Shown here in pieces: positions 1 through 64,000 of a stretch of 64,000 bases of DNA. The translations under genes were made by a program, and so were the position numbers. Under the pieces are notes generated by a model that searched no databases, had not been told where the DNA came from, and was given only the letters and a program-made list of their open reading frames with translations. Every line of letters begins with the position of its first letter. The first letter of the stretch is position 1. Source of the stretch: Saccharothrix sp. HUAS TT1 (GTDB lineage: Bacteria > Actinomycetota > Actinomycetes > Mycobacteriales > Pseudonocardiaceae); assembly GCF_040744945.1 (NCBI RefSeq), contig NZ_CP160453.1, positions 8,060,001-8,124,000 of the forward strand, written 5' to 3'.

Positions 1-812
1 AGATCGTCGTCGCCGGGTCGAACTTCCACGGCCGCACCACCACGATCGTCTCGTTCTCCACCGACGACACCGCGCGCGGCGACTTCGGGCCGTTCACGCC
101 GGGGTTCAAGGTGGTCGGGTACGGGTCGCTGGACGCGCTGCGCGACGCGATCACCGAGCGGACCGCGGCGGTGCTGCTGGAGCCGATCCAGGGCGAGGCG
201 GGCGTGGTCGTGCCGCCCGCGGGCTACCTGGCGGGCGTGCGGGCGCTGTGCGACGAGCACGACGTGCTGCTGATCGCGGACGAGATCCAGTCCGGCCTGG
301 GCCGCACCGGCGACCTGCTGGCGCTGGACCACGAGGGCGTGCGGGCCGACCTGTACACGCTGGGCAAGGCGCTGGGCGGCGGCATCGTGCCGGTGTCGGC
401 GGTGGTCGGCAGCCACGCCGTGCTGGGCGTGCTGCGGCCCGGTGAGCACGGGTCGACGTTCGGCGGCAACCCGCTGGCGTGCGCGGTCGGCCGGGCCGTG
501 GTGCGGCTGCTGGCCACCGGCGAGTTCCAGCAGCGGTCCCGCGAGCTGGGCGCGCACCTGCACGCGCGGCTGGGCGAGCTGGTCGGGCACGGCGTGGCCG
601 AGGTGCGCGGGCGCGGGCTGTGGGCCGGCGTCGAGATCGCGCCCGGCGGACCGCGCGGGCGCGCCGCGTCGGAGGCGCTGGCCCGGCTCGGCGTGCTGTG
701 CAAGGAGACCCAGGACAGCACGCTGCGCGTCGCTCCCCCGCTCGTCATCACGCGGGAGGAGTTGGACCTGGGTGTCGACGCGATCAGCGAGGTGCTGACC
801 ACCCAGCGTTAA
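1..812 (+). CDS. rocD: Ornithine aminotransferase, 5'-truncated
   Basis: Class-III PLP-dependent aminotransferase that converts ornithine and 2-oxoglutarate to glutamate-semialdehyde and glutamate (arginine/ornithine catabolism, cytosolic). The reading frame is open to the left edge, with codons starting at base 3, so the N-terminal part is outside the window; about 269 residues remain. Visible are the substrate-loop region NFHGRTTTIVSFS, the cofactor motif DEIQSGLGRTG with the Asp that pairs with the PLP ring, and the Schiff-base lysine in TLGKALGGG (codon at 366-368). The sequence GDFGPFTPGF is typical of RocD rather than of ArgD. It stands alone here. The family call is firm; the exact substrate is inferred. 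Confidence 0.85.
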   Translation, partial: IVVAGSNFHGRTTTIVSFSTDDTARGDFGPFTPGFKVVGYGSLDALRDAITERTAAVLLEPIQGEAGVVVPPAGYLAGVRALCDEHDVLLIADEIQSGLGRTGDLLALDHEGVRADLYTLGKALGGGIVPVSAVVGSHAVLGVLRPGEHGSTFGGNPLACAVGRAVVRLLATGEFQQRSRELGAHLHARLGELVGHGVAEVRGRGLWAGVEIAPGGPRGRAASEALARLGVLCKETQDSTLRVAPPLVITREELDLGVDAISEVLTTQR

Positions 813-874
813 CGCAGGTCACGGACATGTGGAGGTAGGCGCATCCCCGCGGTCCGGCAGGCATCCTTACCGCT

Positions 875-2248
875 ATGGGTGAACGCAAGCGGGCCGTCGC
901 GGCCGTCGCGCTGGGACAGTGGGTGGACCCGGGGGAAGTCCTGGCGCGCGGCCGCGAGCTGCGGGCGACGGTCGGCCACGACGCGCACCGCGAGGTGGCG
1001 CTCGCACCGGACCGGCCGACCGTGGTCGAGTTCCTGAACGCCTCCAACGAGGGCCGACTGTCCGATTTGGTGCCTTTGCGCATCGGCCGGATGCTCGCCT
1101 CGCCGTTCGCGTTCTTCCGGGGCAGCGCCGGGCTGATGGCGGGTGACCTGGCCGCCGGCGCGCGCAGCGGGTTGGACGCCCAGCTGTGCGGTGACGCGCA
1201 CGCGGCGAACTTCGGCCTCTACGGCACGCCCGAGGGGTCGATCGTGATGGACGTCAACGACTTCGACGAGACGCTGCCCGGACCGTGGGAGTGGGACCTG
1301 AAGCGGCTGGCGACGTCGCTGGTGCTGGCGGGTCGCGAGGGCGGGGTGTCGGAGAAGGGCTGCCGCGACGCGGCGTCCGACGCGGTGCGCGCGTACCGGG
1401 GCGCGATGCGGCACCTGGCCGAGATCCCGTTCCTGGAGTCGTGGAGCGCGCTGGGCGACGAGTCGGCGCTGTCCAAGTCCAAGGCGGACGACCTGCTGGA
1501 GAACTTCACCAAGGCGGCGTCCAAGGCGCGCCGGAACACCAGCGCCAGGGTGGCGGCGAGGTGGACCAGGCGCGAGGGCGAGCACATCCGGTTCGTCCCG
1601 GACCCGCCGGTGCTGTCGCGGATATCGCCGGAGGTCGCGGAGTCCGTGGTGGACGCGCTTCCGTCCTATGTGGACACCCTGCGCGAGTCGCGGTACAACC
1701 TGATCATGCGCTACAGCGTGTCGGACGTGGCGTTCCGGGTGGTCGGCACCGGCAGCGTCGGGTGGCGCAACTACCTGGTGCTGCTGCACGGCAACGGCGA
1801 CGAGGCGCTGGTGCTGCAGGCGAAGGAGGCCCGGCCGTCGGCGCTGGCGCCGTTCCTCGGCACGCCGCCGGTGAAGCACGAGGGCAAGCGGATCGTGCAC
1901 GGCGCGCGGCTCGTGCAGGCCGAGACCGACATCCTGCTCGGGTGGACCACGATCGACGGGCGGCCCTACATCGTCCGGCAGTTCCGCAACCGCAAGGGCG
2001 AGATCGACGCGACCAGGCTGCGGCGGGACGCCCTGGACGACTACGGCCGGCTGGCGGGCGCGCTGCTGGCCAGGGCGCACAGCCGCTCGCTGGACCCCCG
2101 GCTGCTGGCGGGGTACTGCGCCGGCGGCGAGGAGCTGGACGGGGCCATCGCCCGGTACGCGCTGGACTACGCCGATCGGACCTGCGCCGACCACGAGCGG
2201 TTGGTCGCCGCGGTCCGGTCCGGCCGGCTGCCCGCCGAGGTCGGATGA
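875..2248 (+). CDS. DUF2252 family protein (kinase-like fold)
   Basis: A 457-residue cytosolic protein of the DUF2252 family, whose function is not established. It shows the family's two diagnostic blocks: CGDAHAANFG around residue 105 and DVNDFDET around residue 126. They resemble the catalytic loop (GDxHxxN) and metal-binding DFD of aminoglycoside-phosphotransferase-like kinases, so a phosphotransfer role is possible but is inference. Length is normal for the family. The ATG at 875 is used; the region before it (815-874) carries no clear Shine-Dalgarno sequence. Transcribed on its own, 55 nt before the next gene. Confidence 0.85.
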   Translation: MGERKRAVAAVALGQWVDPGEVLARGRELRATVGHDAHREVALAPDRPTVVEFLNASNEGRLSDLVPLRIGRMLASPFAFFRGSAGLMAGDLAAGARSGLDAQLCGDAHAANFGLYGTPEGSIVMDVNDFDETLPGPWEWDLKRLATSLVLAGREGGVSEKGCRDAASDAVRAYRGAMRHLAEIPFLESWSALGDESALSKSKADDLLENFTKAASKARRNTSARVAARWTRREGEHIRFVPDPPVLSRISPEVAESVVDALPSYVDTLRESRYNLIMRYSVSDVAFRVVGTGSVGWRNYLVLLHGNGDEALVLQAKEARPSALAPFLGTPPVKHEGKRIVHGARLVQAETDILLGWTTIDGRPYIVRQFRNRKGEIDATRLRRDALDDYGRLAGALLARAHSRSLDPRLLAGYCAGGEELDGAIARYALDYADRTCADHERLVAAVRSGRLPAEVG

Positions 2249-2290
2249 CCCGCCGGCCGCTCCTGGAGTGCCCGCGCGGCCTCGGGCCGC

Positions 2291-2296
2291 TAGGTT
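2291..2296 (+). promoter_or_regulatory. -10 element of a leaderless promoter
   Basis: TAGGTT lies exactly seven bases before the GTG at 2304 and there is no ribosome binding site, the usual arrangement for leaderless transcripts in actinobacteria. It supports the short start of the phosphatase gene. Confidence 0.55.
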
Positions 2297-2303
2297 TGCT
2301 GGA

Positions 2304-3008
2304 GTGGATTGGATCGGGCTGATCAGGCACGGCGAGAGCACCGGCAACGTGGCGCGCGAGGCCGCGGAGTCCGCCGGGGACGACGTCATCGACATCGCCG
2401 AACGGGACGCGGACGTGCCGCTGTCCCCCGAGGGCGAGCGGCAGGGGCGGGCGCTGGGGCGGTGGTTCGCCGAGATGCCCCGCGAGCAGTGGCCGGACCT
2501 GGTGGTCGCCTCGCCCTACCGGCGGGCCATCGACACCGCCGCGTTCGCCCTGCGCGGGCATCCCCGGATGCTGGTGGACGAGCGGCTGCGCGACCGCGAG
2601 CTGGGCGTGCTCGACCTGCTGACCACGCACGGCGTGGCGAACCGGTACCCGGACGAGCTGGTGCGCAAGCGCAGGCTGGGCAAGTTCTACTACCGGCCGC
2701 CGGGCGGCGAGTCGTGGGCCGACGTGCTGCTGCGGCTGCGGTCGCTGGTGCGCGACCTCGACGGGCGGCGCGTGCTGCTGTTCGCGCACGAGATCACGCC
2801 GTTCCTGCTGCGCTACCTGCTGGAGGGCCTGCCGGAGCGGGACATGCTGGCCTACGCGCACAACTCCACCGTCCCCAACGGCTCGCTGACGTCGTGGCGG
2901 CGCGAGGACGGCGGTTGGCTGCTGGAGCGGGAGTTCGAGAGCGACCACCTCGTCGAGCACGGCGCCGAACCCACGGAGAGCGAAGATGGCACCACGCACT
3001 CGGCCTGA
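2304..3008 (+). CDS. Histidine phosphatase family protein
   Basis: A 234-residue cytosolic phosphatase of the phosphoglycerate-mutase superfamily; substrate unknown. The phosphorylated His lies in the N-terminal RHGES motif (residues 8-12) and a second catalytic His is in LLFAHEITPF. I chose GTG 2304 over the upstream in-frame ATG at 2268 because the RHG motif is normally within the first dozen residues and because a -10-like TAGGTT sits seven bases upstream. The 3' end overlaps nnrD by 23 bases, so the two genes are translationally coupled. A role alongside metabolite repair is possible but not shown. Confidence 0.85.
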   Translation: MDWIGLIRHGESTGNVAREAAESAGDDVIDIAERDADVPLSPEGERQGRALGRWFAEMPREQWPDLVVASPYRRAIDTAAFALRGHPRMLVDERLRDRELGVLDLLTTHGVANRYPDELVRKRRLGKFYYRPPGGESWADVLLRLRSLVRDLDGRRVLLFAHEITPFLLRYLLEGLPERDMLAYAHNSTVPNGSLTSWRREDGGWLLEREFESDHLVEHGAEPTESEDGTTHSA

Positions 3009-3840
3009 GCCCGTCACGTCGGGCCTGCTGCGGGAGTGGCCGACCGGGCGCGCGGACGGCGGCGCGGTGCTCGTCGTCGGCGGTTCGCGGCGGGTGCCCG
3101 GGGCGGTGCTGCTCAGCGGCATCGCGGCGCTGCGCACGGGCGCGGTGACGTTGCAGCTGGCCGTGGCCGAGCGGCACGCGTCCGGGCTGGGGCTCGCGGT
3201 GCCGGAGGCGCTGGTGGTCGGGCTGCCGGAGACGGCGTCGGGCGCGGTGTCGCGGAAGGCGGCGGACGAGCTGGGGGACCTGGTCGGCGACGCCGCGGCG
3301 CTGGTCGTCGGGCCCGGCCTGACCGACCCGGACGAGACGGCGGCCCTGCTGGAGCGGCTGCTGCCCGCGTCGCGCGGTCCGGTGGTGCTCGACGCGTTCG
3401 CGCTGGGCGCGCTGGGCACGCACCCGGAGCTGGGCGAACCGGTGCGCGGCAGGCTGGTGGTCACGCCGAACGTGGTCGAGGCGGGGTACCTGCTCGGCGC
3501 GGAGGTCGAGGACCACGTGGACGCCGCGGTCGGGATCGCCGACAAGCACGGCGCGGTGGTGAACCTGATGGGCGTGACCGCCGCGCCCGACGGCCGGGTG
3601 TGGCAGGACGGCGCCGGGCACGTCGGGCTGTCCACCTCGGGCAGCGGGGACGTGCTGGCCGGGCTGGTCGGCGGCATGGTGGCGCGGCACCCGGACCTGG
3701 CCCAGGCCACCTGCTGGGCCGGGCACGTGCACGCGATGGCCGGTCAGCGGCTGGTGCCGCGCACCGGGCTGACCGGGATGCTGGCCCGCGAGCTGCTGGA
3801 CGAGGTGCCGCGGGTGCTGGTGGAGCTGCGGTCGAGCTAG
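2986..3840 (+). CDS. nnrD: ADP-dependent NAD(P)H-hydrate dehydratase
   Basis: Metabolite-repair enzyme that dehydrates damaged NAD(P)H hydrate back to NAD(P)H using ADP. The 284-residue protein is the ribokinase-like C-terminal (CARKD) domain only: the nucleotide-binding VVGGSRRVPGA near the start, NVVEAGYLLG in the middle, and the catalytic anion-hole motif GSGDVLAGLVGG near residue 220. The NnrE epimerase domain often fused in front is missing, so the epimerase must be encoded elsewhere. It starts inside the phosphatase gene. Its TAG stop overlaps the TAG stop of the convergent ctaA gene within one CTAG palindrome. Confidence 0.88.
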   Translation: MAPRTRPEPVTSGLLREWPTGRADGGAVLVVGGSRRVPGAVLLSGIAALRTGAVTLQLAVAERHASGLGLAVPEALVVGLPETASGAVSRKAADELGDLVGDAAALVVGPGLTDPDETAALLERLLPASRGPVVLDAFALGALGTHPELGEPVRGRLVVTPNVVEAGYLLGAEVEDHVDAAVGIADKHGAVVNLMGVTAAPDGRVWQDGAGHVGLSTSGSGDVLAGLVGGMVARHPDLAQATCWAGHVHAMAGQRLVPRTGLTGMLARELLDEVPRVLVELRSS

Positions 3841-4694
3841 ACCCGGAACGTCCGCACGACCAGGTGCGCCGTGGCCGCCACGACCAGCGCGGCGGTCACG
3901 ACGTGCGCCGCCACCAGCGGCACCGGCAGCGCCGTCACCTCCTGGACCGACCCGATGACGCCCTGAACCACCGACAGCGCCAGCAGGACGTGCGCGGCGC
4001 GGTCGCGCGACGAGAAGGCCACCCAGAGCTGCAGCGCGACCATGACCACGACGGCGACGGCGTGCAGCGAGGTCACCGCGGCCGGGTCGAAGCCGAACCG
4101 GCGCGCGTCCTCGTCGCCCGCGTGCGGACCGCTGCCGGTGACCAGGGCGCCCAGGACCATCACCGCGATCAGCGCGACCGGCAGCGCCGCGACCCCGAAC
4201 CGGACCCCCGGGTTCGCCGGGACGCGCGGCGCGGCGTCCGGTCGGCCGAGCAGGTCGACCAGCACGACGAGCGCGGCGACCAGCGCCATGCTGCTCAGGA
4301 AGTGCACCGCGACGACCTCGGGCGCGAGCTGCCGGCGCACGCTGAGCCCGCCGATCAGGCCCTGCGCGCCGACGCCGACCAGCACGGCGACGGCCAGCGG
4401 CAGCGCCTTCGGCGGGCGGTCCCGGTGCCGGGCCACCGCGACCACGAGGGCCAGGGTGATCAGCCCGACCAGGATGCCGAGCACCCGGTTGCCGAACTCG
4501 ACGACGCCGTGCCCGCCCAGCTCCGCGGTGGTGACGAACGAGTCGTCGGTGCACCTCGGCCACGTCGGGCAGCCGAGCCCCGAGCCGGTCAGCCGCACCA
4601 GCGCCCCGGTGAGCACGATCAGGACGTTGGCCACGAGCGCCGCGACGGCCGCCCCGCGGGCCGCCTGCCGGACGGGGAGGCGCACAGCGTTCAC
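3837..4694 (-). CDS. ctaA: COX15/CtaA family heme A synthase
   Basis: Integral membrane protein that converts heme O to heme A for the aa3-type cytochrome oxidase. About 285 residues with eight predicted membrane helices; the first helix is followed by LTGSGLGCPTWPRC, a hallmark of bacterial CtaA, and by VEFGNRVLG, the actinobacterial form of the first heme-ligand segment. Later segments VVAVHFLSSM and VTSLHAVAVV carry the conserved His residues. The GTG at 4694 is chosen because TACGCT is seven bases upstream (leaderless pattern); a second in-frame GTG at 4685 is possible. Convergent with nnrD. Confidence 0.9.
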   Translation of the reverse strand: MNAVRLPVRQAARGAAVAALVANVLIVLTGALVRLTGSGLGCPTWPRCTDDSFVTTAELGGHGVVEFGNRVLGILVGLITLALVVAVARHRDRPPKALPLAVAVLVGVGAQGLIGGLSVRRQLAPEVVAVHFLSSMALVAALVVLVDLLGRPDAAPRVPANPGVRFGVAALPVALIAVMVLGALVTGSGPHAGDEDARRFGFDPAAVTSLHAVAVVVMVALQLWVAFSSRDRAAHVLLALSVVQGVIGSVQEVTALPVPLVAAHVVTAALVVAATAHLVVRTFRV

Positions 4695-4701
4695 GTCCGG
4701 C

Positions 4702-4707
4702 AGCGTA
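4702..4707 (-). promoter_or_regulatory. -10 element of a leaderless promoter for ctaA
   Basis: On the minus strand TACGCT is followed by seven bases (GCCGGAC) and then the ctaA GTG. No Shine-Dalgarno sequence is present. It sits in the 20-base gap after the stop of the ABC-F gene. Confidence 0.55.
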
Positions 4708-4714
4708 GGGCTGC

Positions 4715-6352
4715 CTAGCGGGCGCGCTTCACCCGCGTCTCGTCCCAGACCGGCTCGTCCACCTCGACCACCTCGCCGTCGGAGCGGAACAGCAGGAACC
4801 GGTCGAAGCCGCGGGCGAACCACCGGTCGTGGGTGACCGCGACGACCGTGCCGGTGAAGCCCTCCAGCGCCGCCTGCAACGCCTCGGCCGAGTTCAGGTC
4901 GAGGTTGTCGGTCGGCTCGTCCAGCAGCAGCAACGTGGCGCCGGACAGCTCCAGCAGCAGCACCTGGAACCGCGCCTGCTGACCACCGGACAGCGTCTCG
5001 AACCGCTGGTCGCCCTGCTTGCCCAGGCCGTAGCGGCTCAGCACGGCCATCGCCGCGCCCCGGTCGAGCCCCTTGCGGCCGCCCTCGCCGTGCCACAGGA
5101 CGTCGACCAGCGTGCGGCCGATCCACTCCGGGTGCTGGTGGGTCTGCGCGAACAGGCCCGGCACGACGCGCGCGCCCAGCCGGCACACGCCGGTGTGCGC
5201 GACGTCGCCGCCGCCGAGCAGCCGCAGGAAGTGGCTCTTGCCCGAGCCGTTCGAGCCGAGCACGGCCACCCGGTCCTCGAAGAAGATCTCCGCGTCGAAC
5301 GGCTTCATCAGCCCGGTCAGTTCGAGGTCCTGGACGGTGATGGCCCGCACGCCGGTGCGACCGCCGCGCAGCCGCGGCGCCACCTTCTCGTCGGTCGGCA
5401 GCTCGGGCGGCGGCCCGGCCTCCTCGAACTTCTCCAGCTTGGCCCGCATCACCCGGTACTTCGCCGCCATCACCTCGCTGATCCGGGCCTGGATCTGCAG
5501 CGTGCGGACGAGCTCCTTGAGGTGGTCGTGCTCCTCGTTCCACCGGCGGTGCAGCTCGGCCAGGCGGTCGATGCGCGCGGCGCGGGCGGCGTGCCAGGTG
5601 CCGAACGAGCCGGCGTGCGTCCACGCCGAGTGCGCCTCCACCGTGACGACGTGCGTCGCGGCGACGTCGAGCAGTTCCCGGTCGTGGCTCACCAGCAGCA
5701 CGGCCTTGCCGGTCTCGCGCAGCCGCTCCTCCAGCCACCGCTTGCCCGGCACGTCGAGGTAGTTGTCCGGCTCGTCCAGCAGCAGCACCTGCTCCGGGCC
5801 GCGCAGCAGCGCCTCCAGCACCAGCCGCTTCTGCTCGCCGCCGGACAGCGTGCGCACCTCGCGGAACCGGGCCCGGTCGAACGGCACGCCCAGCGCCGCG
5901 ACCGTCACCGTGTCCCACAGCACCTCGGCGTCGTAGCCGCCGACCTCGCCCCACGCGGTGATCGCGTCGGCGTAGCGCATCTGGGTCGGCTCGTCGTCGG
6001 TCTCCATGAGCCGCAGCTCGACGGCGTCCAGCGCCTCGGCGGCCTCCCGCAGCGGCGCCGGTGACGCGGCCAGCAGCAGGTCGCGGACCGTGCTCCCGTC
6101 CCGGACGGAGCCGACGAACTGCGGCATCACGCCCAGGCCGCCCTGCACGCGCACGCTGCCCGCGGTCGGGGTCAGCTCGTTCGACAGGATTCGCAGCAGT
6201 GTCGTCTTGCCGACGCCGTTCGCGCCGACCAGGGCGACCACGCTGTTCGTGCCGACCTTGAACGACACGTCGCGGAACAGCTCGCGGCCGTCGGGCAGGC
6301 GGAAGGCGAGGCCGTTCGCGTCCAGGTATCCCACCCGCGCATGGTCGGGCAT
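4715..6352 (-). CDS. ABC-F family ATPase
   Basis: A soluble duplicated-ATPase protein of the ABC-F group (about 545 residues), which act on ribosomes in translation or antibiotic protection; no membrane domain is present. First nucleotide-binding domain: Walker A GANGVGKTTLL, signature LSGGEQKRLV, Walker B VLLLDEPDNYLDV. Second: GSNGSGKSHFL, LSGGQQARF, LLLLDEPTDNLDL. A charged linker of about 80 residues (KYRVMRAKLEKFEEAG) joins them. ATG 6352 is used; in-frame GTG codons at 6391 and 6334 are alternatives. Whether it confers resistance cannot be told from sequence. Confidence 0.88.
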   Translation of the reverse strand: MPDHARVGYLDANGLAFRLPDGRELFRDVSFKVGTNSVVALVGANGVGKTTLLRILSNELTPTAGSVRVQGGLGVMPQFVGSVRDGSTVRDLLLAASPAPLREAAEALDAVELRLMETDDEPTQMRYADAITAWGEVGGYDAEVLWDTVTVAALGVPFDRARFREVRTLSGGEQKRLVLEALLRGPEQVLLLDEPDNYLDVPGKRWLEERLRETGKAVLLVSHDRELLDVAATHVVTVEAHSAWTHAGSFGTWHAARAARIDRLAELHRRWNEEHDHLKELVRTLQIQARISEVMAAKYRVMRAKLEKFEEAGPPPELPTDEKVAPRLRGGRTGVRAITVQDLELTGLMKPFDAEIFFEDRVAVLGSNGSGKSHFLRLLGGGDVAHTGVCRLGARVVPGLFAQTHQHPEWIGRTLVDVLWHGEGGRKGLDRGAAMAVLSRYGLGKQGDQRFETLSGGQQARFQVLLLELSGATLLLLDEPTDNLDLNSAEALQAALEGFTGTVVAVTHDRWFARGFDRFLLFRSDGEVVEVDEPVWDETRVKRAR

Positions 6353-6463
6353 GGTCGGGTCCGGTGGCCAGCGGATTAGGTCCGGCGTCACTTCGTGATG
6401 GCGAAAGCGGACGTCCGCACGGCCCGCGTGGAACCTAGTGGCGCGGGCCGTCCAGGCGCGGGC

Positions 6464-6706
6464 TCAACGCCACGAGTAGCCGCGCATGAGCACCAGCAGC
6501 GCGCCGAAGCCCAAGGAGGCGAGTGCGGGGCCGAACGCCCCCAGGAACAGCAGCAGCACGCCGAGGCCCGCGAACGTGGCCACGAGCGCGTAGCTGAGCA
6601 GTGGGTGCCGGGGTTTCCCGGCGACGAGCGCCGAGGCCAAGCCCGGCTCCTCGTCCGCGAGTCTGGTCTCGATCTCACTGAGGGTGCGGCGTTCCGCTTC
6701 GCTCAT
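6464..6706 (-). CDS. DUF3040 membrane protein
   Basis: An 80-residue protein typical of actinobacteria. The N-terminal half (SEAERRTLSEIETRLADEEPG) is the conserved DUF3040 amphipathic segment; the C-terminal half has two membrane helices (YALVATFAGLGVLLLFLG and ALASLGFGALLVLM). Function unknown. The ATG at 6706 is preferred over the GTG directly before it. It lies alone between zapE and the ABC-F gene, all on the minus strand. Confidence 0.8.
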   Translation of the reverse strand: MSEAERRTLSEIETRLADEEPGLASALVAGKPRHPLLSYALVATFAGLGVLLLFLGAFGPALASLGFGALLVLMRGYSWR

Positions 6707-6731
6707 CACGGCGGATGGATACCCGGCGCCA

Positions 6732-6763
6732 AACCCGCAAAACCCAGCCTGAGCGGGGGTTTA
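6732..6763 (-). terminator. Probable terminator of zapE
   Basis: The inverted repeat AAACCC (6741-6746) / GGGTTT (6758-6763) has an 11-base loop, and on the minus strand it ends in a short T-run. It begins 11 bases after the zapE stop. Confidence 0.5.
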
Positions 6764-6773
6764 GCCGCCAAGA

Positions 6774-7784
6774 TCAGCGTGAGAGCGCGACGAGCCTGGA
6801 CACCGCCCGCAGGTACTTCTTGCGGTAGCCGCCGCGCAGCATCTCGGCGGTGAACAACTCCGACAGCGGCTCGCCGGACACCGCCACCGGGATGTCGCGG
6901 TCGTAGAGCCGGTCGCCGAGCGCGACCAGCCGCAGCGCCACCGCCTGGTCGGGCGCGGGCCGGACGTGGCGCAGGTGCACCGCGGTGACGCCGTCCAGCA
7001 GCCTGCCGTAGCCGGACGGGTGGATCCGGGCCAGCGCGGCGCACAGGTCGGCGAAGTCGTCCAGCGTGCCGCCCGGCGTGCCCCCCGCCCTGGTGACCAG
7101 GTCCTCGTCTGCCAGCGGCGGCGGCGCGTCGGGCAGGCCGCGGTGGCGGTAGTCCGGGCCGTCCACCCGGACCACGGTGAACTTCGCCGACATCGACTGG
7201 ATCTCGCGCAGGAAGTCCGCGGCGGCGAACCGGCCCTCGCCCAGCTTGTCCGGCAACGTGTTCGACGTCGCCGCGACCGCGACGCCCGCCGCGGTCAGCT
7301 CCTTGATCAGGCGGGTGACCAGCATCGTGTCGCCCGGGTCGTCCAGCTCGAACTCGTCGATGGCGAGCAGCTTGTGCGACGACAGCCGGCGCACGGTCTC
7401 GCCGAAGCCGAGCGCGCCGACGAGGTTGGTCAGCTCGACGAACGTGCCGTAGGACTTCGGGCCGGGCACGGCGTGCCAGGTCGAGGCCAGCAGGTGGGTC
7501 TTGCCGACGCCGAAGCCGCCGTCGAGGTAGAGGCCGGGCTTGGCGCCGTCCTGGCCGGACCGCTTGAACAGCCGGTCGAACACGCCCCGGCCGCCACCCT
7601 CGGACACCCGCTCGGCGAACTCGCGGCACGCCCGCACCGCCGCCGCCTGGCTCGGTTCGTCCGGGTTGGGCAGGTAGGTGTCGAAGCGGACCGCGTCGAA
7701 GCGCGGCGGCGGGACCATCGCGTCCACCAGCTCGGCCGGGTCGACGTGCGGTGTGCGGTCGGACAGGCGTGGCGGGGCGGACAT
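6774..7784 (-). CDS. zapE: Cell division protein ZapE (AFG1-like ATPase)
   Basis: A 336-residue AAA-type P-loop ATPase of the AFG1/ZapE family; in other bacteria it destabilises or remodels FtsZ polymers, a function I extend here by homology. Walker A is GGFGVGKT (residues 89-96), Walker B LLAIDEFELDD, and a sensor-like ATSNTLPDKLGEGRF follows. The ATG at 7784 opens MSAPPRLSDR. Divergent from the reductase gene with only 27 bases between the starts, so the two promoters overlap. Confidence 0.88.
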   Translation of the reverse strand: MSAPPRLSDRTPHVDPAELVDAMVPPPRFDAVRFDTYLPNPDEPSQAAAVRACREFAERVSEGGGRGVFDRLFKRSGQDGAKPGLYLDGGFGVGKTHLLASTWHAVPGPKSYGTFVELTNLVGALGFGETVRRLSSHKLLAIDEFELDDPGDTMLVTRLIKELTAAGVAVAATSNTLPDKLGEGRFAAADFLREIQSMSAKFTVVRVDGPDYRHRGLPDAPPPLADEDLVTRAGGTPGGTLDDFADLCAALARIHPSGYGRLLDGVTAVHLRHVRPAPDQAVALRLVALGDRLYDRDIPVAVSGEPLSELFTAEMLRGGYRKKYLRAVSRLVALSR

Positions 7785-7811
7785 GCCCGGATCGTAACGG
7801 CGTGCTGGGAT

Positions 7812-8597
7812 GTGCAGGTGCGGATGTTGTGGCCACCACGTGCCGGCGAGATCACCGACGACGAGCTGGAACAGCTCTACGACTACCCCGACGGGCTCGA
7901 CCGGCCGTGGGTGCAGGTGAACTTCGTGTCCAGCGTGGACGGTGCGGTGTCGGTGGCGGGCCGGTCCGCCGGGCTGGGCAACGAGGCCGACCGCAAGGTG
8001 TTCATGCTCGGCCGCGACCTGTGCGACGTGGTGCTCGTCGGCGCGGGCACGGCCCTGGTCGAGGGCTACCACGGGGTGAAGGCGGGCGAGGTCCGCGCGT
8101 CCCGGCGGGCCAGGCTGGGGCTCGCGCCCGTGCCGCCGATCGCCGTGGTCACCGGCCGGTGCTCGATCGAGCCCACGTCCACGCTGCTGACCAGCACGTC
8201 CGTGCCGCCGATCGTGCTGACCACGGCGGCGGCGCCGCGCGAGCGGCGGGACGCGCTGCTGGCGGCGGGCGCGGACGTGGTCGTCGTCGGCGAGGAGTCG
8301 GTGTCCATGGACCTGGCGCTGGCGGCGCTGGACGAGCGCGGGCTGCGCCGGGTCGACTGCGAGGGCGGGCCGCGGGTGCTCGGCGCGCTGATCGACGCGG
8401 ACCTGGTGGACGTGCTGTGCGTGACGTTCTCGCCGCTGCTCGCGGGTGGTGACGCCGGCCGGATCGCCACCGGCCCGCTGCCGCCCGCGCCCCGGTCGCT
8501 GGAGCTGCGGTCGGTGCTGCACCACGAGAGCGCCCTCCTGCTGCGGTACGGCAAGGTGACACCTGATCCGGTGACGCAAGCCACATCGCCGGCCTGA
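7812..8597 (+). CDS. RibD C-terminal-like pyrimidine reductase family protein
   Basis: A 261-residue protein with the dihydrofolate-reductase-like fold of the RibD C-terminal domain. Characteristic pieces are RPWVQVNFVSSVDGAVSVAG, LRDLCDVVLVGAGTALVEGY and the late DCEGGPRVLGALIDADLVD. It is likely an NAD(P)H-dependent reductase, but the deaminase half of RibD is missing, so a role in riboflavin synthesis should not be assumed. The start is uncertain: GTG 7812, GTG 7818 and ATG 7824 are in frame. Confidence 0.82.
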   Translation: MQVRMLWPPRAGEITDDELEQLYDYPDGLDRPWVQVNFVSSVDGAVSVAGRSAGLGNEADRKVFMLGRDLCDVVLVGAGTALVEGYHGVKAGEVRASRRARLGLAPVPPIAVVTGRCSIEPTSTLLTSTSVPPIVLTTAAAPRERRDALLAAGADVVVVGEESVSMDLALAALDERGLRRVDCEGGPRVLGALIDADLVDVLCVTFSPLLAGGDAGRIATGPLPPAPRSLELRSVLHHESALLLRYGKVTPDPVTQATSPA

Positions 8598-8649
8598 TCC
8601 GGATACGGTCCGCACCCGAGCGTGCACGCACCGATACGGAGGGACCGCC

Positions 8650-9096
8650 GTGGCCCAGAGCACCGCCGCCAAGCCGGAGACCGGCACGGACCGGTTGGCC
8701 GACGACACCGAGCAGGGCAAGACCACGATCGCGTCGTCGGTCGTGCAGAAGGTCGCGGGCATCGCGGCCCGGGAGATCTCCGGCGTGCACGCCCTGGGCG
8801 GCGGGGTGTCGCGGGCGTTCGGCGCGCTGCGGGAGCGGATCCCCGGCGCGGGCACCGCGAACACCGCGGGCGTGGCGGTCGAGGTCGGCGAGAAGCAGGC
8901 GGCGGTCGACCTGGACATCGTGGTCGAGTACGGGGTGGCCATCGTCGAGCTGGCGCGGGCCGTGCGGCGCAACGTGATCGGCTCGGTGGAGCGGATGACC
9001 GGGCTGGAGGTCATCGAGGTCAACATCGCGGTCAACGACATCCACCTGCCCGAGGACGACGAGGAGGTCGGGCCGTCGGGGTCCCGGGTCGAGTGA
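8650..9096 (+). CDS. Asp23/Gls24 family envelope stress protein (copy 1)
   Basis: A 148-residue member of the Asp23/Gls24 (DUF322) family, soluble proteins that gather at the membrane through the anchor AmaP in Gram-positives. The core reads VVQKVAGIAAREISGVHALGG in the first third and VVEYGVAIVELARAVRRNV in the second, ending with a short acidic tail. The GTG at 8650 follows the ribosome binding site GGAGG. First gene of a tightly packed operon (8650-11239) whose genes join by GTGA or TGATG overlaps. Confidence 0.87.
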   Translation: MAQSTAAKPETGTDRLADDTEQGKTTIASSVVQKVAGIAAREISGVHALGGGVSRAFGALRERIPGAGTANTAGVAVEVGEKQAAVDLDIVVEYGVAIVELARAVRRNVIGSVERMTGLEVIEVNIAVNDIHLPEDDEEVGPSGSRVE

Positions 9097-9353
9097 CGCA
9101 CGTGTCCGAGGACGTCGAGGCGGCGGTGCTGGCGCACCCGGACGTGACGCGGCTGGACGGTGCGATCGCCTCCTACCTGCCCGGGCGGCGGGTGGTGGGG
9201 GTGCGGGTCGGGGCGCGGGTCGAGGTCGCGGTGGTGCTGCGGCCGGATCGCCCGATCGGCGAGGTGGTGCCGGAGCTGCGGGCCGAGGTGGCGCGGGTCG
9301 CCGGGCCCGTGCCGGTGGACGTCGTGGTGGCCGACCTGGAGTGGGAGGGCTGA
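9093..9353 (+). CDS. Small Asp23-operon protein
   Basis: An 86-residue soluble protein whose GTG start overlaps the stop of the preceding Asp23 gene (GTGA). It repeats a shortened Asp23-like pattern (VTRLDGAIASYLPGRRVVGVRVG, then VVLRPDRPIGEVVPELRAEVARVAG), so it may be a degenerate family member. Specific function unknown. An in-frame GTG at 9102 is the alternative start. Gene order matches Asp23-AmaP clusters known from other actinobacteria. Confidence 0.75.
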   Translation: MTHVSEDVEAAVLAHPDVTRLDGAIASYLPGRRVVGVRVGARVEVAVVLRPDRPIGEVVPELRAEVARVAGPVPVDVVVADLEWEG

Positions 9354-9529
9354 TGAGCGCAACGCAGACCGGGCTGCTCGCGGGGCTGGTGCTGGGGCTG
9401 GCGGCGACGAGCGGGTTCGCCGCGTTCCTGGTGACGCTGGCGGTGGGGGTGATCGGCCTGGCGGTCGGGCTGGTGCTGGACGGCGCGGTGGACCTGGGCT
9501 CCCTGCTCGGCCGGGGCCGCGACAAGTGA
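9353..9529 (+). CDS. Small membrane protein of the Asp23 operon
   Basis: A 58-residue protein with two hydrophobic helices (GLLAGLVLGLAATSGFAAFL and TLAVGVIGLAVGLVL) followed by an acidic-basic tail. It resembles the small DUF2273-type membrane proteins found beside Asp23 genes, though I cannot assign that family firmly. The ATG at 9353 overlaps the previous TGA; the upstream ATG at 9341 in the same frame is less likely. Probable role: membrane partner in the Asp23/AmaP complex. Confidence 0.7.
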   Translation: MSATQTGLLAGLVLGLAATSGFAAFLVTLAVGVIGLAVGLVLDGAVDLGSLLGRGRDK

Positions 9530-10167
9530 CCGCCGCGAACGAGGACCGGCCCCCCGACTCGGCCGGCTCGGCTGGAGCCGATGGTGCGGCTGGTGCGGGC
9601 GGCGCGAGCGGCACGGCTGGAGCGGGCGGCGCGGCCGGTGCGAGCAGCGCGGGCAGCGCGGCTGGCGAGAGCGGCGCGGCCGGAGCGGTTGGTGCGGGCG
9701 GCACGGCTGGTGCGAGCAGCGCGGGCAGCGCGGGCGGCGCGGCTGGCGAGAGCGGCGCGGCCGGAGCGGTTGGTGCGGGCGGCACGGCTGGTGCGAGCAG
9801 CGCGGGCAGCGCGGGCGGCGCGGCTGGTGCGAGCGGCGCGGCTGGTGCGGGTGAGATGCGGGGAGGGGCCGATTCGCTCGGGTCCACCGAGATCCACCCC
9901 TCCGTCCTGCGGAAGGTGGTCGCGCACGCGATCCGCCTCGTCCCCGGCGCGGAGCCGAGCGCGGCGGTCAGGTTGGACGCCTCGGGCGGTGACGTGGCGC
10001 TCGCGGTGAAGTTGGCGTTGCGCTACCCATCGCCGGTCCGGGCCACCGCGGCGGACGTGCGGCGCAGCGTCACCGAGGAGGTCGAGCGCATCACCGGCTA
10101 CCGGGTCCGCTCGGTCGCCGTCATGGTGTCCGCCCTGCGCCCCGACCCCCGACCGCGGGTGGAGTAG
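9526..10167 (+). CDS. Asp23/Gls24 family protein with repeat-built linker (copy 2)
   Basis: A 213-residue protein. Residues 1 to about 110 are a low-complexity Gly/Ala/Ser stretch, predicted disordered, made largely of two identical 27-residue repeats plus partial copies. The C-terminal 100 residues carry the Asp23-like domain (STEIHPSVLRKVVAHAIRLVPG, then VEEVERITGYRVRSVAVMV-like strand). The GTG at 9526 overlaps the preceding stop, which fixes the start in front of the repeats. The long tether is unusual for this family and suggests a flexible spacer or a cell-wall-spanning segment. Confidence 0.82.
   Translation: MTAANEDRPPDSAGSAGADGAAGAGGASGTAGAGGAAGASSAGSAAGESGAAGAVGAGGTAGASSAGSAGGAAGESGAAGAVGAGGTAGASSAGSAGGAAGASGAAGAGEMRGGADSLGSTEIHPSVLRKVVAHAIRLVPGAEPSAAVRLDASGGDVALAVKLALRYPSPVRATAADVRRSVTEEVERITGYRVRSVAVMVSALRPDPRPRVE
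9661..9822 (+). repeat. Perfect 81-bp tandem repeat inside the Asp23 gene
   Basis: Two identical 81-bp units, 9661-9741 and 9742-9822, in frame, each coding 27 residues rich in Ala, Gly and Ser. A partial third unit follows (9823-9855). Identity at the nucleotide level points to recent duplication by slippage or unequal recombination. Confidence 0.9.
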
Positions 10168-10169
10168 CG

Positions 10170-10670
10170 GTGCGGGTGTTGCTGCGGGTCCTGTCGCCCT
10201 TCCTCGGCCTGGCGCTGGCCGCCGCCGGCGCCCTGCTGGTCTTCGCCGTCGCCCGCCACTGGTCCGGCGACCGGTGGCGGTGGCCGGACTGGTCCTGGGT
10301 CGACCAGCCGGTCCTCGTCACGGGCGCGTGCACGGCGGCCGGCGGGCTGTTCCTGCTGGTCCTGGCGTCACGGGCGGTGCCGTCGCAGGTGGCGTTGCAC
10401 GATCCCGCCGACGGCGTGCGGGTGGTCACCACACCGGCGTCGCTGGCCCGCGTGGTCGGCCACCGGGTGCGCGCGGAGGACGGGGTGACGGGCGCGTCGG
10501 TCACCGCGTCACGGCGCAAGGTCCGGGTCCGGGCCACCAGCTGGGCCCACGACGAGGCGGAATTGCGGCCCCGGCTGCTGGACGCCGCCCGCGAGGCCCT
10601 GGCCGACCTGCCGCTGCCCGACCGGCCGGACGTGTCGGTCGTGGTCATCTCGCCGAAGGACCGCCGGTGA
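10170..10670 (+). CDS. DUF6286 domain membrane protein
   Basis: A 166-residue protein with two N-terminal membrane helices (LSPFLGLALAAAGALLVFAV and VLVTGACTAAGGLFLLVLA) and a soluble C-terminal domain of about 100 residues (VALHDPADGVRVVTTPASLARVVGHRVR...). This matches the DUF6286 proteins found in actinobacterial Asp23 operons. The fold of the soluble domain resembles that of AmaP in the next gene. The GTG at 10170 is 2 bases after the previous stop. Confidence 0.8.
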   Translation: MRVLLRVLSPFLGLALAAAGALLVFAVARHWSGDRWRWPDWSWVDQPVLVTGACTAAGGLFLLVLASRAVPSQVALHDPADGVRVVTTPASLARVVGHRVRAEDGVTGASVTASRRKVRVRATSWAHDEAELRPRLLDAAREALADLPLPDRPDVSVVVISPKDRR

Positions 10671-11239
10671 ACCGCTCGAACCGCACCGAGCGCGTGCTCG
10701 CGTTCACCCTGGGAACCCTCGCCCTGCTGGTCGGCGGCGGCGCGGTGGTGCTCAACCGCCTCGGCGTGGACCGCCCCCTCGCGGACCCGGTGGCGCTCGA
10801 CTGGGTGCGGAGCCACCTCCTGCCGGTCCGCGTCGGGCTGCTCGCCCTCGGCGTGCTGGCCGTGTTCCTCGGGCTGCTGTGGGCGTGGCGGGCGGTCCGC
10901 CCGGAGCGGCGCCCCGACCTGCGGGTGGGTGACGACGTGGTGGTCACCGCGAAGGCGTTGGCGGCGGCGGTCAAGTCGGACGCCGAGCACGTGCGCGACG
11001 TGGACAGCGCGAAGGTGGCCGTGGTCGGCACGCCCGCCCTGCGGCTCCGGCTGGTGCTGCGGCACGGCGCGGACGTGCCGCGGGTGTGGCGGGAGCTGGA
11101 CGGCCTCGTGCTGTCGCGGGCGCGCGACGCGCTCGACGTGGAGGTGCTGCCCACCGCCGTGCGGCTCGAACTCGCCAAGCGGGAACGCGTGCGTCGAGGG
11201 GGTTCGCCGGGCAGGATGGCCGGGTGGCGCTCCCGCTGA
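10667..11239 (+). CDS. amaP: Alkaline shock response membrane anchor protein
   Basis: A 190-residue AmaP-like protein that would anchor the Asp23 proteins at the membrane. Two membrane helices come first (VLAFTLGTLALLVGGGAVVL and VRVGLLALGVLAVFLGLLWAW), followed by a soluble domain with VTAKALAAAVKSDAEHVRDV. Start GTG 10667 overlaps the previous TGA. Last gene of the envelope operon; its 3' end overlaps the LigC gene by 16 bases, an odd junction between unrelated functions. Confidence 0.8.
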   Translation: MNRSNRTERVLAFTLGTLALLVGGGAVVLNRLGVDRPLADPVALDWVRSHLLPVRVGLLALGVLAVFLGLLWAWRAVRPERRPDLRVGDDVVVTAKALAAAVKSDAEHVRDVDSAKVAVVGTPALRLRLVLRHGADVPRVWRELDGLVLSRARDALDVEVLPTAVRLELAKRERVRRGGSPGRMAGWRSR

Positions 11240-12297
11240 CCCCTCCCGTGCAGCCGATGCTGGCCAACGCGGTCGACGAGATCCCGACCGGCGCGGACCT
11301 GCTGTTCGAGCCCAAGTGGGACGGTTACCGCTGCCTGGTGTTCCGCGACGGCGACGAGGTGTTCCTGCAGTCCCGCAGCGGCAAGCCGCTCAACCGGTAC
11401 TTCCCGGAGGCCGAGGCCGCGCTGCGCCGCACCCTGCCGCCGCGGGTCGTGGTCGACGGCGAGCTGGTCGTGGCCAAGGACGACAAGCTGGACTTCGACG
11501 CGCTGTCCGAGCGCATCCACCCGGCGGCGAGCCGGGTCCGGCTGCTGTCGGAGCAGACGCCCGCGAGCTTCGTGGCGTTCGACGTGCTGGCCCTGGGCGA
11601 CGACCTGCTGCTGGAGCGGCCGTGCGCGGAGCGCCGGTCCACCCTGGAGCGCCTGGTCGCACCCGGCGACGGCCTGTACCTGACGCCCTCGACCACCGAC
11701 CGCGAGCTGGCCGCGCAGTGGTTCGAGCTGTTCGAGGGCGCGGGCCTGGACGGCGTCATCGGCAAGCCCGCCGACGGCGAGTACACGCCGGGCAAGCGCA
11801 GCATGGTCAAGGTCAAGCACGCCCGCAGCGCGGACTGCGTGGTGGCCGGGCTGCGCTGGCACAAGGACACCGACCCCGGCACGGCGGTCGGCTCGCTGCT
11901 GCTGGGCCTGCACGACGACGCGGGCGTCCTGCACCACGTCGGCGTGGTCGGCTCGTTCAAGGCGGCCGAACGGCGGGCGCTGGCCGAGGAGCTGCAGGAC
12001 CTGATCACCACCGGCGACCACCCGTGGCTGGTGGAGCCGGACGGCCGCCGGCTGCCCGGTGAGGTCAACCGGTGGCGCGGCAAGCACGCCGACTGGGTGC
12101 CGCTGCGGCCGGAGCGCGTGCTGGAGGTCTCGTACACGCAGACCGAGGGCGCCGCGCCCGCCCGGCTGCGCCACAACGGCCAGTTCCGCCGCTGGCGGCC
12201 GGACCGCGAGCCCGGCTCGTGCGGTTACGACCAGCTCGACCAGCCCGCGCGCTACGACGTGGAATCCGTTTTGCGAGGCGAAGTTCGCCCCGCGTGA
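11224..12297 (+). CDS. ligC: ATP-dependent DNA ligase, LigC type
   Basis: A 357-residue ligase with adenylation and OB domains only. The adenylated lysine is K31 in EPKWDGYRC; other nucleotidyltransferase motifs are VVDGELVV, FVAFDVLAL, LDGVIGKPADGEYTPGKRSM and VKVKHARSADCVV. Size and organisation match mycobacterial LigC, a backup ligase in end joining or base-excision repair. The GTG at 11224 gives the expected short N terminus before LPLTPPVQPMLA. It overlaps amaP by 16 bases. A separate LigD-type polymerase gene lies at 24553-25545; Ku is not in this window. Confidence 0.9.
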   Translation: MALPLTPPVQPMLANAVDEIPTGADLLFEPKWDGYRCLVFRDGDEVFLQSRSGKPLNRYFPEAEAALRRTLPPRVVVDGELVVAKDDKLDFDALSERIHPAASRVRLLSEQTPASFVAFDVLALGDDLLLERPCAERRSTLERLVAPGDGLYLTPSTTDRELAAQWFELFEGAGLDGVIGKPADGEYTPGKRSMVKVKHARSADCVVAGLRWHKDTDPGTAVGSLLLGLHDDAGVLHHVGVVGSFKAAERRALAEELQDLITTGDHPWLVEPDGRRLPGEVNRWRGKHADWVPLRPERVLEVSYTQTEGAAPARLRHNGQFRRWRPDREPGSCGYDQLDQPARYDVESVLRGEVRPA

Positions 12298-12324
12298 CCG
12301 CTCGGGTGAGTACCGTCACCGGTT

Positions 12325-12801
12325 GTGGGTGACGTGGACGCGCTGATCCAGGAACTCGAAGACCGGATGCTCAAGGACTGCCGCCGCCTCTCGATGTGGC
12401 GGGTGGTGCACCGGACGACCGGCCTGTTCTACACGGTGGTGCTGATCCTGGTGCCCGCCGTGCTGGCGGTGGGCTTCACCTCGTCGGAGACGGCGCTGGG
12501 CAAGGTGCTGCTGCTCACCGCGGCCGTGGTCGGCGGGCTGAACGTGACGTTCCGGCCGTACCTGCACAGCCTGCGGCGGCGCAGCGCGGTGAACACCATG
12601 CGGAAGCTGCGCGACGAGTTCCGGGCCGACGTGGCCGAGGCGGGCGTCGACGCGCTGGCCGTGTACCGCAAGTACTCGGCGGCCTACGCGACGCTCTTCG
12701 AGCAGCGCGGCAGCGAGCTGATCGACGGGCGGCTCAGCGTGGACGAGCCCCCTGCCGACCCGCCCCCCGGCAGCGGTGGCGGCGGCGGCGGCAAGGTCTA
12801 G
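12325..12801 (+). CDS. Two-helix membrane protein (DUF4231/SLATT-like)
   Basis: A 158-residue protein. A basic N-terminal helix (LIQELEDRMLKDCRRLSMWRVV) precedes two membrane helices (LFYTVVLILVPAVLAVGF and GKVLLLTAAVVGGLNVTF), then a helical cytosolic stretch and a Pro/Gly-rich end with six glycines. The arrangement resembles DUF4231 or SLATT proteins, but the match is not certain and function is unknown. TACCGT eight bases before the GTG at 12325, with no ribosome binding site, suggests a leaderless transcript. Confidence 0.7.
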   Translation: MGDVDALIQELEDRMLKDCRRLSMWRVVHRTTGLFYTVVLILVPAVLAVGFTSSETALGKVLLLTAAVVGGLNVTFRPYLHSLRRRSAVNTMRKLRDEFRADVAEAGVDALAVYRKYSAAYATLFEQRGSELIDGRLSVDEPPADPPPGSGGGGGGKV

Positions 12802-12816
12802 GCGTCGCGGGCCCGC

Positions 12817-13728
12817 TCACGCCTCCGGTCTCGCGGTCCGGGTCGCCCCGATCGACGCCAGCACCACGCAGAACACCGCGACCCACTGCGCCGGGCGCAG
12901 CGACTCGTGCAGCACGACCAGCCCGGCCAGCGCCGCGACCGCGGGCTCCAGGCTCATCAGGATGCCGAACACGCGCGGCGGGATGCTGCGCAACGCCTCC
13001 AGCTCCAGCGAGTACGGGATGACCGACGACAGCAGCGCGACCGCCGCGCCCGCGATGAGCACGACCGGGTCGAGCAGCGCCGTGCCCGCCTCGGCCACGC
13101 CGAACGGCAGCGCCACCGCCGCGCCGACCACCATCGCCAGCGCCAGGCCCTTGCCGTCGGACGTGCGGCTGCCCAGCGCCGCGCTGAGCAGGATGTACCC
13201 GGCCCAGCACGCGCCCGCGCCGAGCGCGAACAGCACCCCGGGCAGCGCCAGGCCGCCGTCGACCCCGGTCAGCAGCACCACGCCGGCCGCCGCGAGCAGC
13301 GCCCACAGCCCGTCCAGCCAGCGCCGCGAGCCGAACACGGCCACCGCCAGCGGCCCCAGGAACTCGATGGTGACCGCCGCGCCCAGCGGGATGTGCTTGA
13401 TCGCCTGGTAGAAGCTCAGGTTCATGGCGCCGAGCACCAGCCCGTAGGCGACGACGACCAGGCACGTCCGCTTGTCCAGCCGCAGCGACGGCCGCCACAC
13501 CAGCAGCAGCACGACGGCGGCCAGCACCAGCCGCAGCGTGACCGTGCCCGCCGCGCCTACCTGGGTGAACAACTGCTTGGCCACCGCCGCGCCCACCTGG
13601 ACGCTGACCACGCCCAGCAGGACCAGGGCGGGCGGCGGTATCGCGCCGAACGCCCTGGCGGCTACCGCTACCGGCCCTGACCGGGGGACCCTCGATCGGG
13701 GACTGCTCTCGACGTGCACGGTGACCAC
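12817..13728 (-). CDS. EamA/DMT-family exporter (RhtA-like)
   Basis: A 303-residue transporter with ten predicted membrane helices in two EamA repeats; RhtA-type members export threonine, homoserine and related amino acids. Recognisable segments are VSVQVGAAVAKQLF, LSFYQAIKHIPLGAAVTIEFLGPLAVA and, in the second half, IPYSLELEALRSIPPRVFGILMSLEPAVAALAG, both typical of RhtA. The GTG at 13728 is chosen because GGGGGAGG lies eight bases before it. Substrate is inferred. Divergent from the lipoprotein gene at 13816. Confidence 0.85.
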   Translation of the reverse strand: MVTVHVESSPRSRVPRSGPVAVAARAFGAIPPPALVLLGVVSVQVGAAVAKQLFTQVGAAGTVTLRLVLAAVVLLLVWRPSLRLDKRTCLVVVAYGLVLGAMNLSFYQAIKHIPLGAAVTIEFLGPLAVAVFGSRRWLDGLWALLAAAGVVLLTGVDGGLALPGVLFALGAGACWAGYILLSAALGSRTSDGKGLALAMVVGAAVALPFGVAEAGTALLDPVVLIAGAAVALLSSVIPYSLELEALRSIPPRVFGILMSLEPAVAALAGLVVLHESLRPAQWVAVFCVVLASIGATRTARPEA

Positions 13729-13815
13729 GCCGCCATCCTCCCCCAGCCCGCTCACCGAAGTCTCACCTGGACTGTGTGAGGCTCTGCACCAGCCAACGAG
13801 AGCGAGGGGAACGCT

Positions 13816-15360
13816 GTGCCGCGTCGGCGTCACGCCACTTTGACCCTGGTGGCTCTGAGCGCGCTGGCCGCGTGCAGCGCGGGTCCGTCGACCCGGCCGG
13901 TGATCGCCGTGCACGGCGACGGCGAGGGGCCGACGGCCGCCGCGGTCCCGTCCGGACCGCGCGAGGTCCCGCCGTTGGAGAGCTACGAGTCGCCCGGCGT
14001 GCCGTGGTCGTCGTGCACCGAGTCGGCGAGGGCGCGGATGGGCGACACCGCGCCGACGGGCGCCTTCGAGTACGAGTGCGCGCAGGTCACCGTGCGGCTG
14101 GACGTGCCGAGCCGTCCCGGGCGGGGCAGCCTGGGCATGTCGCTGCTGCGCGTCGGCACCGGCGGCAGCCCGCTGGTGGTCGTCGGCGAGGCCGGTGGCG
14201 AGCCGGGCACGTTGCGGGCGGCCCGGCTGGCGGCGGCGCTGCCCGCGTCGGTGCTGAGCACGTACACGCTGATCGGCGTCGACCGGCGGGGCACCGGCGA
14301 GTCGGACGCGGTGCAGTGCGTGCCGGACGTGGCGCGCGCGGACATCGTGGAGGCCGACCCGGGCGCGGAGTCGCACGACGAGCTGGCCGACGCCTACACG
14401 CTGGCCAGCCGGGAGTGCGTGCTCGACATGGAGAACCGGCTGCCCGCGGTGGACTCCTGGCGCGCGTCGGCCGACCTGGAGCAGCTGCGCGAGCTGCTGG
14501 GCGTGCCGCACCTGAACGCGATCGGCCTCGGCGAGGGTTCGCGGGTGGTGTCGCTGTACGCGAGCCGCTACCCGGACCGGATCGGGCGGGTGGTGCTCGA
14601 CGGCGCGCCGGACCCGGTGCTGGACGTGCAGGCCGTGACCGAGTCGCGGGCGGTGGCGGCGGAGGAGGCGTTCGCGGCGTTCCAGGAGGACTGCGTGATC
14701 CGGGGCTGCCCGCTCGGCGCGGGCGCGAGGGACCGGTTCGAGGCGCTGCTGGAGTCGCTGCGGGACGCGCCGCTGCGCGGTGCGGACTTCGACGTGACGC
14801 CGGGCACCGCCACGGTGGCCGTGCTGGCGGGCCTGGCGGACCGGTCGCGGTGGCCGGCGCTGGCCGAGGCGCTGGTGGCGGCGGAGGGCGGGGACGGCGC
14901 GAAGCTGAGCGCGTTCGTCGAGCCGCTGCTGGTGGACCAGGGCGAGGACCCGCCGCGACTGGATGCCGGGATCATCACCGCCTGCAACGACACGACCACC
15001 CGAATCCCACCCGAACGAGTGGTCGGCCTGACCGAGGACTGGCGCACCAAGCACCCGTTGTTCGGCGCCCACTTCGCCCGCGGCCTGCTGGCCTGCGGCC
15101 CCTTCCCGGTGCCGCAGGCGGTGAAGGCGCCGAAGCTCACCAGCGCGCCGCCGGTGCTGGTGCTGACCACGGCCGCCGACCCCGTGACGCCGCGGGAGGG
15201 CGGCGAGCGGGCGGCGCAGGAGCTGCCGGCCGGGGTCGTGGTGGGGTGGCAGGGCGGTGGGCACGGCGCGCTCGGCCAGTCGGCCTGCGCGACGAAGGCC
15301 GCCGAGGAGTTCCTGGTGAACGCGAAGGTGCCGACCAGCGGCACGGTCTGCCCGCCCTGA
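13816..15360 (+). CDS. Tripeptidyl-aminopeptidase-like lipoprotein lacking the nucleophile
   Basis: A 514-residue exported alpha/beta-hydrolase of the actinobacterial TAP family. The signal peptide ends in the lipobox LSALAAC (lipid on the Cys near residue 20). The oxyanion segment GVDRRGTGESD, the acid region TTAADPVTP and the catalytic His in GGGHGALG are present. At the nucleophile elbow, however, it reads GLGEGS where active relatives have GxSYGT: position 239 is Gly, codon GGC. It may be a binding or regulatory pseudoenzyme. GTG 13816 follows GAGGGG with six-base spacing. Confidence 0.85.
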   Translation: MPRRRHATLTLVALSALAACSAGPSTRPVIAVHGDGEGPTAAAVPSGPREVPPLESYESPGVPWSSCTESARARMGDTAPTGAFEYECAQVTVRLDVPSRPGRGSLGMSLLRVGTGGSPLVVVGEAGGEPGTLRAARLAAALPASVLSTYTLIGVDRRGTGESDAVQCVPDVARADIVEADPGAESHDELADAYTLASRECVLDMENRLPAVDSWRASADLEQLRELLGVPHLNAIGLGEGSRVVSLYASRYPDRIGRVVLDGAPDPVLDVQAVTESRAVAAEEAFAAFQEDCVIRGCPLGAGARDRFEALLESLRDAPLRGADFDVTPGTATVAVLAGLADRSRWPALAEALVAAEGGDGAKLSAFVEPLLVDQGEDPPRLDAGIITACNDTTTRIPPERVVGLTEDWRTKHPLFGAHFARGLLACGPFPVPQAVKAPKLTSAPPVLVLTTAADPVTPREGGERAAQELPAGVVVGWQGGGHGALGQSACATKAAEEFLVNAKVPTSGTVCPP

Positions 15361-15385
15361 GCCGGACCGACCCCCGGCCGATGAG

Positions 15386-15413
15386 GGCCCCGGCGCGCTG
15401 GGCGGCCGGGGCC
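15386..15413 (+). terminator. Intrinsic terminator after the lipoprotein gene
   Basis: Nine-base perfect stem GGCCCCGGC / GCCGGGGCC with a ten-base loop, 26 bases after the stop at 15360. It could also stop transcripts of the small convergent peptide gene. Confidence 0.7.
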
Positions 15414-15445
15414 TGCGTTCGGCGTGACGGACGTGCAGTCGCGGA

Positions 15446-15547
15446 CTAACAGCTGGAGCAACACCCGCAACCCGGGCCGGTGCACCCGGTGCAGCAGCCG
15501 CAGCTGCCGAGTTCGGGCTGCTCGACTGTCGTGATCTCAACCACCAT
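15446..15547 (-). CDS. 33-residue cysteine-rich peptide
   Basis: A 34-codon gene below normal ORF cut-offs. Residues 1-14 are an acidic, Cys-free section (MVVEITTVEQPELG); residues 15-33 contain eight Cys (16, 18, 19, 22, 27, 29, 30, 33) among Gly, Ser, Thr and one Pro, ending in Cys. GGAGG stands six bases before the ATG, so translation is well supported. Most codons end in G or C, as in its neighbours, but all the tail Cys codons except two are TGC. It is monocistronic with its own 146-bp upstream region. The leader/core shape recalls RiPP precursors, and the Cys pattern also recalls small metal-binding peptides; I cannot decide between them. No modifying enzyme is adjacent. Confidence 0.7.
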   Translation of the reverse strand: MVVEITTVEQPELGSCGCCTGCTGPGCGCCSSC

Positions 15548-15663
15548 CTTGTGCCTCCGCGGCGTCGAGGGACTTCGTGCGACCGAAGGTATTTCGACCC
15601 CACGGTCCGCCCCTACCGCCGGCCAGGGGAAGTACCCTCACCCGATCGCGGAACGCCAATCAT

Positions 15664-15681
15664 CAATACGTTGCAATACGT
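15664..15681. promoter_or_regulatory. Phased direct repeat upstream of the Cys-rich peptide gene
   Basis: CAATACGT occurs at 15664-15671 and again at 15674-15681, exactly ten bases (one helical turn) apart, in an unusually AT-rich patch between the DUF6319 stop and the peptide gene. A plausible activator site; no regulator is known. Confidence 0.35.
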
Positions 15682-15693
15682 GTTCGCAGCTGG

Positions 15694-16374
15694 TCAGCCC
15701 GACAGCTCGTCCAGCGCCCGCTGCGCCGCCTCCAGTTCCGCCCGCAGCTGCTCGACCCGCGCCTGGTGCCGCTCCCGAGCCGCGCTGAGCACGCTCTCCA
15801 CCGCCTCGTCCACCTCGGCCGGCAGCAGCTTCGCCGCCTGCGACACCGCCGACGCGACCACCGGCGCGGCCTTCAGCGTGCGCTTCGCGCCCCACTGCAC
15901 GTCGACCGTCCACTCGCCGTCCGCGGTCGACGTGAGCGTCACCGTCACCTCGGCGGGCTTGGCCTGCTTGCGCGCCACCGGCTTCCGCTCGACCGCCGGC
16001 GCGGGCGCGGGCTTCGGCTTGGGCGGCACGGGCGCGGGTGCGGGCGCCGGGGTGTAGATGTGCTCGACCGGCGCGGGAGCCGGCGCGGGTTCGGCAACCG
16101 CGGCGGGCGCGGGAGCCCGCTTGCGCGGCGCCGGCTTCTCCACGGTCAGCTCGGCGGGCGAGAACGACAGGTCGTCCTTCTCCCCCGTCGGCCGCACCTG
16201 GATGAAGTCGCCCTCGGCCGGCTCGGTGAACGCCATCACCTTCGCCGACCGGCCCGCTTCGACCCCCACCGCGGCGGAGGTGAACCAGACCGCCGGTGGG
16301 CGGCCCGCGGCCAGCTCCGCGCGCAGGTGTTCGATGTCCTGCGGGGACAACGAGTTCAGCTTCGCCTTCGCCAT
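15694..16374 (-). CDS. DUF6319 family protein
   Basis: A 226-residue actinobacterial protein of unknown function. Residues 1-75 form a conserved N-terminal domain (LSPQDIEHLRAELAAGRPPAVWF...). A Pro/Ala-rich, Lys/Arg-dotted linker of about 65 residues follows, then a beta-rich segment (EVTVTLTSTADGEWTVDVQWG) and a C-terminal helix likely to form a coiled coil (ARERHQARVEQLRAELEAAQ). GGAGG before the ATG at 16374 supports the start. Its position upstream of the Cys-rich peptide gene is probably coincidental. Confidence 0.78.
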   Translation of the reverse strand: MAKAKLNSLSPQDIEHLRAELAAGRPPAVWFTSAAVGVEAGRSAKVMAFTEPAEGDFIQVRPTGEKDDLSFSPAELTVEKPAPRKRAPAPAAVAEPAPAPAPVEHIYTPAPAPAPVPPKPKPAPAPAVERKPVARKQAKPAEVTVTLTSTADGEWTVDVQWGAKRTLKAAPVVASAVSQAAKLLPAEVDEAVESVLSAARERHQARVEQLRAELEAAQRALDELSG

Positions 16375-16420
16375 CGCCTACCTCCACGACTCGCCCGAGA
16401 TCCGTCGGGTGCAGCTTGCC

Positions 16421-17026
16421 CTACGGCACCGACAATCCCGCGAGCTGCCGGTCGTGCCGACGCGCGAGGAGCAGTTGGGCGACCACCGAGCCGACGAGCG
16501 CGAGGAGCATGTCCCAGTGCGTGTCCCAGACATCCCCTTGCGTGCCCAGGAAGTCCGCCGCCGACTCGCCGCCGACCAGCGCGCCCGCCCACTCGACGAA
16601 CTCGTAGGCCGCGCTGATCGCCAGGCAGGTGGCGCTGACGAGGAAGGCGGTCCACCCGCCCGGCCGCAGCGGCGTCCGGCGCAGCAGCACCTCCCGCACC
16701 AGCACGGCGGGCACGAAGCCCTGCACGAAGTGGGCGAACCGGTCGTAGTGGTTGCGGTCGGTCCACGGCAGCTCGCCGAGCGGCACCTCGGCGTAGGTGT
16801 AGTGGGCGCCCAGCGCCAGCACCAGCGCGTGCCCGAAGATCGACCAGTACGCGAGCGCGGTCAGCGGGAACCGGCGGCGCGTCCACGCCAGCAGCGGCAG
16901 CGCGATGAAGATCGGCGCGACCTCCAGCAGCCACGTCCCGTACCCCTTGGGCCGGATGGCCGACACCGCGACCGCCACCAGGGCGAGCACCGCGAGGACG
17001 ACCGGCAGGCGATCCCTGGACTCCAC
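16421..17026 (-). CDS. DUF2238 family membrane protein
   Basis: A 201-residue integral membrane protein of the DUF2238 (YjdF-like) family with about six helices. Conserved stretches include NHYDRFAHFVQGFVPAVLVREVLLR and GDVWDTHWDMLLALVG, whose His and Asp residues are characteristic of the family; function unknown. The GTG at 17026 is the likely start, directly before ESRDRLPVVLAVLALVAVAV. It lies downstream of the glucanase/DUF1996 genes but is separated from them by a strong hairpin. Confidence 0.82.
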   Translation of the reverse strand: MESRDRLPVVLAVLALVAVAVSAIRPKGYGTWLLEVAPIFIALPLLAWTRRRFPLTALAYWSIFGHALVLALGAHYTYAEVPLGELPWTDRNHYDRFAHFVQGFVPAVLVREVLLRRTPLRPGGWTAFLVSATCLAISAAYEFVEWAGALVGGESAADFLGTQGDVWDTHWDMLLALVGSVVAQLLLARRHDRQLAGLSVP

Positions 17027-17077
17027 CCCGCGATCCTGCCACCACCGGGTCGTGCCGCGCAGCCGTCCGAAGAGGAC

Positions 17078-17103
17078 GGGCGGCGGGGTCTCCCCCGCCG
17101 CCC
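17078..17103 (-). terminator. Terminator after the DUF1996 gene
   Basis: Eleven-base perfect stem GGGCGGCGGGG / CCCCGCCGCCC with a four-base loop, starting seven bases after the DUF1996 stop on the minus strand. No T-tract, as is common in high-GC actinobacteria. Confidence 0.75.
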
Positions 17104-17109
17104 GCTCAT

Positions 17110-18042
17110 CTAGATGGGGTTGCCGTTGGTGCCGCAGATGCGGCCGGCGTTGACGCAGTTGCGCACCCGCCGCTCCAGCTCCGGCTGGTCCCACGCGTTG
17201 ATGAAGTCGCCGTGGAAGGTGTACCCCGGCGCGTTGGTCACGTTGACCCCGTTCACCGTCCCGCCCAGCGACAGCCCGCCGCCGTTGACCGGGTAGGTGA
17301 TCAGGAACTCCATCCTGGGCAGGACCACGTTGTGCGAGGACGGGCACGACCCGTTCCAGAACACGATGTGGTCCTTGTGGTTGGCGCTGTCCAGGTCCCG
17401 GCCGTTCCAGCAGGTCGGGAAGTCGAGGTAGGTCTCCAGCTTGGTGCCCGCCGGGCAGTTCATGAAGTCCCGGCTCGACGGCGACTGCGTGGTGCACGAC
17501 CACCGCGCGGACGGGTTCTGGTCGGGGCTGGTCGCTCGGGCGTTGCCGACCACGTACCTCATGTTCGGCGGGTGCGGGACGGCGCGTTGCATGTCGTGGA
17601 TGCCCTGGTAGTACACGGTGACGCTCTCCGGCGCGACCGGCTGCCCGTTCTTGTAGAGCGTGGGCACCCAGTAGGCGGACAGGTCGACCACCGGGTCGCA
17701 CGTGGTGCCCGCCGCCTTGAGCGACGTGTACGTGGACGACGCGTTGGTCGACCGGTTGCCGAAGAACTCGTGCACGTGCGACACGCCGGTCTGGTTGGGG
17801 TAGATGATCGGGTCGTTGCCGGACCGGTGGCTCGCGCGGCAGTTCGCGCGGAACTCCGACGCGGCCTGGATGCCGGCCTGGTTCTCGATGGCCGCGGCCT
17901 GCACTGCGTCAGGCGCGGACGGGTGGCTGTCGTGACTGACGGGCCCGGCGCCCGCCGGCTGGTAGGAGACCACCGACCCGATCAGGGCCAGTGCCAGCGC
18001 GACGGACGCGGCGCCGATGACACCTCTCATTCTCGCGTTCAT
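17110..18042 (-). CDS. Secreted DUF1996 protein
   Basis: A 310-residue exported protein of the DUF1996 family, better known from fungal secreted proteins; function unproven. The signal peptide (about residues 1-32) ends in PAGAGPVSHD. Family landmarks are FRANCRASHRSGNDPIIYPNQTG, SHVHEFFGNRSTNA and TYLDFPTCWNGRDLDSANHKDH, rich in conserved His, Asp and Cys that suggest disulfides or a metal site. It follows the glucanase gene by 37 bases and is probably cotranscribed from the LacI-type operator upstream of that gene. A role in polysaccharide use or attack on fungi is inference from context. Confidence 0.85.
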   Translation of the reverse strand: MNARMRGVIGAASVALALALIGSVVSYQPAGAGPVSHDSHPSAPDAVQAAAIENQAGIQAASEFRANCRASHRSGNDPIIYPNQTGVSHVHEFFGNRSTNASSTYTSLKAAGTTCDPVVDLSAYWVPTLYKNGQPVAPESVTVYYQGIHDMQRAVPHPPNMRYVVGNARATSPDQNPSARWSCTTQSPSSRDFMNCPAGTKLETYLDFPTCWNGRDLDSANHKDHIVFWNGSCPSSHNVVLPRMEFLITYPVNGGGLSLGGTVNGVNVTNAPGYTFHGDFINAWDQPELERRVRNCVNAGRICGTNGNPI

Positions 18043-18079
18043 CCGGATCTCCTCCGATGGAGTTGATGCGGCGGCAGGT

Positions 18080-20854
18080 CTAGGAGCCGAACGTGATCCA
18101 GTTGACGTTGACGAAGTCGGCGGGCTGGCCGCTGGTGAAGGTGAGGTAGACGTCCTGCTTGCCGGTCAGGCCGGTGATGTTGGCGGGCACCGTGCGCCAG
18201 CTCTGCCAGCCGCCGGTGTTGGCGAGGGCGAAGCTGCCGATCGGGGCGGCCGTCGGGCTGCCGATCCGGACCTCCACCAGGCCGCTCACGCCGCCGCCCG
18301 CACCGCTGGCGACCCGGGCGACGAACTGCCGACCGGTGCGGGAGCCGAAGTCCACGCCCCGGAACAGCGCCCAGTCGCCGTTGGCGATGGCGGCGATGTT
18401 CTGGCCACCGCCGCTGTCCGTGGTCGTCTCCTTGATCAGGCCCTTGTGCTGGTCGTAGGACTCGGCCTGGATGGTGCCGAAGGCGTCACGGCTGACCGGC
18501 GGAGCGGTCGTGGTGGTGGTGGTGGTGGTGGTCGTCGTGGTGGTGGTCGTCGTGGTGGTCGTCGTCGTGGGGTTCACGCCGCCGGAACCGGAGTCCACGC
18601 CGCTGCCCGCCGGGCCGCGCCACGCGGTGGACGACGCCGGCACGGACAGCGTCTGCCCGTCGGAGAACGTCACCGTGGTCGTGGTCGTGCCCGGGTTGTA
18701 GGCCACGTACGTGCGGGCGCCGTTCTTGCTGAGCACGGCGTGCGTCGGCACGTTCGCGGTGACGGACGTGTCCGGCGTGCCGTACGTGTTCAGCGACGTG
18801 ATCCAGTGGTAGGCGTGCGCCCGGGAGTCACCGCTCTCCGGCTCCAGGCCCGAGCCGTACTGCGACAGCGCCTGCGCGGGGTCGGCGAGGGCCAGGAACT
18901 GGGTGATGATGTCCTTCCACTCGACCTCGGTGCCGCCGTTGTTGGCCCGCAGCTCGTTGATGTTCTGCAGGATGTCGGCCTTGTAGTCGGCGTGGTAGAG
19001 CGAGCCGCCGGTGATCGGCAGCATGTTGATGCCGTGGATCTCCTCGGGGTTGGCGGTCCACCAGGTGCTGTAGCTGGCGCCCGCGCCCCACACCATGCCG
19101 ACGGTGTCGTGCCGGAAGTTCGACGGGAAGACGGCGTTGTCCTTGTCGAACCAGTACTGGCCGATCGTGGTCTCCTGCGTGGTGTGCAGGTAGATGCCCG
19201 CGTCGCGCATCGCGGTGTCACCGGTGGCCTGGCCGAACAGCACGGCCGCGGTGGCGAACATCATGCCCTCAGAGGAGGATTCCTCGTTGTTGCCGTGCGC
19301 GAAACCGGCGTGCCCGGAGGCCCAGCCGTGACCCGCGTAGGCGTCGAAGTTGCGCAGGAACGGGAACCGGGACTCGCCGCGGTCGTAGTTGTTGGCGTCC
19401 TTCACCAGCAGCTTGACCATGCCGCCGTAGCGGGAGTCCGACGCCCAGGTCGGGTCGTGCTGGGCCAGGATGGCCGCGGCCAGCACGTAGTAGCCGGCGT
19501 GGAAGTGGTGGTCGTTCAGCTCGGCGTCGGTGCCGTAGCCGGCCGGGTAGCCGGTCAGCGCGCCCCACGTGGCGTCGTAGGCGAAGTGCCTGCCGGACTC
19601 GCCGGAGCCCGCGGTGAGCCAGTCGGTGAGCCGGTCGCGGACCATGCCGAGCAGCCGGTCGCGGCCCGTCGTGTAGCCGATCTGGTTGGCGACGCGGGCC
19701 AGCGCGGCGAGCCGCCACAGCGCCTTGCCGGTCCAGTAGGTGTCGGCCGCGCCCTTCCACGGGTCGGCGGCGTTCAGCTCCTGGTCGATCTCGGCGCGCA
19801 GCCGGTTCTGGTCGGCTGCCGACGACAGGGGGAGGGCCGGCAGGACGCCGTTGAACGTGCTGCGGGTGGTGAACGACGCGCCCTCGCGCAGCCGCATCTC
19901 ACCGCGCGGCGAGGTGTAGCGGTAGGAGGTGACGGCGTCCGAGGAGTTGAGCCACTGGTGCCGGTAGAGGGCCTGGAGGGTGCCGGTCTGGGTGCCCTGG
20001 CGAGCCGTCGTCGTGGCCGTGTAGGTGGTGGTGAGCTGCGCGTTCGACGCGTTGTACGACCAGCCGACCTTGGTGTCGGTGACGAACGAGAACGCGTACC
20101 GCTGGAACAGCGACAGCGCGTCGCGGCTCGGCAGCACGGCGACCGAGAAGAACGCGGCGTTGGAGGTGGCCTCGGCGGTGCCGACGACGTTCCAGTTGCT
20201 CGGCGAGAACAGCGCGTAGTCACGGCCGTTGATCGTGACGCCGAGGGTGGCGCCGGTGTTGCTCCAGATCGTGGTGGCGCCGTTGAAGCCGACCCGCGCC
20301 GCGCCGCCGGACGCCTCCGCGTACACGTACGGCGAGCCGTGGCCGATGGTGGTGCGCAGGGTGCGCGTGCCGTCGGTCCACAGTGGGCTGACCGTCCAGT
20401 CGGACCAGCCGTCGACCTGGGTGCGCGGCGCGTTGAGGCCGCTCACCCCGACGAACAGGTCGTCCTGGTGCATGAACTCGTAGAACCGGCCGTCCGGGGT
20501 GATGTTCGGGCTGGTCGGGTAGCCGACGCCGAGACCCTGCGCCGCCGCGTGGAAGGTCAGCGGGTGGGCGTACATGTTCTCGGAGTACGGGTTGCCCGGG
20601 TAGCGCTGGAAGGCCAGCGACGACCACCAGTCGTTGGTCGGGACCGGGCGGCCGGCCATCCGGGACGTGACCTTGGGCGTCACGGGCGCGCCGGTGGAGT
20701 CGGACGGGCCGACCGCGCCCGCGGGGCGGGTGGTGGCGTAGCTGCCCGCGCCGACCGTGACGGCGCCGGCCGTCCCGGGCAGGGCGAGGGGGATGACGGC
20801 GGCCGCGGCCACGGCGACCGTCAGGGCCGCCAGGTGGGGGCGGATTGAACGCAC
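18080..20854 (-). CDS. Secreted GH81 endo-1,3-beta-glucanase with CBM6
   Basis: A 924-residue extracellular enzyme that cleaves beta-1,3-glucan (fungal cell wall or laminarin type). The signal peptide (AALTVAVAAAAVIPLALPGTAGA) is followed by the GH81 catalytic domain, about residues 45-740, with the family motif HGNNEESSSEGMM near residue 520 that contains the catalytic glutamates. A run of about 21 Thr (763-783) links to a C-terminal CBM6 domain (residues 790-924; QAESYDQHKG, WALFRGVDFG, FVNVNWITFGS). GTG 20854 is chosen because GGAGG lies six bases upstream. First gene of a probable operon with the DUF1996 gene. Confidence 0.92.
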   Translation of the reverse strand: MRSIRPHLAALTVAVAAAAVIPLALPGTAGAVTVGAGSYATTRPAGAVGPSDSTGAPVTPKVTSRMAGRPVPTNDWWSSLAFQRYPGNPYSENMYAHPLTFHAAAQGLGVGYPTSPNITPDGRFYEFMHQDDLFVGVSGLNAPRTQVDGWSDWTVSPLWTDGTRTLRTTIGHGSPYVYAEASGGAARVGFNGATTIWSNTGATLGVTINGRDYALFSPSNWNVVGTAEATSNAAFFSVAVLPSRDALSLFQRYAFSFVTDTKVGWSYNASNAQLTTTYTATTTARQGTQTGTLQALYRHQWLNSSDAVTSYRYTSPRGEMRLREGASFTTRSTFNGVLPALPLSSAADQNRLRAEIDQELNAADPWKGAADTYWTGKALWRLAALARVANQIGYTTGRDRLLGMVRDRLTDWLTAGSGESGRHFAYDATWGALTGYPAGYGTDAELNDHHFHAGYYVLAAAILAQHDPTWASDSRYGGMVKLLVKDANNYDRGESRFPFLRNFDAYAGHGWASGHAGFAHGNNEESSSEGMMFATAAVLFGQATGDTAMRDAGIYLHTTQETTIGQYWFDKDNAVFPSNFRHDTVGMVWGAGASYSTWWTANPEEIHGINMLPITGGSLYHADYKADILQNINELRANNGGTEVEWKDIITQFLALADPAQALSQYGSGLEPESGDSRAHAYHWITSLNTYGTPDTSVTANVPTHAVLSKNGARTYVAYNPGTTTTTVTFSDGQTLSVPASSTAWRGPAGSGVDSGSGGVNPTTTTTTTTTTTTTTTTTTTTTAPPVSRDAFGTIQAESYDQHKGLIKETTTDSGGGQNIAAIANGDWALFRGVDFGSRTGRQFVARVASGAGGGVSGLVEVRIGSPTAAPIGSFALANTGGWQSWRTVPANITGLTGKQDVYLTFTSGQPADFVNVNWITFGS
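18506..18568 (-). repeat. Trinucleotide repeat coding a poly-Thr linker
   Basis: Twenty-one consecutive ACC/ACG codons (GGT/CGT on the plus strand) inside the glucanase gene. Seven identical codons in a row make it prone to slippage, which would change only linker length. Confidence 0.85.
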
Positions 20855-20884
20855 AGGGGACCTCCAGCAGGGACTCACAGCTCT

Positions 20885-20900
20885 GTGAGAGCGCTCTCAC
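20885..20900. promoter_or_regulatory. LacI-family operator upstream of the glucanase gene
   Basis: Perfect 16-bp palindrome GTGAGAGCGCTCTCAC centred 39 bases before the glucanase start. It closely resembles the TGGGAGCGCTCCCA operators bound by CebR-type LacI regulators of sugar-polymer genes in actinomycetes. It is followed upstream by a tandem GGTAAAC repeat (20906-20919). The cognate regulator is not in the window. Confidence 0.8.
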
Positions 20901-20962
20901 GCGTGGTAAACGGTAAACCGCTGGTGAGCCGTGTGTCTACGGTTGTCCGGTTCTTGCTGCTG

Positions 20963-21175
20963 TCAAGAACCCGACTGCTGGTCCTCGGTGCGCAACCGGT
21001 ACTCGCAGCCGTACTCGACCGCGTACTGCAGGTCGTAGTGGTGCACGATCTTGGGGCCGCCGTGCAGGTGGACGTGGGTGACCGTCTGCTTCGGCGACTC
21101 GGGCGGCTTGGCGTGCGAGTCGACCCGGCCGTCGAGCGGGCCACCGACGAACCGCACCACGTACGCCTGCGTCAT
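20963..21175 (-). CDS. Hypothetical 70-residue protein
   Basis: A small soluble protein opening with MTQAYVVRFVGGPLDGRVDS, a start seen in several uncharacterised short actinobacterial proteins, then a His-rich middle (THVHLHGGPKIVHHYD) that could bind a metal. Function unknown. The ribosome binding site GGGAGG seven bases before the ATG at 21175 supports it. It sits alone between the glucanase promoter region and the phosphotransferase gene. Confidence 0.7.
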   Translation of the reverse strand: MTQAYVVRFVGGPLDGRVDSHAKPPESPKQTVTHVHLHGGPKIVHHYDLQYAVEYGCEYRLRTEDQQSGS

Positions 21176-21266
21176 CGGCTGCCTCCCTCTCTTCGGCGTT
21201 GGGACCCATGGTACGAGAGGACCAGTGGGATCGCGGCTGAACCGCTGTCGGAAACAGCCGGACGGA

Positions 21267-22151
21267 TCAGTGGCCGAACCAGTGCTCGGCCAGCTCGTCC
21301 AGCGTCCGGGCGCGGGTCGGCGCCTCGCGCAGGTACCAGGCGAGGTTCGAGTAGACGTGCAGCAGGGCGTAGGCGAGCACCCGGCGCGGGTCCACCGCGC
21401 GGCCGTAGCCGCCGAGCAGCGCCCGGTTCGCCCCCCGGTCGCCGCGGGTGAGGAAGACGCCGGTGGCGACGAACTCGTACTCGGGCGCGGCGCGCATGGC
21501 TGGTTCGAAGTCGAAGAGGCCGGTGAGGCGTCCGCCGTCGATCAACAGGTGGGCGCTCATCACCTCGGTGTGCGCCAGCACCGGTTCCGGCCGGCCGAGG
21601 TCGACGGAGTCGAGGAAGTCCGGGACCTGCTCCAGCCACTCGGGCGCCAGGTTCCGATCGCGCTGCCGCGCCACGCACCCGTCGCGCTGCGTGCGCACGA
21701 ACCCCGGCCAGTCGACCGGCGGCATCGGCGGAGTGATCGCGTGCAGGGCCGCCAGCGCCTCGCCGACCTGCCGCGCCACGTCCCGCCGCGCGCCCGCGGC
21801 CAACCCCGGCCAGACGTCCCTGAGGCTCGCGCCGCGCAGCCGTTCCATGAGGACGTACCCCCACCCCCCGAACTCCCCCGCCGCGCGGAGTCCGGGTGTC
21901 GGGACGGGCAGGCGCCCGTGGACGGCCGCCAGCACGTCCCGTTCGGTGGCGACCTCGTCCAGGTGAACGGTCGGGAAGAGCTTCAGCACGTGGTGGGGCC
22001 CCACCGAGTAGACCGGCAACGACCCGTCCGCGAACCGCTCCACGTCACCGGACAGGTCCAGGTGGTCGCACAACGCCTCCACCCCAGGCCGCAGCGCGTC
22101 GTCGTCGAGCGCGTCGAACTGATCTTCGGTCGCCGCAGGGGGGAAGCTCAC
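21267..22151 (-). CDS. Phosphotransferase (aminoglycoside-phosphotransferase fold)
   Basis: A 294-residue APH-family kinase-like protein; substrate unknown. The N lobe shows VYSVGPHHVLKLFP with the ATP-binding Lys. The catalytic loop reads LAHTEVMSAHLLID where classical APH enzymes have HGDxxxxN, and the metal-binding segment is GLFDFEPAMRAAPEYEF. The Glu in place of the usual catalytic Asp recurs in a subgroup of actinobacterial relatives, but activity cannot be assumed. GTG 22151 is taken as start; the small gene at 22162 is only 10 bases upstream and likely cotranscribed. Confidence 0.8.
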   Translation of the reverse strand: MSFPPAATEDQFDALDDDALRPGVEALCDHLDLSGDVERFADGSLPVYSVGPHHVLKLFPTVHLDEVATERDVLAAVHGRLPVPTPGLRAAGEFGGWGYVLMERLRGASLRDVWPGLAAGARRDVARQVGEALAALHAITPPMPPVDWPGFVRTQRDGCVARQRDRNLAPEWLEQVPDFLDSVDLGRPEPVLAHTEVMSAHLLIDGGRLTGLFDFEPAMRAAPEYEFVATGVFLTRGDRGANRALLGGYGRAVDPRRVLAYALLHVYSNLAWYLREAPTRARTLDELAEHWFGH

Positions 22152-22161
22152 GCGCGGGAGG

Positions 22162-22356
22162 CTAGGCCGACCCGTCGGGGGCGGTCGAGCGGTTATCGTC
22201 CGGCTTGGCGTCGCAGAACTCCTCATCGGGCCGCAACGAACACCCGTCATCCACCCCGGCCGCGTCCAGCACGGCCCATATGGCGTGCGTGAGCGCCGTG
22301 TAGTCACGGGCGGGCATGTCGGCGGGCAACAGGATCTCCAGGCGGCGGTTCTTCAC
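22162..22356 (-). CDS. Hypothetical 64-residue protein
   Basis: A short soluble protein (VKNRRLEILLPADMPARDY... then ALTHAIWAVLDAAGVDDGCSLRPDEEF) with an acidic C terminus. I do not recognise a family. GGTGAGG a few bases before the GTG at 22356 supports the start, and the 10-base gap to the phosphotransferase gene suggests an operon. The protein-like pattern and high third-position GC make it a believable gene. Confidence 0.6.
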   Translation of the reverse strand: MKNRRLEILLPADMPARDYTALTHAIWAVLDAAGVDDGCSLRPDEEFCDAKPDDNRSTAPDGSA

Positions 22357-22606
22357 GGGCCTCACCCTGCACGGCGGCAAGCGGGGTCGCGATGCCCCGA
22401 GTGTGGGCGCGCGGACCGTCGGTACTCGTCACGGACGACCTGCCGGAGCCACGAGCCGTGCTCCTGCCGCCGTCTGCACGCTGCCGACTCGCCCCACCCG
22501 GACACCCGGGAACCCCCGACACCACTCGTACGGATGACCCCACTGGGCCGGCCGGCATCCCCACGGCGCGACTTCGGCGCACGCTCTGAAGATCACGACC
22601 CGCTTG

Positions 22607-22630
22607 CGCAGCCCTAGTTCCGCTTCCGCG
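22607..22630. repeat. Left 24-bp direct repeat (putative att site)
   Basis: Matches 24546-24569 at 23 of 24 positions (C at 22613 where the other copy has T). It contains the reverse complement of the LigD-polymerase gene stop region, CTAGTTCCGCTTCCGCG. Confidence 0.75.
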
Positions 22631-22635
22631 GAGCG

Positions 22636-22734
22636 CTACGCCGGCTTCCGTGCCGTCGCAGCGAACTCGTGAGTCACCGCCTCCAGCGCGGCCTCCACGA
22701 GCGCGTCGGGACCGTTGAGACGCAGCACTGCCAC
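22636..22734 (-). pseudogene. Short ORF or gene remnant
   Basis: Thirty-two codons from GTG 22734 reading MAVLRLNGPDALVEAALEAV and on to HEFAATARKPA. It looks like the helical end of a real protein, but it is preceded by an in-frame stop and has only a weak ribosome binding site. Probably a fragment left beside the left repeat; a genuine micro-protein cannot be excluded. Confidence 0.25.
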
Positions 22735-22848
22735 GACCTACCGCAGCTCGACGCGCACGTGCCCTTTACCTGGAGTGGGATACATATCTCGAATGATTCG
22801 GCGAACTGGACCTATTCCACGCTTTCACGCCTTGCGATGAGGAGAAGA

Positions 22849-23297
22849 ATGCGTTTCGTCAACCACGCCGTAGCGCTGGGCGCAGTCATGTCCCTGATGC
22901 TGACCGGGGCCACAGTTGCTACTGCGGAGACCGGCGTCGACTCGGCACGACCGGCCACGACGGCCGCCACGTCCGACCTCCTCCCGGAGTCCGAACCGCT
23001 CGACATCGGGGAGGTCCGGCCGATGGAGGATGTCTCCGACTGCAAGTTCAACCTCGATTGGCCGCACAACTCGGGCCACGTGGCCGGCAACGTGACCAGC
23101 AACCCCGGTTACTTCAAACTGGTGGCCCAGAACTCGGCTGTGAACAATTCCGGGAACGGATCCTACGTCGGCGCAGCGGCAGCTCTGGGCTGCGTCTCCG
23201 CCCGCTACTACGCCAAGGCGGAGTTCCTGGTGGCGGAGGGCAACGACGCTCGGCACGAGCGCACCCACAGGACCCGGAAATCCAGGTCAACTGCTAG
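22849..23297 (+). pseudogene. Small secreted protein, probably frameshifted near its end
   Basis: ATG 22849 follows AGGAG. A signal peptide (FVNHAVALGAVMSLMLTGATVATA) precedes a domain with DCKFNLDWPHNSGHVAGNV and LGCVSARYYAKAEFLVAEG. After about base 23235 this frame runs into basic, non-protein-like sequence until 23502, while the next frame ends cleanly with QDPEIQVNC and a stop at 23297; the final Cys would pair with an earlier one. I therefore infer a frameshift (mutation or sequencing error) at about 23235-23275. Function unknown; codon use is less GC-biased than in the neighbouring genes. Confidence 0.55.
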
Positions 23298-23390
23298 CCG
23301 ACCAGCCCGGTCCGGGCACCGTGAGTGTCCGGACCAGGCGGCACTACAGTTCAGGAGGCCGGTCACCCCGCGCGAATACGAGGTCCACTC

Positions 23391-24136
23391 ATGGCCGATC
23401 GCACCATCGACCAGCCCAGGAGCCCCGTGTTCATCGAACTGTGCCTGCTCCTGCGCGACTTCCTCGGCGATCCCGACCTCGGTGCTCAACTCGACAACCT
23501 GACCGACGACGACCTCTACCGGCATATCGCCTTCGCGGCGTCCCTCCAGCACTCCGGCCGCGACTTCGCCGCGCGGCCGACGCCGGAACTCGACCACATC
23601 GCCGCCGCCGTCCTGCGCCGGCTGTCGACCGGGTCCCTCGGCGATACCTCGCTGCGGTCACCCCAAGCGCGATACGCCACGGACGTGACACCGTGCACGG
23701 TCCAGGTGACCGATGGACCCGCAGGCGCCACAGCCCCCGACAAACCAGTCGGGGCGTTGTGGACCTCGTCCTTCCTGCCTGAGGGGACCAGCATGTGGCA
23801 GTGGGGCGAGCCGGCGGAATTCGGTCCGGACCGACCGCTGTTCACCATCACGTTCGACCAGGCAGACATCCGGCTGTTCACCATCGACTCGCCCTCCGAC
23901 TACGGGCGACTGGTGAACCGGTACCCGCGCTCGTCGAACGGTCGCGCACAGGTGTGCTGGACCCTCGCCGCCGAAGACCTCGACGCCGTGCACTGACCGT
24001 GCCCGGCCTCCTCACGGCGCAACACGTCCCGGTCACGACATCGCAGGGCACCGCGATCCTGACCGGTTGGAACGCCGAGTCCACCGCCTGGCTGCACCTG
24101 CCGAACGCCTTCGAAGTGACTCCGGTGACGACGTAG
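23391..24136 (+). pseudogene. Conserved hypothetical gene with a frameshift
   Basis: The frame from ATG 23391 (MADRTIDQPRSPVFIEL) runs to a TGA at 23996 after CWTLAAEDLDAVH. In the +2 frame the sequence continues at the same point with LTVPGLLTAQHVPVTTS and ends at 24136 with a normal stop. One missing base near 23990 explains it: adding a C restores VH-LTV. The joined product would be about 248 residues, soluble, with WTSSFLPEGTSMWQWGEPAEF in the middle. I do not recognise a function. Confidence 0.6.
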
Positions 24137-24137
24137 C

Positions 24138-24479
24138 TCAGCTCTCGGCTCCACGCCGCAACCGGCCCCGCACCTCGGACCTGTGGGCAACCCGCGGTGA
24201 CCCGACCGGAAGCCGCGGGCTCCACGCCTCCACCAACTCCTCCTCACGCGCCGCGTCGACATCGACGCCGGACGCGGCGCGGCGGTGAGACATGTTCAGC
24301 GCCGGCAGGCGGGCACGGCACGTCATCGCCGCCTCGATCAACTTCGCGCACCGCGCTGCCCGGTCGTCGCGGACACGAGCGGATGGGCTGTCCGCAGAGG
24401 ACGGTCGTCCGCTCCGCCTCTCCGGCAGCGCGCAGTTCACGTCGGAACGACGCGGCAAGATGAGAAGCAGCTCGGCCAT
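24138..24479 (-). CDS. Hypothetical 113-residue protein (doubtful)
   Basis: An ORF from ATG 24479 (MAELLLILPRRSDVNCALPE) to 24138, convergent with the frameshifted gene and ending two bases from it. Third positions are mostly G or C, which supports coding, but the protein is Arg-rich and resembles nothing I know. It may be a fragment within the putative element. Confidence 0.35.
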   Translation of the reverse strand: MAELLLILPRRSDVNCALPERRSGRPSSADSPSARVRDDRAARCAKLIEAAMTCRARLPALNMSHRRAASGVDVDAAREEELVEAWSPRLPVGSPRVAHRSEVRGRLRRGAES

Positions 24480-24545
24480 CGTCCCGGGTTATCCCACGAG
24501 AGGCCGCCATGCCAGATCATGCAGGACGTGGGAACGGCCCGTTAT

Positions 24546-24569
24546 CGCAGCTCTAGTTCCGCTTCCGCG
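24546..24569. repeat. Right 24-bp direct repeat (putative att site)
   Basis: Overlaps the last 17 bases of the LigD-polymerase gene (24553-24569) and seven bases downstream. Second copy of 22607-22630. Confidence 0.75.
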
Positions 24570-25545
24570 AAGGCTGCACGCGCGGCGGCTCGCCGGGCAT
24601 CTTGGGGTAGTCCGGGGGGTAGGGCATCTCGCCCCGGTCGTCCTCGGCGTACCAGGCCAGCAGCGGCTCGATGCCGAACGCCTCGTCGTCCAGGCCCGCG
24701 TGCGGGTCGCCCGTGTCCGCCAGGTAACCCGGCACGGTGAGCACGTCGAAGTCGTCCGGGTCCACAGTGGACAGGTGCTCCCACGTCACGGGCGTCGACA
24801 CGGTGGCCCGGGGCGTGCCGCGGACCGACCAGGCGGACGCGATGGTGCGGTCGCGGGCGGCTTGGTTGAAGTCCAGGAACACCCGCTCGCCGCGCTCCTC
24901 CTTCCACCACGACGTGGTGGCGCGGTCCGGGACGCGGCGTTCCACCTCGCGCGCCAGGGCGATCACGGCGTGCCGCACGTCGACGAAGTCCCACTCCGGC
25001 CGGATCCGAACGGCCACGTGGACGCCCCGGCCGCCGGAGGTCTTCGGGTAGCCGGTCATCCCCAGCTCGGCCAGCACCTCCCGCAGCACCACCGCGACCT
25101 CGACCGCGTCGCGGAAGTCCGTCCCGGGCTGCGGGTCGAGGTCGACGCGCAGCTCGTCCGGCCGGTCGGTGTCCGAGCGGCGCACGGGCCACGGGTGGAA
25201 GTCGAACGTGCCCAGGTTCGCCGCCCACGCCAGCACGGCGGGCTCGGTCGGGCAGACCTCGTCGGCCGGCCGGCCGGACGGGAACTCGACCCGCGCGGTC
25301 TCGACCCAGTCGGGCGCGCCCTTCGGCAGCCGCTTCTGGTAGAACGCCTCGCCCGTCACCCCGTCGACGTACCGCTTCAGGGTGGTCGGCCGGTCGCGCA
25401 GCACGCGCAGCAACGGCTCGGCGACGGCCACGTAGTACTCGACCACCTGCAGCTTGGTGATCCCGCGCTCCGGGAAGTACACCTTGCCGGGGTTCGACAC
25501 GCGCACCACGCGCTCGCCGACGTTCAGTTCCACAGCCTGGGCCAC
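24553..25545 (-). CDS. LigD-type DNA polymerase/primase domain protein
   Basis: A 330-residue stand-alone polymerase domain of bacterial non-homologous end joining, of the archaeo-eukaryotic primase superfamily; it fills gaps and adds nucleotides at break ends. The metal-binding pair is D135/D137 in RVDLDPQP; SGGRGVHVAV and VFLDFNQAARDRTIASAWSVR are the other hallmark blocks. Ligase and nuclease domains are absent. GTG 25545 has TAGGCT seven bases upstream and no ribosome binding site, so it is likely leaderless. Its last 17 bases form one of the 24-bp repeats. Confidence 0.9.
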   Translation of the reverse strand: MAQAVELNVGERVVRVSNPGKVYFPERGITKLQVVEYYVAVAEPLLRVLRDRPTTLKRYVDGVTGEAFYQKRLPKGAPDWVETARVEFPSGRPADEVCPTEPAVLAWAANLGTFDFHPWPVRRSDTDRPDELRVDLDPQPGTDFRDAVEVAVVLREVLAELGMTGYPKTSGGRGVHVAVRIRPEWDFVDVRHAVIALAREVERRVPDRATTSWWKEERGERVFLDFNQAARDRTIASAWSVRGTPRATVSTPVTWEHLSTVDPDDFDVLTVPGYLADTGDPHAGLDDEAFGIEPLLAWYAEDDRGEMPYPPDYPKMPGEPPRVQPSRKRN

Positions 25546-25552
25546 GCGACCG

Positions 25553-25558
25553 AGCCTA
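25553..25558 (-). promoter_or_regulatory. -10 element of a leaderless promoter
   Basis: TAGGCT on the minus strand, seven bases (CGGTCGC) before the GTG of the polymerase-domain gene. Confidence 0.55.
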
Positions 25559-25592
25559 ACGCGGCAGCCGCCCGGCAGCGCGCACCACCGAC

Positions 25593-26072
25593 TCAGTCGG
25601 CGAGCAGCTGCTCGCGCAGGATGTCGGCGTGCCCGCAGTGGTGCGCCAGCTCCCGCAGGACCTGCAGGAACACCCAGCGCAGCGTGCGCGGGCCGGTCCG
25701 GTGGCCGGTCACGACGGCGTCCAGCGGCAGGTCCGCCACCACCGCCCGGGCCGTGGCGCAGGCTTCCCGGTGGGCCGCCGAGACCGAGGCGATCGTGTCG
25801 TCGTCGGTGAGCCGGAAGGACTCGTCCGGACCGCTCACCAGGCCGAGCTCCGCGCGGGGCGTGCCGCCGACGCACTCCTCGAACCACACCCGCTGCATCC
25901 ACGTGACGTGCTTGAGCAGCCCGAGCAACGTCGTCGCCGACGGCACGAGCCGGCGGCGGACCTGCTCCTCGGTGAGGCCGTCGAGAGCCGCCTCGACGGC
26001 GTCGCGGTACTCCTCTACGAACGCCTCGACCTGGGTGCGCTCGTCCTCCAGCGGCACGTCGAACGGACCCAT
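25593..26072 (-). CDS. DinB/DUF664 family protein
   Basis: A 159-residue four-helix-bundle protein of the DinB superfamily. Metal-ligand histidines appear in the usual places: LLKHVTWMQRVWFEECVG (first) and VLRELAHHCGHADILREQL (C-terminal pair). In actinobacteria such proteins are often thiol- (mycothiol-) dependent transferases, but the substrate here is unknown. The ATG at 26072 starts directly with GPFDVPLEDERTQVEAF. It lies between the TetR gene and the polymerase-domain gene on the same strand. Confidence 0.83.
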   Translation of the reverse strand: MGPFDVPLEDERTQVEAFVEEYRDAVEAALDGLTEEQVRRRLVPSATTLLGLLKHVTWMQRVWFEECVGGTPRAELGLVSGPDESFRLTDDDTIASVSAAHREACATARAVVADLPLDAVVTGHRTGPRTLRWVFLQVLRELAHHCGHADILREQLLAD

Positions 26073-26106
26073 CGCGGTTCTCCCGTCAGTCGATCGGCAC
26101 AGGGGG

Positions 26107-26721
26107 CTAGGACGGCTGCCGCGCCGCCAGCCCGGTGACGAACGCGTCCAGCGCCAGCTCGAAGCTGTCGTGGTCCAGCTCGCGCGCCACGGCGGGCAGC
26201 AGGTGGGCCTTGTCCAGGTTCGGGTACCGGTCCCGGTAGAACGTCTGGTCCTCGGAGAACCCGCTGGAGAACGAGCTGAGCGCCGCGCCGAACACCAGGT
26301 ACATCAACGACGCGGCGATCATGGTCGCCTCGCGCCGCGACCAGCCCGAAGCGACCAGCCCGCCGTGCACCACGTCCAGCCGGCGCAGCGACGCCTCGCG
26401 GTGCGCCGGGCCGTACGCCAGGAACGGCACGATGTTGGGGTGCTCGGCCAGCGCCGCCCGGTAGGAGCGGGCGGCGCCGCGCAGGCCGTGCCGCCAGTCG
26501 CCGCCCTCGAACCCGGAGACGTCGACCTTCTCCAGGATGCCGGCGGCCACCTCGTGCAGCAGGTCGTCCTTCGTGCTCACGTGCCCGTACAGCGACGCCG
26601 CCTGAACGCCCAGCTCAGCGGCGAGTTTGCGCATCGACAGGCCGTCCAGCCCGTCCCGGTCGATGATGTGCAGTGCGGCGGTCCGGATGCGCGAGGCACT
26701 CAGGATCGGGCTCCTCGGCAT
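26107..26721 (-). CDS. TetR/AcrR family transcriptional regulator
   Basis: A 204-residue repressor. The helix-turn-helix lies at residues 10-55 (RIRTAALHIIDRDGLDGLSMRKLAAELGVQAASLYGHVSTKDDLL); the C-terminal helices form the ligand domain of the TetR_C class. It is divergent from the acyl-CoA dehydrogenase pair, with a perfect palindrome (26756-26771) in the 77-base gap, so it probably represses those genes and itself, with an acyl-CoA or similar ligand as inducer. That regulation is inferred from the arrangement. Confidence 0.87.
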   Translation of the reverse strand: MPRSPILSASRIRTAALHIIDRDGLDGLSMRKLAAELGVQAASLYGHVSTKDDLLHEVAAGILEKVDVSGFEGGDWRHGLRGAARSYRAALAEHPNIVPFLAYGPAHREASLRRLDVVHGGLVASGWSRREATMIAASLMYLVFGAALSSFSSGFSEDQTFYRDRYPNLDKAHLLPAVARELDHDSFELALDAFVTGLAARQPS

Positions 26722-26755
26722 GTCCGCTCCCCTTGCCTGTCGTGGGTTCCGCGCC

Positions 26756-26771
26756 TAGGTTAGATAACCTA
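26756..26771. promoter_or_regulatory. Operator of the TetR regulator
   Basis: Perfect inverted repeat TAGGTTA-GA-TAACCTA between the TetR gene and the acyl-CoA dehydrogenases. A further half-site GGTTAGG (26781-26787) overlaps the ribosome binding site of the first dehydrogenase gene. Confidence 0.75.
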
Positions 26772-26798
26772 ACACCGTTCGGTTAGGAGGTCACCCCG

Positions 26799-27950
26799 GT
26801 GGATCTGCGCATCTCCGACGAACACCGGCAACTCCGGGACCTGGCGCACCGGTTCACCGAGGAGCGCATCGTCCCCCACGCGGCGCGCTGGGACCGGGAC
26901 GAGGCCATCGACCGCGACCTGGTGCCCGCCCTGGGCGAGGTCGGCTTCCTCGGCCTGGGCGTCGCCGAGGACCACGGCGGCTCCGGCGGGGACAACCTCG
27001 CGTACTGCCTGGTCCTGGAGGAGGTCGCGCGCGGCGACTCGGCCGTCCGGGGCATCATCTCCGTCTCGCTCGGCCTGGTCGCCAAGACGATCGCCAAGCA
27101 CGGCTCCGAGCAGCAGAAGCGGCGGTGGCTGCCGGGGCTGTGCGCGGGCCGCGAGCTGGGCTGCTTCGGCCTGACCGAGCCGGGCACCGGCTCCGACGCC
27201 GCCTCCCTGGCCGCGAAGGCCGTCCGCGACGGCGACGGCTGGCTGATCACCGGGCGCAAGGTGTTCATCACCAACGGGACGTGGGCCGACGTGGCGCTGG
27301 TCTTCGCCCGCACCGGCGGCCCCGGCCCGAAGGGCATCACCGCGTTCCTCGTGCCGACCGGCTCGCCCGGCTTCACCGCCACCGAGATCCGCGGCAAGCT
27401 CGGCATGCGCGGCCAGGCCACCGCCGAACTCACCCTCGACCGGGTGAGGGTGGGCGACGAGGACCGCATCGGCGACGAGGGCGCGGGCTTCAAGCTGGCC
27501 ATGGCCGCCCTGGACCGGGGCCGGATGTCCGTGGCCGCCGGGTGCGTCGGCGCGGCTCGCGGCGCGCTGGAGGCCAGCGTCCGCTACGCCAAGGAGCGCG
27601 AGCAGTTCGGCAAGCCCATCGCGGGCTTCCAGCTCGTCCAGGAGCTGCTGGCCGACATGGCGGTGGAGACCGACGCGGCCCGCCTGCTCACGTGGCGGTG
27701 CGCGGACCTCGCCGACCGGGGCGAGCCGTTCGGCACCGAGGCGTCCATGGCGAAGCTGTACGCCAGCGAGGCCGCGGTGCGGGTGGCGAACAACGCCATC
27801 CAGGTCTTCGGCGGTTACGGCTACGTCGACGAGTACCCGGTCGGCAAGTACTTGCGGGACACCAGGGTGACGACCCTCTACGAGGGCACCAGCCAGATCC
27901 AGAAGTTGCTCATCGGCCGGGCGCTGACCGGCGTCAACGCGTTCGCGTAG
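26799..27950 (+). CDS. Acyl-CoA dehydrogenase (first of pair)
   Basis: A 383-residue FAD-dependent dehydrogenase that introduces the trans-2 double bond into an acyl-CoA, passing electrons to ETF. Signature 1 is GCFGLTEPGTGSDAASL and signature 2 FGGYGYVDEYPVGKYLRD; the usual catalytic-base region is YEGTSQIQKLLIGRAL. Start GTG 26799 follows AGGAGG, part of the putative operator. It is 12 bases from the second dehydrogenase gene, forming an operon. Chain length or branching of the substrate cannot be read from sequence. Confidence 0.88.
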   Translation: MDLRISDEHRQLRDLAHRFTEERIVPHAARWDRDEAIDRDLVPALGEVGFLGLGVAEDHGGSGGDNLAYCLVLEEVARGDSAVRGIISVSLGLVAKTIAKHGSEQQKRRWLPGLCAGRELGCFGLTEPGTGSDAASLAAKAVRDGDGWLITGRKVFITNGTWADVALVFARTGGPGPKGITAFLVPTGSPGFTATEIRGKLGMRGQATAELTLDRVRVGDEDRIGDEGAGFKLAMAALDRGRMSVAAGCVGAARGALEASVRYAKEREQFGKPIAGFQLVQELLADMAVETDAARLLTWRCADLADRGEPFGTEASMAKLYASEAAVRVANNAIQVFGGYGYVDEYPVGKYLRDTRVTTLYEGTSQIQKLLIGRALTGVNAFA

Positions 27951-27962
27951 AGGGAGGACGGC

Positions 27963-29132
27963 ATGGACTTCACGCTTGACGAGGAGCAGAAGGAGATCCG
28001 CGACTGGGTGCGGACCTTCGTGCGCAAGGAGGTGGCGCCCCTGGAGCCGGAGGTGCTGCGCCGCGAGCGCCTGGGGCAGCCCGGCCTGACCCGGGACGAG
28101 CTGAAGGAGCTGCAGGACAAGGCCAAGGCGGCGGGCTTCTTCGGCGTGCTCACGCCGCAGGAGTACGGCGGCATGGGCCTGGGCGCGCTGATGACCGCGC
28201 TGCTGGAGGCCGAGCTGGGCCGCACGTTCGTGCCGTTCCGGTTCGGCGGCTACGCGGACAACATCCTGTTCCACGGCAACGAGGAGCAGAAGCGGCGCTA
28301 CCTGCTGCCCACGATCTCCGGTGAGCGCGTCTCGTGCTTCGCCATCACCGAGCCCGGCGCCGGTTCCGACGCCAAGGCCATCCGCACGTCCGCCCGCAAG
28401 GAGGGCGGCGAGTGGGTGATCAACGGCGAGAAGACGTTCATCACGCAGGGCAACGAGGCCGACTTCGTGATGGTGTTCGCGGTGACGGACCGGGAGAAGG
28501 GCGCGGACGGCGGCGTCACGTGCTTCCTGGTCGACCGGGACATGGGCTGGAAGTCCGAGCCGATCCCGACGATGGGCCAGTGGGGCCCGGCGGCGCTGGT
28601 GTTCGACGACGTCCGGGTGCCCGAGGAGAACGTGCTCGGCGAGGTCGGCAAGGGCTTCCACCTGGCCATGCAGTGGATCGGCCAGGGCCGCTACCTGCTG
28701 CCGGCGCGGGCGCTCGGCTCGTGCGAGCGGCTGGTCGAGATGGCCATCGAGCAGGCCCGCAACCGGGTGACGTTCGGCAAGCCGATCGCCGAGTACCAGG
28801 CGATCCAGTGGATGCTCGCCGACTCGGCGGTGGAGATCGAGGCGTTGCGCTGGCTCGTGCTGCACGCCGCGTGGCTGGTCGACCAGGGCGCGGACTCGCG
28901 GCAGGCGCAGAGCATGGCCAAGCTGTACGGCGGCATCAAGGCCAACGAGATCGTCGACCGGGTCCTGCAGATCCACGGCGGCATGGGCTACACGCGCGAG
29001 CTGCCGATCGAGCGCTGGTACCGGGAGCTGCGGCTGCTGCGCATCTACGAGGGCACCGACGAGATCCAGCGCCGCACCATCGCCCGCAACCTGCTCAAGG
29101 GCCACGCGAAGGTGACCGGGACGCTCGGCTGA
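27963..29132 (+). CDS. Acyl-CoA dehydrogenase (second of pair)
   Basis: A 389-residue paralogue of the preceding enzyme, only distantly similar. Visible are CFAITEPGAGSDAKAIRTSA, the FAD-binding FITQGNEADFVMVFAV region, the RNRVTFGKPIAEYQAIQWMLAD helix and RIYEGTDEIQRRTIARNLLKG near the C terminus, with Glu in the position used as base in most family members. ATG 27963, preceded by GGGAGGA. It probably acts on a related acyl-CoA in the same pathway, under the TetR regulator. Confidence 0.88.
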   Translation: MDFTLDEEQKEIRDWVRTFVRKEVAPLEPEVLRRERLGQPGLTRDELKELQDKAKAAGFFGVLTPQEYGGMGLGALMTALLEAELGRTFVPFRFGGYADNILFHGNEEQKRRYLLPTISGERVSCFAITEPGAGSDAKAIRTSARKEGGEWVINGEKTFITQGNEADFVMVFAVTDREKGADGGVTCFLVDRDMGWKSEPIPTMGQWGPAALVFDDVRVPEENVLGEVGKGFHLAMQWIGQGRYLLPARALGSCERLVEMAIEQARNRVTFGKPIAEYQAIQWMLADSAVEIEALRWLVLHAAWLVDQGADSRQAQSMAKLYGGIKANEIVDRVLQIHGGMGYTRELPIERWYRELRLLRIYEGTDEIQRRTIARNLLKGHAKVTGTLG

Positions 29133-29256
29133 CGGCAGGGCGCGCCCGGGGGCGGACCGCTTCGGCGACCCGGCGGTGGCGGACCGACCTGCGCGGCTGC
29201 TCCTCAAGCAGGCAGCCGAAGCAGGTCGGCGCGCACGGCCTCGACCACCGGCCCGC

Positions 29257-29904
29257 CTACCGGACGAGGCTGGTCAGCATCTGGGCGCAGACCCGGGCCA
29301 GGTGCTTGCGCATCACGTCCGACGCGCGGGTCGGGTCGGCGGCGGCGACCGCCGCGACCAGGGCGTCGTGGTCGTCCAGCGACGCGTGCTGGTGCGGCGG
29401 GTCGTCCCGCAGGCCGCTGCGCAGCAGCACGACCCGCTGCTGCACCAGCCGCACCTGCTCGGCGATCCGGGGGCTGCGCGCCGCGTCCAGCAGCGCCTGG
29501 TGGAAGGCGAGGTCGAGCCGGTACGGGAAGGTCTCGCCCGCCGAGTACGCCCGCCGCGACTCCTCGCACACCGCCCGCAGCCGCACCACGTCCGCCTCGG
29601 TCCGCCGGGACGCGGCCAGCTCGGCCGCCGCGCACTCCAGCGCCGTCCGCAGCTCGAACAGGGCCCGCACGTCGGCGGCGTCGCAGGTCGGCACGGACGC
29701 GCCCCGGTGCGGCGCGAGCACCAGCAGCCCCTCGGACGCCAAGTGCCGGATCGCCTCGCGCAGCGGCCCGCGCGAGATGCCCAGCCGCTGGGCCAGCTCG
29801 ACCTCGTTCAGCCGCGCGCCGGCCGCGATCTCGCCGGTCAGCACCAGCTCGCGCAGCACGTCGACGGCCTGGCCGGCCAGGCTCAGGTGCAAGGGCTGTG
29901 TCAT
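29257..29904 (-). CDS. GntR family regulator (FadR subgroup)
   Basis: A 215-residue regulator: winged helix at residues 8-75 (LRELVLTGEIAAGARLNEVELAQRLGISRGPLREAIRHLASEGL) and an all-helical FCD ligand domain with the metal-site histidines in LDLAFHQALLDAA, LDDHDALVAAV and MRKHLARV. Divergent from the asparaginase gene, with a perfect palindrome at 29941-29954 between them. It likely responds to a carboxylic acid or amino acid; target and ligand are inference. Confidence 0.85.
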   Translation of the reverse strand: MTQPLHLSLAGQAVDVLRELVLTGEIAAGARLNEVELAQRLGISRGPLREAIRHLASEGLLVLAPHRGASVPTCDAADVRALFELRTALECAAAELAASRRTEADVVRLRAVCEESRRAYSAGETFPYRLDLAFHQALLDAARSPRIAEQVRLVQQRVVLLRSGLRDDPPHQHASLDDHDALVAAVAAADPTRASDVMRKHLARVCAQMLTSLVR

Positions 29905-29940
29905 GAACGTCTCCTAGCGCCGGCGGACCCCCTCGATGTT

Positions 29941-29954
29941 AACTGTCGACAGTT
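29941..29954. promoter_or_regulatory. Palindrome between GntR and asparaginase genes
   Basis: Perfect 14-bp palindrome AACTGTCGACAGTT, 37 bases before the GntR start and 27 bases before the asparaginase start. Its position suggests an operator for the GntR protein acting on both genes. Confidence 0.6.
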
Positions 29955-29980
29955 GGCAGCACGCGGTGGAGGTGGGCGGG

Positions 29981-30925
29981 ATGGCGCACGAACTGGTCGC
30001 CGAGGTCTGGCGCGGCGGGTTCCTGGAGTCCGTGCACCACGGTTCGGTGATCGCTCTGGACCGCACCGGCCGGGAGGTGCTGGCCGTCGGCCGGCCGCAC
30101 GACACCACCTACCCGCGCTCGTCGAACAAGCCGGTCCAGGCGCTGGCCATGCTCCGCCACGGCCTGGACCTGGACGGCGAACTGCTGGCGCTGGCCTGCG
30201 CCAGCCACTCCGGCGAGGACTTCCACATCGACGGCGTGCGCCGCGTCCTGCGCGCGCACGGCCTGGACGAGACCGCCCTCCAGTGCACGCCCGACCTGCC
30301 GATCGGCGAGGACGCGCTGAGGGCGCACCTGGCCGCGGGCCGGTCCAAGGCCCCGGAGTACATGAACTGCTCGGGCAAGCACGCCGCGATGCTGGCGACC
30401 TGCGTCGTCAACGGCTGGTCGACCCACGACTACCTCGACCCCGCGCACCCGCTCCAGGCCGCCATCCGCGACACCCTCGAAGAGCTGGCGGGCGAGCCCA
30501 TCGGCGCGGAGGGCGTGGACGGCTGCGGCGCGCCGCTGCTCGGCATCAGCCTGGCGGGCCTGGCCCGGGCGTTCGGGGCGCTGGCGAGCGCGGCGGACGG
30601 CCCGGAGCGGCGGATCGCGCGGGCGATGAACCGGCACCCGGAGTGGGTCGGCGGCACGAACCGCGACGTCACCGAGCTGATGCGGGCCATCCCCGGCGCG
30701 GTCGCCAAGGACGGCGCCGAGGGCGTGTACGCGATCGGCCTGCCGACCGGCGAGGCGGTGGCCTGCAAGATCGCCGACGGCTCCAGCCGGGCCAGGGCCG
30801 TGGTCGTGGTGGCCGCGTTGCGCAAGCTGGGAGTGGCCGCGCCGGACGAACTGGCCACGGTCCCCGTCCTGGGCCACGGTCGCGCCGTCGGCGCGGTGAA
30901 GCCGTCACCCACCTTGGTGAGTTGA
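29981..30925 (+). CDS. Asparaginase (Asparaginase_II family, PF06089 type)
   Basis: A 314-residue protein of the family exemplified by the Rhizobium etli thermolabile asparaginase, distinct from the classical AnsA/AnsB fold. Diagnostic stretches are VEVWRGGFLESVHHGSVIALD, HDTTYPRSSNKPVQALAML, ACASHSGEDFHIDGV and EYMNCSGKHAAMLATC, which contain the Ser, Lys and Cys used in catalysis and metal binding. ATG 29981 follows GGAGG; the ATG at 29936 in the same frame lies inside the palindrome region and is less likely. Probably controlled by the neighbouring GntR. Confidence 0.85.
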   Translation: MAHELVAEVWRGGFLESVHHGSVIALDRTGREVLAVGRPHDTTYPRSSNKPVQALAMLRHGLDLDGELLALACASHSGEDFHIDGVRRVLRAHGLDETALQCTPDLPIGEDALRAHLAAGRSKAPEYMNCSGKHAAMLATCVVNGWSTHDYLDPAHPLQAAIRDTLEELAGEPIGAEGVDGCGAPLLGISLAGLARAFGALASAADGPERRIARAMNRHPEWVGGTNRDVTELMRAIPGAVAKDGAEGVYAIGLPTGEAVACKIADGSSRARAVVVVAALRKLGVAAPDELATVPVLGHGRAVGAVKPSPTLVS

Positions 30926-30951
30926 CCCGGCCGGAGGCTTGAAAGGCCCGT

Positions 30952-30957
30952 TACGCT
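30952..30957 (+). promoter_or_regulatory. -10 element of a leaderless promoter
   Basis: TACGCT, seven bases before the ATG at 30965; no ribosome binding site in between. Confidence 0.55.
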
Positions 30958-30964
30958 GGGATCC

Positions 30965-31279
30965 ATGGCCAGCGCCAGAGCCGCCGACGCACCGGACGAC
31001 CGCCCGATGAGCAGCATCGACGACGAGCTGATCGGCCTCGACCCGGACGACCCCGAGACCAGGGCGTTCGCCGAGCACCTGGGGCGGATGCAGCAGCAGC
31101 CGCCCAGCTTCACCATCGAGGGCACCGTCGCGGGTGTCGGCCAGTTCGCCGACTCCGCGAACCGCGCGGGCGGTCTGCGCCGGCTCACCGCGGTCGTGGT
31201 GGTCGGGCTGATCCTGCTGGGGGTGCTGATCAGCGTCTGGTACTACCTCGGCGCCGTGGTGTGGGTCTTCTTCTACTGA
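30965..31279 (+). CDS. Small single-span membrane protein
   Basis: A 104-residue protein of unknown function: an acidic N-terminal half (SSIDDELIGLDPDDPETRAFAEHLGRM) and one C-terminal membrane helix (LTAVVVVGLILLGVLISVWYYLGAVVWVFFY) that runs to the end. Such proteins are common next to msrB in actinobacteria but remain unassigned. TACGCT seven bases before the ATG at 30965 points to a leaderless transcript; ATG 31007 is the alternative. Confidence 0.7.
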   Translation: MASARAADAPDDRPMSSIDDELIGLDPDDPETRAFAEHLGRMQQQPPSFTIEGTVAGVGQFADSANRAGGLRRLTAVVVVGLILLGVLISVWYYLGAVVWVFFY

Positions 31280-31310
31280 GCCACCCGCCGAGGTCGACTA
31301 ACGTGGAGGT

Positions 31311-31748
31311 ATGGAACCTGTCGTCGGCGCCACCCCGAAGGTGGTCCACTCCGAGGCGGAGTGGCGGGAGATCCTGAACCCCGAGGAGTACGCGGTGCTG
31401 CGCGGCGCGGGCACCGAGCCCGCCTGGGTGGGCGAGTACACCGACACGAAGACCGAGGGCGTCTACGAGTGCCGGGCGTGCGGTGCGGAGCTGTTCCGCA
31501 GCGACACGAAGTTCGACTCGCACTGCGGCTGGCCGTCGTTCTTCTCGCCGCTGGCCGGTGACGCGATCATCCTGCGCGAGGACCGCACCCACGGCATGGT
31601 GCGCACGGAGGTGCTGTGCGCCACCTGCCACAGCCACCTCGGCCACGTCTTCGAGGGCGAGGGCTACGGCACACCGACCGATCAGCGCTACTGCATCAAC
31701 TCGGTGAGCTTGCGCCTGGCCGAGAGCACCGCCGGTCCAGCAGACTGA
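31311..31748 (+). CDS. msrB: Peptide-methionine (R)-S-oxide reductase
   Basis: A 145-residue MsrB that reduces methionine-R-sulfoxide in oxidised proteins. Zinc-binding CxxC pairs are CRAC and CATC (residues about 62-65 and 104-107); the catalytic Cys is C128 in RYCINSVSL; the substrate-site segment is HCGWPSFFSP. ATG 31311 has both GGAGG and a TAACGT six bases upstream, so it may be translated from a very short or absent leader. Stand-alone, no MsrA fusion. Confidence 0.92.
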   Translation: MEPVVGATPKVVHSEAEWREILNPEEYAVLRGAGTEPAWVGEYTDTKTEGVYECRACGAELFRSDTKFDSHCGWPSFFSPLAGDAIILREDRTHGMVRTEVLCATCHSHLGHVFEGEGYGTPTDQRYCINSVSLRLAESTAGPAD

Positions 31749-31795
31749 ACGCGCTACTCCGGATGATGATGATCGTTTCCACACCAGGAGGAATC

Positions 31796-31861
31796 ATGCG
31801 CATCTTCAAGGGTACCGACGGCGAAGGCTCCGACGGCGTGGACGGCGCGTCGTCTTCCTGA
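31796..31861 (+). CDS. 21-residue Gly/Asp/Ser-rich peptide
   Basis: A 22-codon ORF starting MRIFKGTDGEGSDG and ending in three Ser. AGGAGG lies five bases before the ATG, stronger than at most genes here. It sits between msrB and the TIGR04222/DUF692 locus and is followed at once by a dyad (31879-31931). It could be a small peptide gene, a modified-peptide precursor or a leader peptide that controls the genes downstream; it has no Cys. Expression is not shown. Confidence 0.45.
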   Translation: MRIFKGTDGEGSDGVDGASSS

Positions 31862-31878
31862 CGCTCCCGCCCGCCTGA

Positions 31879-31931
31879 CCAGGCCGGAACCCTAAGGCTT
31901 GCTCAAGCACCCTTGTCGGGGTGTGGCCTGG
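31879..31931 (+). promoter_or_regulatory. Structured leader before the TIGR04222 locus
   Basis: Outer inverted repeat CCAGGCC (31879-31885) / GGCCTGG (31925-31931) enclosing CACCC/GGGTG (31909-31922). It begins 18 bases after the 21-codon ORF. A terminator or attenuator is possible; weaker evidence than for the other hairpins. Confidence 0.4.
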
Positions 31932-31991
31932 CGCACACGATTGGCTCCTGGCTGGTGGACCTGGTTCCACCGAAGCCCACAGGGGGTGACC

Positions 31992-32897
31992 GTGGAGCGA
32001 CCGTGGGGGTTTTCCGGCCCGGAGTTCCTGGAGTTGTACTGGGTCGCGCTGGCCATCTCGTCGGCCTTCGCGATCTTCGTCCGAGTGCGCCTGCGGGGGA
32101 CGCGGGGAGGCGCCCCCGCAGGCGCGCTCGGGTTGCTGGACATCGCCTACCTGACCGGCGGACCGCGACGCGTGGTCGAGACGTCGGTCGCCGACCTCAT
32201 CGCGTCGGGCGCGCTGGTGGCCGCGCGCAACGGGGCGGTGCGCGTCGCCGGGTCGCCGGTGGGCGCGCACCCGGTCGACCGGGCCGTGCTGGCCGACGCG
32301 AAGCGGCACCGCTACCGGACGTTGACGCTGCTCATCGCGGCGGTGTCGGAGCACCACGCGCCGCGCGAGGTCGGCCTCCGCCTGGCCGAACTGGGCTACC
32401 TGGTCGAGCCCGCGAAGCTGAAGTCGGCGCGGCGGCTGGGTGTGGCGCCGATGCTGCTGCTGCTCGTCGTGGGCGTGGCGCGCTGGGTGAACGGGCTGGC
32501 GATCGGCGCGCCCGTGGGGTGGTTGACGCTCCAGCTCGTGCTGACCGGTCTGCTGGTCGTGCTGCTGCTGAGGGCGAACCCCTTGACGCGCACCGCGAAG
32601 GGCAGTGCCGCGGTGGCGGAGGCTCGCGCGGGCGAGAGCACCGGGGGGTGGGGAGGGACCGGTTCGGCGCGCGACGCCGAGCTGGTCGCTCTCCGCGGTT
32701 TCGGCCACCACCCGAACGTCGTGCTGCGCGCCGCGGTGCGCCCGCACCCGCGGGCCCGCTCGCGGTCGGACAGCGGGGCCTACGCGGCCGGCGGGGTGTA
32801 CACCACGAGCAGCGCCGGGTGCGGTGGTTCCAGCAGCTGCGGCGGTTCGTCGAGCTGCGGTGGCGGTGGGGGCTGTGGCGGTGGCGGCGGGAGCTGA
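31992..32897 (+). CDS. TIGR04222-type membrane protein A with Cys/Gly/Ser tail
   Basis: A 301-residue protein. N-terminal membrane helix (FLELYWVALAISSAFAIFV), a conserved soluble segment (LGLLDIAYLTGGPRRVVETSVADLI), a helical domain with HHAPREVGLRLAELGYLV, then two more helices (MLLLLVVGVARWV and LTLQLVLTGLLVVLLL). The last 28 residues are almost only Gly, Ser and Cys (four Cys, in CGGSSSC-type spacing). This domain plan matches TIGR04222 proteins, known to be encoded near DUF692 enzymes. GTG 31992 is favoured by AGGGGG five bases upstream; GTG 31986 is the alternative. Probably a membrane-anchored substrate of the DUF692 enzyme (inference). Confidence 0.8.
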   Translation: MERPWGFSGPEFLELYWVALAISSAFAIFVRVRLRGTRGGAPAGALGLLDIAYLTGGPRRVVETSVADLIASGALVAARNGAVRVAGSPVGAHPVDRAVLADAKRHRYRTLTLLIAAVSEHHAPREVGLRLAELGYLVEPAKLKSARRLGVAPMLLLLVVGVARWVNGLAIGAPVGWLTLQLVLTGLLVVLLLRANPLTRTAKGSAAVAEARAGESTGGWGGTGSARDAELVALRGFGHHPNVVLRAAVRPHPRARSRSDSGAYAAGGVYTTSSAGCGGSSSCGGSSSCGGGGGCGGGGGS

Positions 32898-32937
32898 ACC
32901 GGCCTTCCGCGGCCCGTGCGGCTCTTAGGGTGACGTC

Positions 32938-33849
32938 ATGACGTTCCTGTGGTGGTACGGCCCGGCGCTCGTCGTCGCGGTGGTCGTCGGTCTGCGGTTG
33001 AAGCGGGTCGCCGGCGCCGCGCCCGACCGGCCGCTGACCTTCGAGGAGGTCGGGTACCTCGGCGGCGGGCCGGTGCGAGCGGTCGAGGTGGCGCTGGCCG
33101 GGTTGGTGGCCGAGAACCGGGCGAAGGTGTCCGGTCCGGTGGCCTCGGCGGTGCCCGGCCCCGACGAGCCGGCGACCGCCCTGCAGCGGGTCGTGCTCAC
33201 CCGGCTCTCGCAGCCACGGGACCTGGACGAACTGGTCGTCGGCGTGGCCACCAGCGGCCCGGCCCGGCAGATCGGGCAACGCCTGGTCGCCGGTGGCCTG
33301 CTGGTGTCGCCACGACGGCGGTTGGCCCGCGCGGTGCTGGCCGTCCTGCCGCTGGTGGCGCTCGCGGCGGCCGCGGTGGTGGTCGTCGTCACGGGTCCGG
33401 GCGGGTGGGCGCCGGTCACCGCGCTGTGCGTCACGGGAGCGCTGGCGGTCCTGCTGCTGCTGGGCCCGCCGCCCGTGCTGACCAGGAAGGGCGCGCGGGC
33501 GTACGAGGAGGCCACCGCGGGCCTCGCCCCGGTCGACCCGGCCGAGGTGACCGCCCGTTACGGCCTGGTCCGCGCCGCCGTCCCGCCGGAGCCGCGCGAG
33601 GGGTCGGCGCGGGCGGCGACGGGGGTGTTCGACGGCGAACGGGTGGAACCGATCGCACCTGCGGAAACGTCCGAGGCACCGCTTCCCCGGCGCAGGCGTG
33701 CCGTGGTGGTCGAGCCGCAACGCTGGCAGCGCCGCAACGGGTGGTTGGTGGCCGGTGGGTGGTTCGCGGGTGGTTGGTTGGCCGCGCAGTGGTTGGAGGG
33801 TGATGACGGTGGCGACTTCGTGGACGGCTTCGGCGGGTTCGACGCCTGA
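32938..33849 (+). CDS. TIGR04222-type membrane protein B, without Cys tail
   Basis: A 303-residue paralogue of protein A: N-terminal helix (FLWWYGPALVVAVVVGL), the family segment LTFEEVGYLGGGPVRAVEVALAGLV, a helical domain (ARQIGQRLVAGGLLVSP), and two central helices (AVLAVLPLVALAAAAVVVVV and VTALCVTGALAVLLLLG). The C-terminal 100 residues are hydrophilic and end in [13 protein letters not shown], with no Cys cluster. It may be a partner or scaffold rather than a substrate. The ATG at 32938 follows protein A by 40 bases; protein C starts inside its 3' end. Confidence 0.78.
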   Translation: MTFLWWYGPALVVAVVVGLRLKRVAGAAPDRPLTFEEVGYLGGGPVRAVEVALAGLVAENRAKVSGPVASAVPGPDEPATALQRVVLTRLSQPRDLDELVVGVATSGPARQIGQRLVAGGLLVSPRRRLARAVLAVLPLVALAAAAVVVVVTGPGGWAPVTALCVTGALAVLLLLGPPPVLTRKGARAYEEATAGLAPVDPAEVTARYGLVRAAVPPEPREGSARAATGVFDGERVEPIAPAETSEAPLPRRRRAVVVEPQRWQRRNGWLVAGGWFAGGWLAAQWLEGDDGGDFVDGFGGFDA

Positions 33850-34678
33850 CCCGGGCGGACCCGGTCCGGGTCAGGTCGGGTGGGGCGCGGTCCAGGCCGG
33901 ATCGGTGGACCGGACGGGGCTCACGCTGGAGGAGCAGGGCTTCCTCGTCGCCGGTCCCGGCCGGGCGGCCGAGGTCGCGGTGGTGGCGCTGGTCGAGGCC
34001 GGCGCGGTGCGGATCTCCCGCGAGGGCAAGGTCAGCGCCATCGGCCGACCGCGGGCCGCGAGCCCGCTCCAGGACTGCGTCCTGCGCAAGCTCTCCCGCC
34101 CGCTGGGCGACGTGATCGCCTCGACGGCGAGCAGCGGCGAGGCGGGCGCCCTCCGCCAACACCTGGTCGAGCGCGGTTTCGTCGTGCCGGCCGGGCGACG
34201 GCGGGTCGTGCGCGGGCTGAGGTACGCGGTGGTGGCCGCGGCGGTGGCGCTCGTCATCATCACGATGGCGCTGGAGCTGCCGTTCGCGGTGGCCGCCGCC
34301 GCGGTGGTCGGCGGTGTGCTGCTGTCGGTCCTGCTGGGCAGGCTGGGCCGTCAGCTGACCGGCGCCGGGCGGGCCGTGGTGCGCCGGCTGGACCGGATCG
34401 CCGTGTCGCCGAACCGGATCGCCCTGGTCGCCTACTACGGGCTGCTGGGCAAGGGCGGGCGCCACCACGTGTGGGAGACGTTGGGCCTGTCACCGGCGGC
34501 CTCGGCGACGTTGCGGCGGCGGGACCGCGTGCGCGGGTCCAGCGGTGGCGCGTCCTGCGGCGGCGGGTGCGGCAGCTGCGCCGGCAGCGGGTGCGGCAGC
34601 GGCAGCAGCGGCGGCTCGGACAGCGGCGGCTCGTCGTGCGGTGGTGGCGGGTGCGGTGGGGGTGGTGGCGGTGACTGA
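33803..34678 (+). CDS. TIGR04222-type membrane protein C with Cys/Gly/Ser tail
   Basis: A 291-residue paralogue: the family segment [28 protein letters not shown], the domain [17 protein letters not shown], two membrane helices ([19 protein letters not shown] and [17 protein letters not shown]), and a C-terminal tail of about 45 residues with seven Cys among Gly and Ser. The usual first membrane helix is missing. ATG 33803 follows GGAGGG and overlaps gene B by 47 bases, giving translational coupling. The strongest candidate for modification by the DUF692 enzyme, whose gene overlaps or abuts this one. Confidence 0.78.
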
Positions 34679-34709
34679 CGGACAGCGGACTCAGGGAAGC
34701 AGGTCGCTC

Positions 34710-35510
34710 GTGGACGACAAGTTGGGCGTCGGCATCGGCTGGCGGCCGGAGATCGACCTCACCGTCGAACGCCTGCCGGGCGTCGACTTCGTCGAGGTCG
34801 TCGCGGAGAACCTGCACGCCGGGCGCCTGCCCGAGTCCGTCCTGCTGCTGCGCGAACGCGGCATCCCCGTGCTGCCGCACGCGGTCTCGCTCTCGCTCGG
34901 CGGTGCGGAACCCGTGGACGCCGCGCGGGTCGCGCACCTCGCCGCCCTGGCCGAGGAGCTGGACGCCCCGCTGGTCAGCGACCACGTCTGCTTCGTCCGC
35001 GCGGGCGGTCTGGACTCCGGGCACCTGATGCCCCTCCCCCGCACCCGCGACGCGCTCGACGTCCTGGTCGCCAACGTCAAGGCCGCCCAGCGGGACCTGC
35101 CGGCGCCGCTCGCCCTGGAGAACGTCGCCGCCCTCCTGGACTGGCCGGACGGCGAGCTGACCGAGGGCCAGTTCCTCGCCGAGCTGGTCGACCGCACCGA
35201 CTGCCACCTCCTGGTCGACGTGGCCAACCTCTACGCCAACGCCCGCAACCTCGGCACCGACGTGGCCCGCTTCCTGGACGAGATCCCGCTGGAACGCCTC
35301 GCCTACGTCCACGTCGCCGGCGGCGTGGAGCACCAGGGCGTCTACCACGACACGCACGCCCACGCCGTCCTCCCCGAAGTCCTGGACGTCCTGGCCCAGC
35401 TCCGGGCCCGGGTCGACCCGCCCGGCGTCCTCCTCGAACGCGACGACCACTACCCGGCCGACGCCGAGCTGGCCGCCGAGCTGGCCGCGATCCGCCGGGT
35501 GCTGGGGTGA
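34710..35510 (+). CDS. DUF692 (MNIO) multinuclear iron-dependent enzyme
   Basis: A 266-residue TIM-barrel protein of the DUF692 family, which includes MbnB and TglH; characterised members use two or three iron ions to rearrange or oxidise residues, mostly Cys, in ribosomal peptides. The metal-site residues are in place: H92 (SDHVCF), E137/N138 (LENVAAL), D170 ([11 protein letters not shown]), H201 (VHVAGG), D214/H216 (HDTHAH) and E243 (LERDDHYP), plus [10 protein letters not shown] at the start. GTG 34710 gives the normal N terminus; GTG 34671, overlapping gene C, is possible. Overlaps the next gene by four bases (GTGA). Likely substrate: the Cys-rich tails of A and C. Confidence 0.87.
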
Positions 35511-35851
35511 CCGGTCCGCAGCGCGAGCGGCTGGCGGCGGCGCAGGCCGAACTGCTCAGGGCGCTGCTGGCCGGCGGCGAGGCGCCCGCGGGCTTCGACC
35601 CGGACCGGTTCCGGGTCGAGAAGCGGGCGTTGCTGAACAAGCGGCGCGGCATCGTGGAGGCGTTGCGGCCGGACGTGGCCGCCGAGCTGGGTGAGCGGTT
35701 CCGCCCGCTGTTCGACGCCTACGCGGCGGACCACCCCAAGGAGGTCGGCACGCGCTTCCGCGAGGACGCCGCCCGGTTCGCCGAGTGGGCCGTCGCACGG
35801 GGCGAGCTGGCGCCGCCGAAGAAGAAGCGCTGGTGGCGTCGCGCAACCTGA
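35507..35851 (+). CDS. Small partner-like protein of the DUF692 enzyme
   Basis: A 114-residue, all-helical soluble protein ([19 protein letters not shown], then [21 protein letters not shown] and [17 protein letters not shown]) with a basic end. Other DUF692 enzymes act with a partner protein (MbnC, TglI or the DUF2063 type) that binds the substrate leader. The helical pattern vaguely resembles the N-terminal half of DUF2063, so I propose that role, but homology is not established. GTG 35507 overlaps the DUF692 stop, a firm sign of coupling. Confidence 0.72.
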
Positions 35852-36369
35852 TCGCCCCCGCGCTCCGTCCCCGTGGCATGTGGGGACGAACCTGGCCGTT
35901 GGGCCTGCTGTTGCTGGCCACGGCGTGCGGCATGAACCAGGCGGGTGAGGGCGTGGACTGCCCGGCCATCGGCACGGCCGTCGGCGTGAGCGTCGACATC
36001 GCGCACCCCGACGTGGTTTCCGGTTCGATCGAGGTTTGCTGGGACGGTTCCTGTGCAACCCCGGCACTGGAGCTGTACCCGTCGAGCGCGGTCGTCGAGG
36101 AGACCTGCACCGGCACCGCCCCGGATGACTCGTGCAGCGCGCGCTCCGAACCGACCGGGGGCAGGCACGGGTTCGCCACCGTCCCGCAGCTGCCGGCCAA
36201 GCCCGTCGCGGTGACCCTGCGGCTGCTGGACCAATCCGGATCTGCGCTGGTGGACCGCGAAATAACGGTGGTACCCGAAATGGTCCACCCCGGCGGTCCG
36301 GACTGCCCAGCGGGTGGACCGCAGGCAGGCATCTCAGTTGGTGCCGACGGCTCAGCAACCGCCCGGTGA
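35833..36369 (+). CDS. Putative lipoprotein of the DUF692 locus
   Basis: A 178-residue exported protein with lipobox LLLLATAC, then a mature part with six or more Cys (VDCPAIG, EVCWDGSC, EETCTGTA, DDSCSAR, PDCPAGG) that probably form disulfides. Function unknown. GTG 35833 overlaps the preceding gene and gives a more basic signal-peptide start; ATG 35878 is the alternative. It is last in the locus and is followed by a hairpin. Whether it works with the enzyme is inferred only from position. Confidence 0.7.
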   Translation: MASRNLIAPALRPRGMWGRTWPLGLLLLATACGMNQAGEGVDCPAIGTAVGVSVDIAHPDVVSGSIEVCWDGSCATPALELYPSSAVVEETCTGTAPDDSCSARSEPTGGRHGFATVPQLPAKPVAVTLRLLDQSGSALVDREITVVPEMVHPGGPDCPAGGPQAGISVGADGSATAR

Positions 36370-36383
36370 GCAACCACTCACTC

Positions 36384-36420
36384 CGCTGAATTGGTCAAGA
36401 ACATACCGACCAATCAGCGG
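36384..36420 (+). terminator. Terminator after the DUF692 locus
   Basis: CCGCTGA-A-TTGGTC pairs with GACCAATCAGCGG: a 13-bp stem with one bulged A and an 11-base loop, 14 bases after the lipoprotein stop. Confidence 0.65.
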
Positions 36421-36557
36421 CTGCTCGCCCCTTCGGAAGCCTCTAGCGTCGGTGACGTCCAGGGCAAAGTCGCTCCCGGTAACTCCGCCGACACCGCGGG
36501 TTGCAACGCCCTTCCGGCCGCGTCCGCCATGCGCGGCACCTCACCGGGAGGTTCGAG

Positions 36558-39500
36558 TTGAAGAGCAAACGTTGGCGTGGCCTGACGTGGGGAGCCGCGC
36601 TCGTCGCGGCCGTCCTCACCGCGAGCAGTCCGGGCGTGTCGGGCGCGGAGGACGCGCCGCCGCCGCTGGGCGGGACGACCGGCGGCGAGCACCACGAGGT
36701 CACCCTGATCACCGGCGACAAGGTCGTGCTCCTCGGTGACGAGGTCAGCGCGCTGGTCGCCGCGCCGGGCCGGGAGCGGGTGGTGTTCCACAGCTACCGG
36801 CGGGACGGGCGCCTGCACGTCCTGCCGCGCGACGCGGCGCGGGCCGTGGCCCGGGGCAAGCTGGACCCGAGGCTGTTCGACGTCACGGGACTGGTCGAGG
36901 CCGGCTACGACGACGGCAGCCGCGACTCCGTGCCGCTGATCGTGACCGGTGAGCAGGAGCCGGCGACCGCCGGGCTGCGCGTCGGGCACCCGCTGCCCGC
37001 GGTCGGCTCGTACGCCGCGCAGGTGGTCAAGTCCCAGGCGTCGGACACCTGGCGCACGCTCGTGTCGAGGGCGAGCGTGCGCAAGGTGTGGCTGGACGGA
37101 TTGCGCCGGCCGAGCCTGGACCGCTCCACCGCGCAGGTCGGCGCGCCGACCGCGTGGCGGGCCGGGCACACCGGCAAGGGCGTGAAGGTGGCGGTGCTGG
37201 ACACCGGCGTCGACCAGGACCACCCGGACCTGGTCGGGCACGAGGTCGCGGAGCGCAACTTCACCGACGACCCGGACAGCACCGACGGCGTCGGCCACGG
37301 CACGCACGTCGCCGCGACGATCGCGAGCTCCGGCCCGGAGTACCGGGGCGTCGCGCCGGACGCGGACCTGTTGGACGGCAAGGTGTGCGCCGTCGCGGGC
37401 TGCCAGGAGTCGGCGATCGTGGCCGGCATGCAGTGGGCCGCGGAGCAGGGCGCGGACATCGTGAACATCAGCCTGGGCGGCGGCGACACGGCGGAGACGG
37501 ACCCGCTGGAGGAGGCCGTCAACACGCTGTCGGCGCGGACCGGCGTGCTGTTCGTGGTCGCGGCGGGCAACAACTCCCGCCCGGAGACGATCAGCTCGCC
37601 GGGCAGCGCCGACGCCGCGCTGACGGTCGGCGCGGCGGACCGGGACGACAGCATCGCGCCGTTCTCCAGTCGCGGACCACGGGTCGGCGACGGCGCGGTC
37701 AAGCCCGACATCACCGCGCCCGGCGTGGACGTCGTGGCGGCGAAGTCGAGCAGCGGCACGATCGGCACGCCGGTCGCCGACGGCTACGTGGCCATGTCGG
37801 GCACGTCGATGGCCACCCCGCACGTCGCGGGCGCGGCAGCCCTCCTGGCCCAGCAGCACCCGGACTGGACGGGCGCGCAGCTCAAGGCCGCGCTGATGGC
37901 GTCGGCGAAGCACAACCCGGAGCTGACCGCGTTCGACCAGGGCGCCGGCCGCGTCGACCTGACCAGGGCCATCACCACCGCGGTCACCGCCGAACCGGCC
38001 AGCCTGGCGATGGGCCTGCAGAGGTGGCCGCACGGCGACGACACCCCGATCACCAGGACCGTCACCTACCGCAACGAAGGTGCCTCGCCGATCACGCTGG
38101 CGCTGACCGCGAGCGCGGAGGGCCCGAACGGCGACGCCGCGCCCTCCGGCCTGGTCGCCGTGTCACCGGCGAAGGTCACCGTCCCGGCGGGCGGCGAGGC
38201 GGCGGCCACCGTCACCGCGAACACCCGGCTCGGCTCGGCGGACGGCCTGTACGTCGGGTCGGTGGTGGCCACCGGCGGGCCGACCCCGCTGCACACCGCG
38301 CTGAGCGTGAACCGGGAGGTGGAGAGCTACGACGTGTCGTTCGACTTCGTGGACGCCGCAGGAGCGCCCTCGGCCGACTACTACACGTCGATCATCGGGC
38401 TCAGCAACGACACGTTCGCCTTCCCCTACGACGCGGACGGCTCGTTCACGCTGCGGCTGCCCAGGGGCGAGTACTTCACCAACTCCGACGTGCAGACCGA
38501 CGACACGCGGTTGGCGCTGCTGCCCCGGCCGGGGCTCAGCGTCACGGCGGACACCACCGTGGTGCTCGACGCGCGCACGGCCAAGCCGGTGAAGATCACC
38601 GCGCCGGACGCGGGCGCCGAGGAGGCGTTGGGCGACATCACGATGGTGCGCGCGCAGGGTGACCGGTCGGCCAGCGTGAGCACCGCGTTCCTCGGCGGGT
38701 TCGGCCCGAACGTGTCCATCGCGCACGTGGGTCCCGAGCTGGCCGCCGGTGAGCTGACGGCGTTGCTGGGCGCGCAGTTCCGCGGCACGCCCGAGGGCGA
38801 CGAGCCGGTGACCTACCGGTTCGCCTGGTCGCAGCAGGGGAAGGCGCCATCGGGGTTCGTCCGCGCGCCGGCCGCGACCGACCTGGCGGAGGTGCGCACG
38901 ACGTTCGGGCCCGGTCCGGCGGACCGGCGGTTCGGCCACGGCGGCAACCCGGTCACCGCGGCCGGTGTCGGCGGCTGGGCGTGGCTGTCGGACGTAACCT
39001 CGCCGGGCGCGGCGATCGACCGGGTCACGCCGGGATCGGCCTGGTCGTGGGGTTTCCTGCAGTTCGGCGCGGACGACGTGGTCGAGGCGACGCTGACCTC
39101 GCCGGAGCGCGCGTACCAGCGGGGCGGAACGCACCAGGAGCGGTTCAACGACCCGGTGTTCTCCCCCGCGCTGCCCGAGGCGCGGTCGCCGTACTTGGCG
39201 CGCGGCGGCGACGAGATCAGCTTCGCGCTGCCGCTGTTCACCGACCGGGCGGGCAACGGCGGCAACGCGGCGGTCTCCTCGGCCCGGACCACGTTGCTGC
39301 GCGACGGGGTCGAGGTCGGCGAAACGGCGCACGCGGCCAACGGGCTGTTCGAGGTGCCGCCCGGCGCGGCGGCGTACCGGGTGGAGACCGAGGCGGTGCG
39401 GGCCGCCGGCACGTCGGAGTTCGCCACCGAGGTGAGCGCCGCGTGGACGTTCCGCTCGGACACGGTGGCCGGTGACGACTTCGCGCCGCTGCCGCTGTCG

Positions 39501-39797
39501 GTGGTGCGGTTCACGCCGGAGCTGGACGCGAACGGCTCGGCGGCGCGCGGGCGTTCCCTGCGCGTGCCGCTGACCGTGCAGCAGCAGGAGGGCGCGGCCA
39601 ACGGCCGGGTCGACCGGATTGACGTCGAGGTGTCGTTCGACGACGGCGCGACGTGGGCGGCCGTGCCGGTCTCCGGGGGCGTGGCCGCGGTCGCCAACCC
39701 GGACGCGGCCGGGTACGGCTCGCTGCGGGTGCGGGCGACCGACAGCGACGGCAACGCCTTGGAGCACACCGTGATCCGGGCTTACAAGATCACCTGA
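36558..39797 (+). CDS. Secreted S8 (subtilisin-like) protease, copy 1
   Basis: A 1,079-residue exported serine protease. Signal peptide (LTWGAALVAAVLTASSPGVSGA), a propeptide-like region with DPRLFDVTGLVEAGYDDG, then the catalytic domain (about 190-470) with D215 (VAVLDTGVD), H247 (GHGTHVAATIA), the oxyanion Asn in VVAAGNNS and S417 (MSGTSMATPHVAG). About 600 residues of beta-rich C-terminal domains follow, ending in the segment LEHTVIRAYKIT. Start is TTG 36558: GGGAGG precedes it with six-base spacing and it stands directly before the basic n-region. First of three tandem paralogues. Probably degrades protein outside the cell; specificity unknown. Confidence 0.9.
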   Translation: MKSKRWRGLTWGAALVAAVLTASSPGVSGAEDAPPPLGGTTGGEHHEVTLITGDKVVLLGDEVSALVAAPGRERVVFHSYRRDGRLHVLPRDAARAVARGKLDPRLFDVTGLVEAGYDDGSRDSVPLIVTGEQEPATAGLRVGHPLPAVGSYAAQVVKSQASDTWRTLVSRASVRKVWLDGLRRPSLDRSTAQVGAPTAWRAGHTGKGVKVAVLDTGVDQDHPDLVGHEVAERNFTDDPDSTDGVGHGTHVAATIASSGPEYRGVAPDADLLDGKVCAVAGCQESAIVAGMQWAAEQGADIVNISLGGGDTAETDPLEEAVNTLSARTGVLFVVAAGNNSRPETISSPGSADAALTVGAADRDDSIAPFSSRGPRVGDGAVKPDITAPGVDVVAAKSSSGTIGTPVADGYVAMSGTSMATPHVAGAAALLAQQHPDWTGAQLKAALMASAKHNPELTAFDQGAGRVDLTRAITTAVTAEPASLAMGLQRWPHGDDTPITRTVTYRNEGASPITLALTASAEGPNGDAAPSGLVAVSPAKVTVPAGGEAAATVTANTRLGSADGLYVGSVVATGGPTPLHTALSVNREVESYDVSFDFVDAAGAPSADYYTSIIGLSNDTFAFPYDADGSFTLRLPRGEYFTNSDVQTDDTRLALLPRPGLSVTADTTVVLDARTAKPVKITAPDAGAEEALGDITMVRAQGDRSASVSTAFLGGFGPNVSIAHVGPELAAGELTALLGAQFRGTPEGDEPVTYRFAWSQQGKAPSGFVRAPAATDLAEVRTTFGPGPADRRFGHGGNPVTAAGVGGWAWLSDVTSPGAAIDRVTPGSAWSWGFLQFGADDVVEATLTSPERAYQRGGTHQERFNDPVFSPALPEARSPYLARGGDEISFALPLFTDRAGNGGNAAVSSARTTLLRDGVEVGETAHAANGLFEVPPGAAAYRVETEAVRAAGTSEFATEVSAAWTFRSDTVAGDDFAPLPLSVVRFTPELDANGSAARGRSLRVPLTVQQQEGAANGRVDRIDVEVSFDDGATWAAVPVSGGVAAVANPDAAGYGSLRVRATDSDGNALEHTVIRAYKIT

Positions 39798-39803
39798 GCA
39801 GGA

Positions 39804-39843
39804 CCGGGAGGGGCGTCCGCGGGGCTGCGGACGCCCCTCCCGG
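39804..39843 (+). terminator. Terminator after protease 1
   Basis: Perfect 17-base stem CCGGGAGGGGCGTCCGC with its complement, six-base loop, seven bases after the stop codon. Confidence 0.88.
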
Positions 39844-39883
39844 CGAGCAACACCCGTTGGGCCGCACGGCCGCTGAAACCCCT

Positions 39884-39915
39884 CCCCCGACTGGATAGCG
39901 TCCAAGTGTCGGGGG
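39884..39915. promoter_or_regulatory. Dyad in the promoter region of protease 2
   Basis: CCCCCGAC / GTCGGGGG with a 16-base centre, about 90 bases before the TTG start of protease 2. Operator or weak hairpin; no regulator known. Confidence 0.35.
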
Positions 39916-40005
39916 GCGATTGCACTTTTCAGCGCACTGCGTTTCTTCGCACCTCCCGTCAGCGCGTTCCCCAGCGCTCTCAACCAGATTCGGGAGGTAT
40001 CTGCG

Positions 40006-43000
40006 TTGAAACCGAGGTTACGAAGGCACGGCGTCATCTGGTCGGCAGCCCTGCTGGCCACCGGACTGGCGACCGGACTGGCCACCGGCGCCGCGACCGC
40101 TTCACCGGCGCCGCCGCCCGACCGGCCCGACACCGACCGGCAGCAGCACACCGTCACCCTCGTCACCGGTGACCGGGTCGTCGTCAGGGGGGACTCGCTC
40201 GTCTCGGTCACACCCGGCCCCGGCCGCGGCGACCTCGCGTTCCACCGGTTCGTGCGCGACGGCCGGCTGCACGTCATCCCGCGCGACGCGGCCCGCCCGC
40301 TCGCCGACGGCAAGCTGGACCTGCGCCTGTTCGACGTCACCGGCCTGGTCGAGGCGGGCTACGACGACGCCCGGCGCGACACCGTGCCGCTGATCATCAC
40401 CGGTGACCGGCCGCGAGTCGGTGTGCAGGTCACCCTGGCGCTGCCCGCCATCGGCTCGGTGGCCGCCAGGACCGCGAAGTCCGACACCGCCGCCACCTAC
40501 CGCGCCCTGCTGGACGACCCGGGCGTGAAGAAGGTCTGGCTGGACGGCATCCGCCGCCCGAGCCTGGACCGCTCGGTCGCGCAGATCGGCGCGCCGACCG
40601 CCTGGGAAGCCGGGTTCACCGGCCGGGGCGTCAAGGTCGCCGTGCTGGACAGCGGCGTCGACCAGACCCACCCCGACCTCGCGGGCCGTGAGGTCGTCGA
40701 GCGCAACTTCACCGACGACCCGGACAACAGCGACCTGGTCGGCCACGGCACGCACGTCGCCGCCACCGTCGCCAGTTCCGGCCCGCAGTACAGGGGCGTC
40801 GCGCCGGACGCGCAGATCCTCGACGGCAAGGTCTGCTCGCTCCGGGACTGCGCCGAGTCCTGGATCGTGGCCGGCATGCAGTGGGCCGCCGACCAGGGCG
40901 CCGACGTGATCAACATGAGCCTGGGCGGCACGGACACGCCGGAGGTCGACCCGCTGGAGCAGGCGGTCGAGACGTTGTCGGCCCAGACCGGCGCGCTGTT
41001 CGTGGTCGCCGCGGGCAACTCCGGCCGTCCCGGCACGATCGGCTCGCCGGCCAGCGCGGACGCCGCGCTCGCGGTCGGCGCGGTGGACCGGGACGACAGC
41101 ATCGCGGACTTCTCCAGCCGCGGCCCGCGGGTCGGCGACGGCGCGCCCCGACCGGACGTCACCGCGCCCGGCGTGGACATCGTCGCGGCGAAGTCCGGCG
41201 CCGGCCGGATCGGCACACCCGTCGGCGACGACCACGTCGCCGTCTCCGGAACGTCGATGGCCACCCCGCACGTCGCGGGCGCCGCCGCCCTCCTGGCCCA
41301 GCAGCACCCGGACTGGACGGGCGCGCAGCTCAAGGCCGCGCTGATGGCGTCGACCGAGAACAACCCCGCGCTGACCGCGTTCGACCAGGGCGCCGGCCGC
41401 GTCGACCTGGCCAGGGCCATCACCACCGCGGTCACCGCCGATCCCCCGAGCCTGGCACTCGGCTCCCAGCCGTGGCCGCACGACGACGACACCCCGACCA
41501 CCCGGGAGTTCAGCGTCCGCAACGCCGGCGCGCAGCCGGTCACGCTGGACCTGGCCATCGACGCCGAGGGCCCCGGCGGCACGCCCGTGCCGGCCGGCGT
41601 CCTCACCGTCAGCCCGACCACGATCACCGTGCCCGCGGGCGGCGAGGCGAGGGCCGCCGTCACCGCCGACACCAGGGCGGCCACCGCCGACGGCGGGTAC
41701 AGCGGCACGGTCGTCGCGTCCGGCGGCGACGTCGAGCTGCGCGTGCCGGTCGGCCTCACCCGCGAGGTCGAGAGCTACGAGGTCGCGTTCGACTTCGTGG
41801 ACGCGGAGGGCAGGCCGGCGGAGGACTACTTCGCGTTCGTCATCGGCCTGGACAACGACGTGGTCGGCTTCCCGAGCGGTTCCGGCGGCAGGGCTTCCGC
41901 CCGGCTGCCCGTCGGCGAGTACCTGGTGCTCACCGAGGTGGTGACCGACCGGACCAGGAGGGCCATCCTGCCGATGCCGAGCCTGCGGGTCGGCCCGGGC
42001 ACCACGGAGGTGACCGTGGACGCCCGCGAGGCCGCGCCGATCTCCATCTCCTACCCCGACCCGAAGGCCGTGGCGGAGACCGGCGACCTGCTGGTCGTCC
42101 GCAGCCGGGACGGCAGGCCGGTGACCGGTGTCGGCTCGGCGTTCCCGGGCGGCTTCGGCGACGGGGTGTCGATCGGGCACCTCGGGCCCGAGGTGCCCGC
42201 CGCTGACCTCACGGTCCTGCTCGGCGAGCAGGCCCGGGGCGAGCCGGTCGGCACGACGCCGGTGTCCTACCGGTTCGCGTGGGCCGAGGAGGGCAAGGCG
42301 CCCACCGGTTTCGTCCGCGCGCCGCGCAAGCGCGACCTGGTCGAGGTGCGGTCGGAGTTCGGCCCGGCCCCGGCGGGCAAGGAGCACGACTTCGCCGCGT
42401 ACGCCGGGCTGTCCAACGGCATCGGCAGCCTGGGGTTCGGCGCCCCGGTGACCTCGCCGGGCCGGTCGGTCGACTACGCCACCACCGCACCGGGCGTGCG
42501 GTGGTCGTGGTCGCTCACGCAGTACCAGGACGGCGCGCTGGAGGCCGAGATCGGCACGCCGGCCCGCGCCCACGAGCCGGGGCGCACGCACCGGCAGCGG
42601 CTCAACAACCCGGTGTTCGGGCCGACCCTGTTCGACCGCCCGTTCCCGTACCTGGCCAGGCGCGGCGACAGCGTCGAGTTCTCGCTGCCGCTGTTCGGCG
42701 ACCGGGACGGCAACCCCGGGTCCTCGGCGACGTCGTCGGCGCGGACCAGGTTGCTGCGCGACGGGATCGTGGTCGGCGAGGCCCCGCAGCCGGGTCGCGG
42801 CCAGTTCACCGTGCCGCCCGGCGCGGCGGACTACCGGATCGAGACCGAGGCCGTGCGCGCGGCGGGCGTCTCGGAGTTCGGCACGGCGGTCAGCGGCGCG
42901 TGGACGTTCCGCTCCGGCACGGTGGCGGGCGACCGACCCGCGCCGCTGCCGCTGACCGCGGTCCGGTTCTCACCGGCGCTGGACGCGAACGGCTCCGCGC

Positions 43001-43254
43001 CCGCCGGCCGGGTCCTGCGACTGCCGCTGACCGTCGAGCAGCAGGACGGCGCGGCCAACGGCCGGGTCACCCGGCTCCGGGTCGACGTGTCGTTCGACGA
43101 CGGCAGGACGTGGACGCGGGCGCCGGTGCTCGGGCACAACGCGTTCGTGCGGAACCCGGCCGCCGCCGGGCACGCCTCGCTGCGGGTCAGCGGCTCCGAC
43201 AGCCGGGGCAACACGTTCGAGCACTCGGTGATCCGGGCCTACAAGATCGGTTAG
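40006..43254 (+). CDS. Secreted S8 (subtilisin-like) protease, copy 2
   Basis: A 1,082-residue paralogue of copy 1 with the same layout: signal peptide (VIWSAALLATGLATGLATGAATA), propeptide-like region, catalytic domain with D215 (VAVLDSGVD), H247 (GHGTHVAATVA) and S417 (VSGTSMATPHVAG), and a long C-terminal region ending FEHSVIRAYKIG. All catalytic residues are intact. Start is TTG 40006 behind GGGAGG; the leader just before it is the same as that of copy 3. It has its own 208-bp upstream region, so it can be transcribed independently. Confidence 0.9.
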   Translation: MKPRLRRHGVIWSAALLATGLATGLATGAATASPAPPPDRPDTDRQQHTVTLVTGDRVVVRGDSLVSVTPGPGRGDLAFHRFVRDGRLHVIPRDAARPLADGKLDLRLFDVTGLVEAGYDDARRDTVPLIITGDRPRVGVQVTLALPAIGSVAARTAKSDTAATYRALLDDPGVKKVWLDGIRRPSLDRSVAQIGAPTAWEAGFTGRGVKVAVLDSGVDQTHPDLAGREVVERNFTDDPDNSDLVGHGTHVAATVASSGPQYRGVAPDAQILDGKVCSLRDCAESWIVAGMQWAADQGADVINMSLGGTDTPEVDPLEQAVETLSAQTGALFVVAAGNSGRPGTIGSPASADAALAVGAVDRDDSIADFSSRGPRVGDGAPRPDVTAPGVDIVAAKSGAGRIGTPVGDDHVAVSGTSMATPHVAGAAALLAQQHPDWTGAQLKAALMASTENNPALTAFDQGAGRVDLARAITTAVTADPPSLALGSQPWPHDDDTPTTREFSVRNAGAQPVTLDLAIDAEGPGGTPVPAGVLTVSPTTITVPAGGEARAAVTADTRAATADGGYSGTVVASGGDVELRVPVGLTREVESYEVAFDFVDAEGRPAEDYFAFVIGLDNDVVGFPSGSGGRASARLPVGEYLVLTEVVTDRTRRAILPMPSLRVGPGTTEVTVDAREAAPISISYPDPKAVAETGDLLVVRSRDGRPVTGVGSAFPGGFGDGVSIGHLGPEVPAADLTVLLGEQARGEPVGTTPVSYRFAWAEEGKAPTGFVRAPRKRDLVEVRSEFGPAPAGKEHDFAAYAGLSNGIGSLGFGAPVTSPGRSVDYATTAPGVRWSWSLTQYQDGALEAEIGTPARAHEPGRTHRQRLNNPVFGPTLFDRPFPYLARRGDSVEFSLPLFGDRDGNPGSSATSSARTRLLRDGIVVGEAPQPGRGQFTVPPGAADYRIETEAVRAAGVSEFGTAVSGAWTFRSGTVAGDRPAPLPLTAVRFSPALDANGSAPAGRVLRLPLTVEQQDGAANGRVTRLRVDVSFDDGRTWTRAPVLGHNAFVRNPAAAGHASLRVSGSDSRGNTFEHSVIRAYKIG

Positions 43255-43259
43255 TCGGG

Positions 43260-43290
43260 AGGGGCGTCCGCTGCCGCAGGCGCCCCTTTT
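43260..43290 (+). terminator. Terminator after protease 2
   Basis: AGGGGCG / CGCCCCT stem followed by a T-run (TTTT), six bases after the stop. Confidence 0.8.
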
Positions 43291-43324
43291 GGCTGCGCAC
43301 AACCGGATTCGGGAGGTATCTGCG

Positions 43325-46300
43325 TTGACCGCGAGATCACGACGAGCAGTCCTGGCCCTGGTGGCCGCGAGCGGGCTCGTCGCCGGCACGGCCACGGGGG
43401 TGGCCGGTGCGACACCGGACCCGGAGCGGCGTCGAGCCGCCGCCGGGTCGACCGTCACCCTGCTCACCGGTGACCGGGTCCTGCTGCACGACGCCGGGTT
43501 CGCCTCGGTCCAGGCCGGTCCCGGCCGCGAGCGGGTCGGCTTCCACACGTTCCACCGCGACGGGCGGCTGCACGTTGTCCCGCACGACGCCGTCGAGGCG
43601 ATCGCCCGGGACCGGCTCGACCCGCGCCTGTTCGACGTCACCGGGCTGGTCGAGGCAGGCTACGGCGACGCGGACCGCGACACCGTGCCGCTCGTCGTCA
43701 CCCGGCACGCCGACGCGCCGCTCCGCGCGGCCACCGCCCTGACCACGCGCGACCTGCCGGGGGCGGTGGCGGCGCAGGCGCCGAAGTCCGACGCGGGCAC
43801 GGCGTTCCGGGCCCTGGTGGACGACCCCGGCGTGCGGAAGGTCTGGCTGGACGGCATCCGCCGCCCGAGCCTGGACCGCTCGGTCGCGCAGATCGGCGCG
43901 CCGACCGCCTGGCAGGCCGGGTTCACCGGTCAGGGCGTCAAGGTCGCCGTGCTGGACAGCGGCGTCGACCAGACCCACCCCGACCTCGTCGGCCGGGAGG
44001 CCGCCGAGCGGAACTTCACCGAGGACCCCGACACCTCGGACCTGGTCGGCCACGGCACGCACGTCGCCGCGACGATCGCCAGTTCCGGTCCGGAGTACAA
44101 GGGCGTCGCGCCCGACGCGCAGATCCTCGACGCCAAGGTCTGCTCGCTCCGGGACTGCGCGGAGTCGGCGATCCTGGCCGGCATGCAGTGGGCCGTCGAG
44201 CAGGGCGCGGACGTGGTGAACCTCAGCCTGGGCGGTGCGGACACCCCTGGCGCGGACCCGCTGGAGGAGGCCGTCGACGCGCTGTCCGAGCGGCACGGGA
44301 CGCTGTTCGTGATCGCGGCGGGCAACTCCGGCCGTCCCGGCACGATCGGCTCGCCGGGCAGCGCGGACGCCGCGCTCACCGTCGGCGCGGTGGACCGGCA
44401 GGACGGCATCGCGCCGTTCTCCAGCCGCGGCCCGCGGGTCGGCGACGGCGCGGTCAAGCCCGACATCACCGCGCCCGGCGTGGACGTCGTGGCGGCGAAG
44501 TCGAGCAGCGGCCGGGTCGGCACACCCGTCGACGAGGACCACGTGGCGATGTCCGGCACGTCGATGGCCACCCCGCACGTCGCGGGAGCGGCAGCCCTCC
44601 TGGCCCAACAGCACCCGGACTGGACGGGCGCGCAGCTCAAGGCCGCGCTGATGGCGTCGGCGAAGAACAACCCCGCGCTGACCGCGTTCGACCAGGGCGT
44701 CGGCCGCGTCGACCTGCCCGCGGCGATCACCAACGAGGTCACCTCGAACCCCACCAGCCTGGCCATGGGCTTCCAGGCGTGGCCGCACGACGACGACACC
44801 CCGGTGACCGAGGAGCTGACCTACCGCAACAGCGGCGCGCGGGCCGTGACGTTCGACGTGTCGCTGGACGTGAAGGGCCCCGACGGCGCCCCCGCGGCAG
44901 CGGGCATGTTCACCGTCACCCCGACGACCGTCACCGTCCCGGCGGGCGGCGAAGCGCGGGTGAGCGTCACCGCCGACACCAGGGTCGGCACCGCGGACGG
45001 CGCGTTCTCCGGCGCCGTGGTCGCGGGCGACGTCCTGCGCACGCCGATCGGCGTCGACCGCCAGGTCGAGGGCCACGACCTCACCGCGACGTTCGTGGAC
45101 GCGAACGGCCGGGCGCCGACCGGGTACAGCGGCATCCTCATCGGCCTGGACAACGACGTGGTGATGTTCATGAGCGGCGCCGAGGACACCGTCACCGCCC
45201 GCCTGCCCAGGGGCGAGTACATGGTCCACGCCAACGTCACGACCGGTGACCCGCTGGACGGCCGGGTCGCCGTGCTGCCCCGGCCCAGCCTGACCGTGGC
45301 CGGGCCGACCGACATCACCTTCGACGCCCGCACCGCCGCGCCCCTCAGGGTCACCGCGCCCGACCCGGACCCGACGCCGATGCTCGCGCAGCTCTCGGTG
45401 GCCCGCTCCTTCGGGGGTGAGCGGACCGCGATCGGCTCGCTGTTCATCGGCGGGTTCCCCGCCGGGCTCGCGATCGCCGGCGCTGGTCCGGCGCTGCCGC
45501 CCGACCAGCTCCTCGTCACCATCTCGTCCCAGGTGATCGGCACGCCGGTCGACGGGACACCGGTGAACTACCGGTTCGCGTGGCTGGAGAAGGGCCGCGT
45601 GCCCACCGGTTTCGTCCGCGCGCCCGCCAAGCGCGACCTGGCCGAGGTGCGGACGGGGATCGGTCGCGGGCAGCCGGACCACGTCTTCGCCCTCGGCGCC
45701 GCGCCCTTCTCACCCGACGGCTCCGGACCCGTGGGCGCGCTGTTCGACGTGCCCAACGGCGGCGAGGCGATCGACTACCTCACCGGCGACGACTTCCGCT
45801 GGCGCTGGCTGCTCACCCAGGGCGACGACACCGGCGGCCTCGCCGACTTCCGGGCCGAGGACCGGACCTACCGCAACGGCCGCAGCCACCGCGAGCGGTT
45901 CAACTCCCCGGTGTTCGGGCCCGGCCTCCCGGCGTCGCCGTACGACTACCTGAGCCGGGTCGGCGACCGGATCGCGGTGCAGGTGCCGCTGGTCAACGAC
46001 GCCGCGAACCACCTCGCCTGGTCCGACTTCGAGACCGCGCGCACCACGCTGCACCGGAACGGGCAGGAGGTGGGCCGCAGCCCGCAGGTCGGCGGGACGT
46101 TCGACGTGCCGCCGGGCGCGGCGGACTACCGGGCCGAGGTCGACTTCGTCCGCGCGCCGGGCATCTCCGACCTCACCTCACGGGTGAGCGGCGCGTGGAC
46201 GTTCCGCTCCGACACCGTGCCGGGCGAGCGGAGCCGACGGCTGCCGCTGACGGTCGTCCGGTTCACGCCCCGGCTCGACGCCGACGGCGGCGCGCCCGCC

Positions 46301-46549
46301 GGGCGGTTCCTGCTCGTGCCGCTGACCGTCCAGCAGCAGGAGGGCGCGGACAACGGCCGCGTCCGCCGGGTCGAGGTCGAGGTGTCGTTCGACGACGGCA
46401 GGACCTGGTCCGGGGTCCCCGTCCTCGGTGGCGCGGCGCTCGTCCGCCACCCCGACCGGGCGGGCTTCGCGTCGTTGCGCGCCAGGGGTTCCGACAGCCT
46501 GGGCAACACGTTCGAGCACTCGGTGATCCGGGCCTACAGGATCGGTTAG
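43325..46549 (+). CDS. Secreted S8 (subtilisin-like) protease, copy 3
   Basis: A 1,074-residue third paralogue: signal peptide (RAVLALVAASGLVAGTATGVAGA), catalytic residues D211, H243 and S413 in the same motifs as copies 1 and 2, and a C-terminal region ending FEHSVIRAYRIG. Start TTG 43325 behind GGGAGG. Only 70 bases, mostly terminator and leader, separate it from copy 2, so it may depend on readthrough or on a promoter within those bases. Parts of the catalytic domain are nearly identical in DNA to copy 1 and others to copy 2. Confidence 0.9.
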   Translation: MTARSRRAVLALVAASGLVAGTATGVAGATPDPERRRAAAGSTVTLLTGDRVLLHDAGFASVQAGPGRERVGFHTFHRDGRLHVVPHDAVEAIARDRLDPRLFDVTGLVEAGYGDADRDTVPLVVTRHADAPLRAATALTTRDLPGAVAAQAPKSDAGTAFRALVDDPGVRKVWLDGIRRPSLDRSVAQIGAPTAWQAGFTGQGVKVAVLDSGVDQTHPDLVGREAAERNFTEDPDTSDLVGHGTHVAATIASSGPEYKGVAPDAQILDAKVCSLRDCAESAILAGMQWAVEQGADVVNLSLGGADTPGADPLEEAVDALSERHGTLFVIAAGNSGRPGTIGSPGSADAALTVGAVDRQDGIAPFSSRGPRVGDGAVKPDITAPGVDVVAAKSSSGRVGTPVDEDHVAMSGTSMATPHVAGAAALLAQQHPDWTGAQLKAALMASAKNNPALTAFDQGVGRVDLPAAITNEVTSNPTSLAMGFQAWPHDDDTPVTEELTYRNSGARAVTFDVSLDVKGPDGAPAAAGMFTVTPTTVTVPAGGEARVSVTADTRVGTADGAFSGAVVAGDVLRTPIGVDRQVEGHDLTATFVDANGRAPTGYSGILIGLDNDVVMFMSGAEDTVTARLPRGEYMVHANVTTGDPLDGRVAVLPRPSLTVAGPTDITFDARTAAPLRVTAPDPDPTPMLAQLSVARSFGGERTAIGSLFIGGFPAGLAIAGAGPALPPDQLLVTISSQVIGTPVDGTPVNYRFAWLEKGRVPTGFVRAPAKRDLAEVRTGIGRGQPDHVFALGAAPFSPDGSGPVGALFDVPNGGEAIDYLTGDDFRWRWLLTQGDDTGGLADFRAEDRTYRNGRSHRERFNSPVFGPGLPASPYDYLSRVGDRIAVQVPLVNDAANHLAWSDFETARTTLHRNGQEVGRSPQVGGTFDVPPGAADYRAEVDFVRAPGISDLTSRVSGAWTFRSDTVPGERSRRLPLTVVRFTPRLDADGGAPAGRFLLVPLTVQQQEGADNGRVRRVEVEVSFDDGRTWSGVPVLGGAALVRHPDRAGFASLRARGSDSLGNTFEHSVIRAYRIG

Positions 46550-46553
46550 CCGG

Positions 46554-46585
46554 GGAGGGGCGTCCGCTGTCGCGGGCGCCCCTCC
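46554..46585. terminator. Bidirectional terminator between protease 3 and the YbaB gene
   Basis: GGAGGGGCG / CGCCCCTCC, nine-base stem and 14-base loop, in the 40-base gap between the two convergent genes. Confidence 0.8.
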
Positions 46586-46589
46586 TCCG

Positions 46590-47243
46590 TCACCACGTGT
46601 CCTTGCGGTAGATCGAGCCGCCCTCCTCCGGGTCGTCGTCCACCGGGGGGCGACGCGCGGGAGGCGGCGGCTGCTGGTAGGGCTGCGGCGGGTAGTCCCG
46701 CACCGACTGCCGGAAGGTCTGGGGCGGTTCCTGGTCGAGCGGGGGCGGCGGCTGCCGGTGCGGCGGCGGCGCGCCCTGACCACCCGGAGCCCCCGGTCCG
46801 CCCGGAGCCCCCGGCATCCCCGGCGCACCGGGTCCCGCGGGCATCCCGGGACCGCCGGGCGCACCGGGACCGCCGGGTCCACCGGGTCCGGCGGGCAGCA
46901 CCGGCGGGGTCGGGCCGAGGTTCAGCTGGGCCGGGTCGATCGAGCTGTCCGCCAGCAGCGGCGCGGCCAGCTCCTGCACCTGCTGGGCCGCGGCGGCCGA
47001 GGCGTGGAAGACCAGGGTCAGCAGGTTCGCGGCCAGGTCGCGGCCGTTGCGCAGCGCCCGGTCGTCGATGCGCAGGTCGACCAGCTGGCCGTTCGCCGTC
47101 ACGGTCGCGGTCAGCAACCCGTCCCCGGACTTCCGGGTCACCCGCAGCCCGGCCAGCAGGCCGCGCAGCTCGTCGGCCTGCTGCTGCTTCTGCTCGGCGA
47201 GCCGGGTGATCCGCTCCAGCTTCTGCTCGAGATCTTCTCGCAT
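46590..47243 (-). CDS. YbaB/EbfC family protein with collagen-like tail
   Basis: A 217-residue protein. Residues 1-105 match the YbaB/EbfC nucleoid-associated fold: a first helix (REDLEQKLERITRLAEQKQQQADELRGLL is its span), the sheet VTRKSGDGLLTATVTANG, and the helix FHASAAAAQQVQEL. The second half is disordered: a run of Gly-Pro-Gly/Gly-Ala-Pro repeats and then a Pro/Gln-rich end. ATG 47243. Divergent from the type VII secretion-associated genes, as is common in Pseudonocardiales, so it may serve that locus rather than bind DNA. Confidence 0.82.
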   Translation of the reverse strand: MREDLEQKLERITRLAEQKQQQADELRGLLAGLRVTRKSGDGLLTATVTANGQLVDLRIDDRALRNGRDLAANLLTLVFHASAAAAQQVQELAAPLLADSSIDPAQLNLGPTPPVLPAGPGGPGGPGAPGGPGMPAGPGAPGMPGAPGGPGAPGGQGAPPPHRQPPPPLDQEPPQTFRQSVRDYPPQPYQQPPPPARRPPVDDDPEEGGSIYRKDTW

Positions 47244-47374
47244 CGCGCCCTCGATCCGCTGTACTACCGTCTGCCGCAGGCTAGTCCACTCGATCCCCGA
47301 CGCGATTCCGAATCCGGTGGAACCGCGCGAAGACCGCGGACGTCCGAGTGGCCGGTATCGAGGGAGGTGGCGCG

Positions 47375-47725
47375 ATGACGGCGAAGTTCGACGTCAGGCT
47401 CGACGGCATCCTGGAGTTCGCGGGCACGTCGGACCGGCGCGGCGACCGGTTCGACGAGGTCACGGCCGCGCTGGAGGAGGCCAAGGTCGGCCGCGAGGCG
47501 TTCGGCAAGATGCCGTCCAGCGGCGACGTGTACGGCTCTTACGAAGAGCGCATGACCTCCACGATGAACGACCTGAAGGAATGCGCCGAGGCCATGCGCG
47601 ACATCGCCGAATCGGTGCGCGACACCGCGAGCGACTACCGGGGCGTCGACGGCGCGATCGGAGAAGTCCTCGCACAAATCGTCCAAGGGCTCGAAGGACT
47701 GACGATTCCGAAGGTGGGCGGATGA
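47375..47725 (+). CDS. Type VII secretion-associated EspC-like protein
   Basis: A 116-residue helical protein of the ESX-associated EspC-like (PF10824) type, similar in size and layout to WXG100 substrates: RLDGILEFAGTSDRRGDRFDEVTAALEEAKV, then MNDLKECAEAMRDIAESVRDTASDY. ATG 47375 follows GGGAGG. Its ATGA overlap with the next gene indicates an operon and probable heterodimer or cosecretion. No ESX core genes (EccC, EccD) are in the window. Confidence 0.78.
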   Translation: MTAKFDVRLDGILEFAGTSDRRGDRFDEVTAALEEAKVGREAFGKMPSSGDVYGSYEERMTSTMNDLKECAEAMRDIAESVRDTASDYRGVDGAIGEVLAQIVQGLEGLTIPKVGG

Positions 47726-48546
47726 GTCCCAGCACGACCGTCGAGGTCAACAACAAGATCGAGACGTTCCTCAACGGCTGCCCCGGTCCGATCCAGGGCA
47801 TCATCCGGCCGTTGCTCACGCCGTTCCTGGAGGCCATCGACTGGGTCGCGGGCGACCCGGACGACCTGATCCGGGCGGCGGACGCGTGGGAGAAGGCGGC
47901 CACCGACATCCGGGCCATCGTGTCCGACGAGGCCAGTGCGCGGGCCACCGTCAGCGGCGTGTGGCAGGGGCCGGCCGCGGACCGGTTCAACCAGCGGCTG
48001 ACCGAGGTCGAGGAGCAGGTCGACCAGCTCGCCCAGAACGTGCAGGACACGTCCGGGATGCTGGTGGAGGCCGCCAAGGGCTGCGTCGACTCGGCGAACC
48101 TGATCATCGACCTGGTGATCGATCTGATCATGATGCTGGTGACCGACCTGCTGGTGAGCCTCGCCGCCTCGGTGGTCAGCTTCGGCGCGTCGCTGGCCGC
48201 GGGTGCCGCCGCTGCCGCCGCCAAGGCCGCGGCCACCCTCGGCAAGGTCGTCAAGATCGTGAACAAGCTCGCCGACCTGCTGATGAAGCTCTCGCAGATG
48301 CTGCGCAGGCTGGCCGAGGCGGCCAAGGCGTACAAGCAGGGGCTGAAGGCGATCAAGGCGCTGAAGAAGGCCGCGGGCACGTTCAGCAAGGAGGGCATCG
48401 CGCTCGGCGTGGCCAAGTCGATCTACACCGCGCCGGTGCGCATCCCGCTCGGCCAGGTGCTCGGCGAGTCGGTGCCGGGCGGACCGGCGGGCGGCCTGTT
48501 CAACATGGGCAAGGAAGTCTACGACTACGCCACCGACGACAACTGA
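47722..48546 (+). CDS. WXG100-like type VII secretion substrate
   Basis: A 274-residue protein. The N-terminal 110 residues form the WXG-type helical hairpin (DLIRAADAWEKAATDIRAIV, turn motif VWQGPAADRF, then VEEQVDQLAQNVQDTSGML). Two hydrophobic segments follow (LIIDLVIDLIMMLVTDLLVSLAASVV and a long Ala-rich helix), then a Lys-rich helix and a Gly-rich end. The hydrophobic middle suggests a membrane-inserting or pore-like effector, but no toxin motif is recognised. ATG 47722 overlaps the preceding stop. Confidence 0.78.
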   Translation: MSPSTTVEVNNKIETFLNGCPGPIQGIIRPLLTPFLEAIDWVAGDPDDLIRAADAWEKAATDIRAIVSDEASARATVSGVWQGPAADRFNQRLTEVEEQVDQLAQNVQDTSGMLVEAAKGCVDSANLIIDLVIDLIMMLVTDLLVSLAASVVSFGASLAAGAAAAAAKAAATLGKVVKIVNKLADLLMKLSQMLRRLAEAAKAYKQGLKAIKALKKAAGTFSKEGIALGVAKSIYTAPVRIPLGQVLGESVPGGPAGGLFNMGKEVYDYATDDN

Positions 48547-48548
48547 CC

Positions 48549-49142
48549 ATGGTGGACGACCTCAAGGCGTGGGGGGACGACGCGCGGCGCGCGCTGTCCC
48601 CCGGCGAGGCGCTGCTCGCCCTCTCCTCCGCCGCCGTGGCCTACGGCGCTCGCGGCGGCGCCGAGCCGGACTTCTGGATCACGCCGGCGGGTCGCCTGGT
48701 CGACCGGGTCGACCGGGCCGTGCCCGAGCCGAAGGGCTGGGTCGGCAAGGCGTTGGCCGGGGTCGGCGGGGTGGCGTTCGCCGCACCGTCGCTGGACCTG
48801 CCCGCCGAGTTCCCGGAGAGCTGGATCGGCGGGCGCACGTGCTGCGGACCGGTCGGCTCGGTGGCCAGGCAGCTGGAAGCGGCGCTGAGCGGGCACAGCT
48901 TCCTCGCCGTCACGTCGCAGCGGGTCGTCGCCCTGGTCAGCCGGGACGACCGGATGGCCGTCACGTGGGCCGCGCCGCGGGACGTCGTCGCGGCGGCCAG
49001 GCGCCGTCCCCGGCTGCTCGCGCGGGGACGGTTCGGCCTGGTCTTCCGGGACGGGTCGTGGATCGTGCTCGGCACGTTCGGCGCGCACGTCGGCAGCGCC
49101 CAGGCCAGGGCCGTCCTCGCCGCGCTCAGGGCAGGTTCGTGA
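48549..49142 (+). CDS. Hypothetical protein of the type VII locus
   Basis: A 197-residue soluble protein ([31 protein letters not shown]...) with a beta-rich C-terminal half ([36 protein letters not shown]) that looks like a PH-type or similar small domain; I do not recognise a named family. Two bases after the WXG-like gene, so it is in the same operon and may be a chaperone or immunity-like partner. The 3' end overlaps the convergent hemQ by 17 bases. Confidence 0.65.
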
Positions 49143-49818
49143 CCAGCTCGGCGGCCGGGACGCGGGTGCCGGTGTAGAACGGCACCTCCTCGCGCACGTG
49201 CCGCCGCGCCTCGGTGCCGCGCAGGTGCCGCATCAGGTCCACGATCCGGTGCAGCTCGTCGGCCTCGAACGCGAGCATCCACTCGTAGTCGCCGAGCGCG
49301 AACGACGCCACCGTGTTCGCCCGCACGTCCGGGTAGTCCCGCGCCTCCTTGCCGTGGTCGGCGAGCATGCGGCGGCGGTCCTCGTCGGGGAGCAGGTACC
49401 ACTCGTAGGACCGCACGAACGGGTACACGCACACGTACTTGCGCGCTTCCTCGCCCGCCAGGAACGCCGGGATGTGGCTGCGGTTGAACTCGGCGGGCCG
49501 GTGCAGCGCGACCTGGCTCCAGACCGGCGTCGACACCCGGCCGACGGCGGTGCGGCGGAACCCGCTGTACGCCTGCTGGACCTGCTCGACCTCCTCGGCG
49601 TGCCACCAGATCATGTAGTCGGCGTCCGCGCGCAGGCCCGCCACGTCGTACACCCCGCGCACCACGACGCCCTTGGACTCCAGGCCGTCCAGGTACTCCT
49701 GCGCCTCCGCCGCGGCCGGGCCGCGGTCGTCGGGCAGGCGACCGGGCTCCACCCGGAAGACCGACCACATGGTGTAGCGGATGGTGTCGTTGAGCTCGGT
49801 GTAGTTCAGGCGGGACAT
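49126..49818 (-). CDS. hemQ: Coproheme decarboxylase (chlorite dismutase family)
   Basis: A 230-residue HemQ that converts iron-coproporphyrin III to protoheme with peroxide, the last step of the coproporphyrin-dependent pathway in Gram-positives. Landmarks: [30 protein letters not shown], the proximal-side [19 protein letters not shown] and [31 protein letters not shown] 49818. It lies 17 bases after hemY and forms a hemE-hemY-hemQ operon. Confidence 0.92.
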
Positions 49819-49835
49819 GACTCCGATTCTTCCAC

Positions 49836-51278
49836 TCAGCGGACCGGCGTGAGGACGTGAGCGGCGACACGGGCCGCCGCGGCGTCGGCCGTCGCGATGC
49901 ACGCGGGGATGCCGACGCCGTGCAGCGCCGCACCCGCCACGGCCAGGCCGGGCACGTCGGCGACCGCGTCCTCGACACCCCGCACGACGTCGAGGTGACC
50001 GACGCCGTACTGCGGCAGACCTCCACCCCACCGGGTGACGGCGGTGTCGACCGGCTCGGCCGTGACGCCGGTCAGCAGGCGCAGGTCGTGCCGGACCGCC
50101 GCGACCAGCTCGGCGTCGTCGCGCTGGAGCAGGTGCGCCTCGCCGTGCCTGCCGACGCTGCCGCGCACCAGCACGGGCTCCTGGCGGCTCCCGCCGACCG
50201 GCCCACCGGCCAGGTGCGCCCACTTGCGGCTGGAGAAGGTGAACGCCTTCGCGGTGAACGGCACGCCGTCCGCCGTCCGCTCCCCCTCCGCCAGCAGCAC
50301 GCCGGACCGCGGCGGCAGCTCGGTCCCCGGCGGCAGGGCCAGCGCGACCACCGCCATCGACGCGACCTCCACCTCGGCGTAGCGGCGGGACGCGGCGGGG
50401 GCGACGTCGGCGAGCAGCTTGCGCGCGGCGGGGGCGGGCACGGCCAGCACCACGCCGTCCACGTCGAGGTGCCGCGGCGCGGCGGCGGAACCGATCTCCA
50501 GCCGCCAGCCGCGGTCCCGGCGGATCAGGGCGCGCACCGGCAGGCCGAGCCGGATCGTCGCGCCGGCCGCCTCCGCCAGCCGTTCGACCAGCGTTGACAG
50601 GCCGCTGCGCAGGGTGCCGAACACCGGCGGTCGGGTGACACCCGGCGGGGTCGGCGCGGGCACACTGGTCGCGGCGGCGGCCAGCAGCGAGCCGATGCCG
50701 GAGTCCAGCGCGGCAGCCAGCTGCGGCATGGTCGCGCGCAGCCCGAGGTCGTCGGCACGACCCGCGTAGACGCCGCCGAGCAGCGGCCCGACCAGGCGGT
50801 CGCCCACCTCGGGACCGAACCGCTCGCGCAGCAGCGCGCCCACCGACACGTCCGCGCCGGCCAGCCGGACCGGCGGCAGGTCGGGTTCGGCGGCGACCCG
50901 GCGCAGGCCGTCCGGTGACAACACCTCGCTCACGGCGTCCACCGATGTGGGGACGCCCATCAGCGTGCGGGCCGGGATGGGTCGGGTGTCGCCGGCGGCG
51001 TGGATGCTCGCCGGCGCCGTCGTCGGGTGCTCCACCTGGTCGGCCAGGCCGAGTTCGGCGACCAGCCCGACGGCCTCCGGGCGGCGGTGCAGGAACGCCT
51101 CCGCGCCCACGTCGTAGGCACGGCCGCCGACCTCGACCGTGCGCAGCTTGCCGCCGAGCCGGCCGGACTGCTCGACCACGGTGATCTCCGCGCCCGGCCC
51201 GAGCAGCCGGCGCAACCGGTGCGCGGCGGCCAGCCCGGAGATCCCGCCGCCGACCACCGCCACCCGCACCGCGCTCAT
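49836..51278 (-). CDS. hemY: Coproporphyrinogen/protoporphyrinogen III oxidase
   Basis: A 480-residue FAD oxidase. The N-terminal dinucleotide motif is [19 protein letters not shown], with [14 protein letters not shown] next and the C-terminal FAD motif [24 protein letters not shown]. In the presence of HemQ the substrate should be coproporphyrinogen III. ATG 51278 overlaps the hemE stop (ATGA). Middle gene of the heme operon; ferrochelatase is not nearby. Confidence 0.9.
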
Positions 51279-52327
51279 CCCGCCCGGTGCACCAGCTCGA
51301 CGGCCCGGGTGATCACGTCCGGGTCGGTGTCCGGCAGCACGCCGTGGCCGAGGTTGAAGATGTGACCGGCGGCGGCCCGGCCCTCGCGCTTGATCCGGGT
51401 GATCTCGCGCTCCAGCGCGGGCAGCCCGGCGAACAGCAGCGCCGGGTCCAGGTTGCCCTGCACCACCGGCTTCGGCAGGTGCGGCGCGGCCTGCTCCAGC
51501 CGCTCGACCGCCACGTCCAGCGGCGTGCGCCAGTCGACGCCGACGACGTCCGCGCCCGCCTCGCGCATCGCGGGCAGCAGCTCGCCCGTGCCGACGCCGA
51601 AGTGGATGCGCGGCACACCGCTGACGCTCCGCAGCACGCGCGTCGAGTGCGGCAGGACGAACTCGCGGTAGTCGCGCTCGGACAGCGCGCCCGCCCACGA
51701 GTCGAACAGCTGGACCGCCTTCACGCCCGCCGCCACCTGCACCCGCAGGAACTCGGCGGTGATGCCCGCCAGCCGGTCCAGCAGCGCGTGCCACAGGTCG
51801 GGGTCGCCGTGCATGAGCGCCTTGGTGCGCTCGTGGTTCTTGCTCGGGCCGCCTTCGACCAGGTACGAGGCGAGGGTGAAGGGCGCGCCCGCGAAACCGA
51901 TCAGCGGCACGTCGCCGAGCCGGTCGTTGAGCAGCCCGATCGCGTCCGCCACCGGCCGCACCTGCTCCTCGTGCAGCTCGGGGATGGCGTGCACGTCGGC
52001 GTGCGTCGAGACCGGCTTGGCCACCACCGGCCCGGTGCCGGGCACGATGTCCAGGTCCACGCCGGCGGCCTTGAGCGGCACGACGATGTCGGAGAAGAGG
52101 ATCGCGCCGTCGACGTCGTGCCTGCGCACGGGCTGGAGGGTGATCTCGCAGACCATCTCCGGGTCCATGCAGGCGTCCAGCATCGCGGTGCCCTCGCGGA
52201 GCTTGCGGTACTCCGGCAGCGAGCGGCCGGCCTGGCGCATGAACCAGACCGGCGTGCGGGACGGCCGGCCGCCGCGCGCGGCGACGAGCAACGGGGCTTC
52301 GGTGTTGTCGTTCATCTCGTCCGACAT
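51275..52327 (-). CDS. hemE: Uroporphyrinogen decarboxylase
   Basis: A 350-residue enzyme that removes four carboxyl groups from uroporphyrinogen III to give coproporphyrinogen III. The family signature [16 protein letters not shown] stands at residues 26-41, followed by [17 protein letters not shown] and the late [17 protein letters not shown] 52327 is used; ATG 52315 is also in frame. First gene of the heme operon, with start codons of hemE and the DUF3000 gene facing away from each other 84 bases apart. Confidence 0.93.
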
Positions 52328-52398
52328 CGTCCCACGTGCTGGGCGGGCGGCGTCCTGAGGTCCGGCGTGCCGCGCTCACGTTCCGAGGTTTAGGGGCC

Positions 52399-52404
52399 TA
52401 CAGT
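52399..52404 (+). promoter_or_regulatory. -10 element of a leaderless promoter
   Basis: TACAGT, seven bases (CCGTGGT) before the GTG at 52412. Confidence 0.55.
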
Positions 52405-52411
52405 CCGTGGT

Positions 52412-52948
52412 GTGACGGAGCCCGAACTGTTCCAGCGGGCGGTGGCGACGCTCCGGTCGGTGCGAACCCGGCCCGAACTGGAGTTGACCGAGGTGCGCCC
52501 GCCGCAGCGGCTCGCGCCTTGGGCCTTCGCGCTGACCGCGGAGGTGACCGGGCCCGCCGACGAGCTGTCCACGGGACGGCTCGTGCTGCTGCACGACCCG
52601 GACGGGGTCGAGGCGTGGTCGGGCGTGTTCCGGCTGGTCGCGTACGTGCGGGTGGAGCTGGACGCGGAACTGGCCACCGACCCGCTGCTGCCCGAGGTCG
52701 GCTGGTCGTGGCTGGCCGAGGCGCTGGAGGTGTCCGGCGCGGCGTTCCTGGCCCTGGGCGGCACCGTCACCCAGACCTCGTCCGCGAGGTTCGGCGACAT
52801 CGCCGGCCCGGCCCGCACCGACGACCTGGAACTCCGCGCCTCCTGGACCGCCCGCGACGCCGACCTGTCCGCCCACGGCACCGCCTTCTTCGACGTCATG
52901 GCCACCGCCGTCGGCCTCCCCCCGGTGGGCGTGAGCACCCTGCGCTGA
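52412..52948 (+). CDS. DUF3000 family protein
   Basis: A 178-residue actinobacteria-specific protein, commonly found between hemE and an rnd gene. Conserved stretches include EVRPPQRLAPWAFALTAEV, GVFRLVAYVRVELDAELATDPLLPEVGW and FGDIAGPARTDDLELRASW. Function unknown. The GTG at 52412 is preceded by a leaderless-type -10 and no ribosome binding site. Confidence 0.85.
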   Translation: MTEPELFQRAVATLRSVRTRPELELTEVRPPQRLAPWAFALTAEVTGPADELSTGRLVLLHDPDGVEAWSGVFRLVAYVRVELDAELATDPLLPEVGWSWLAEALEVSGAAFLALGGTVTQTSSARFGDIAGPARTDDLELRASWTARDADLSAHGTAFFDVMATAVGLPPVGVSTLR

Positions 52949-53023
52949 CCCGCGCCTCCACCGCTGCGCCCAGCGCCGACCAGCGCCTGATTGTCGGTCC
53001 CGGCCGGCAAAATGACATCAGGG

Positions 53024-53040
53024 GTCCCCTGGGCGGGGAC
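53024..53040. terminator. Possible terminator between DUF3000 and dipeptidase genes
   Basis: GTCCCC / GGGGAC, six-base stem with a five-base loop, in the 108-base gap between the convergent genes. Confidence 0.4.
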
Positions 53041-53056
53041 GCTTGCGGAAGCGCGG

Positions 53057-54220
53057 CTAGTCGTTGTCGCGGAGCACGCGCAGGGCGTTGCGGCCGGCGA
53101 GCTTGGCGCAGTCGTCCTCGCTCCAACCCCGGTCCAGCAGCGCGCCGACCAGCGCCGGGTAGCACGAGACGTCCTCCATGCCCTCGGGCAGGCTGCGCGT
53201 CCCGTCGTAGTCCCCGCCCAGCCCGATGTGGTCGATCCCGGCCACCTCGCGGGCGTGCTCCAGGTGCACGAGCACGTCGTCCATGGTCACCCGGGGCGTG
53301 GGGCCGCCCTCGGTCCAGGAGTCCTGGAACCGGTTGCGCGAGTCGAGGTCGTTGTGGTTCTCGCCCGCCGCCTCCATCGCCGCCTTCAGCCGGGCGTCCC
53401 AGTCGACGTGCGCCTGCGACAGGAACTGCGGCACGAACGTCACCATGCACACGCCGCCGTTGTCCTTGAGCCGGACCAGCACGTCGTCCGGCACGTTGCG
53501 CGGGTGGTCGGCGACCGCCCTACAAGACGAGTGGCTGAACACGACCGGCCTAGTGGAGACGTCCAGGGCGTCACGCATCGTGGACGGCGCCACGTGCGAC
53601 AGGTCGACCAGCATCCCGACGCGGTTCATCTCCCGCACCACCTCGCGGCCGAAGTCGGACAGGCCGCCGTGCGCGGGCTCGTCGGTCGCCGAGTCGGCCC
53701 AGCCGGTGTTCTCGTTGTGGGTGAGCGTCATATACCGCACGCCCAGCCGCCTGAGCGCGCGCAGGACGCCCAACGAGCCGTTGATGCTGTGTCCGCCCTC
53801 CGCCCCGATCAGCGAGGCCGTCCGCCCGTCCCGGAAGGCCCGTTCGGCCTCGTCGGCGGTGGTCGCGACGCGCAGGTGGTCCGGGTAGCGCGCGGCGAGC
53901 GCGTGCACCAGTTCCACCTGCTCCAGGACGGCGGTCACCGCTGCGTCGCCCGCCAGCCGGCAGGGGACCCAGACGGACCAGAACTGCATCCCCAACCGGC
54001 CCTCGCGGGCCCGCACCAGGTCGGTCTGCAACTCCGGCCGCCGCACGGCCAGGTCGATGGCCGAGACCACCTGCGCAGGGTCACCGGTCGTTGACTTTTC
54101 ACCGAATTGACCGGTGGCCGCGAGGTCGCGCAGAGCCCACGGCAGGTCGTTGTGCCCGTCGACGAGGGGCACGCGGGCCAGCAGTTCCTCGGCCCGGCCT
54201 CGACCTGTGGTGCTCGCCAC
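53057..54220 (-). CDS. Membrane-dipeptidase-type M19 peptidase
   Basis: A 387-residue zinc dipeptidase of the renal-dipeptidase family. Metal ligands: [10 protein letters not shown] (HxD) near the start, the bridging Glu in [24 protein letters not shown] and [21 protein letters not shown] supplies the conserved Asp. Cytosolic, as no signal peptide is visible. GTG 54220 is chosen because AAGGAG stands six bases before it; the TTG two codons earlier overlaps that site. Substrate (a dipeptide, possibly D-containing) unknown. Confidence 0.87.
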
Positions 54221-54271
54221 CCGCAACTCCTTGATGTCGTCGTGAGAACCGCTCGCGTTACGCCCCCGATC

Positions 54272-54318
54272 GAGTTGTCAGCCGATCGTGTGACAACAGG
54301 GGCCAACAGTGACAACTC
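54272..54318. promoter_or_regulatory. Triple half-site operator upstream of the response regulator
   Basis: GAGTTGTCA (54272-54280) and TGACAACTC (54310-54318) form a perfect nine-base inverted repeat; a third TGACAAC lies at 54291-54297. It stands between the divergent dipeptidase and regulator genes and may be bound by the regulator itself. Confidence 0.55.
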
Positions 54319-54389
54319 ATTCGGGATAGATACCCGATTGATCGTCCCGTAGACCCGCTTGGGCGGCTACGCTGCCCCAGACGACACCA

Positions 54390-54427
54390 CTTTCGGTCGA
54401 TCAGTGGCGCGGCTGATTGGCCGAAAG
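54390..54427 (+). promoter_or_regulatory. Dyad in the response regulator leader
   Basis: CTTTCGG / CCGAAAG with the inner pair ATCA/TGAT, 11 of 14 positions paired, 48 bases before the GTG at 54475. Possible second operator or RNA hairpin. Confidence 0.4.
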
Positions 54428-54474
54428 TCCCGGTGCCGGTCGGGGGGCACGACCGACTCCAGGGAGGTAGTGAC

Positions 54475-55191
54475 GTGGCTGCCGTCGGCTTAGGTCAGGC
54501 CGTTCGTACCACGCCAGCCGGCACGTTGCCGGCGAACATGGTCCCGCACCCGCGGGAGGAGCTTTTTTCAGTGCTGGTGGTCGACGACCACCCACTGCTG
54601 AGGGAGGCGATATCGGCTCGGCTCACCCAGATGGGAGCCGGGACAGTGCATGAGGCGGCTTCGGTTGCGGAGGCTCGGGCGCGGGCACTCGCCACCGGAC
54701 CGTGCGACCTCGCGATCCTCGATCTGGGTCTGCCGGATGGCACCGGCATCGACCTGGTCACGGAACTCCGTGCCCAGGGCTGGCCCCGCATCGTGGTCCT
54801 CGCGTCCTCCGACGACCCCTACGCGGTCAGGTCGGCCTTCCAGGCAGGCGCTCAGGCGTACCTGCTGAAGTCCGCCTCGCCGATGGTGGTCACCGACGGG
54901 GTGCGCAGGGTCCTCGACGGCGGCGTCTACGCAGATCCGAGCGTTGCGCCCGTGCTCGCCGCGGGCACGAGGGTGCCGGGCACCGACAACACGCCGCGGG
55001 AACTCTCCGCCCGTGAGGTCGAGGTCCTCCAGCTGGTCGCCGATGGCCAGAGCAACAAGGAGATCGGCGAAGCGCTCAGCCTTTCCGCGTTGACGGTGAA
55101 GTCCCACCTGTCGCGGATCGGGCGCAAGCTGGGCACCGGGGATCGGGCTCAGATGGTCGCGCTGGCCATGCGTGCCGGCGTGATCCGCTAG
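54475..55191 (+). CDS. NarL/LuxR-type response regulator
   Basis: A 238-residue response regulator. After a 30-residue extension comes the receiver domain, with acidic pair in VLVVDDHPLL, the phosphoacceptor Asp in LAILDLGLPDG and the switch Lys in AYLLKSASP; the C-terminal LuxR helix-turn-helix is LSAREVEVLQLVADGQSNKEIGEALSLSALTVKSHL. No kinase gene is nearby, so it is an orphan. GTG 54475 has GGGAGG seven bases upstream. Long dyad-rich upstream region. Confidence 0.88.
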   Translation: MAAVGLGQAVRTTPAGTLPANMVPHPREELFSVLVVDDHPLLREAISARLTQMGAGTVHEAASVAEARARALATGPCDLAILDLGLPDGTGIDLVTELRAQGWPRIVVLASSDDPYAVRSAFQAGAQAYLLKSASPMVVTDGVRRVLDGGVYADPSVAPVLAAGTRVPGTDNTPRELSAREVEVLQLVADGQSNKEIGEALSLSALTVKSHLSRIGRKLGTGDRAQMVALAMRAGVIR

Positions 55192-55258
55192 CCAGGTCGG
55201 CACACTGAACCGGCCGAACACACCCGCGAGTGGTGCGTTCGTCGTAGGGTCTTCCGCC

Positions 55259-56500
55259 GTGGACGTACCCTCCGACGAGCCAACCGAACCAACCGGTGCT
55301 GATCCGGTGCCGCTGGTGGAACCCGCTGACGGTGTTCCGCCTGTCGTCGCCGACGCACCGTCGCTCCGGCGTGCCGCTGATGCGCTCGCCGGAGCGACGG
55401 GTCCGGTTGCGGTGGACACCGAGCGAGCCTCGGGATACCGCTACTCGCAACGCGCTTACCTGGTGCAACTGCGCCGGGAAGGCGCCGGGACCGTGCTGGT
55501 CGACCCGATCGCCCTCGGCGGCCGGATCGACCCGCTGGTCGAGGCGCTGGACGGGACCGAGTGGGTGTTGCACGCGGCGTCGCAAGACCTGCCGTGCCTC
55601 GCCGAACTCGGCCTGCGTCCGAGCGCGTTGTTCGACACCGAGCTGGCGGGCAGGCTGGCCGGGTTCGAACGGGTTGCGCTGGGCACGCTCGTCGAGCGGC
55701 TGTTGGGCTACCGGTTGGAGAAGGGGCACGGTGCGGCCGACTGGTCGCGCCGCCCCCTTCCCGCCGACTGGCTGAACTACGCCGCCCTCGACGTCGAACT
55801 GCTGGTCGAGCTGCGTGACGTGCTCGAACAGGAGCTCAAGCGGCAGGGGAAGCTGGAGTGGGCGCTCGAGGAGTTCGAGGCGGCCCGCACGGCTCCCCTG
55901 CCGCGTCCGCGCGCGGAGCCGTGGCGCCGCACGTCGGGCATCCACCGGATCCGCAGCCCGCGGCAGCTGGCCGCGGTGCGGTCGCTGTGGGAGACCCGGG
56001 ACGCGCTGGCCCGTGAGCGCGACATCGCGCCGGGCCGGGTGCTGCCGGACGCCGCGCTGGTCGACGCCGCCGTGAAGAACCCGCCCGACGAGGCCGCACT
56101 GCTGGCGCTGCCGGTGTTCCGGGGACGGGCGCAGCGGCGCCTGGTCGGCGTGTGGCTGGGCGCGTTGCAGCGCGCCGCCGCGCTGCCGCGCAACGAGCTG
56201 CCGGAGGCCTCGCAGCAGCACGACGGCCCGCCACCGGCCAACCGGTGGGCGGACAAGGACCCGGTCGCCGCGGCCCGCCTGGCAGCCGCCAGGACGGCGC
56301 TGACGGCCGTCGCCGAGGCCAACACCCTCCCGGTCGAGAACCTGCTGCTGCCCGACCTCGTGCGGCGCACGTGCTGGCAGCCGCCGGCCGACACCTCACC
56401 GGACGGCGTGGCCGCCACCCTGCGCGAGGGCGGCGCCCGCAACTGGCAGGTCGCCCTGACCGCGACCGTCCTCTCCGAGGCCCTGACCCCACCCGCCTAA
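55259..56500 (+). CDS. rnd: Ribonuclease D (HRDC domain)
   Basis: A 413-residue DEDD-type 3'-5' exonuclease active on tRNA and other RNA 3' ends. Exonuclease residues: VAVDTERASGYRY (DxE), LHAASQDLPCL, and NYAALDVELLVEL (YxxxD). The HRDC domain lies at about 210-300 (RSPRQLAAVRSLWETRDALARERDIAPGRVLPD), and a second helical, HRDC-like part follows. GTG 55259 is preceded by TAGGGT eight bases upstream, so probably leaderless. Confidence 0.9.
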   Translation: MDVPSDEPTEPTGADPVPLVEPADGVPPVVADAPSLRRAADALAGATGPVAVDTERASGYRYSQRAYLVQLRREGAGTVLVDPIALGGRIDPLVEALDGTEWVLHAASQDLPCLAELGLRPSALFDTELAGRLAGFERVALGTLVERLLGYRLEKGHGAADWSRRPLPADWLNYAALDVELLVELRDVLEQELKRQGKLEWALEEFEAARTAPLPRPRAEPWRRTSGIHRIRSPRQLAAVRSLWETRDALARERDIAPGRVLPDAALVDAAVKNPPDEAALLALPVFRGRAQRRLVGVWLGALQRAAALPRNELPEASQQHDGPPPANRWADKDPVAAARLAAARTALTAVAEANTLPVENLLLPDLVRRTCWQPPADTSPDGVAATLREGGARNWQVALTATVLSEALTPPA

Positions 56501-56503
56501 CCC

Positions 56504-56644
56504 CGCGAGTCGAACCCTCACGACCCGCGAGTCGAACGCTCAGGACCGGTGAACTCAACGCTCAGGACCCCCGTGGCCCGACGTGAGCGTTGAACTCGGT
56601 GGTCCTGAGCGTTCGACACGCGGGACGTGGGCGTTCGACTCGCG
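56504..56644. repeat. 141-bp imperfect palindrome
   Basis: The two halves are symmetric without gaps around position 56574. Perfect 17-base arms GTCGAACGCTCAGGACC (56531-56547) and their complement (56601-56617); the outer CGCGAGTCGAAC / GTTCGACTCGCG is also perfect. It is built from repeated units containing GTCGAACGCTCA or CTCAACGCTCA. It fills the gap between the convergent rnd and MerR genes and can act as terminator in both directions. Confidence 0.85.
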
Positions 56645-56650
56645 CGGGGG

Positions 56651-57298
56651 TCAGGAGTCGGAGCACGGGTCGGAAGGCGTCTCGGCGGCCTTGAGCGTGC
56701 CCGACAGCTCACGGCGGGCCAGCGCGCGCACCGCCGCCATCGCGGCATCGCCCAGCACGGTCCCCACCACGACGCCCTCCAGCGCCTCGTCCGCCGACCC
56801 CGCGCCCGTCACGTACCCCAGGTCGGCCTCGGCCAGCGGGCGCGCCGCCTCGGCGAACCCGTCCAGCATGTCCGCGAACCGCGCGTGCCCCACCTCCCGC
56901 GCCGTCGCCAGCACCCCCACCAGCGCCTTGAACGCGTACGACGACGGCCGGCACACCCACCCCTGCCGCTCGACGAACGCCCGCGCCTGCTCCTGCGCCA
57001 CCTCGTCGTCGCTGCCGAGGTCCGGCGGCGCCACCGCCGCCGACACCGTGCCCATCGCCTTGTGCAGCGACTTCTCCGGGTCGTCCAGCGCCCCGAGCAC
57101 TTCCCGCACGGCCGCGATCGACAACCCGCCCAGCTCGACCATGGCCCGCACGAGCCGCAGCCGGTGCAGGTGGACGTCGGAGTACCTGGCCTGGTTCGGG
57201 CTGGTCAGCTCACCGGCGGGCAGCAGCCCTTCCCGCAGGTAGTACTTGATCGTCGGCACGGGCACGCCGCTGCGGCGGCCCAACTCGGCGATGCGCAT
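56651..57298 (-). CDS. MerR family transcriptional regulator
   Basis: A 215-residue regulator. The N-terminal winged helix (RIAELGRRSGVPVPTIKYYLREGLLPAGE...) is standard MerR; a helix with LVRAMVELGGLSIAAVREVLGAL follows. The C-terminal 120 residues are helical and lack the Cys residues of metal-sensing members, so an organic ligand or none is likely. Divergent from a membrane-protein operon with a dyad in the 91-base gap. Confidence 0.86.
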   Translation of the reverse strand: MRIAELGRRSGVPVPTIKYYLREGLLPAGELTSPNQARYSDVHLHRLRLVRAMVELGGLSIAAVREVLGALDDPEKSLHKAMGTVSAAVAPPDLGSDDEVAQEQARAFVERQGWVCRPSSYAFKALVGVLATAREVGHARFADMLDGFAEAARPLAEADLGYVTGAGSADEALEGVVVGTVLGDAAMAAVRALARRELSGTLKAAETPSDPCSDS

Positions 57299-57333
57299 CG
57301 GGCGCGGCCCCTTCCTGAGGCGATCCTCAGTAT

Positions 57334-57350
57334 GGATACTGTAGCTATCC
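57334..57350. promoter_or_regulatory. MerR-type operator
   Basis: GGATA-N7-TATCC between the divergent MerR and membrane genes. A second pair, GATAGT (57351-57356) / ACTATC (57367-57372), lies next to it. The AT-rich patch contrasts with the surrounding GC. Confidence 0.6.
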
Positions 57351-57389
57351 GATAGTAGAAAGTGTCACTATCCGTACTAGGAGCCGTCC

Positions 57390-58286
57390 GTGACCCGCTT
57401 CCTCCGCCCGCACCCACCGCTGATGGCGTTCTCCCTGCTGATGACCGCCGTCACCCTGTTCTCGCTCGGCGGGCTGATCTTCGACGACCGGATTCTGGTC
57501 GGGTCCCCGATCTGGTTCAAGCCGCTCAAGTTCGGCCTCTCCCTCGCCCTCTACGGCGTCGCGCTGGCCTGGATGCTCACCCTGACCACCCGGCTGCGCC
57601 GGGTCGGCTGGTGGGCGGGCGCGGTGATCGCGCTCGCCGGCACCGCCGAGATGGCCGTCATCATCGGCCAGGTGATCCGCGGCAGGCAGAGCCACTTCAA
57701 CGTCGCCACCCCGCTGGACGAGCGGCTGTGGAACGTCATGGCGGTCACCATCGTGACCCTCTGGGTGATGCACGCGGTGATCGCGGTCGTGCTGGCGCTG
57801 TCCCGGTTCGCCGACCCCGCCGCGGGCGTCGCGGTCCGGCTGGGCCTGCTGCTGTCGCTGGTCGGCCTCGGCCTCGGCTTCCTGATGACCACGCCCGCGC
57901 CCGGCCAGGACGACGACGGGGGCGTCATCGGCGCGCACAGCGTCGGCGTGCCCGACGGCGGCCCGCAGCTGGCGCTGACGGGCTGGGCCACCACCGGCGG
58001 CGACCTGCGCGTGCCGCACTTCGTCGGCATCCACGCCCTCCAGGTCGTCCCGCTGCTGGTGGCGCTGTTCGGCCGCCGCGCCACCCCGCGGCTCGCCCGG
58101 GGCCTGGCGATCGGCTACGCGGGCCTGATGGCCCTGGTCACCTGGCAGGCGCTGCGCGGGCAGCCGCTGCTGCGCCCGGACCTGCTCACCGCGCTCGGCG
58201 CGCTGGCCGTGGCGACGTGGACCGCCGCCGTCCTCGCGCGGACCTTGCGCACGACCGACGGCGCGAAGGAGGCGGTGCCCGCGTGA
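57390..58286 (+). CDS. Multi-pass membrane protein, unknown function
   Basis: A 298-residue protein with about eight membrane helices, starting HPPLMAFSLLMTAVTLFSLGG. A loop near residue 50 (GSPIWFKPLKFGLSLALYG) and another (DLRVPHFVGIHALQVVPLL) contain conserved-looking Phe, Lys and His. I do not assign a family. GTG 57390 is the likely start. It overlaps the next gene (GTGA), and both are probably controlled by the divergent MerR regulator. Confidence 0.72.
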   Translation: MTRFLRPHPPLMAFSLLMTAVTLFSLGGLIFDDRILVGSPIWFKPLKFGLSLALYGVALAWMLTLTTRLRRVGWWAGAVIALAGTAEMAVIIGQVIRGRQSHFNVATPLDERLWNVMAVTIVTLWVMHAVIAVVLALSRFADPAAGVAVRLGLLLSLVGLGLGFLMTTPAPGQDDDGGVIGAHSVGVPDGGPQLALTGWATTGGDLRVPHFVGIHALQVVPLLVALFGRRATPRLARGLAIGYAGLMALVTWQALRGQPLLRPDLLTALGALAVATWTAAVLARTLRTTDGAKEAVPA

Positions 58287-58732
58287 CCGGGTTCCTGTTC
58301 CAGGTCACCTTCTGGCTCACCGTGCCGTTCCGGGGCATGATGATCTTCGCGCCGCGGTCGGCGGTGACCGCCAGGGTGACGTCCTCGCCACTGATCGCCG
58401 TGCCGCCGCTGGTCGTCTACGCAGTCCTCGTCGCCGGGCGCCTGCCGCAGCTGTGGGTGACGATGAGCAGTCCGGACCTGGACACGCTGCGGGAGTTCCT
58501 GGACACGTCCTGGGGCGCCTCGGCGGTGTGGGCGCAGGTGATCGCGTGGGACCTGCTGATCGGCGCGTGGATGCACCGGGAAGGCCGCCGCTTGGGGCTG
58601 CACCCGCTGCTCATGGGCCCGCTGCCGGCGTTCATGATCATCCTGTTGCCGTTCGGGTTCGGGGTGTTCCTGGCCATCCGGGCCCGCTGTGACCGACCCG
58701 ACAGGGCGACCACAGTGGTTACCGGCCAGTAA
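58283..58732 (+). CDS. ABA4-like (DUF4281) membrane protein
   Basis: A 149-residue protein with four predicted membrane helices (LFQVTFWLTVPFRGMMIFAP, LIAVPPLVVYAVLVAG, AVWAQVIAWDLLIGAWMHREG, LMGPLPAFMIILLPFGFGVFLAI). The pattern, including WAQVIAWDLLIGAW, matches the ABA4-like family, whose plant members act in neoxanthin formation; bacterial function is unknown. GTG 58283 overlaps the previous stop, so the two membrane proteins are made together. Confidence 0.75.
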   Translation: MTGFLFQVTFWLTVPFRGMMIFAPRSAVTARVTSSPLIAVPPLVVYAVLVAGRLPQLWVTMSSPDLDTLREFLDTSWGASAVWAQVIAWDLLIGAWMHREGRRLGLHPLLMGPLPAFMIILLPFGFGVFLAIRARCDRPDRATTVVTGQ

Positions 58733-58750
58733 CAGGCGCTAGAGTTGTGT

Positions 58751-58762
58751 TACCGATCGGTA
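58751..58762. promoter_or_regulatory. Palindrome upstream of fadA
   Basis: Perfect 12-bp palindrome TACCGATCGGTA, 58 bases before the fadA start. Possible operator of a TetR-type fatty-acid regulator located elsewhere. Confidence 0.5.
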
Positions 58763-58820
58763 GGAGTCGCGACCCGCCAGTCGGTGGGATCTCAACGTCA
58801 CCACAAGTGGAGGAGACGCC

Positions 58821-60041
58821 GTGGCCGCACCAGTAGCGCCGGCACGCGTTCGAAACGTGGTCTTCGTCGACGGCGTGCGCACGCCGTTCGGCAAGGCCGG
58901 CCCCAAGGGGATCTTCGCGGAGACCCGTGCCGACGACCTGGTCGTCAAGGTGATCCGCGAGCTGCTGCGGCGCCACCCCGAACTGCCGCCGGAGCGGGTG
59001 GACGAGGTGGCCATCGCGGCCACCACGCAGATCGGCGACCAGGGCCTGACCATCGGCCGGACCGCGGCGCTGCTCGCGGGCCTGCCGAAGTCGGTGCCCG
59101 GCTACGCCGTCGACCGCATGTGCGCGGGCGCGATGACCGCCGTGACGACGTCGGCCAGCGGCATCGCGTTCGGCGCGTACGACGTCGTCATCGCGGGTGG
59201 CGTCGAGCACATGGGGCGGCACCCGATGGGCGAGGGCGTCGACCCCAACCCGCGGTTCCTGTCCGACAAGATCGTGGACCCGTCCGCGCTGGTCATGGGC
59301 TCGACGGCGGAGAACCTGCACGACCGGTTCCCGCACCTGACCAAGGAGCGCACCGACGCGTTCGCGGCGGCCTCGCAGGCCAAGTACGCCGACGCGGTGA
59401 AGAACGGCAAGATCGGCCCGGAGCTGGTGCCGGTCGCGACCCGGTCCGCCGAGAACGGCTGGGGCCTGGCCACCGCCGACGAGCCGCCGCGCCCCGGCAC
59501 CACGGTCGAGGACCTGGCCAAGCTCAAGACGCCGTTCCGCCCGCACGGCCGGGTCACCGCGGGCAACGCCGCGGGCCTGAACGACGGCGCGACCGGCTGC
59601 ATCCTGGCCGACGAGGAGACCGCCCGCGAGCTGGGCCTGCCGGTCGGCATGCGGCTGGTCGGCTACTCGTTCATGGGCGTCGAGCCCGAGGTCATGGGCG
59701 TCGGCCCGGTGCCCGCGACGGAGAAGGCGCTCAAGCGCGCCGGCCTGTCCGTCGAGGACATCGGCCTGTTCGAGATCAACGAGGCGTTCGCCGTGCAGGT
59801 GCTCGCCTTCCTCGACCACTTCGGCATCGCCGACGACGACCCGCGGGTCAACCAGTGGGGCGGCGCGATCGCCACCGGCCACCCGCTCGCGTCCTCCGGC
59901 GTGCGGCTGATGACCCAGCTGTCGCGGCAGTTCGCCGAGCGCCCGGACGTGCGCTACGGCATCACCACCATGTGCATCGGCATCGGCATGGGCGGCACCG
60001 TGATCTGGGAGAACCCCCACTGGAACGGAGAGTCGAAGTGA
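58821..60041 (+). CDS. fadA: Acetyl-CoA acyltransferase (thiolase)
   Basis: A 406-residue beta-oxidation thiolase that cleaves 3-ketoacyl-CoA to acetyl-CoA and a shortened acyl-CoA. Nucleophile Cys in DRMCAGAMTAVTT near residue 96; catalytic His in INEAFAVQ and ATGHPLASSG; C-terminal acid/base Cys in TMCIGIGMGG. GTG 58821. The stop overlaps the GTG of fadB, so the trifunctional enzyme complex is made from one transcript. Confidence 0.92.
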   Translation: MAAPVAPARVRNVVFVDGVRTPFGKAGPKGIFAETRADDLVVKVIRELLRRHPELPPERVDEVAIAATTQIGDQGLTIGRTAALLAGLPKSVPGYAVDRMCAGAMTAVTTSASGIAFGAYDVVIAGGVEHMGRHPMGEGVDPNPRFLSDKIVDPSALVMGSTAENLHDRFPHLTKERTDAFAAASQAKYADAVKNGKIGPELVPVATRSAENGWGLATADEPPRPGTTVEDLAKLKTPFRPHGRVTAGNAAGLNDGATGCILADEETARELGLPVGMRLVGYSFMGVEPEVMGVGPVPATEKALKRAGLSVEDIGLFEINEAFAVQVLAFLDHFGIADDDPRVNQWGGAIATGHPLASSGVRLMTQLSRQFAERPDVRYGITTMCIGIGMGGTVIWENPHWNGESK

Positions 60042-62149
60042 CCGCGCTGACCGCCGACGAGGCCAAGGCCCTGTTCCCCGACGAGGTCGTGACCCACGCC
60101 CGCACCCGGTTCGTGACGGTGCCCGGCGTCGAGGGCCGGGTCGCGCTGATCACCATCGACAACGGCCACGACCACACCCGGCCGTCCACGTTCGGCCCGC
60201 AGTCGCTGGTGAGCCTGGGCGCGGCGTTCGACGAGGCCGTCGCGGGCTCGCCGGCCGCCATCGCGGTCACCGGCAAGCCGTTCGTCTTCGCCGTCGGCGC
60301 GGACCTGACGGCCGTCGAGGGCGCTTCCGAGCGCTCCCAGGCCGTCACCATCGGTCAGCTCGGGCACGACGTGTTCCGCAAGTTCACCGAGTCGACCGTG
60401 CCGACCTTCGCGTTCGTCAACGGCGCGGTGATGGGCGGCGGCCTGGAGCTGGCGCTGTCGTGCCACTACCGGACGCTGGCGTCCAACGCGGCGGCCATCG
60501 CGCTGCCCGAGGTGTTCCTCGGGCTGTTCCCGGGCTGGGGCGGCACGCAGCTGCTGCCGAACCTGATCGGCCCGAACGACGCGGTCACCGTGATCTTCGA
60601 GAACGCGTTGAACCAGAACAAGATGCTCAACCCCAGGCAGGCGCTGGACCTGGGCATCGCCGACGTGCTGTTCGACTCGGCGGACTACCTGGAGCAGTCG
60701 CTGCTGTGGCTGGCCTCCGTGGTGCGCGGCGACGTCGTGCCCGCGCGCCGGGAGATCGACCGCGGTGCGGGCTGGGACGCCGCCGTGGCGCGGGCGAAGG
60801 CCGTCGTCGAGGGCAGGACCAAGGGCGCGGCGCCCGGTGCGCTGAAGGCGTTGGAGCTGCTGGAGCTGGCGCGGGCCAACGACCTGGACGCGGGCTACGC
60901 GGCCGAGACCGAGGCACTGGCCGACGTCGTGATGAGCGACGAGCTGCGGGCCGGGCTGTACTCGTTCAACCTGGTGCAGAAGCGGGCCAAGCGGCCGGCG
61001 GGCGCGCCGGACAAGTCGTTGGCGCGCAAGGTGACCAAGGTCGGCGTCGTCGGCGCGGGCCTGATGGCCTCGCAGATGGCGCTGCTGTTCGCGCGGCGGC
61101 TGGAGGTGCCGGTGGTGCTCACCGACATCGACCAGGCGCGGGTGGACAAGGGCGTCGGGTACGTGCACGGCGAGGTCGACAAGCTGCTGGCCAAGAAGCG
61201 CGTGTCGGCGGACAAGGCGAACCGGCTCAAGGCGCTCGTCACGGGCTCGCTGGACAAGGCGGCGTTCGCGGACGCGGACTTCGTCATCGAGGCCGTGTTC
61301 GAGGACCTGGACGTGAAGCGGAAGGTGTTCGCCGAGGTCGAGGAGCACGTGTCGGCGGAGGCGGTGCTGGCGACCAACACGTCGTCGCTGTCGATCACCG
61401 ACATGGCCGCCGGCCTCAAGCACCCCGAGCGGGTCGTCGGCTTCCACTTCTTCAACCCGGTCGCGATCATGCCGCTGCTGGAGATCGTGCGGGCCGAGCG
61501 GACCGACGACGCGACGCTCGCGACCGCGTTCGCGGTGGGCAAGCAGCTGAAGAAGTCGTCGGTGCTGGTGAAGGACGCGCCGGCGTTCGTGGTGAACCGG
61601 CTGCTCACGCGGTTCATGAGCGAGGTCGTCGAGTCGATCGACGAGGGCACCCCGTTCGAGGTGGCGGACAAGGCCACCGAGCCGCTGGGCCTGCCCATGT
61701 CGCCGTTGGTCCTGCTGCAGCTCGTCGGCCCGGCCGTGGCGCTGCACGTGGCGGGGACGATGCACGGCGCGTTCCCGGACCGGTTCGGCGTGTCGGAGAA
61801 CATGAAGCGGTTCGTGGAGGCCGGCAAGACGGCGGTGTACCAGTGGGACTCGACGGGCAAGGCTTCCGTCGACCCCGAGGTGCAGGCGCTGTGGCAGTTC
61901 GGCGACCGGCCGCTGACCGGTGACGAGGTGTTCGCGCGGGCGCTGGAGGCGCTGGCCGAGGAGATCCGGATCATGCTCGACGAGGGCGTGGTGGCGGAGG
62001 CGCAGGACATCGACCTGTGCATGCTCCTCGGCGCCGGCTGGCCGTTCTGGCTGGGCGGCATCACCCCGTACCTGGACCGCTCGGGCATCTCGGAGAAGGT
62101 GACGGGCAAGCGGTTCCTCGCGCCCGGCGTCGCCTCCGTGCCCGCCTGA
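60038..62149 (+). CDS. fadB: Fatty-acid oxidation multifunctional protein
   Basis: A 703-residue alpha subunit. Residues 1-310: enoyl-CoA hydratase (crotonase) domain, with the oxyanion segment VFAVGADLTAVEG, VNGAVMGGGLELALSC and the Glu in LPEVFLGLFPGWGGTQ. Residues about 330-520: 3-hydroxyacyl-CoA dehydrogenase NAD-binding domain (VGVVGAGLMASQMALLF; FHFFNPVAIMPLLEIV with catalytic His). Residues 520-700: C-terminal dimerisation domains (KDAPAFVVNRLLTRF). GTG 60038 overlaps the fadA stop. Pairs with FadA in beta-oxidation. Confidence 0.93.
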   Translation: MTALTADEAKALFPDEVVTHARTRFVTVPGVEGRVALITIDNGHDHTRPSTFGPQSLVSLGAAFDEAVAGSPAAIAVTGKPFVFAVGADLTAVEGASERSQAVTIGQLGHDVFRKFTESTVPTFAFVNGAVMGGGLELALSCHYRTLASNAAAIALPEVFLGLFPGWGGTQLLPNLIGPNDAVTVIFENALNQNKMLNPRQALDLGIADVLFDSADYLEQSLLWLASVVRGDVVPARREIDRGAGWDAAVARAKAVVEGRTKGAAPGALKALELLELARANDLDAGYAAETEALADVVMSDELRAGLYSFNLVQKRAKRPAGAPDKSLARKVTKVGVVGAGLMASQMALLFARRLEVPVVLTDIDQARVDKGVGYVHGEVDKLLAKKRVSADKANRLKALVTGSLDKAAFADADFVIEAVFEDLDVKRKVFAEVEEHVSAEAVLATNTSSLSITDMAAGLKHPERVVGFHFFNPVAIMPLLEIVRAERTDDATLATAFAVGKQLKKSSVLVKDAPAFVVNRLLTRFMSEVVESIDEGTPFEVADKATEPLGLPMSPLVLLQLVGPAVALHVAGTMHGAFPDRFGVSENMKRFVEAGKTAVYQWDSTGKASVDPEVQALWQFGDRPLTGDEVFARALEALAEEIRIMLDEGVVAEAQDIDLCMLLGAGWPFWLGGITPYLDRSGISEKVTGKRFLAPGVASVPA

Positions 62150-62161
62150 CCCGCCTGGTCT

Positions 62162-62209
62162 GCGCAACGCCCGATCCGCGCAACGCCCGATCCGCGCAAC
62201 GCCCGGTCG
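62162..62209 (+). repeat. Three tandem 16-bp units
   Basis: GCGCAACGCCCGATCC at 62162-62177 and 62178-62193, and a variant at 62194-62209. The third unit forms the left arm of the terminator that follows. Confidence 0.8.
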
Positions 62210-62231
62210 CCTCGTGCGGCCGGGCGTTGCG
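62195..62231 (+). terminator. Terminator after fadB
   Basis: Perfect 12-base stem CGCAACGCCCGG / CCGGGCGTTGCG with a 13-base loop, 46 bases after the fadB stop. The repeated left arms upstream could form alternative hairpins with the same right arm. Confidence 0.75.
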
Positions 62232-62359
62232 TTCGTCGTGGGCACCCGCTTTTTGCGGACCGGCGCGGCGGCCGTCGGTCTACCGTCGGGGGGATCGGTC
62301 ACCTTCGCGTCCGGCCGCACCGGACACCGGTCGTACTTCGACCGAAAGGGTGATCCCCC

Positions 62360-62938
62360 ATGCGTTCGCTGCGCAAGATCGCGCTCTGCCTGGCCACGGC
62401 CGCGCTCATGACCGTCGTCGTCACACCTCCCGCCGGGGCCTCCGTCGCGGACGGCGGCTTCGAGAGCCCCGTGGTGCCGGCGAACACGTTCAACCGGTAC
62501 GGCGTCGGCTCGTCGTTGGGCGCGTGGACGGTCACCGCGAACACCGTCGACCTGAGCGGCGCCGGGTTCTGGGAGACGGCGGAGGGCGCGCAGTCGCTGG
62601 ACCTGGACGGCCACTCGCTGCCGGGTGCGGTCAGCCAGACCATCACCACGGTGCCGCTGTTCGCCTACCGCGTGAGCTACAAGCTGGCCGGCAACCCCGC
62701 CGCCGGGCCGGCCGTCAAGACCGGTCGGGTGCTGGTCGACGGGAGCGTGCTGCAGGACTTCTCGTTCGACGTCACCGGCAGGTCGTTGCAGGACATGGGG
62801 TACGTCGGTCGGCAGGCCGTCTTCGTGGCCACGGGGTTCACCACCACGATCACGTTCGCAAGCACCACCGGTTCCGGCTACGGCCCGGTGATCGACAAGG
62901 TGTGGGTCGACAACTGCCTGCCGCTGCTCTGCCCCTGA
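62360..62938 (+). CDS. Secreted choice-of-anchor C / DUF642-like protein
   Basis: A 192-residue exported protein. Signal peptide (IALCLATAALMTVVVTPPAGA) followed by the typical opening VADGGFESPVVPANTFNRYG and a galactose-binding-like beta-sandwich (SLGAWTVTANTVDLSG, AQSLDLDGHSLPGAVSQTI, AYRVSYKLAGNP). This pattern matches DUF642 or choice-of-anchor-C proteins, probably carbohydrate-binding. Two C-terminal Cys (DNCLPLLCP) may form a disulfide. ATG 62360 behind AAAGGGTGA. Single gene. Confidence 0.82.
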   Translation: MRSLRKIALCLATAALMTVVVTPPAGASVADGGFESPVVPANTFNRYGVGSSLGAWTVTANTVDLSGAGFWETAEGAQSLDLDGHSLPGAVSQTITTVPLFAYRVSYKLAGNPAAGPAVKTGRVLVDGSVLQDFSFDVTGRSLQDMGYVGRQAVFVATGFTTTITFASTTGSGYGPVIDKVWVDNCLPLLCP

Positions 62939-62986
62939 CCCTCGCCGTCGTGCGCCGGCCGGTGTGCGGTGCTTCCCTGGTGACCG

Positions 62987-63385
62987 ATGCCCGACACCGC
63001 ACCCGACCGCGCCACCCGCCTCCGCCTCGCCATCCTGCGCGACGGCAACGACTGCACGTGGTGCCGTCGCCCGTTCACCGGCCACGTCACCCCCACCACC
63101 GACCACCTGGTGCCGAAGGTCAAGGGCGGCCCGTCGTGGTCGGAGAACGAGGTGGCCGCCTGCCACCGCTGCAACCGCGCCCGCGGCCACCTCTCCCCGG
63201 TCGACTGGCTGACCGAGTGCGAACACCGCGGCTGGCACCCCGACCGCGCCCGCGTCGTCCGCCTCCTGACCTCCCTCGCCGAAGCGATCACCGCCCGAGG
63301 AGGCCAACGCCGAGCCCGCCCCTACCTGCACGCCCAACTCCGCCGCCTGACCGACACGGCGGACGGAACTTCCGCGCCCACCTGA
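62987..63385 (+). CDS. HNH endonuclease family protein
   Basis: A 132-residue protein with a compact HNH nuclease domain: zinc-binding CTWCRRPF and CHRCNRARG, and the catalytic TDHLVPKVKGG between them. The C-terminal 60 residues are basic and helical. No restriction-modification or toxin partner is nearby, so its role is unknown. ATG 62987. The usual second Asn/His of the motif lies in NEVAACHRCN. Confidence 0.83.
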   Translation: MPDTAPDRATRLRLAILRDGNDCTWCRRPFTGHVTPTTDHLVPKVKGGPSWSENEVAACHRCNRARGHLSPVDWLTECEHRGWHPDRARVVRLLTSLAEAITARGGQRRARPYLHAQLRRLTDTADGTSAPT

Positions 63386-63483
63386 CCCCTGCCGGCCACT
63401 CCGCCATCTCCCATTCGGCTGCGCGCATCCGACACCGTCCGCTACGGTCGGACATCGGCTCATCACCGAGAGCAAGGGGAAAC

Positions 63484-64000
63484 GTGAGCGGCGTGTACCG
63501 GTTCGGCTTCGAGGACGGCGACGAAGAGGATCAGCGTCCTCGACCCGCGCCCCAGGAGCCCGAAGCTCAGCAAGACGCCCTGGTAGGACGTGACGCTGAC
63601 GGTGTCGTCACCGTGTCGGTGAACGACGCGGCCGAGGTCCAGTCGGTCACCATCGCCGCGCAGTGGCGGCAGTCGGTCGACCCGCGCGTCCTGGGCTCAA
63701 CGGTGACCCGAGCCGCGAACGCGGCCACCATGGCGGCGTTGGCCAAGCAGGTCGAGCGACCGGCGGAGCCCGCGCCACGGCGAGAGCCGCCACCCCGGTC
63801 CGACGACCGCATCACGCCCGAGCAGGCGTTGCGGTTGATGGACACCGTCAGCGCCGACCTGGCCCGGTTCGCGCAGCGGATGACAGAGGTCGTGGACCGC
63901 CCGTTGGTGGTGGAGAGCCGGGGCGGGCACGTCCGCGGCACGATCCACCGGGGACACGTCCTCGACCTGGAGGTCGATCCCGCGTGGACGCACACGGCCC
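63484..64000 (+). CDS. YbaB/EbfC-like protein, 3'-truncated
   Basis: Open to the right edge of the window, with at least 172 residues. GTG 63484 follows AAGGGG and a -10-like TACGGT about 40 bases further up. An acidic start (FGFEDGDEEDQRP) is followed by a YbaB-like core (VVTVSVNDAAEVQSVTIAAQW, ...LGSTVTRAANAATMAALAKQV), a Pro/Arg-rich linker and a further domain. Actinobacterial proteins of this type often start type VII secretion loci, so one may continue beyond the window. Confidence 0.68.
   Translation, partial: MSGVYRFGFEDGDEEDQRPRPAPQEPEAQQDALVGRDADGVVTVSVNDAAEVQSVTIAAQWRQSVDPRVLGSTVTRAANAATMAALAKQVERPAEPAPRREPPPRSDDRITPEQALRLMDTVSADLARFAQRMTEVVDRPLVVESRGGHVRGTIHRGHVLDLEVDPAWTHTA

What the first reader, a model, noticed from the sequence alone, without database searches (positions are those of the whole stretch)
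31992..36369. TIGR04222 Cys-tail membrane proteins with a DUF692 (MNIO) enzyme: a probable membrane-anchored RiPP-like system
Seen: three related membrane proteins (two ending in Gly/Ser tails with four and seven Cys), then a DUF692 enzyme with its full set of metal-site residues, a 114-residue helical protein overlapping it, and a Cys-containing lipoprotein, all on one strand with overlaps or short gaps. Known: DUF692 enzymes (MbnB, TglH and others) modify Cys or nearby residues in ribosomal peptides with a partner protein, and TIGR04222 proteins occur near DUF692 genes. Inference: the tails of A and C are modified while tethered in the membrane, giving a surface metal-binding or signalling structure rather than a released peptide. 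I know of no experimental account of this type of locus.
Basis: partly seen in the sequence, partly recalled or inferred. Interest (0 to 1): 0.85.

Follow-up and report, generated by a model that had tools for sequence, protein, structure and literature searches.

The report
Cysteine-tailed membrane proteins with MNIO enzyme
A soil actinobacterium has a gene set, of a kind already predicted in print, in which an iron enzyme and its helper probably alter cysteine-rich tails of membrane proteins; comparing many genomes supports the enzyme-tail link and suggests that the tails here face the inside of the cell rather than its surface.

Summary
The operon is real: three TIGR04222 proteins (A and C with Cys/Gly/Ser tails, B without), a DUF692/MNIO enzyme, a 114-aa helical protein and a genus-restricted lipoprotein-like gene. 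The central idea (TIGR04222 Cys tails as MNIO substrates, 'PME-type 2' partner) was published as a prediction in 2025 (PMC12452194); I found no experiment. Added here: (1) TIGR04222 and MNIO genes co-occur almost one-to-one in three genome samples; outside genus g9, 93 of 93 genomes with the two adjacent have a Cys-tailed protein, against 2 of 11 genomes without MNIO. (2) A partner domain follows, or is fused to, the MNIO at 113 of 114 such loci; it usually ends in a strongly basic, often Trp-rich segment (possible membrane anchor). (3) Charge bias, a paralogue lacking the first helix, DUF2207 homology and a tentative GOLPH3-like fold favour a cytosolic tail at this locus, not a surface one. 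Against: 11 of 18 g9 genomes keep MNIO beside TIGR04222 proteins without Cys tails, and about half of the Cys-tailed relatives in other genera have a fourth hydrophobic segment that could put the tail outside. Modification and function are untested.

The parts
31992..32897 (+). A: TIGR04222 membrane protein, 301 aa, three predicted transmembrane helices, disordered C-terminal tail with four Cys (residues 277, 283, 289, 295)
   Evidence: 130 bits; Cys positions; model: helix 10-35, alpha/beta middle domain 48-134, helices 140-171 and 176-193, short helices 224-235 and 243-249, tail pLDDT about 43
32799..32894 (+). Cys/Gly/Ser tail of A, probable MNIO substrate
   Evidence: sequence; Cys-tail/MNIO association
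32938..33849 (+). B: TIGR04222 paralogue without Cys tail; ends in a hydrophobic then acidic/aromatic segment
   Evidence: 90 bits; similar copies without tail Cys at many loci of the genus
33905..34678 (+). C: TIGR04222 paralogue lacking TM1 (two-helix hairpin only), tail with six Cys; start uncertain (33803/33809/33905)
   Evidence: 75 bits; no hydrophobic segment upstream
34541..34675 (+). Cys/Gly/Ser tail of C, probable MNIO substrate
   Evidence: Cys 218, 222, 225, 230, 245, 250 of the 257-aa reading
34671..35510 (+). E: DUF692/MNIO enzyme (start uncertain, candidates 34641-34722)
   Evidence: PF05114 281 bits; closest NCBIfam model BufB 202.7 bits, below its 310 cut-off; motifs kept vs 3bww, 8hci, 7fc0
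35507..35851 (+). P: partner protein, 114 aa, PF26136 'SCO6045-like C-terminal domain'; four-helix model whose first PDB match is MbnC, the partner of the MNIO MbnB (weak)
35810..35848 (+). basic/Trp C-terminal segment of P, possible membrane-surface anchor
   Evidence: alignment; charge statistics
35878..36369 (+). L: small lipoprotein-like gene, genus-restricted, not part of the conserved core

Best explanation
The conserved core is Cys-tailed TIGR04222 proteins plus an MNIO enzyme plus a PME-type 2 partner. The cytosolic MNIO (E), positioned by its partner (P), whose basic/Trp end may dock on the inner face of the membrane, oxidatively modifies Cys residues in the flexible tails of the membrane proteins A and C. 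In this genus the tails stay attached to a membrane-anchored domain on the cytosolic side. The likely product is a set of Cys-derived metal-binding groups (by analogy 5-thiooxazoles, as in bufferins/captophorins) held at the inner membrane surface, acting as a tethered metal (copper-like) buffer or sensor. Shown by computation in the samples used: operon, families, co-occurrence, co-loss cases, near-universal partner domain. Inferred: that the tails are the substrate, their side of the membrane, partner docking. Analogy only: chemistry and metal role.
For: TIGR04222/MNIO co-occurrence: own family 157 both, 8 TIGR04222 only, 2 MNIO only, 82 neither (two broken MNIO genes, G443 and G561, are counted as present); second family 86/3/1/31; phylum sample 29/1/7/361; Fisher p 1e-53, 3e-24, 2e-36, not corrected for phylogeny. 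Outside g9, 93/93 genomes with MNIO-adjacent TIGR04222 genes have a Cys-tailed one, against 2/11 genomes without MNIO. In genus g238 a genome that lost MNIO between conserved flanks has a Gly-rich tail with no Cys; another with MNIO split over three frames has one Cys (tails). Partner domain within 1.5 kb after the MNIO domain at 113/114 loci, E below 1e-7, none in reversed or shuffled controls. Partner C-termini net +4 or more at 63/70 separate and 20/21 fused close relatives, 0 in seven neighbour families; 91/112 in the wider set. Topology: K+R density higher on the predicted cytosolic side in 185/190; 26 paralogues without TM1. The model of A has GOLPH3/Vps74, cytosolic proteins as I recall, among its best VIA rows, over a range that includes the segment before the tail, with weak profile support.
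Confidence: 0.55

Rival explanations
1. The tails are MNIO-modified but end up outside the membrane, as the first reader and Antoine et al. 2025 propose: a surface metal-binding or signalling structure.
For: PMC12452194 predicts extracytoplasmic tails (passages). A fourth hydrophobic segment followed by few K/R is present in about half of the Cys-tailed proteins outside the window's genus and g9. Bufferins sequester copper in the periplasm (same paper, passage).
Against: For A the segment is not hydrophobic (crude score 9.47; medians of the three helices -0.4 to 0.7) and is followed by many Arg; 0/20 Cys-tailed full-length proteins of the genus pass. C has only a two-helix hairpin after an N-terminal domain without a hydrophobic start. 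The AlphaFold2 model of A gives two short helices there.
Confidence: 0.25
2. The MNIO acts on another substrate; the Cys tails are unmodified metal-binding or redox tails that happen to be co-inherited.
For: g9 genomes keep the MNIO without Cys tails, or without any TIGR04222 match.
Against: In G619, which lost MNIO, the tail is Gly-rich but has no Cys; the more remote protein of G414 is similar. Cys is followed by Gly in 595 of 740 cases against 59% Gly in the tails; FonB prefers a small residue at that place in its EGKCG repeats (PMC12668002, passages). No other convincing Cys-rich short ORF was seen at 11 g9 loci inspected by eye.
Confidence: 0.15
3. The tails are by-products of GC-rich simple-repeat expansion with no function.
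For: Apart from Cys the tails are 59% Gly and 32% Ser.
Against: Cys number and position look constrained (145 of 169 Cys-tailed proteins have 3-7 Cys in the last 60 residues; 77 of 169 end two residues after the last Cys), and Cys presence goes with MNIO.
Confidence: 0.05

Closest known systems
TIGR04222-MNIO-PME2 gene clusters (Antoine et al. 2025, PMC12452194; abstract, section 19 and passages seen)
   Same: Same families, C-terminal Cys/Gly/Ser tails, adjacent MNIO, PME-type 2 partner.
   Different: The paper puts tails in the periplasm, finds PME-type 2 in 'at least 10%' of TIGR04222 clusters (a denominator that includes clusters without MNIO) and says many clusters with both genes appear to lack a partner; here a partner domain is at 113/114 loci with both, and the tails of this locus are predicted cytosolic.
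Bufferins / captophorins (BufAB, Hvf, FonABC)
   Same: BufB is the best-scoring NCBIfam MNIO model for E; small residue after Cys; partner protein.
   Different: Those precursors have Sec signal peptides and DUF2063 PME-type 1 partners (PMC12452194); here the candidate substrate is an integral membrane protein and the partner is PF26136. E is below the BufB cut-off.
MbnB-MbnC (methanobactin)
   Same: MNIO plus helical partner; MbnC is the top PDB match of P.
   Different: MbnA is a short free peptide (recalled); 7% identity to MbnC over 94 aligned residues.
ChrH-like MNIOs acting on C-termini of proteins over 30 kDa (PMC12636315, abstract seen)
   Same: Precedent for an MNIO subfamily modifying the C-terminal end of a large protein.
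   Different: Different MNIO subfamily (ChrH model 52.7 bits, cut-off 600).
DUF2207 membrane proteins
   Same: A protein of the same genome with DUF2207_N and DUF2207_C domains is matched by the TIGR04222 model (33.7 bits, E 1e-7, below cut-off) within its DUF2207_C part.
   Different: Long N-domain before the shared part, no Cys tail in that protein; no MNIO link tested.

Membership tests
TIGR04222 (near_uncomplex) | score over the curated cut-off (43 bits) | tested here: met
   A 130, B 90, C 75 bits
MNIO / DUF692 (PF05114) | score over the cut-off and conserved motifs of the metal site | tested here: met
   281 bits vs 25; motif alignment to 3bww and TglH; ligand identity is recalled
BufB bufferin maturase (NF050167) | equivalog cut-off 310 bits | tested here: not met
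   202.7 bits
MNIO partner PME-type 2 | encoded right after the MNIO and not passing the DUF2063 model | tested here: met
   4-nt overlap with the MNIO; DUF2063 15.7 bits vs 27.2; PF26136 precomputed
MNIO partner PME-type 2 | fold related to DUF2063/known MNIO partners | tested here: inconclusive
RiPP precursor | modified residues | not testable with these tools
   needs mass spectrometry
RiPP precursor | release of the modified core by proteolysis or export | not tested
   no protease or exporter was looked for across loci; only the window's own neighbours were tracked
Bufferin-type precursor | N-terminal Sec signal peptide | tested here: not met
   C has no N-terminal hydrophobic segment; A starts with a helix followed by a domain on the other side. 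By hydropathy only; no signal-peptide program was run
GPP34/GOLPH3 family (PF05719) | Pfam gathering score | tested here: not met
   no PF05719 match for A, B or C up to E 0.1
GPP34/GOLPH3-like fold | structural match standing clear of unrelated folds | tested here: inconclusive

The most novel reading that the evidence does not exclude
MNIO enzymes have a branch that modifies integral membrane proteins on the cytosolic face: a GOLPH3-like domain with a transmembrane hairpin presents a flexible Cys/Gly tail to a membrane-docked enzyme-partner pair, making a permanently tethered, multi-site metal-binding surface inside the cell (a protein modification rather than a released RiPP).
Probability: 0.35. 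Interest if true: 0.8.

Novelty: new member of a known kind. Interest (0 to 1): 0.55.

Why it matters
TIGR04222 with MNIO occurs in 157 of 249 and 86 of 121 sampled genomes of two families, yet I found no experimental test of such a locus. If the tails are modified in place, MNIO chemistry extends from small exported peptides to resident membrane proteins. The near-universal PF26136 partner and the natural MNIO losses tell an experimenter which proteins to co-express and which genomes are natural controls, and the side of the membrane on which the tail lies becomes a direct test between this reading and the published one.

Tried and rejected
Separate Cys-rich peptide at g9 loci: 11 loci inspected by eye (two of them have Cys-tailed TIGR04222), none convincing; a short Cys-containing repeat ORF at the contig end of L085 was left aside. 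Lipoprotein as core component: rejected. Cytosolic tails for the whole family: I first concluded this from charge bias, then found the fourth hydrophobic segment in many relatives, so the claim is limited to the window's genus, the g9 Cys-tailed proteins and the 26 paralogues without TM1. The list of 30 includes four fragments that start late in the model (L202, L076, L220, L226), left out of the 26; of the 26, one is borderline (L165, 1.47) and three have under 19 residues to score upstream. The 'before TM1' stretch can reach upstream of the true start. Foldseek gave no significant PDB match for A (best E 2.5) or P (best E 1.3). Profile searches of PDB sequences gave ChaB at E 0.19 for P and no convincing relative for A (best E 0.013, in the low-complexity tail). 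No tRNA in the window, no Rfam match at gathering score in 29000-38000, no PHROG match for A, P or L. The first GPP34 alignment (30 proteins) gave p 0.06-0.11; p 0.0018 came after adding 19 more diverse sequences, so it is a second attempt, and global mode was weaker (p 0.025 to 0.9). Helix cut-off 1.6, weights and the Cys-tail rule (at least two Cys in the last 60 residues and at least half G/S/C in the last 40) are my own choices. Pfam scans did not return PF26136 although one search lists it; unexplained. One search left out ORFs running off a contig and hits under 50 bits; so G013 dropped out (12 genomes without MNIO became 11).
Full report
WHAT IS THERE. The six ORFs are present as described. 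A (31992-32897), B (32938-33849) and C (to 34678) pass the NCBIfam TIGR04222 cut-off with 130, 90 and 75 bits; E is an MNIO enzyme (PF05114, 281 bits); P (35507-35851) is a 114-aa helical protein; L (35878-36369) is a small lipoprotein-like gene. A has four tail Cys, C six tail Cys and one in the body, B no tail Cys. The nearest named relatives are Saccharothrix and Actinosynnema proteins, so the window is probably from that group; the genome itself is unnamed. Genus and family handles (g9, g238, f3) are unnamed too; g9 was called 'strep' in my scripts, which is a guess.

ALREADY KNOWN. Antoine et al. 2025 (PMC12452194; outline and abstract, passages, section 19) describe TIGR04222 proteins as putative MNIO substrates with C-terminal Cys/Ser/Gly tails, associate them with PME-type 2 partners, and model a 115-aa Saccharothrix partner. 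They report that more than a quarter of TIGR04222 proteins lack C-proximal Cys and that 490 of 1372 genomes with TIGR04222 lack MNIO. My searches found TIGR04222 in two papers only; searches on MNIO with Actinomycetota, on DUF692, on SCO6045 and on recent MNIO/RiPP papers showed no experiment on such a locus in their listings. The one SCO6045 paper lists the gene in an RNA-seq table (passage).

CO-OCCURRENCE. TIGR04222 versus MNIO: phylum sample of 398 genomes, 29 both, 1 TIGR04222 only, 7 MNIO only, 361 neither; own family, 249 genomes, 157/8/2/82; a second family f3, 121 genomes, 86/3/1/31. Fisher p 2e-36, 1e-53 and 3e-24, ignoring relatedness. The two broken MNIO genes (G443, G561) count as present here. 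These TIGR04222 searches scored only 7, 11 or 21 first-look candidates per genome, so further paralogues may be missed. The paper's looser figure may reflect a different sample and threshold.

TAILS TRACK THE ENZYME. I read TIGR04222 ORFs at 160 fetched regions and the window, plus four short loci. Genomes with MNIO: 102 of 119 have a Cys-tailed TIGR04222 at the loci read; genomes without: 2 of 11 (p 6e-6). I chose the regions, mostly around MNIO genes, so this is not a random sample. Of the 17 misses, 12 are g9 and five are genomes where only an unlinked gene was fetched. With MNIO-adjacent genes only (within 4 kb, same strand), 93 of 93 genomes outside g9 and 7 of 18 inside it have a Cys tail. 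Seventeen Cys-tailed copies outside that limit occur in MNIO-bearing genomes (one, in G614, lies just beyond the 4 kb in the same cluster), so action in trans is possible. The two exceptions without MNIO are G486 (draft of 480 contigs) and G493 (below).

NATURAL LOSSES. In genus g238, G619 has no MNIO trace in the 13-kb region (tblastn) or in the genome search, while the genes directly on both sides are conserved at about 77-87% identity; its tail is Gly-rich with no Cys. G443 has the MNIO in three frames and one tail Cys. G561 keeps fragments and three Cys; G493 keeps a 37-residue trace and four Cys, three in the last 60 residues. Elsewhere G414, with a more remote protein, has a Gly/Ser-rich tail with no Cys. 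The order fits enzyme loss first and Cys loss later, but the cases are few.

NEIGHBOURS. MsrB and the 104-aa membrane gene upstream are matched at 26/49 and 24/49 MNIO loci of other genera of the family; asparaginase-like, regulator, acyl-CoA dehydrogenase, S8 protease and L genes at 5-10 of 49 (regions differ in reach). In f3 only one S8 match appears in 20 loci. So the core is tail protein, MNIO and partner.

VERDICT. A well-supported member of a published, untested kind. The comparative results strengthen the enzyme-tail link, make the partner general in the loci read, and move the tails of this locus from the surface to the cytosol as the better guess.

Noticed in passing
g9 loci, e.g. L072:7314-8108, L081:6851-7657: Tail-less TIGR04222 proteins next to MNIO carry a repeated Cys pair in or just after the first helix (C-A/T-R-L-C-L-A pattern seen by eye), possibly another MNIO target.
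   Followed up: no
L207 (G443), L224 (G561), L235 (G493), L234 (G619): Four MNIO decays or losses in one genus, differing in extent, with the TIGR04222 gene kept.
   Followed up: yes
L182, L183, L229, L104: A second MNIO class (340-368 bits against PF05114) in the same families, without TIGR04222 neighbours and without the PF26136-type partner profile.
   Followed up: partly
window:32938-33849 and similar copies: B-type paralogues of the genus end in a hydrophobic plus acidic/aromatic segment instead of a Cys tail.
   Followed up: no
L187, L196, L203: Single operons hold one Cys-tailed protein with a fourth hydrophobic segment and another without TM1, which predicts tails on opposite sides of the membrane if the segment spans it.
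   Followed up: partly
G000:C1:494413-494901 (L005): DUF2207 protein found by the TIGR04222 model, indicating that the two families are related.
   Followed up: yes
g9 loci upstream of the MNIO, e.g. L085:6067-6780: A gene of about 235 aa precedes the MNIO in most g9 loci printed; by its position it may be the peptidyl-tRNA-hydrolase-like adjamnio-II of the 2025 paper (not scanned here).
   Followed up: no
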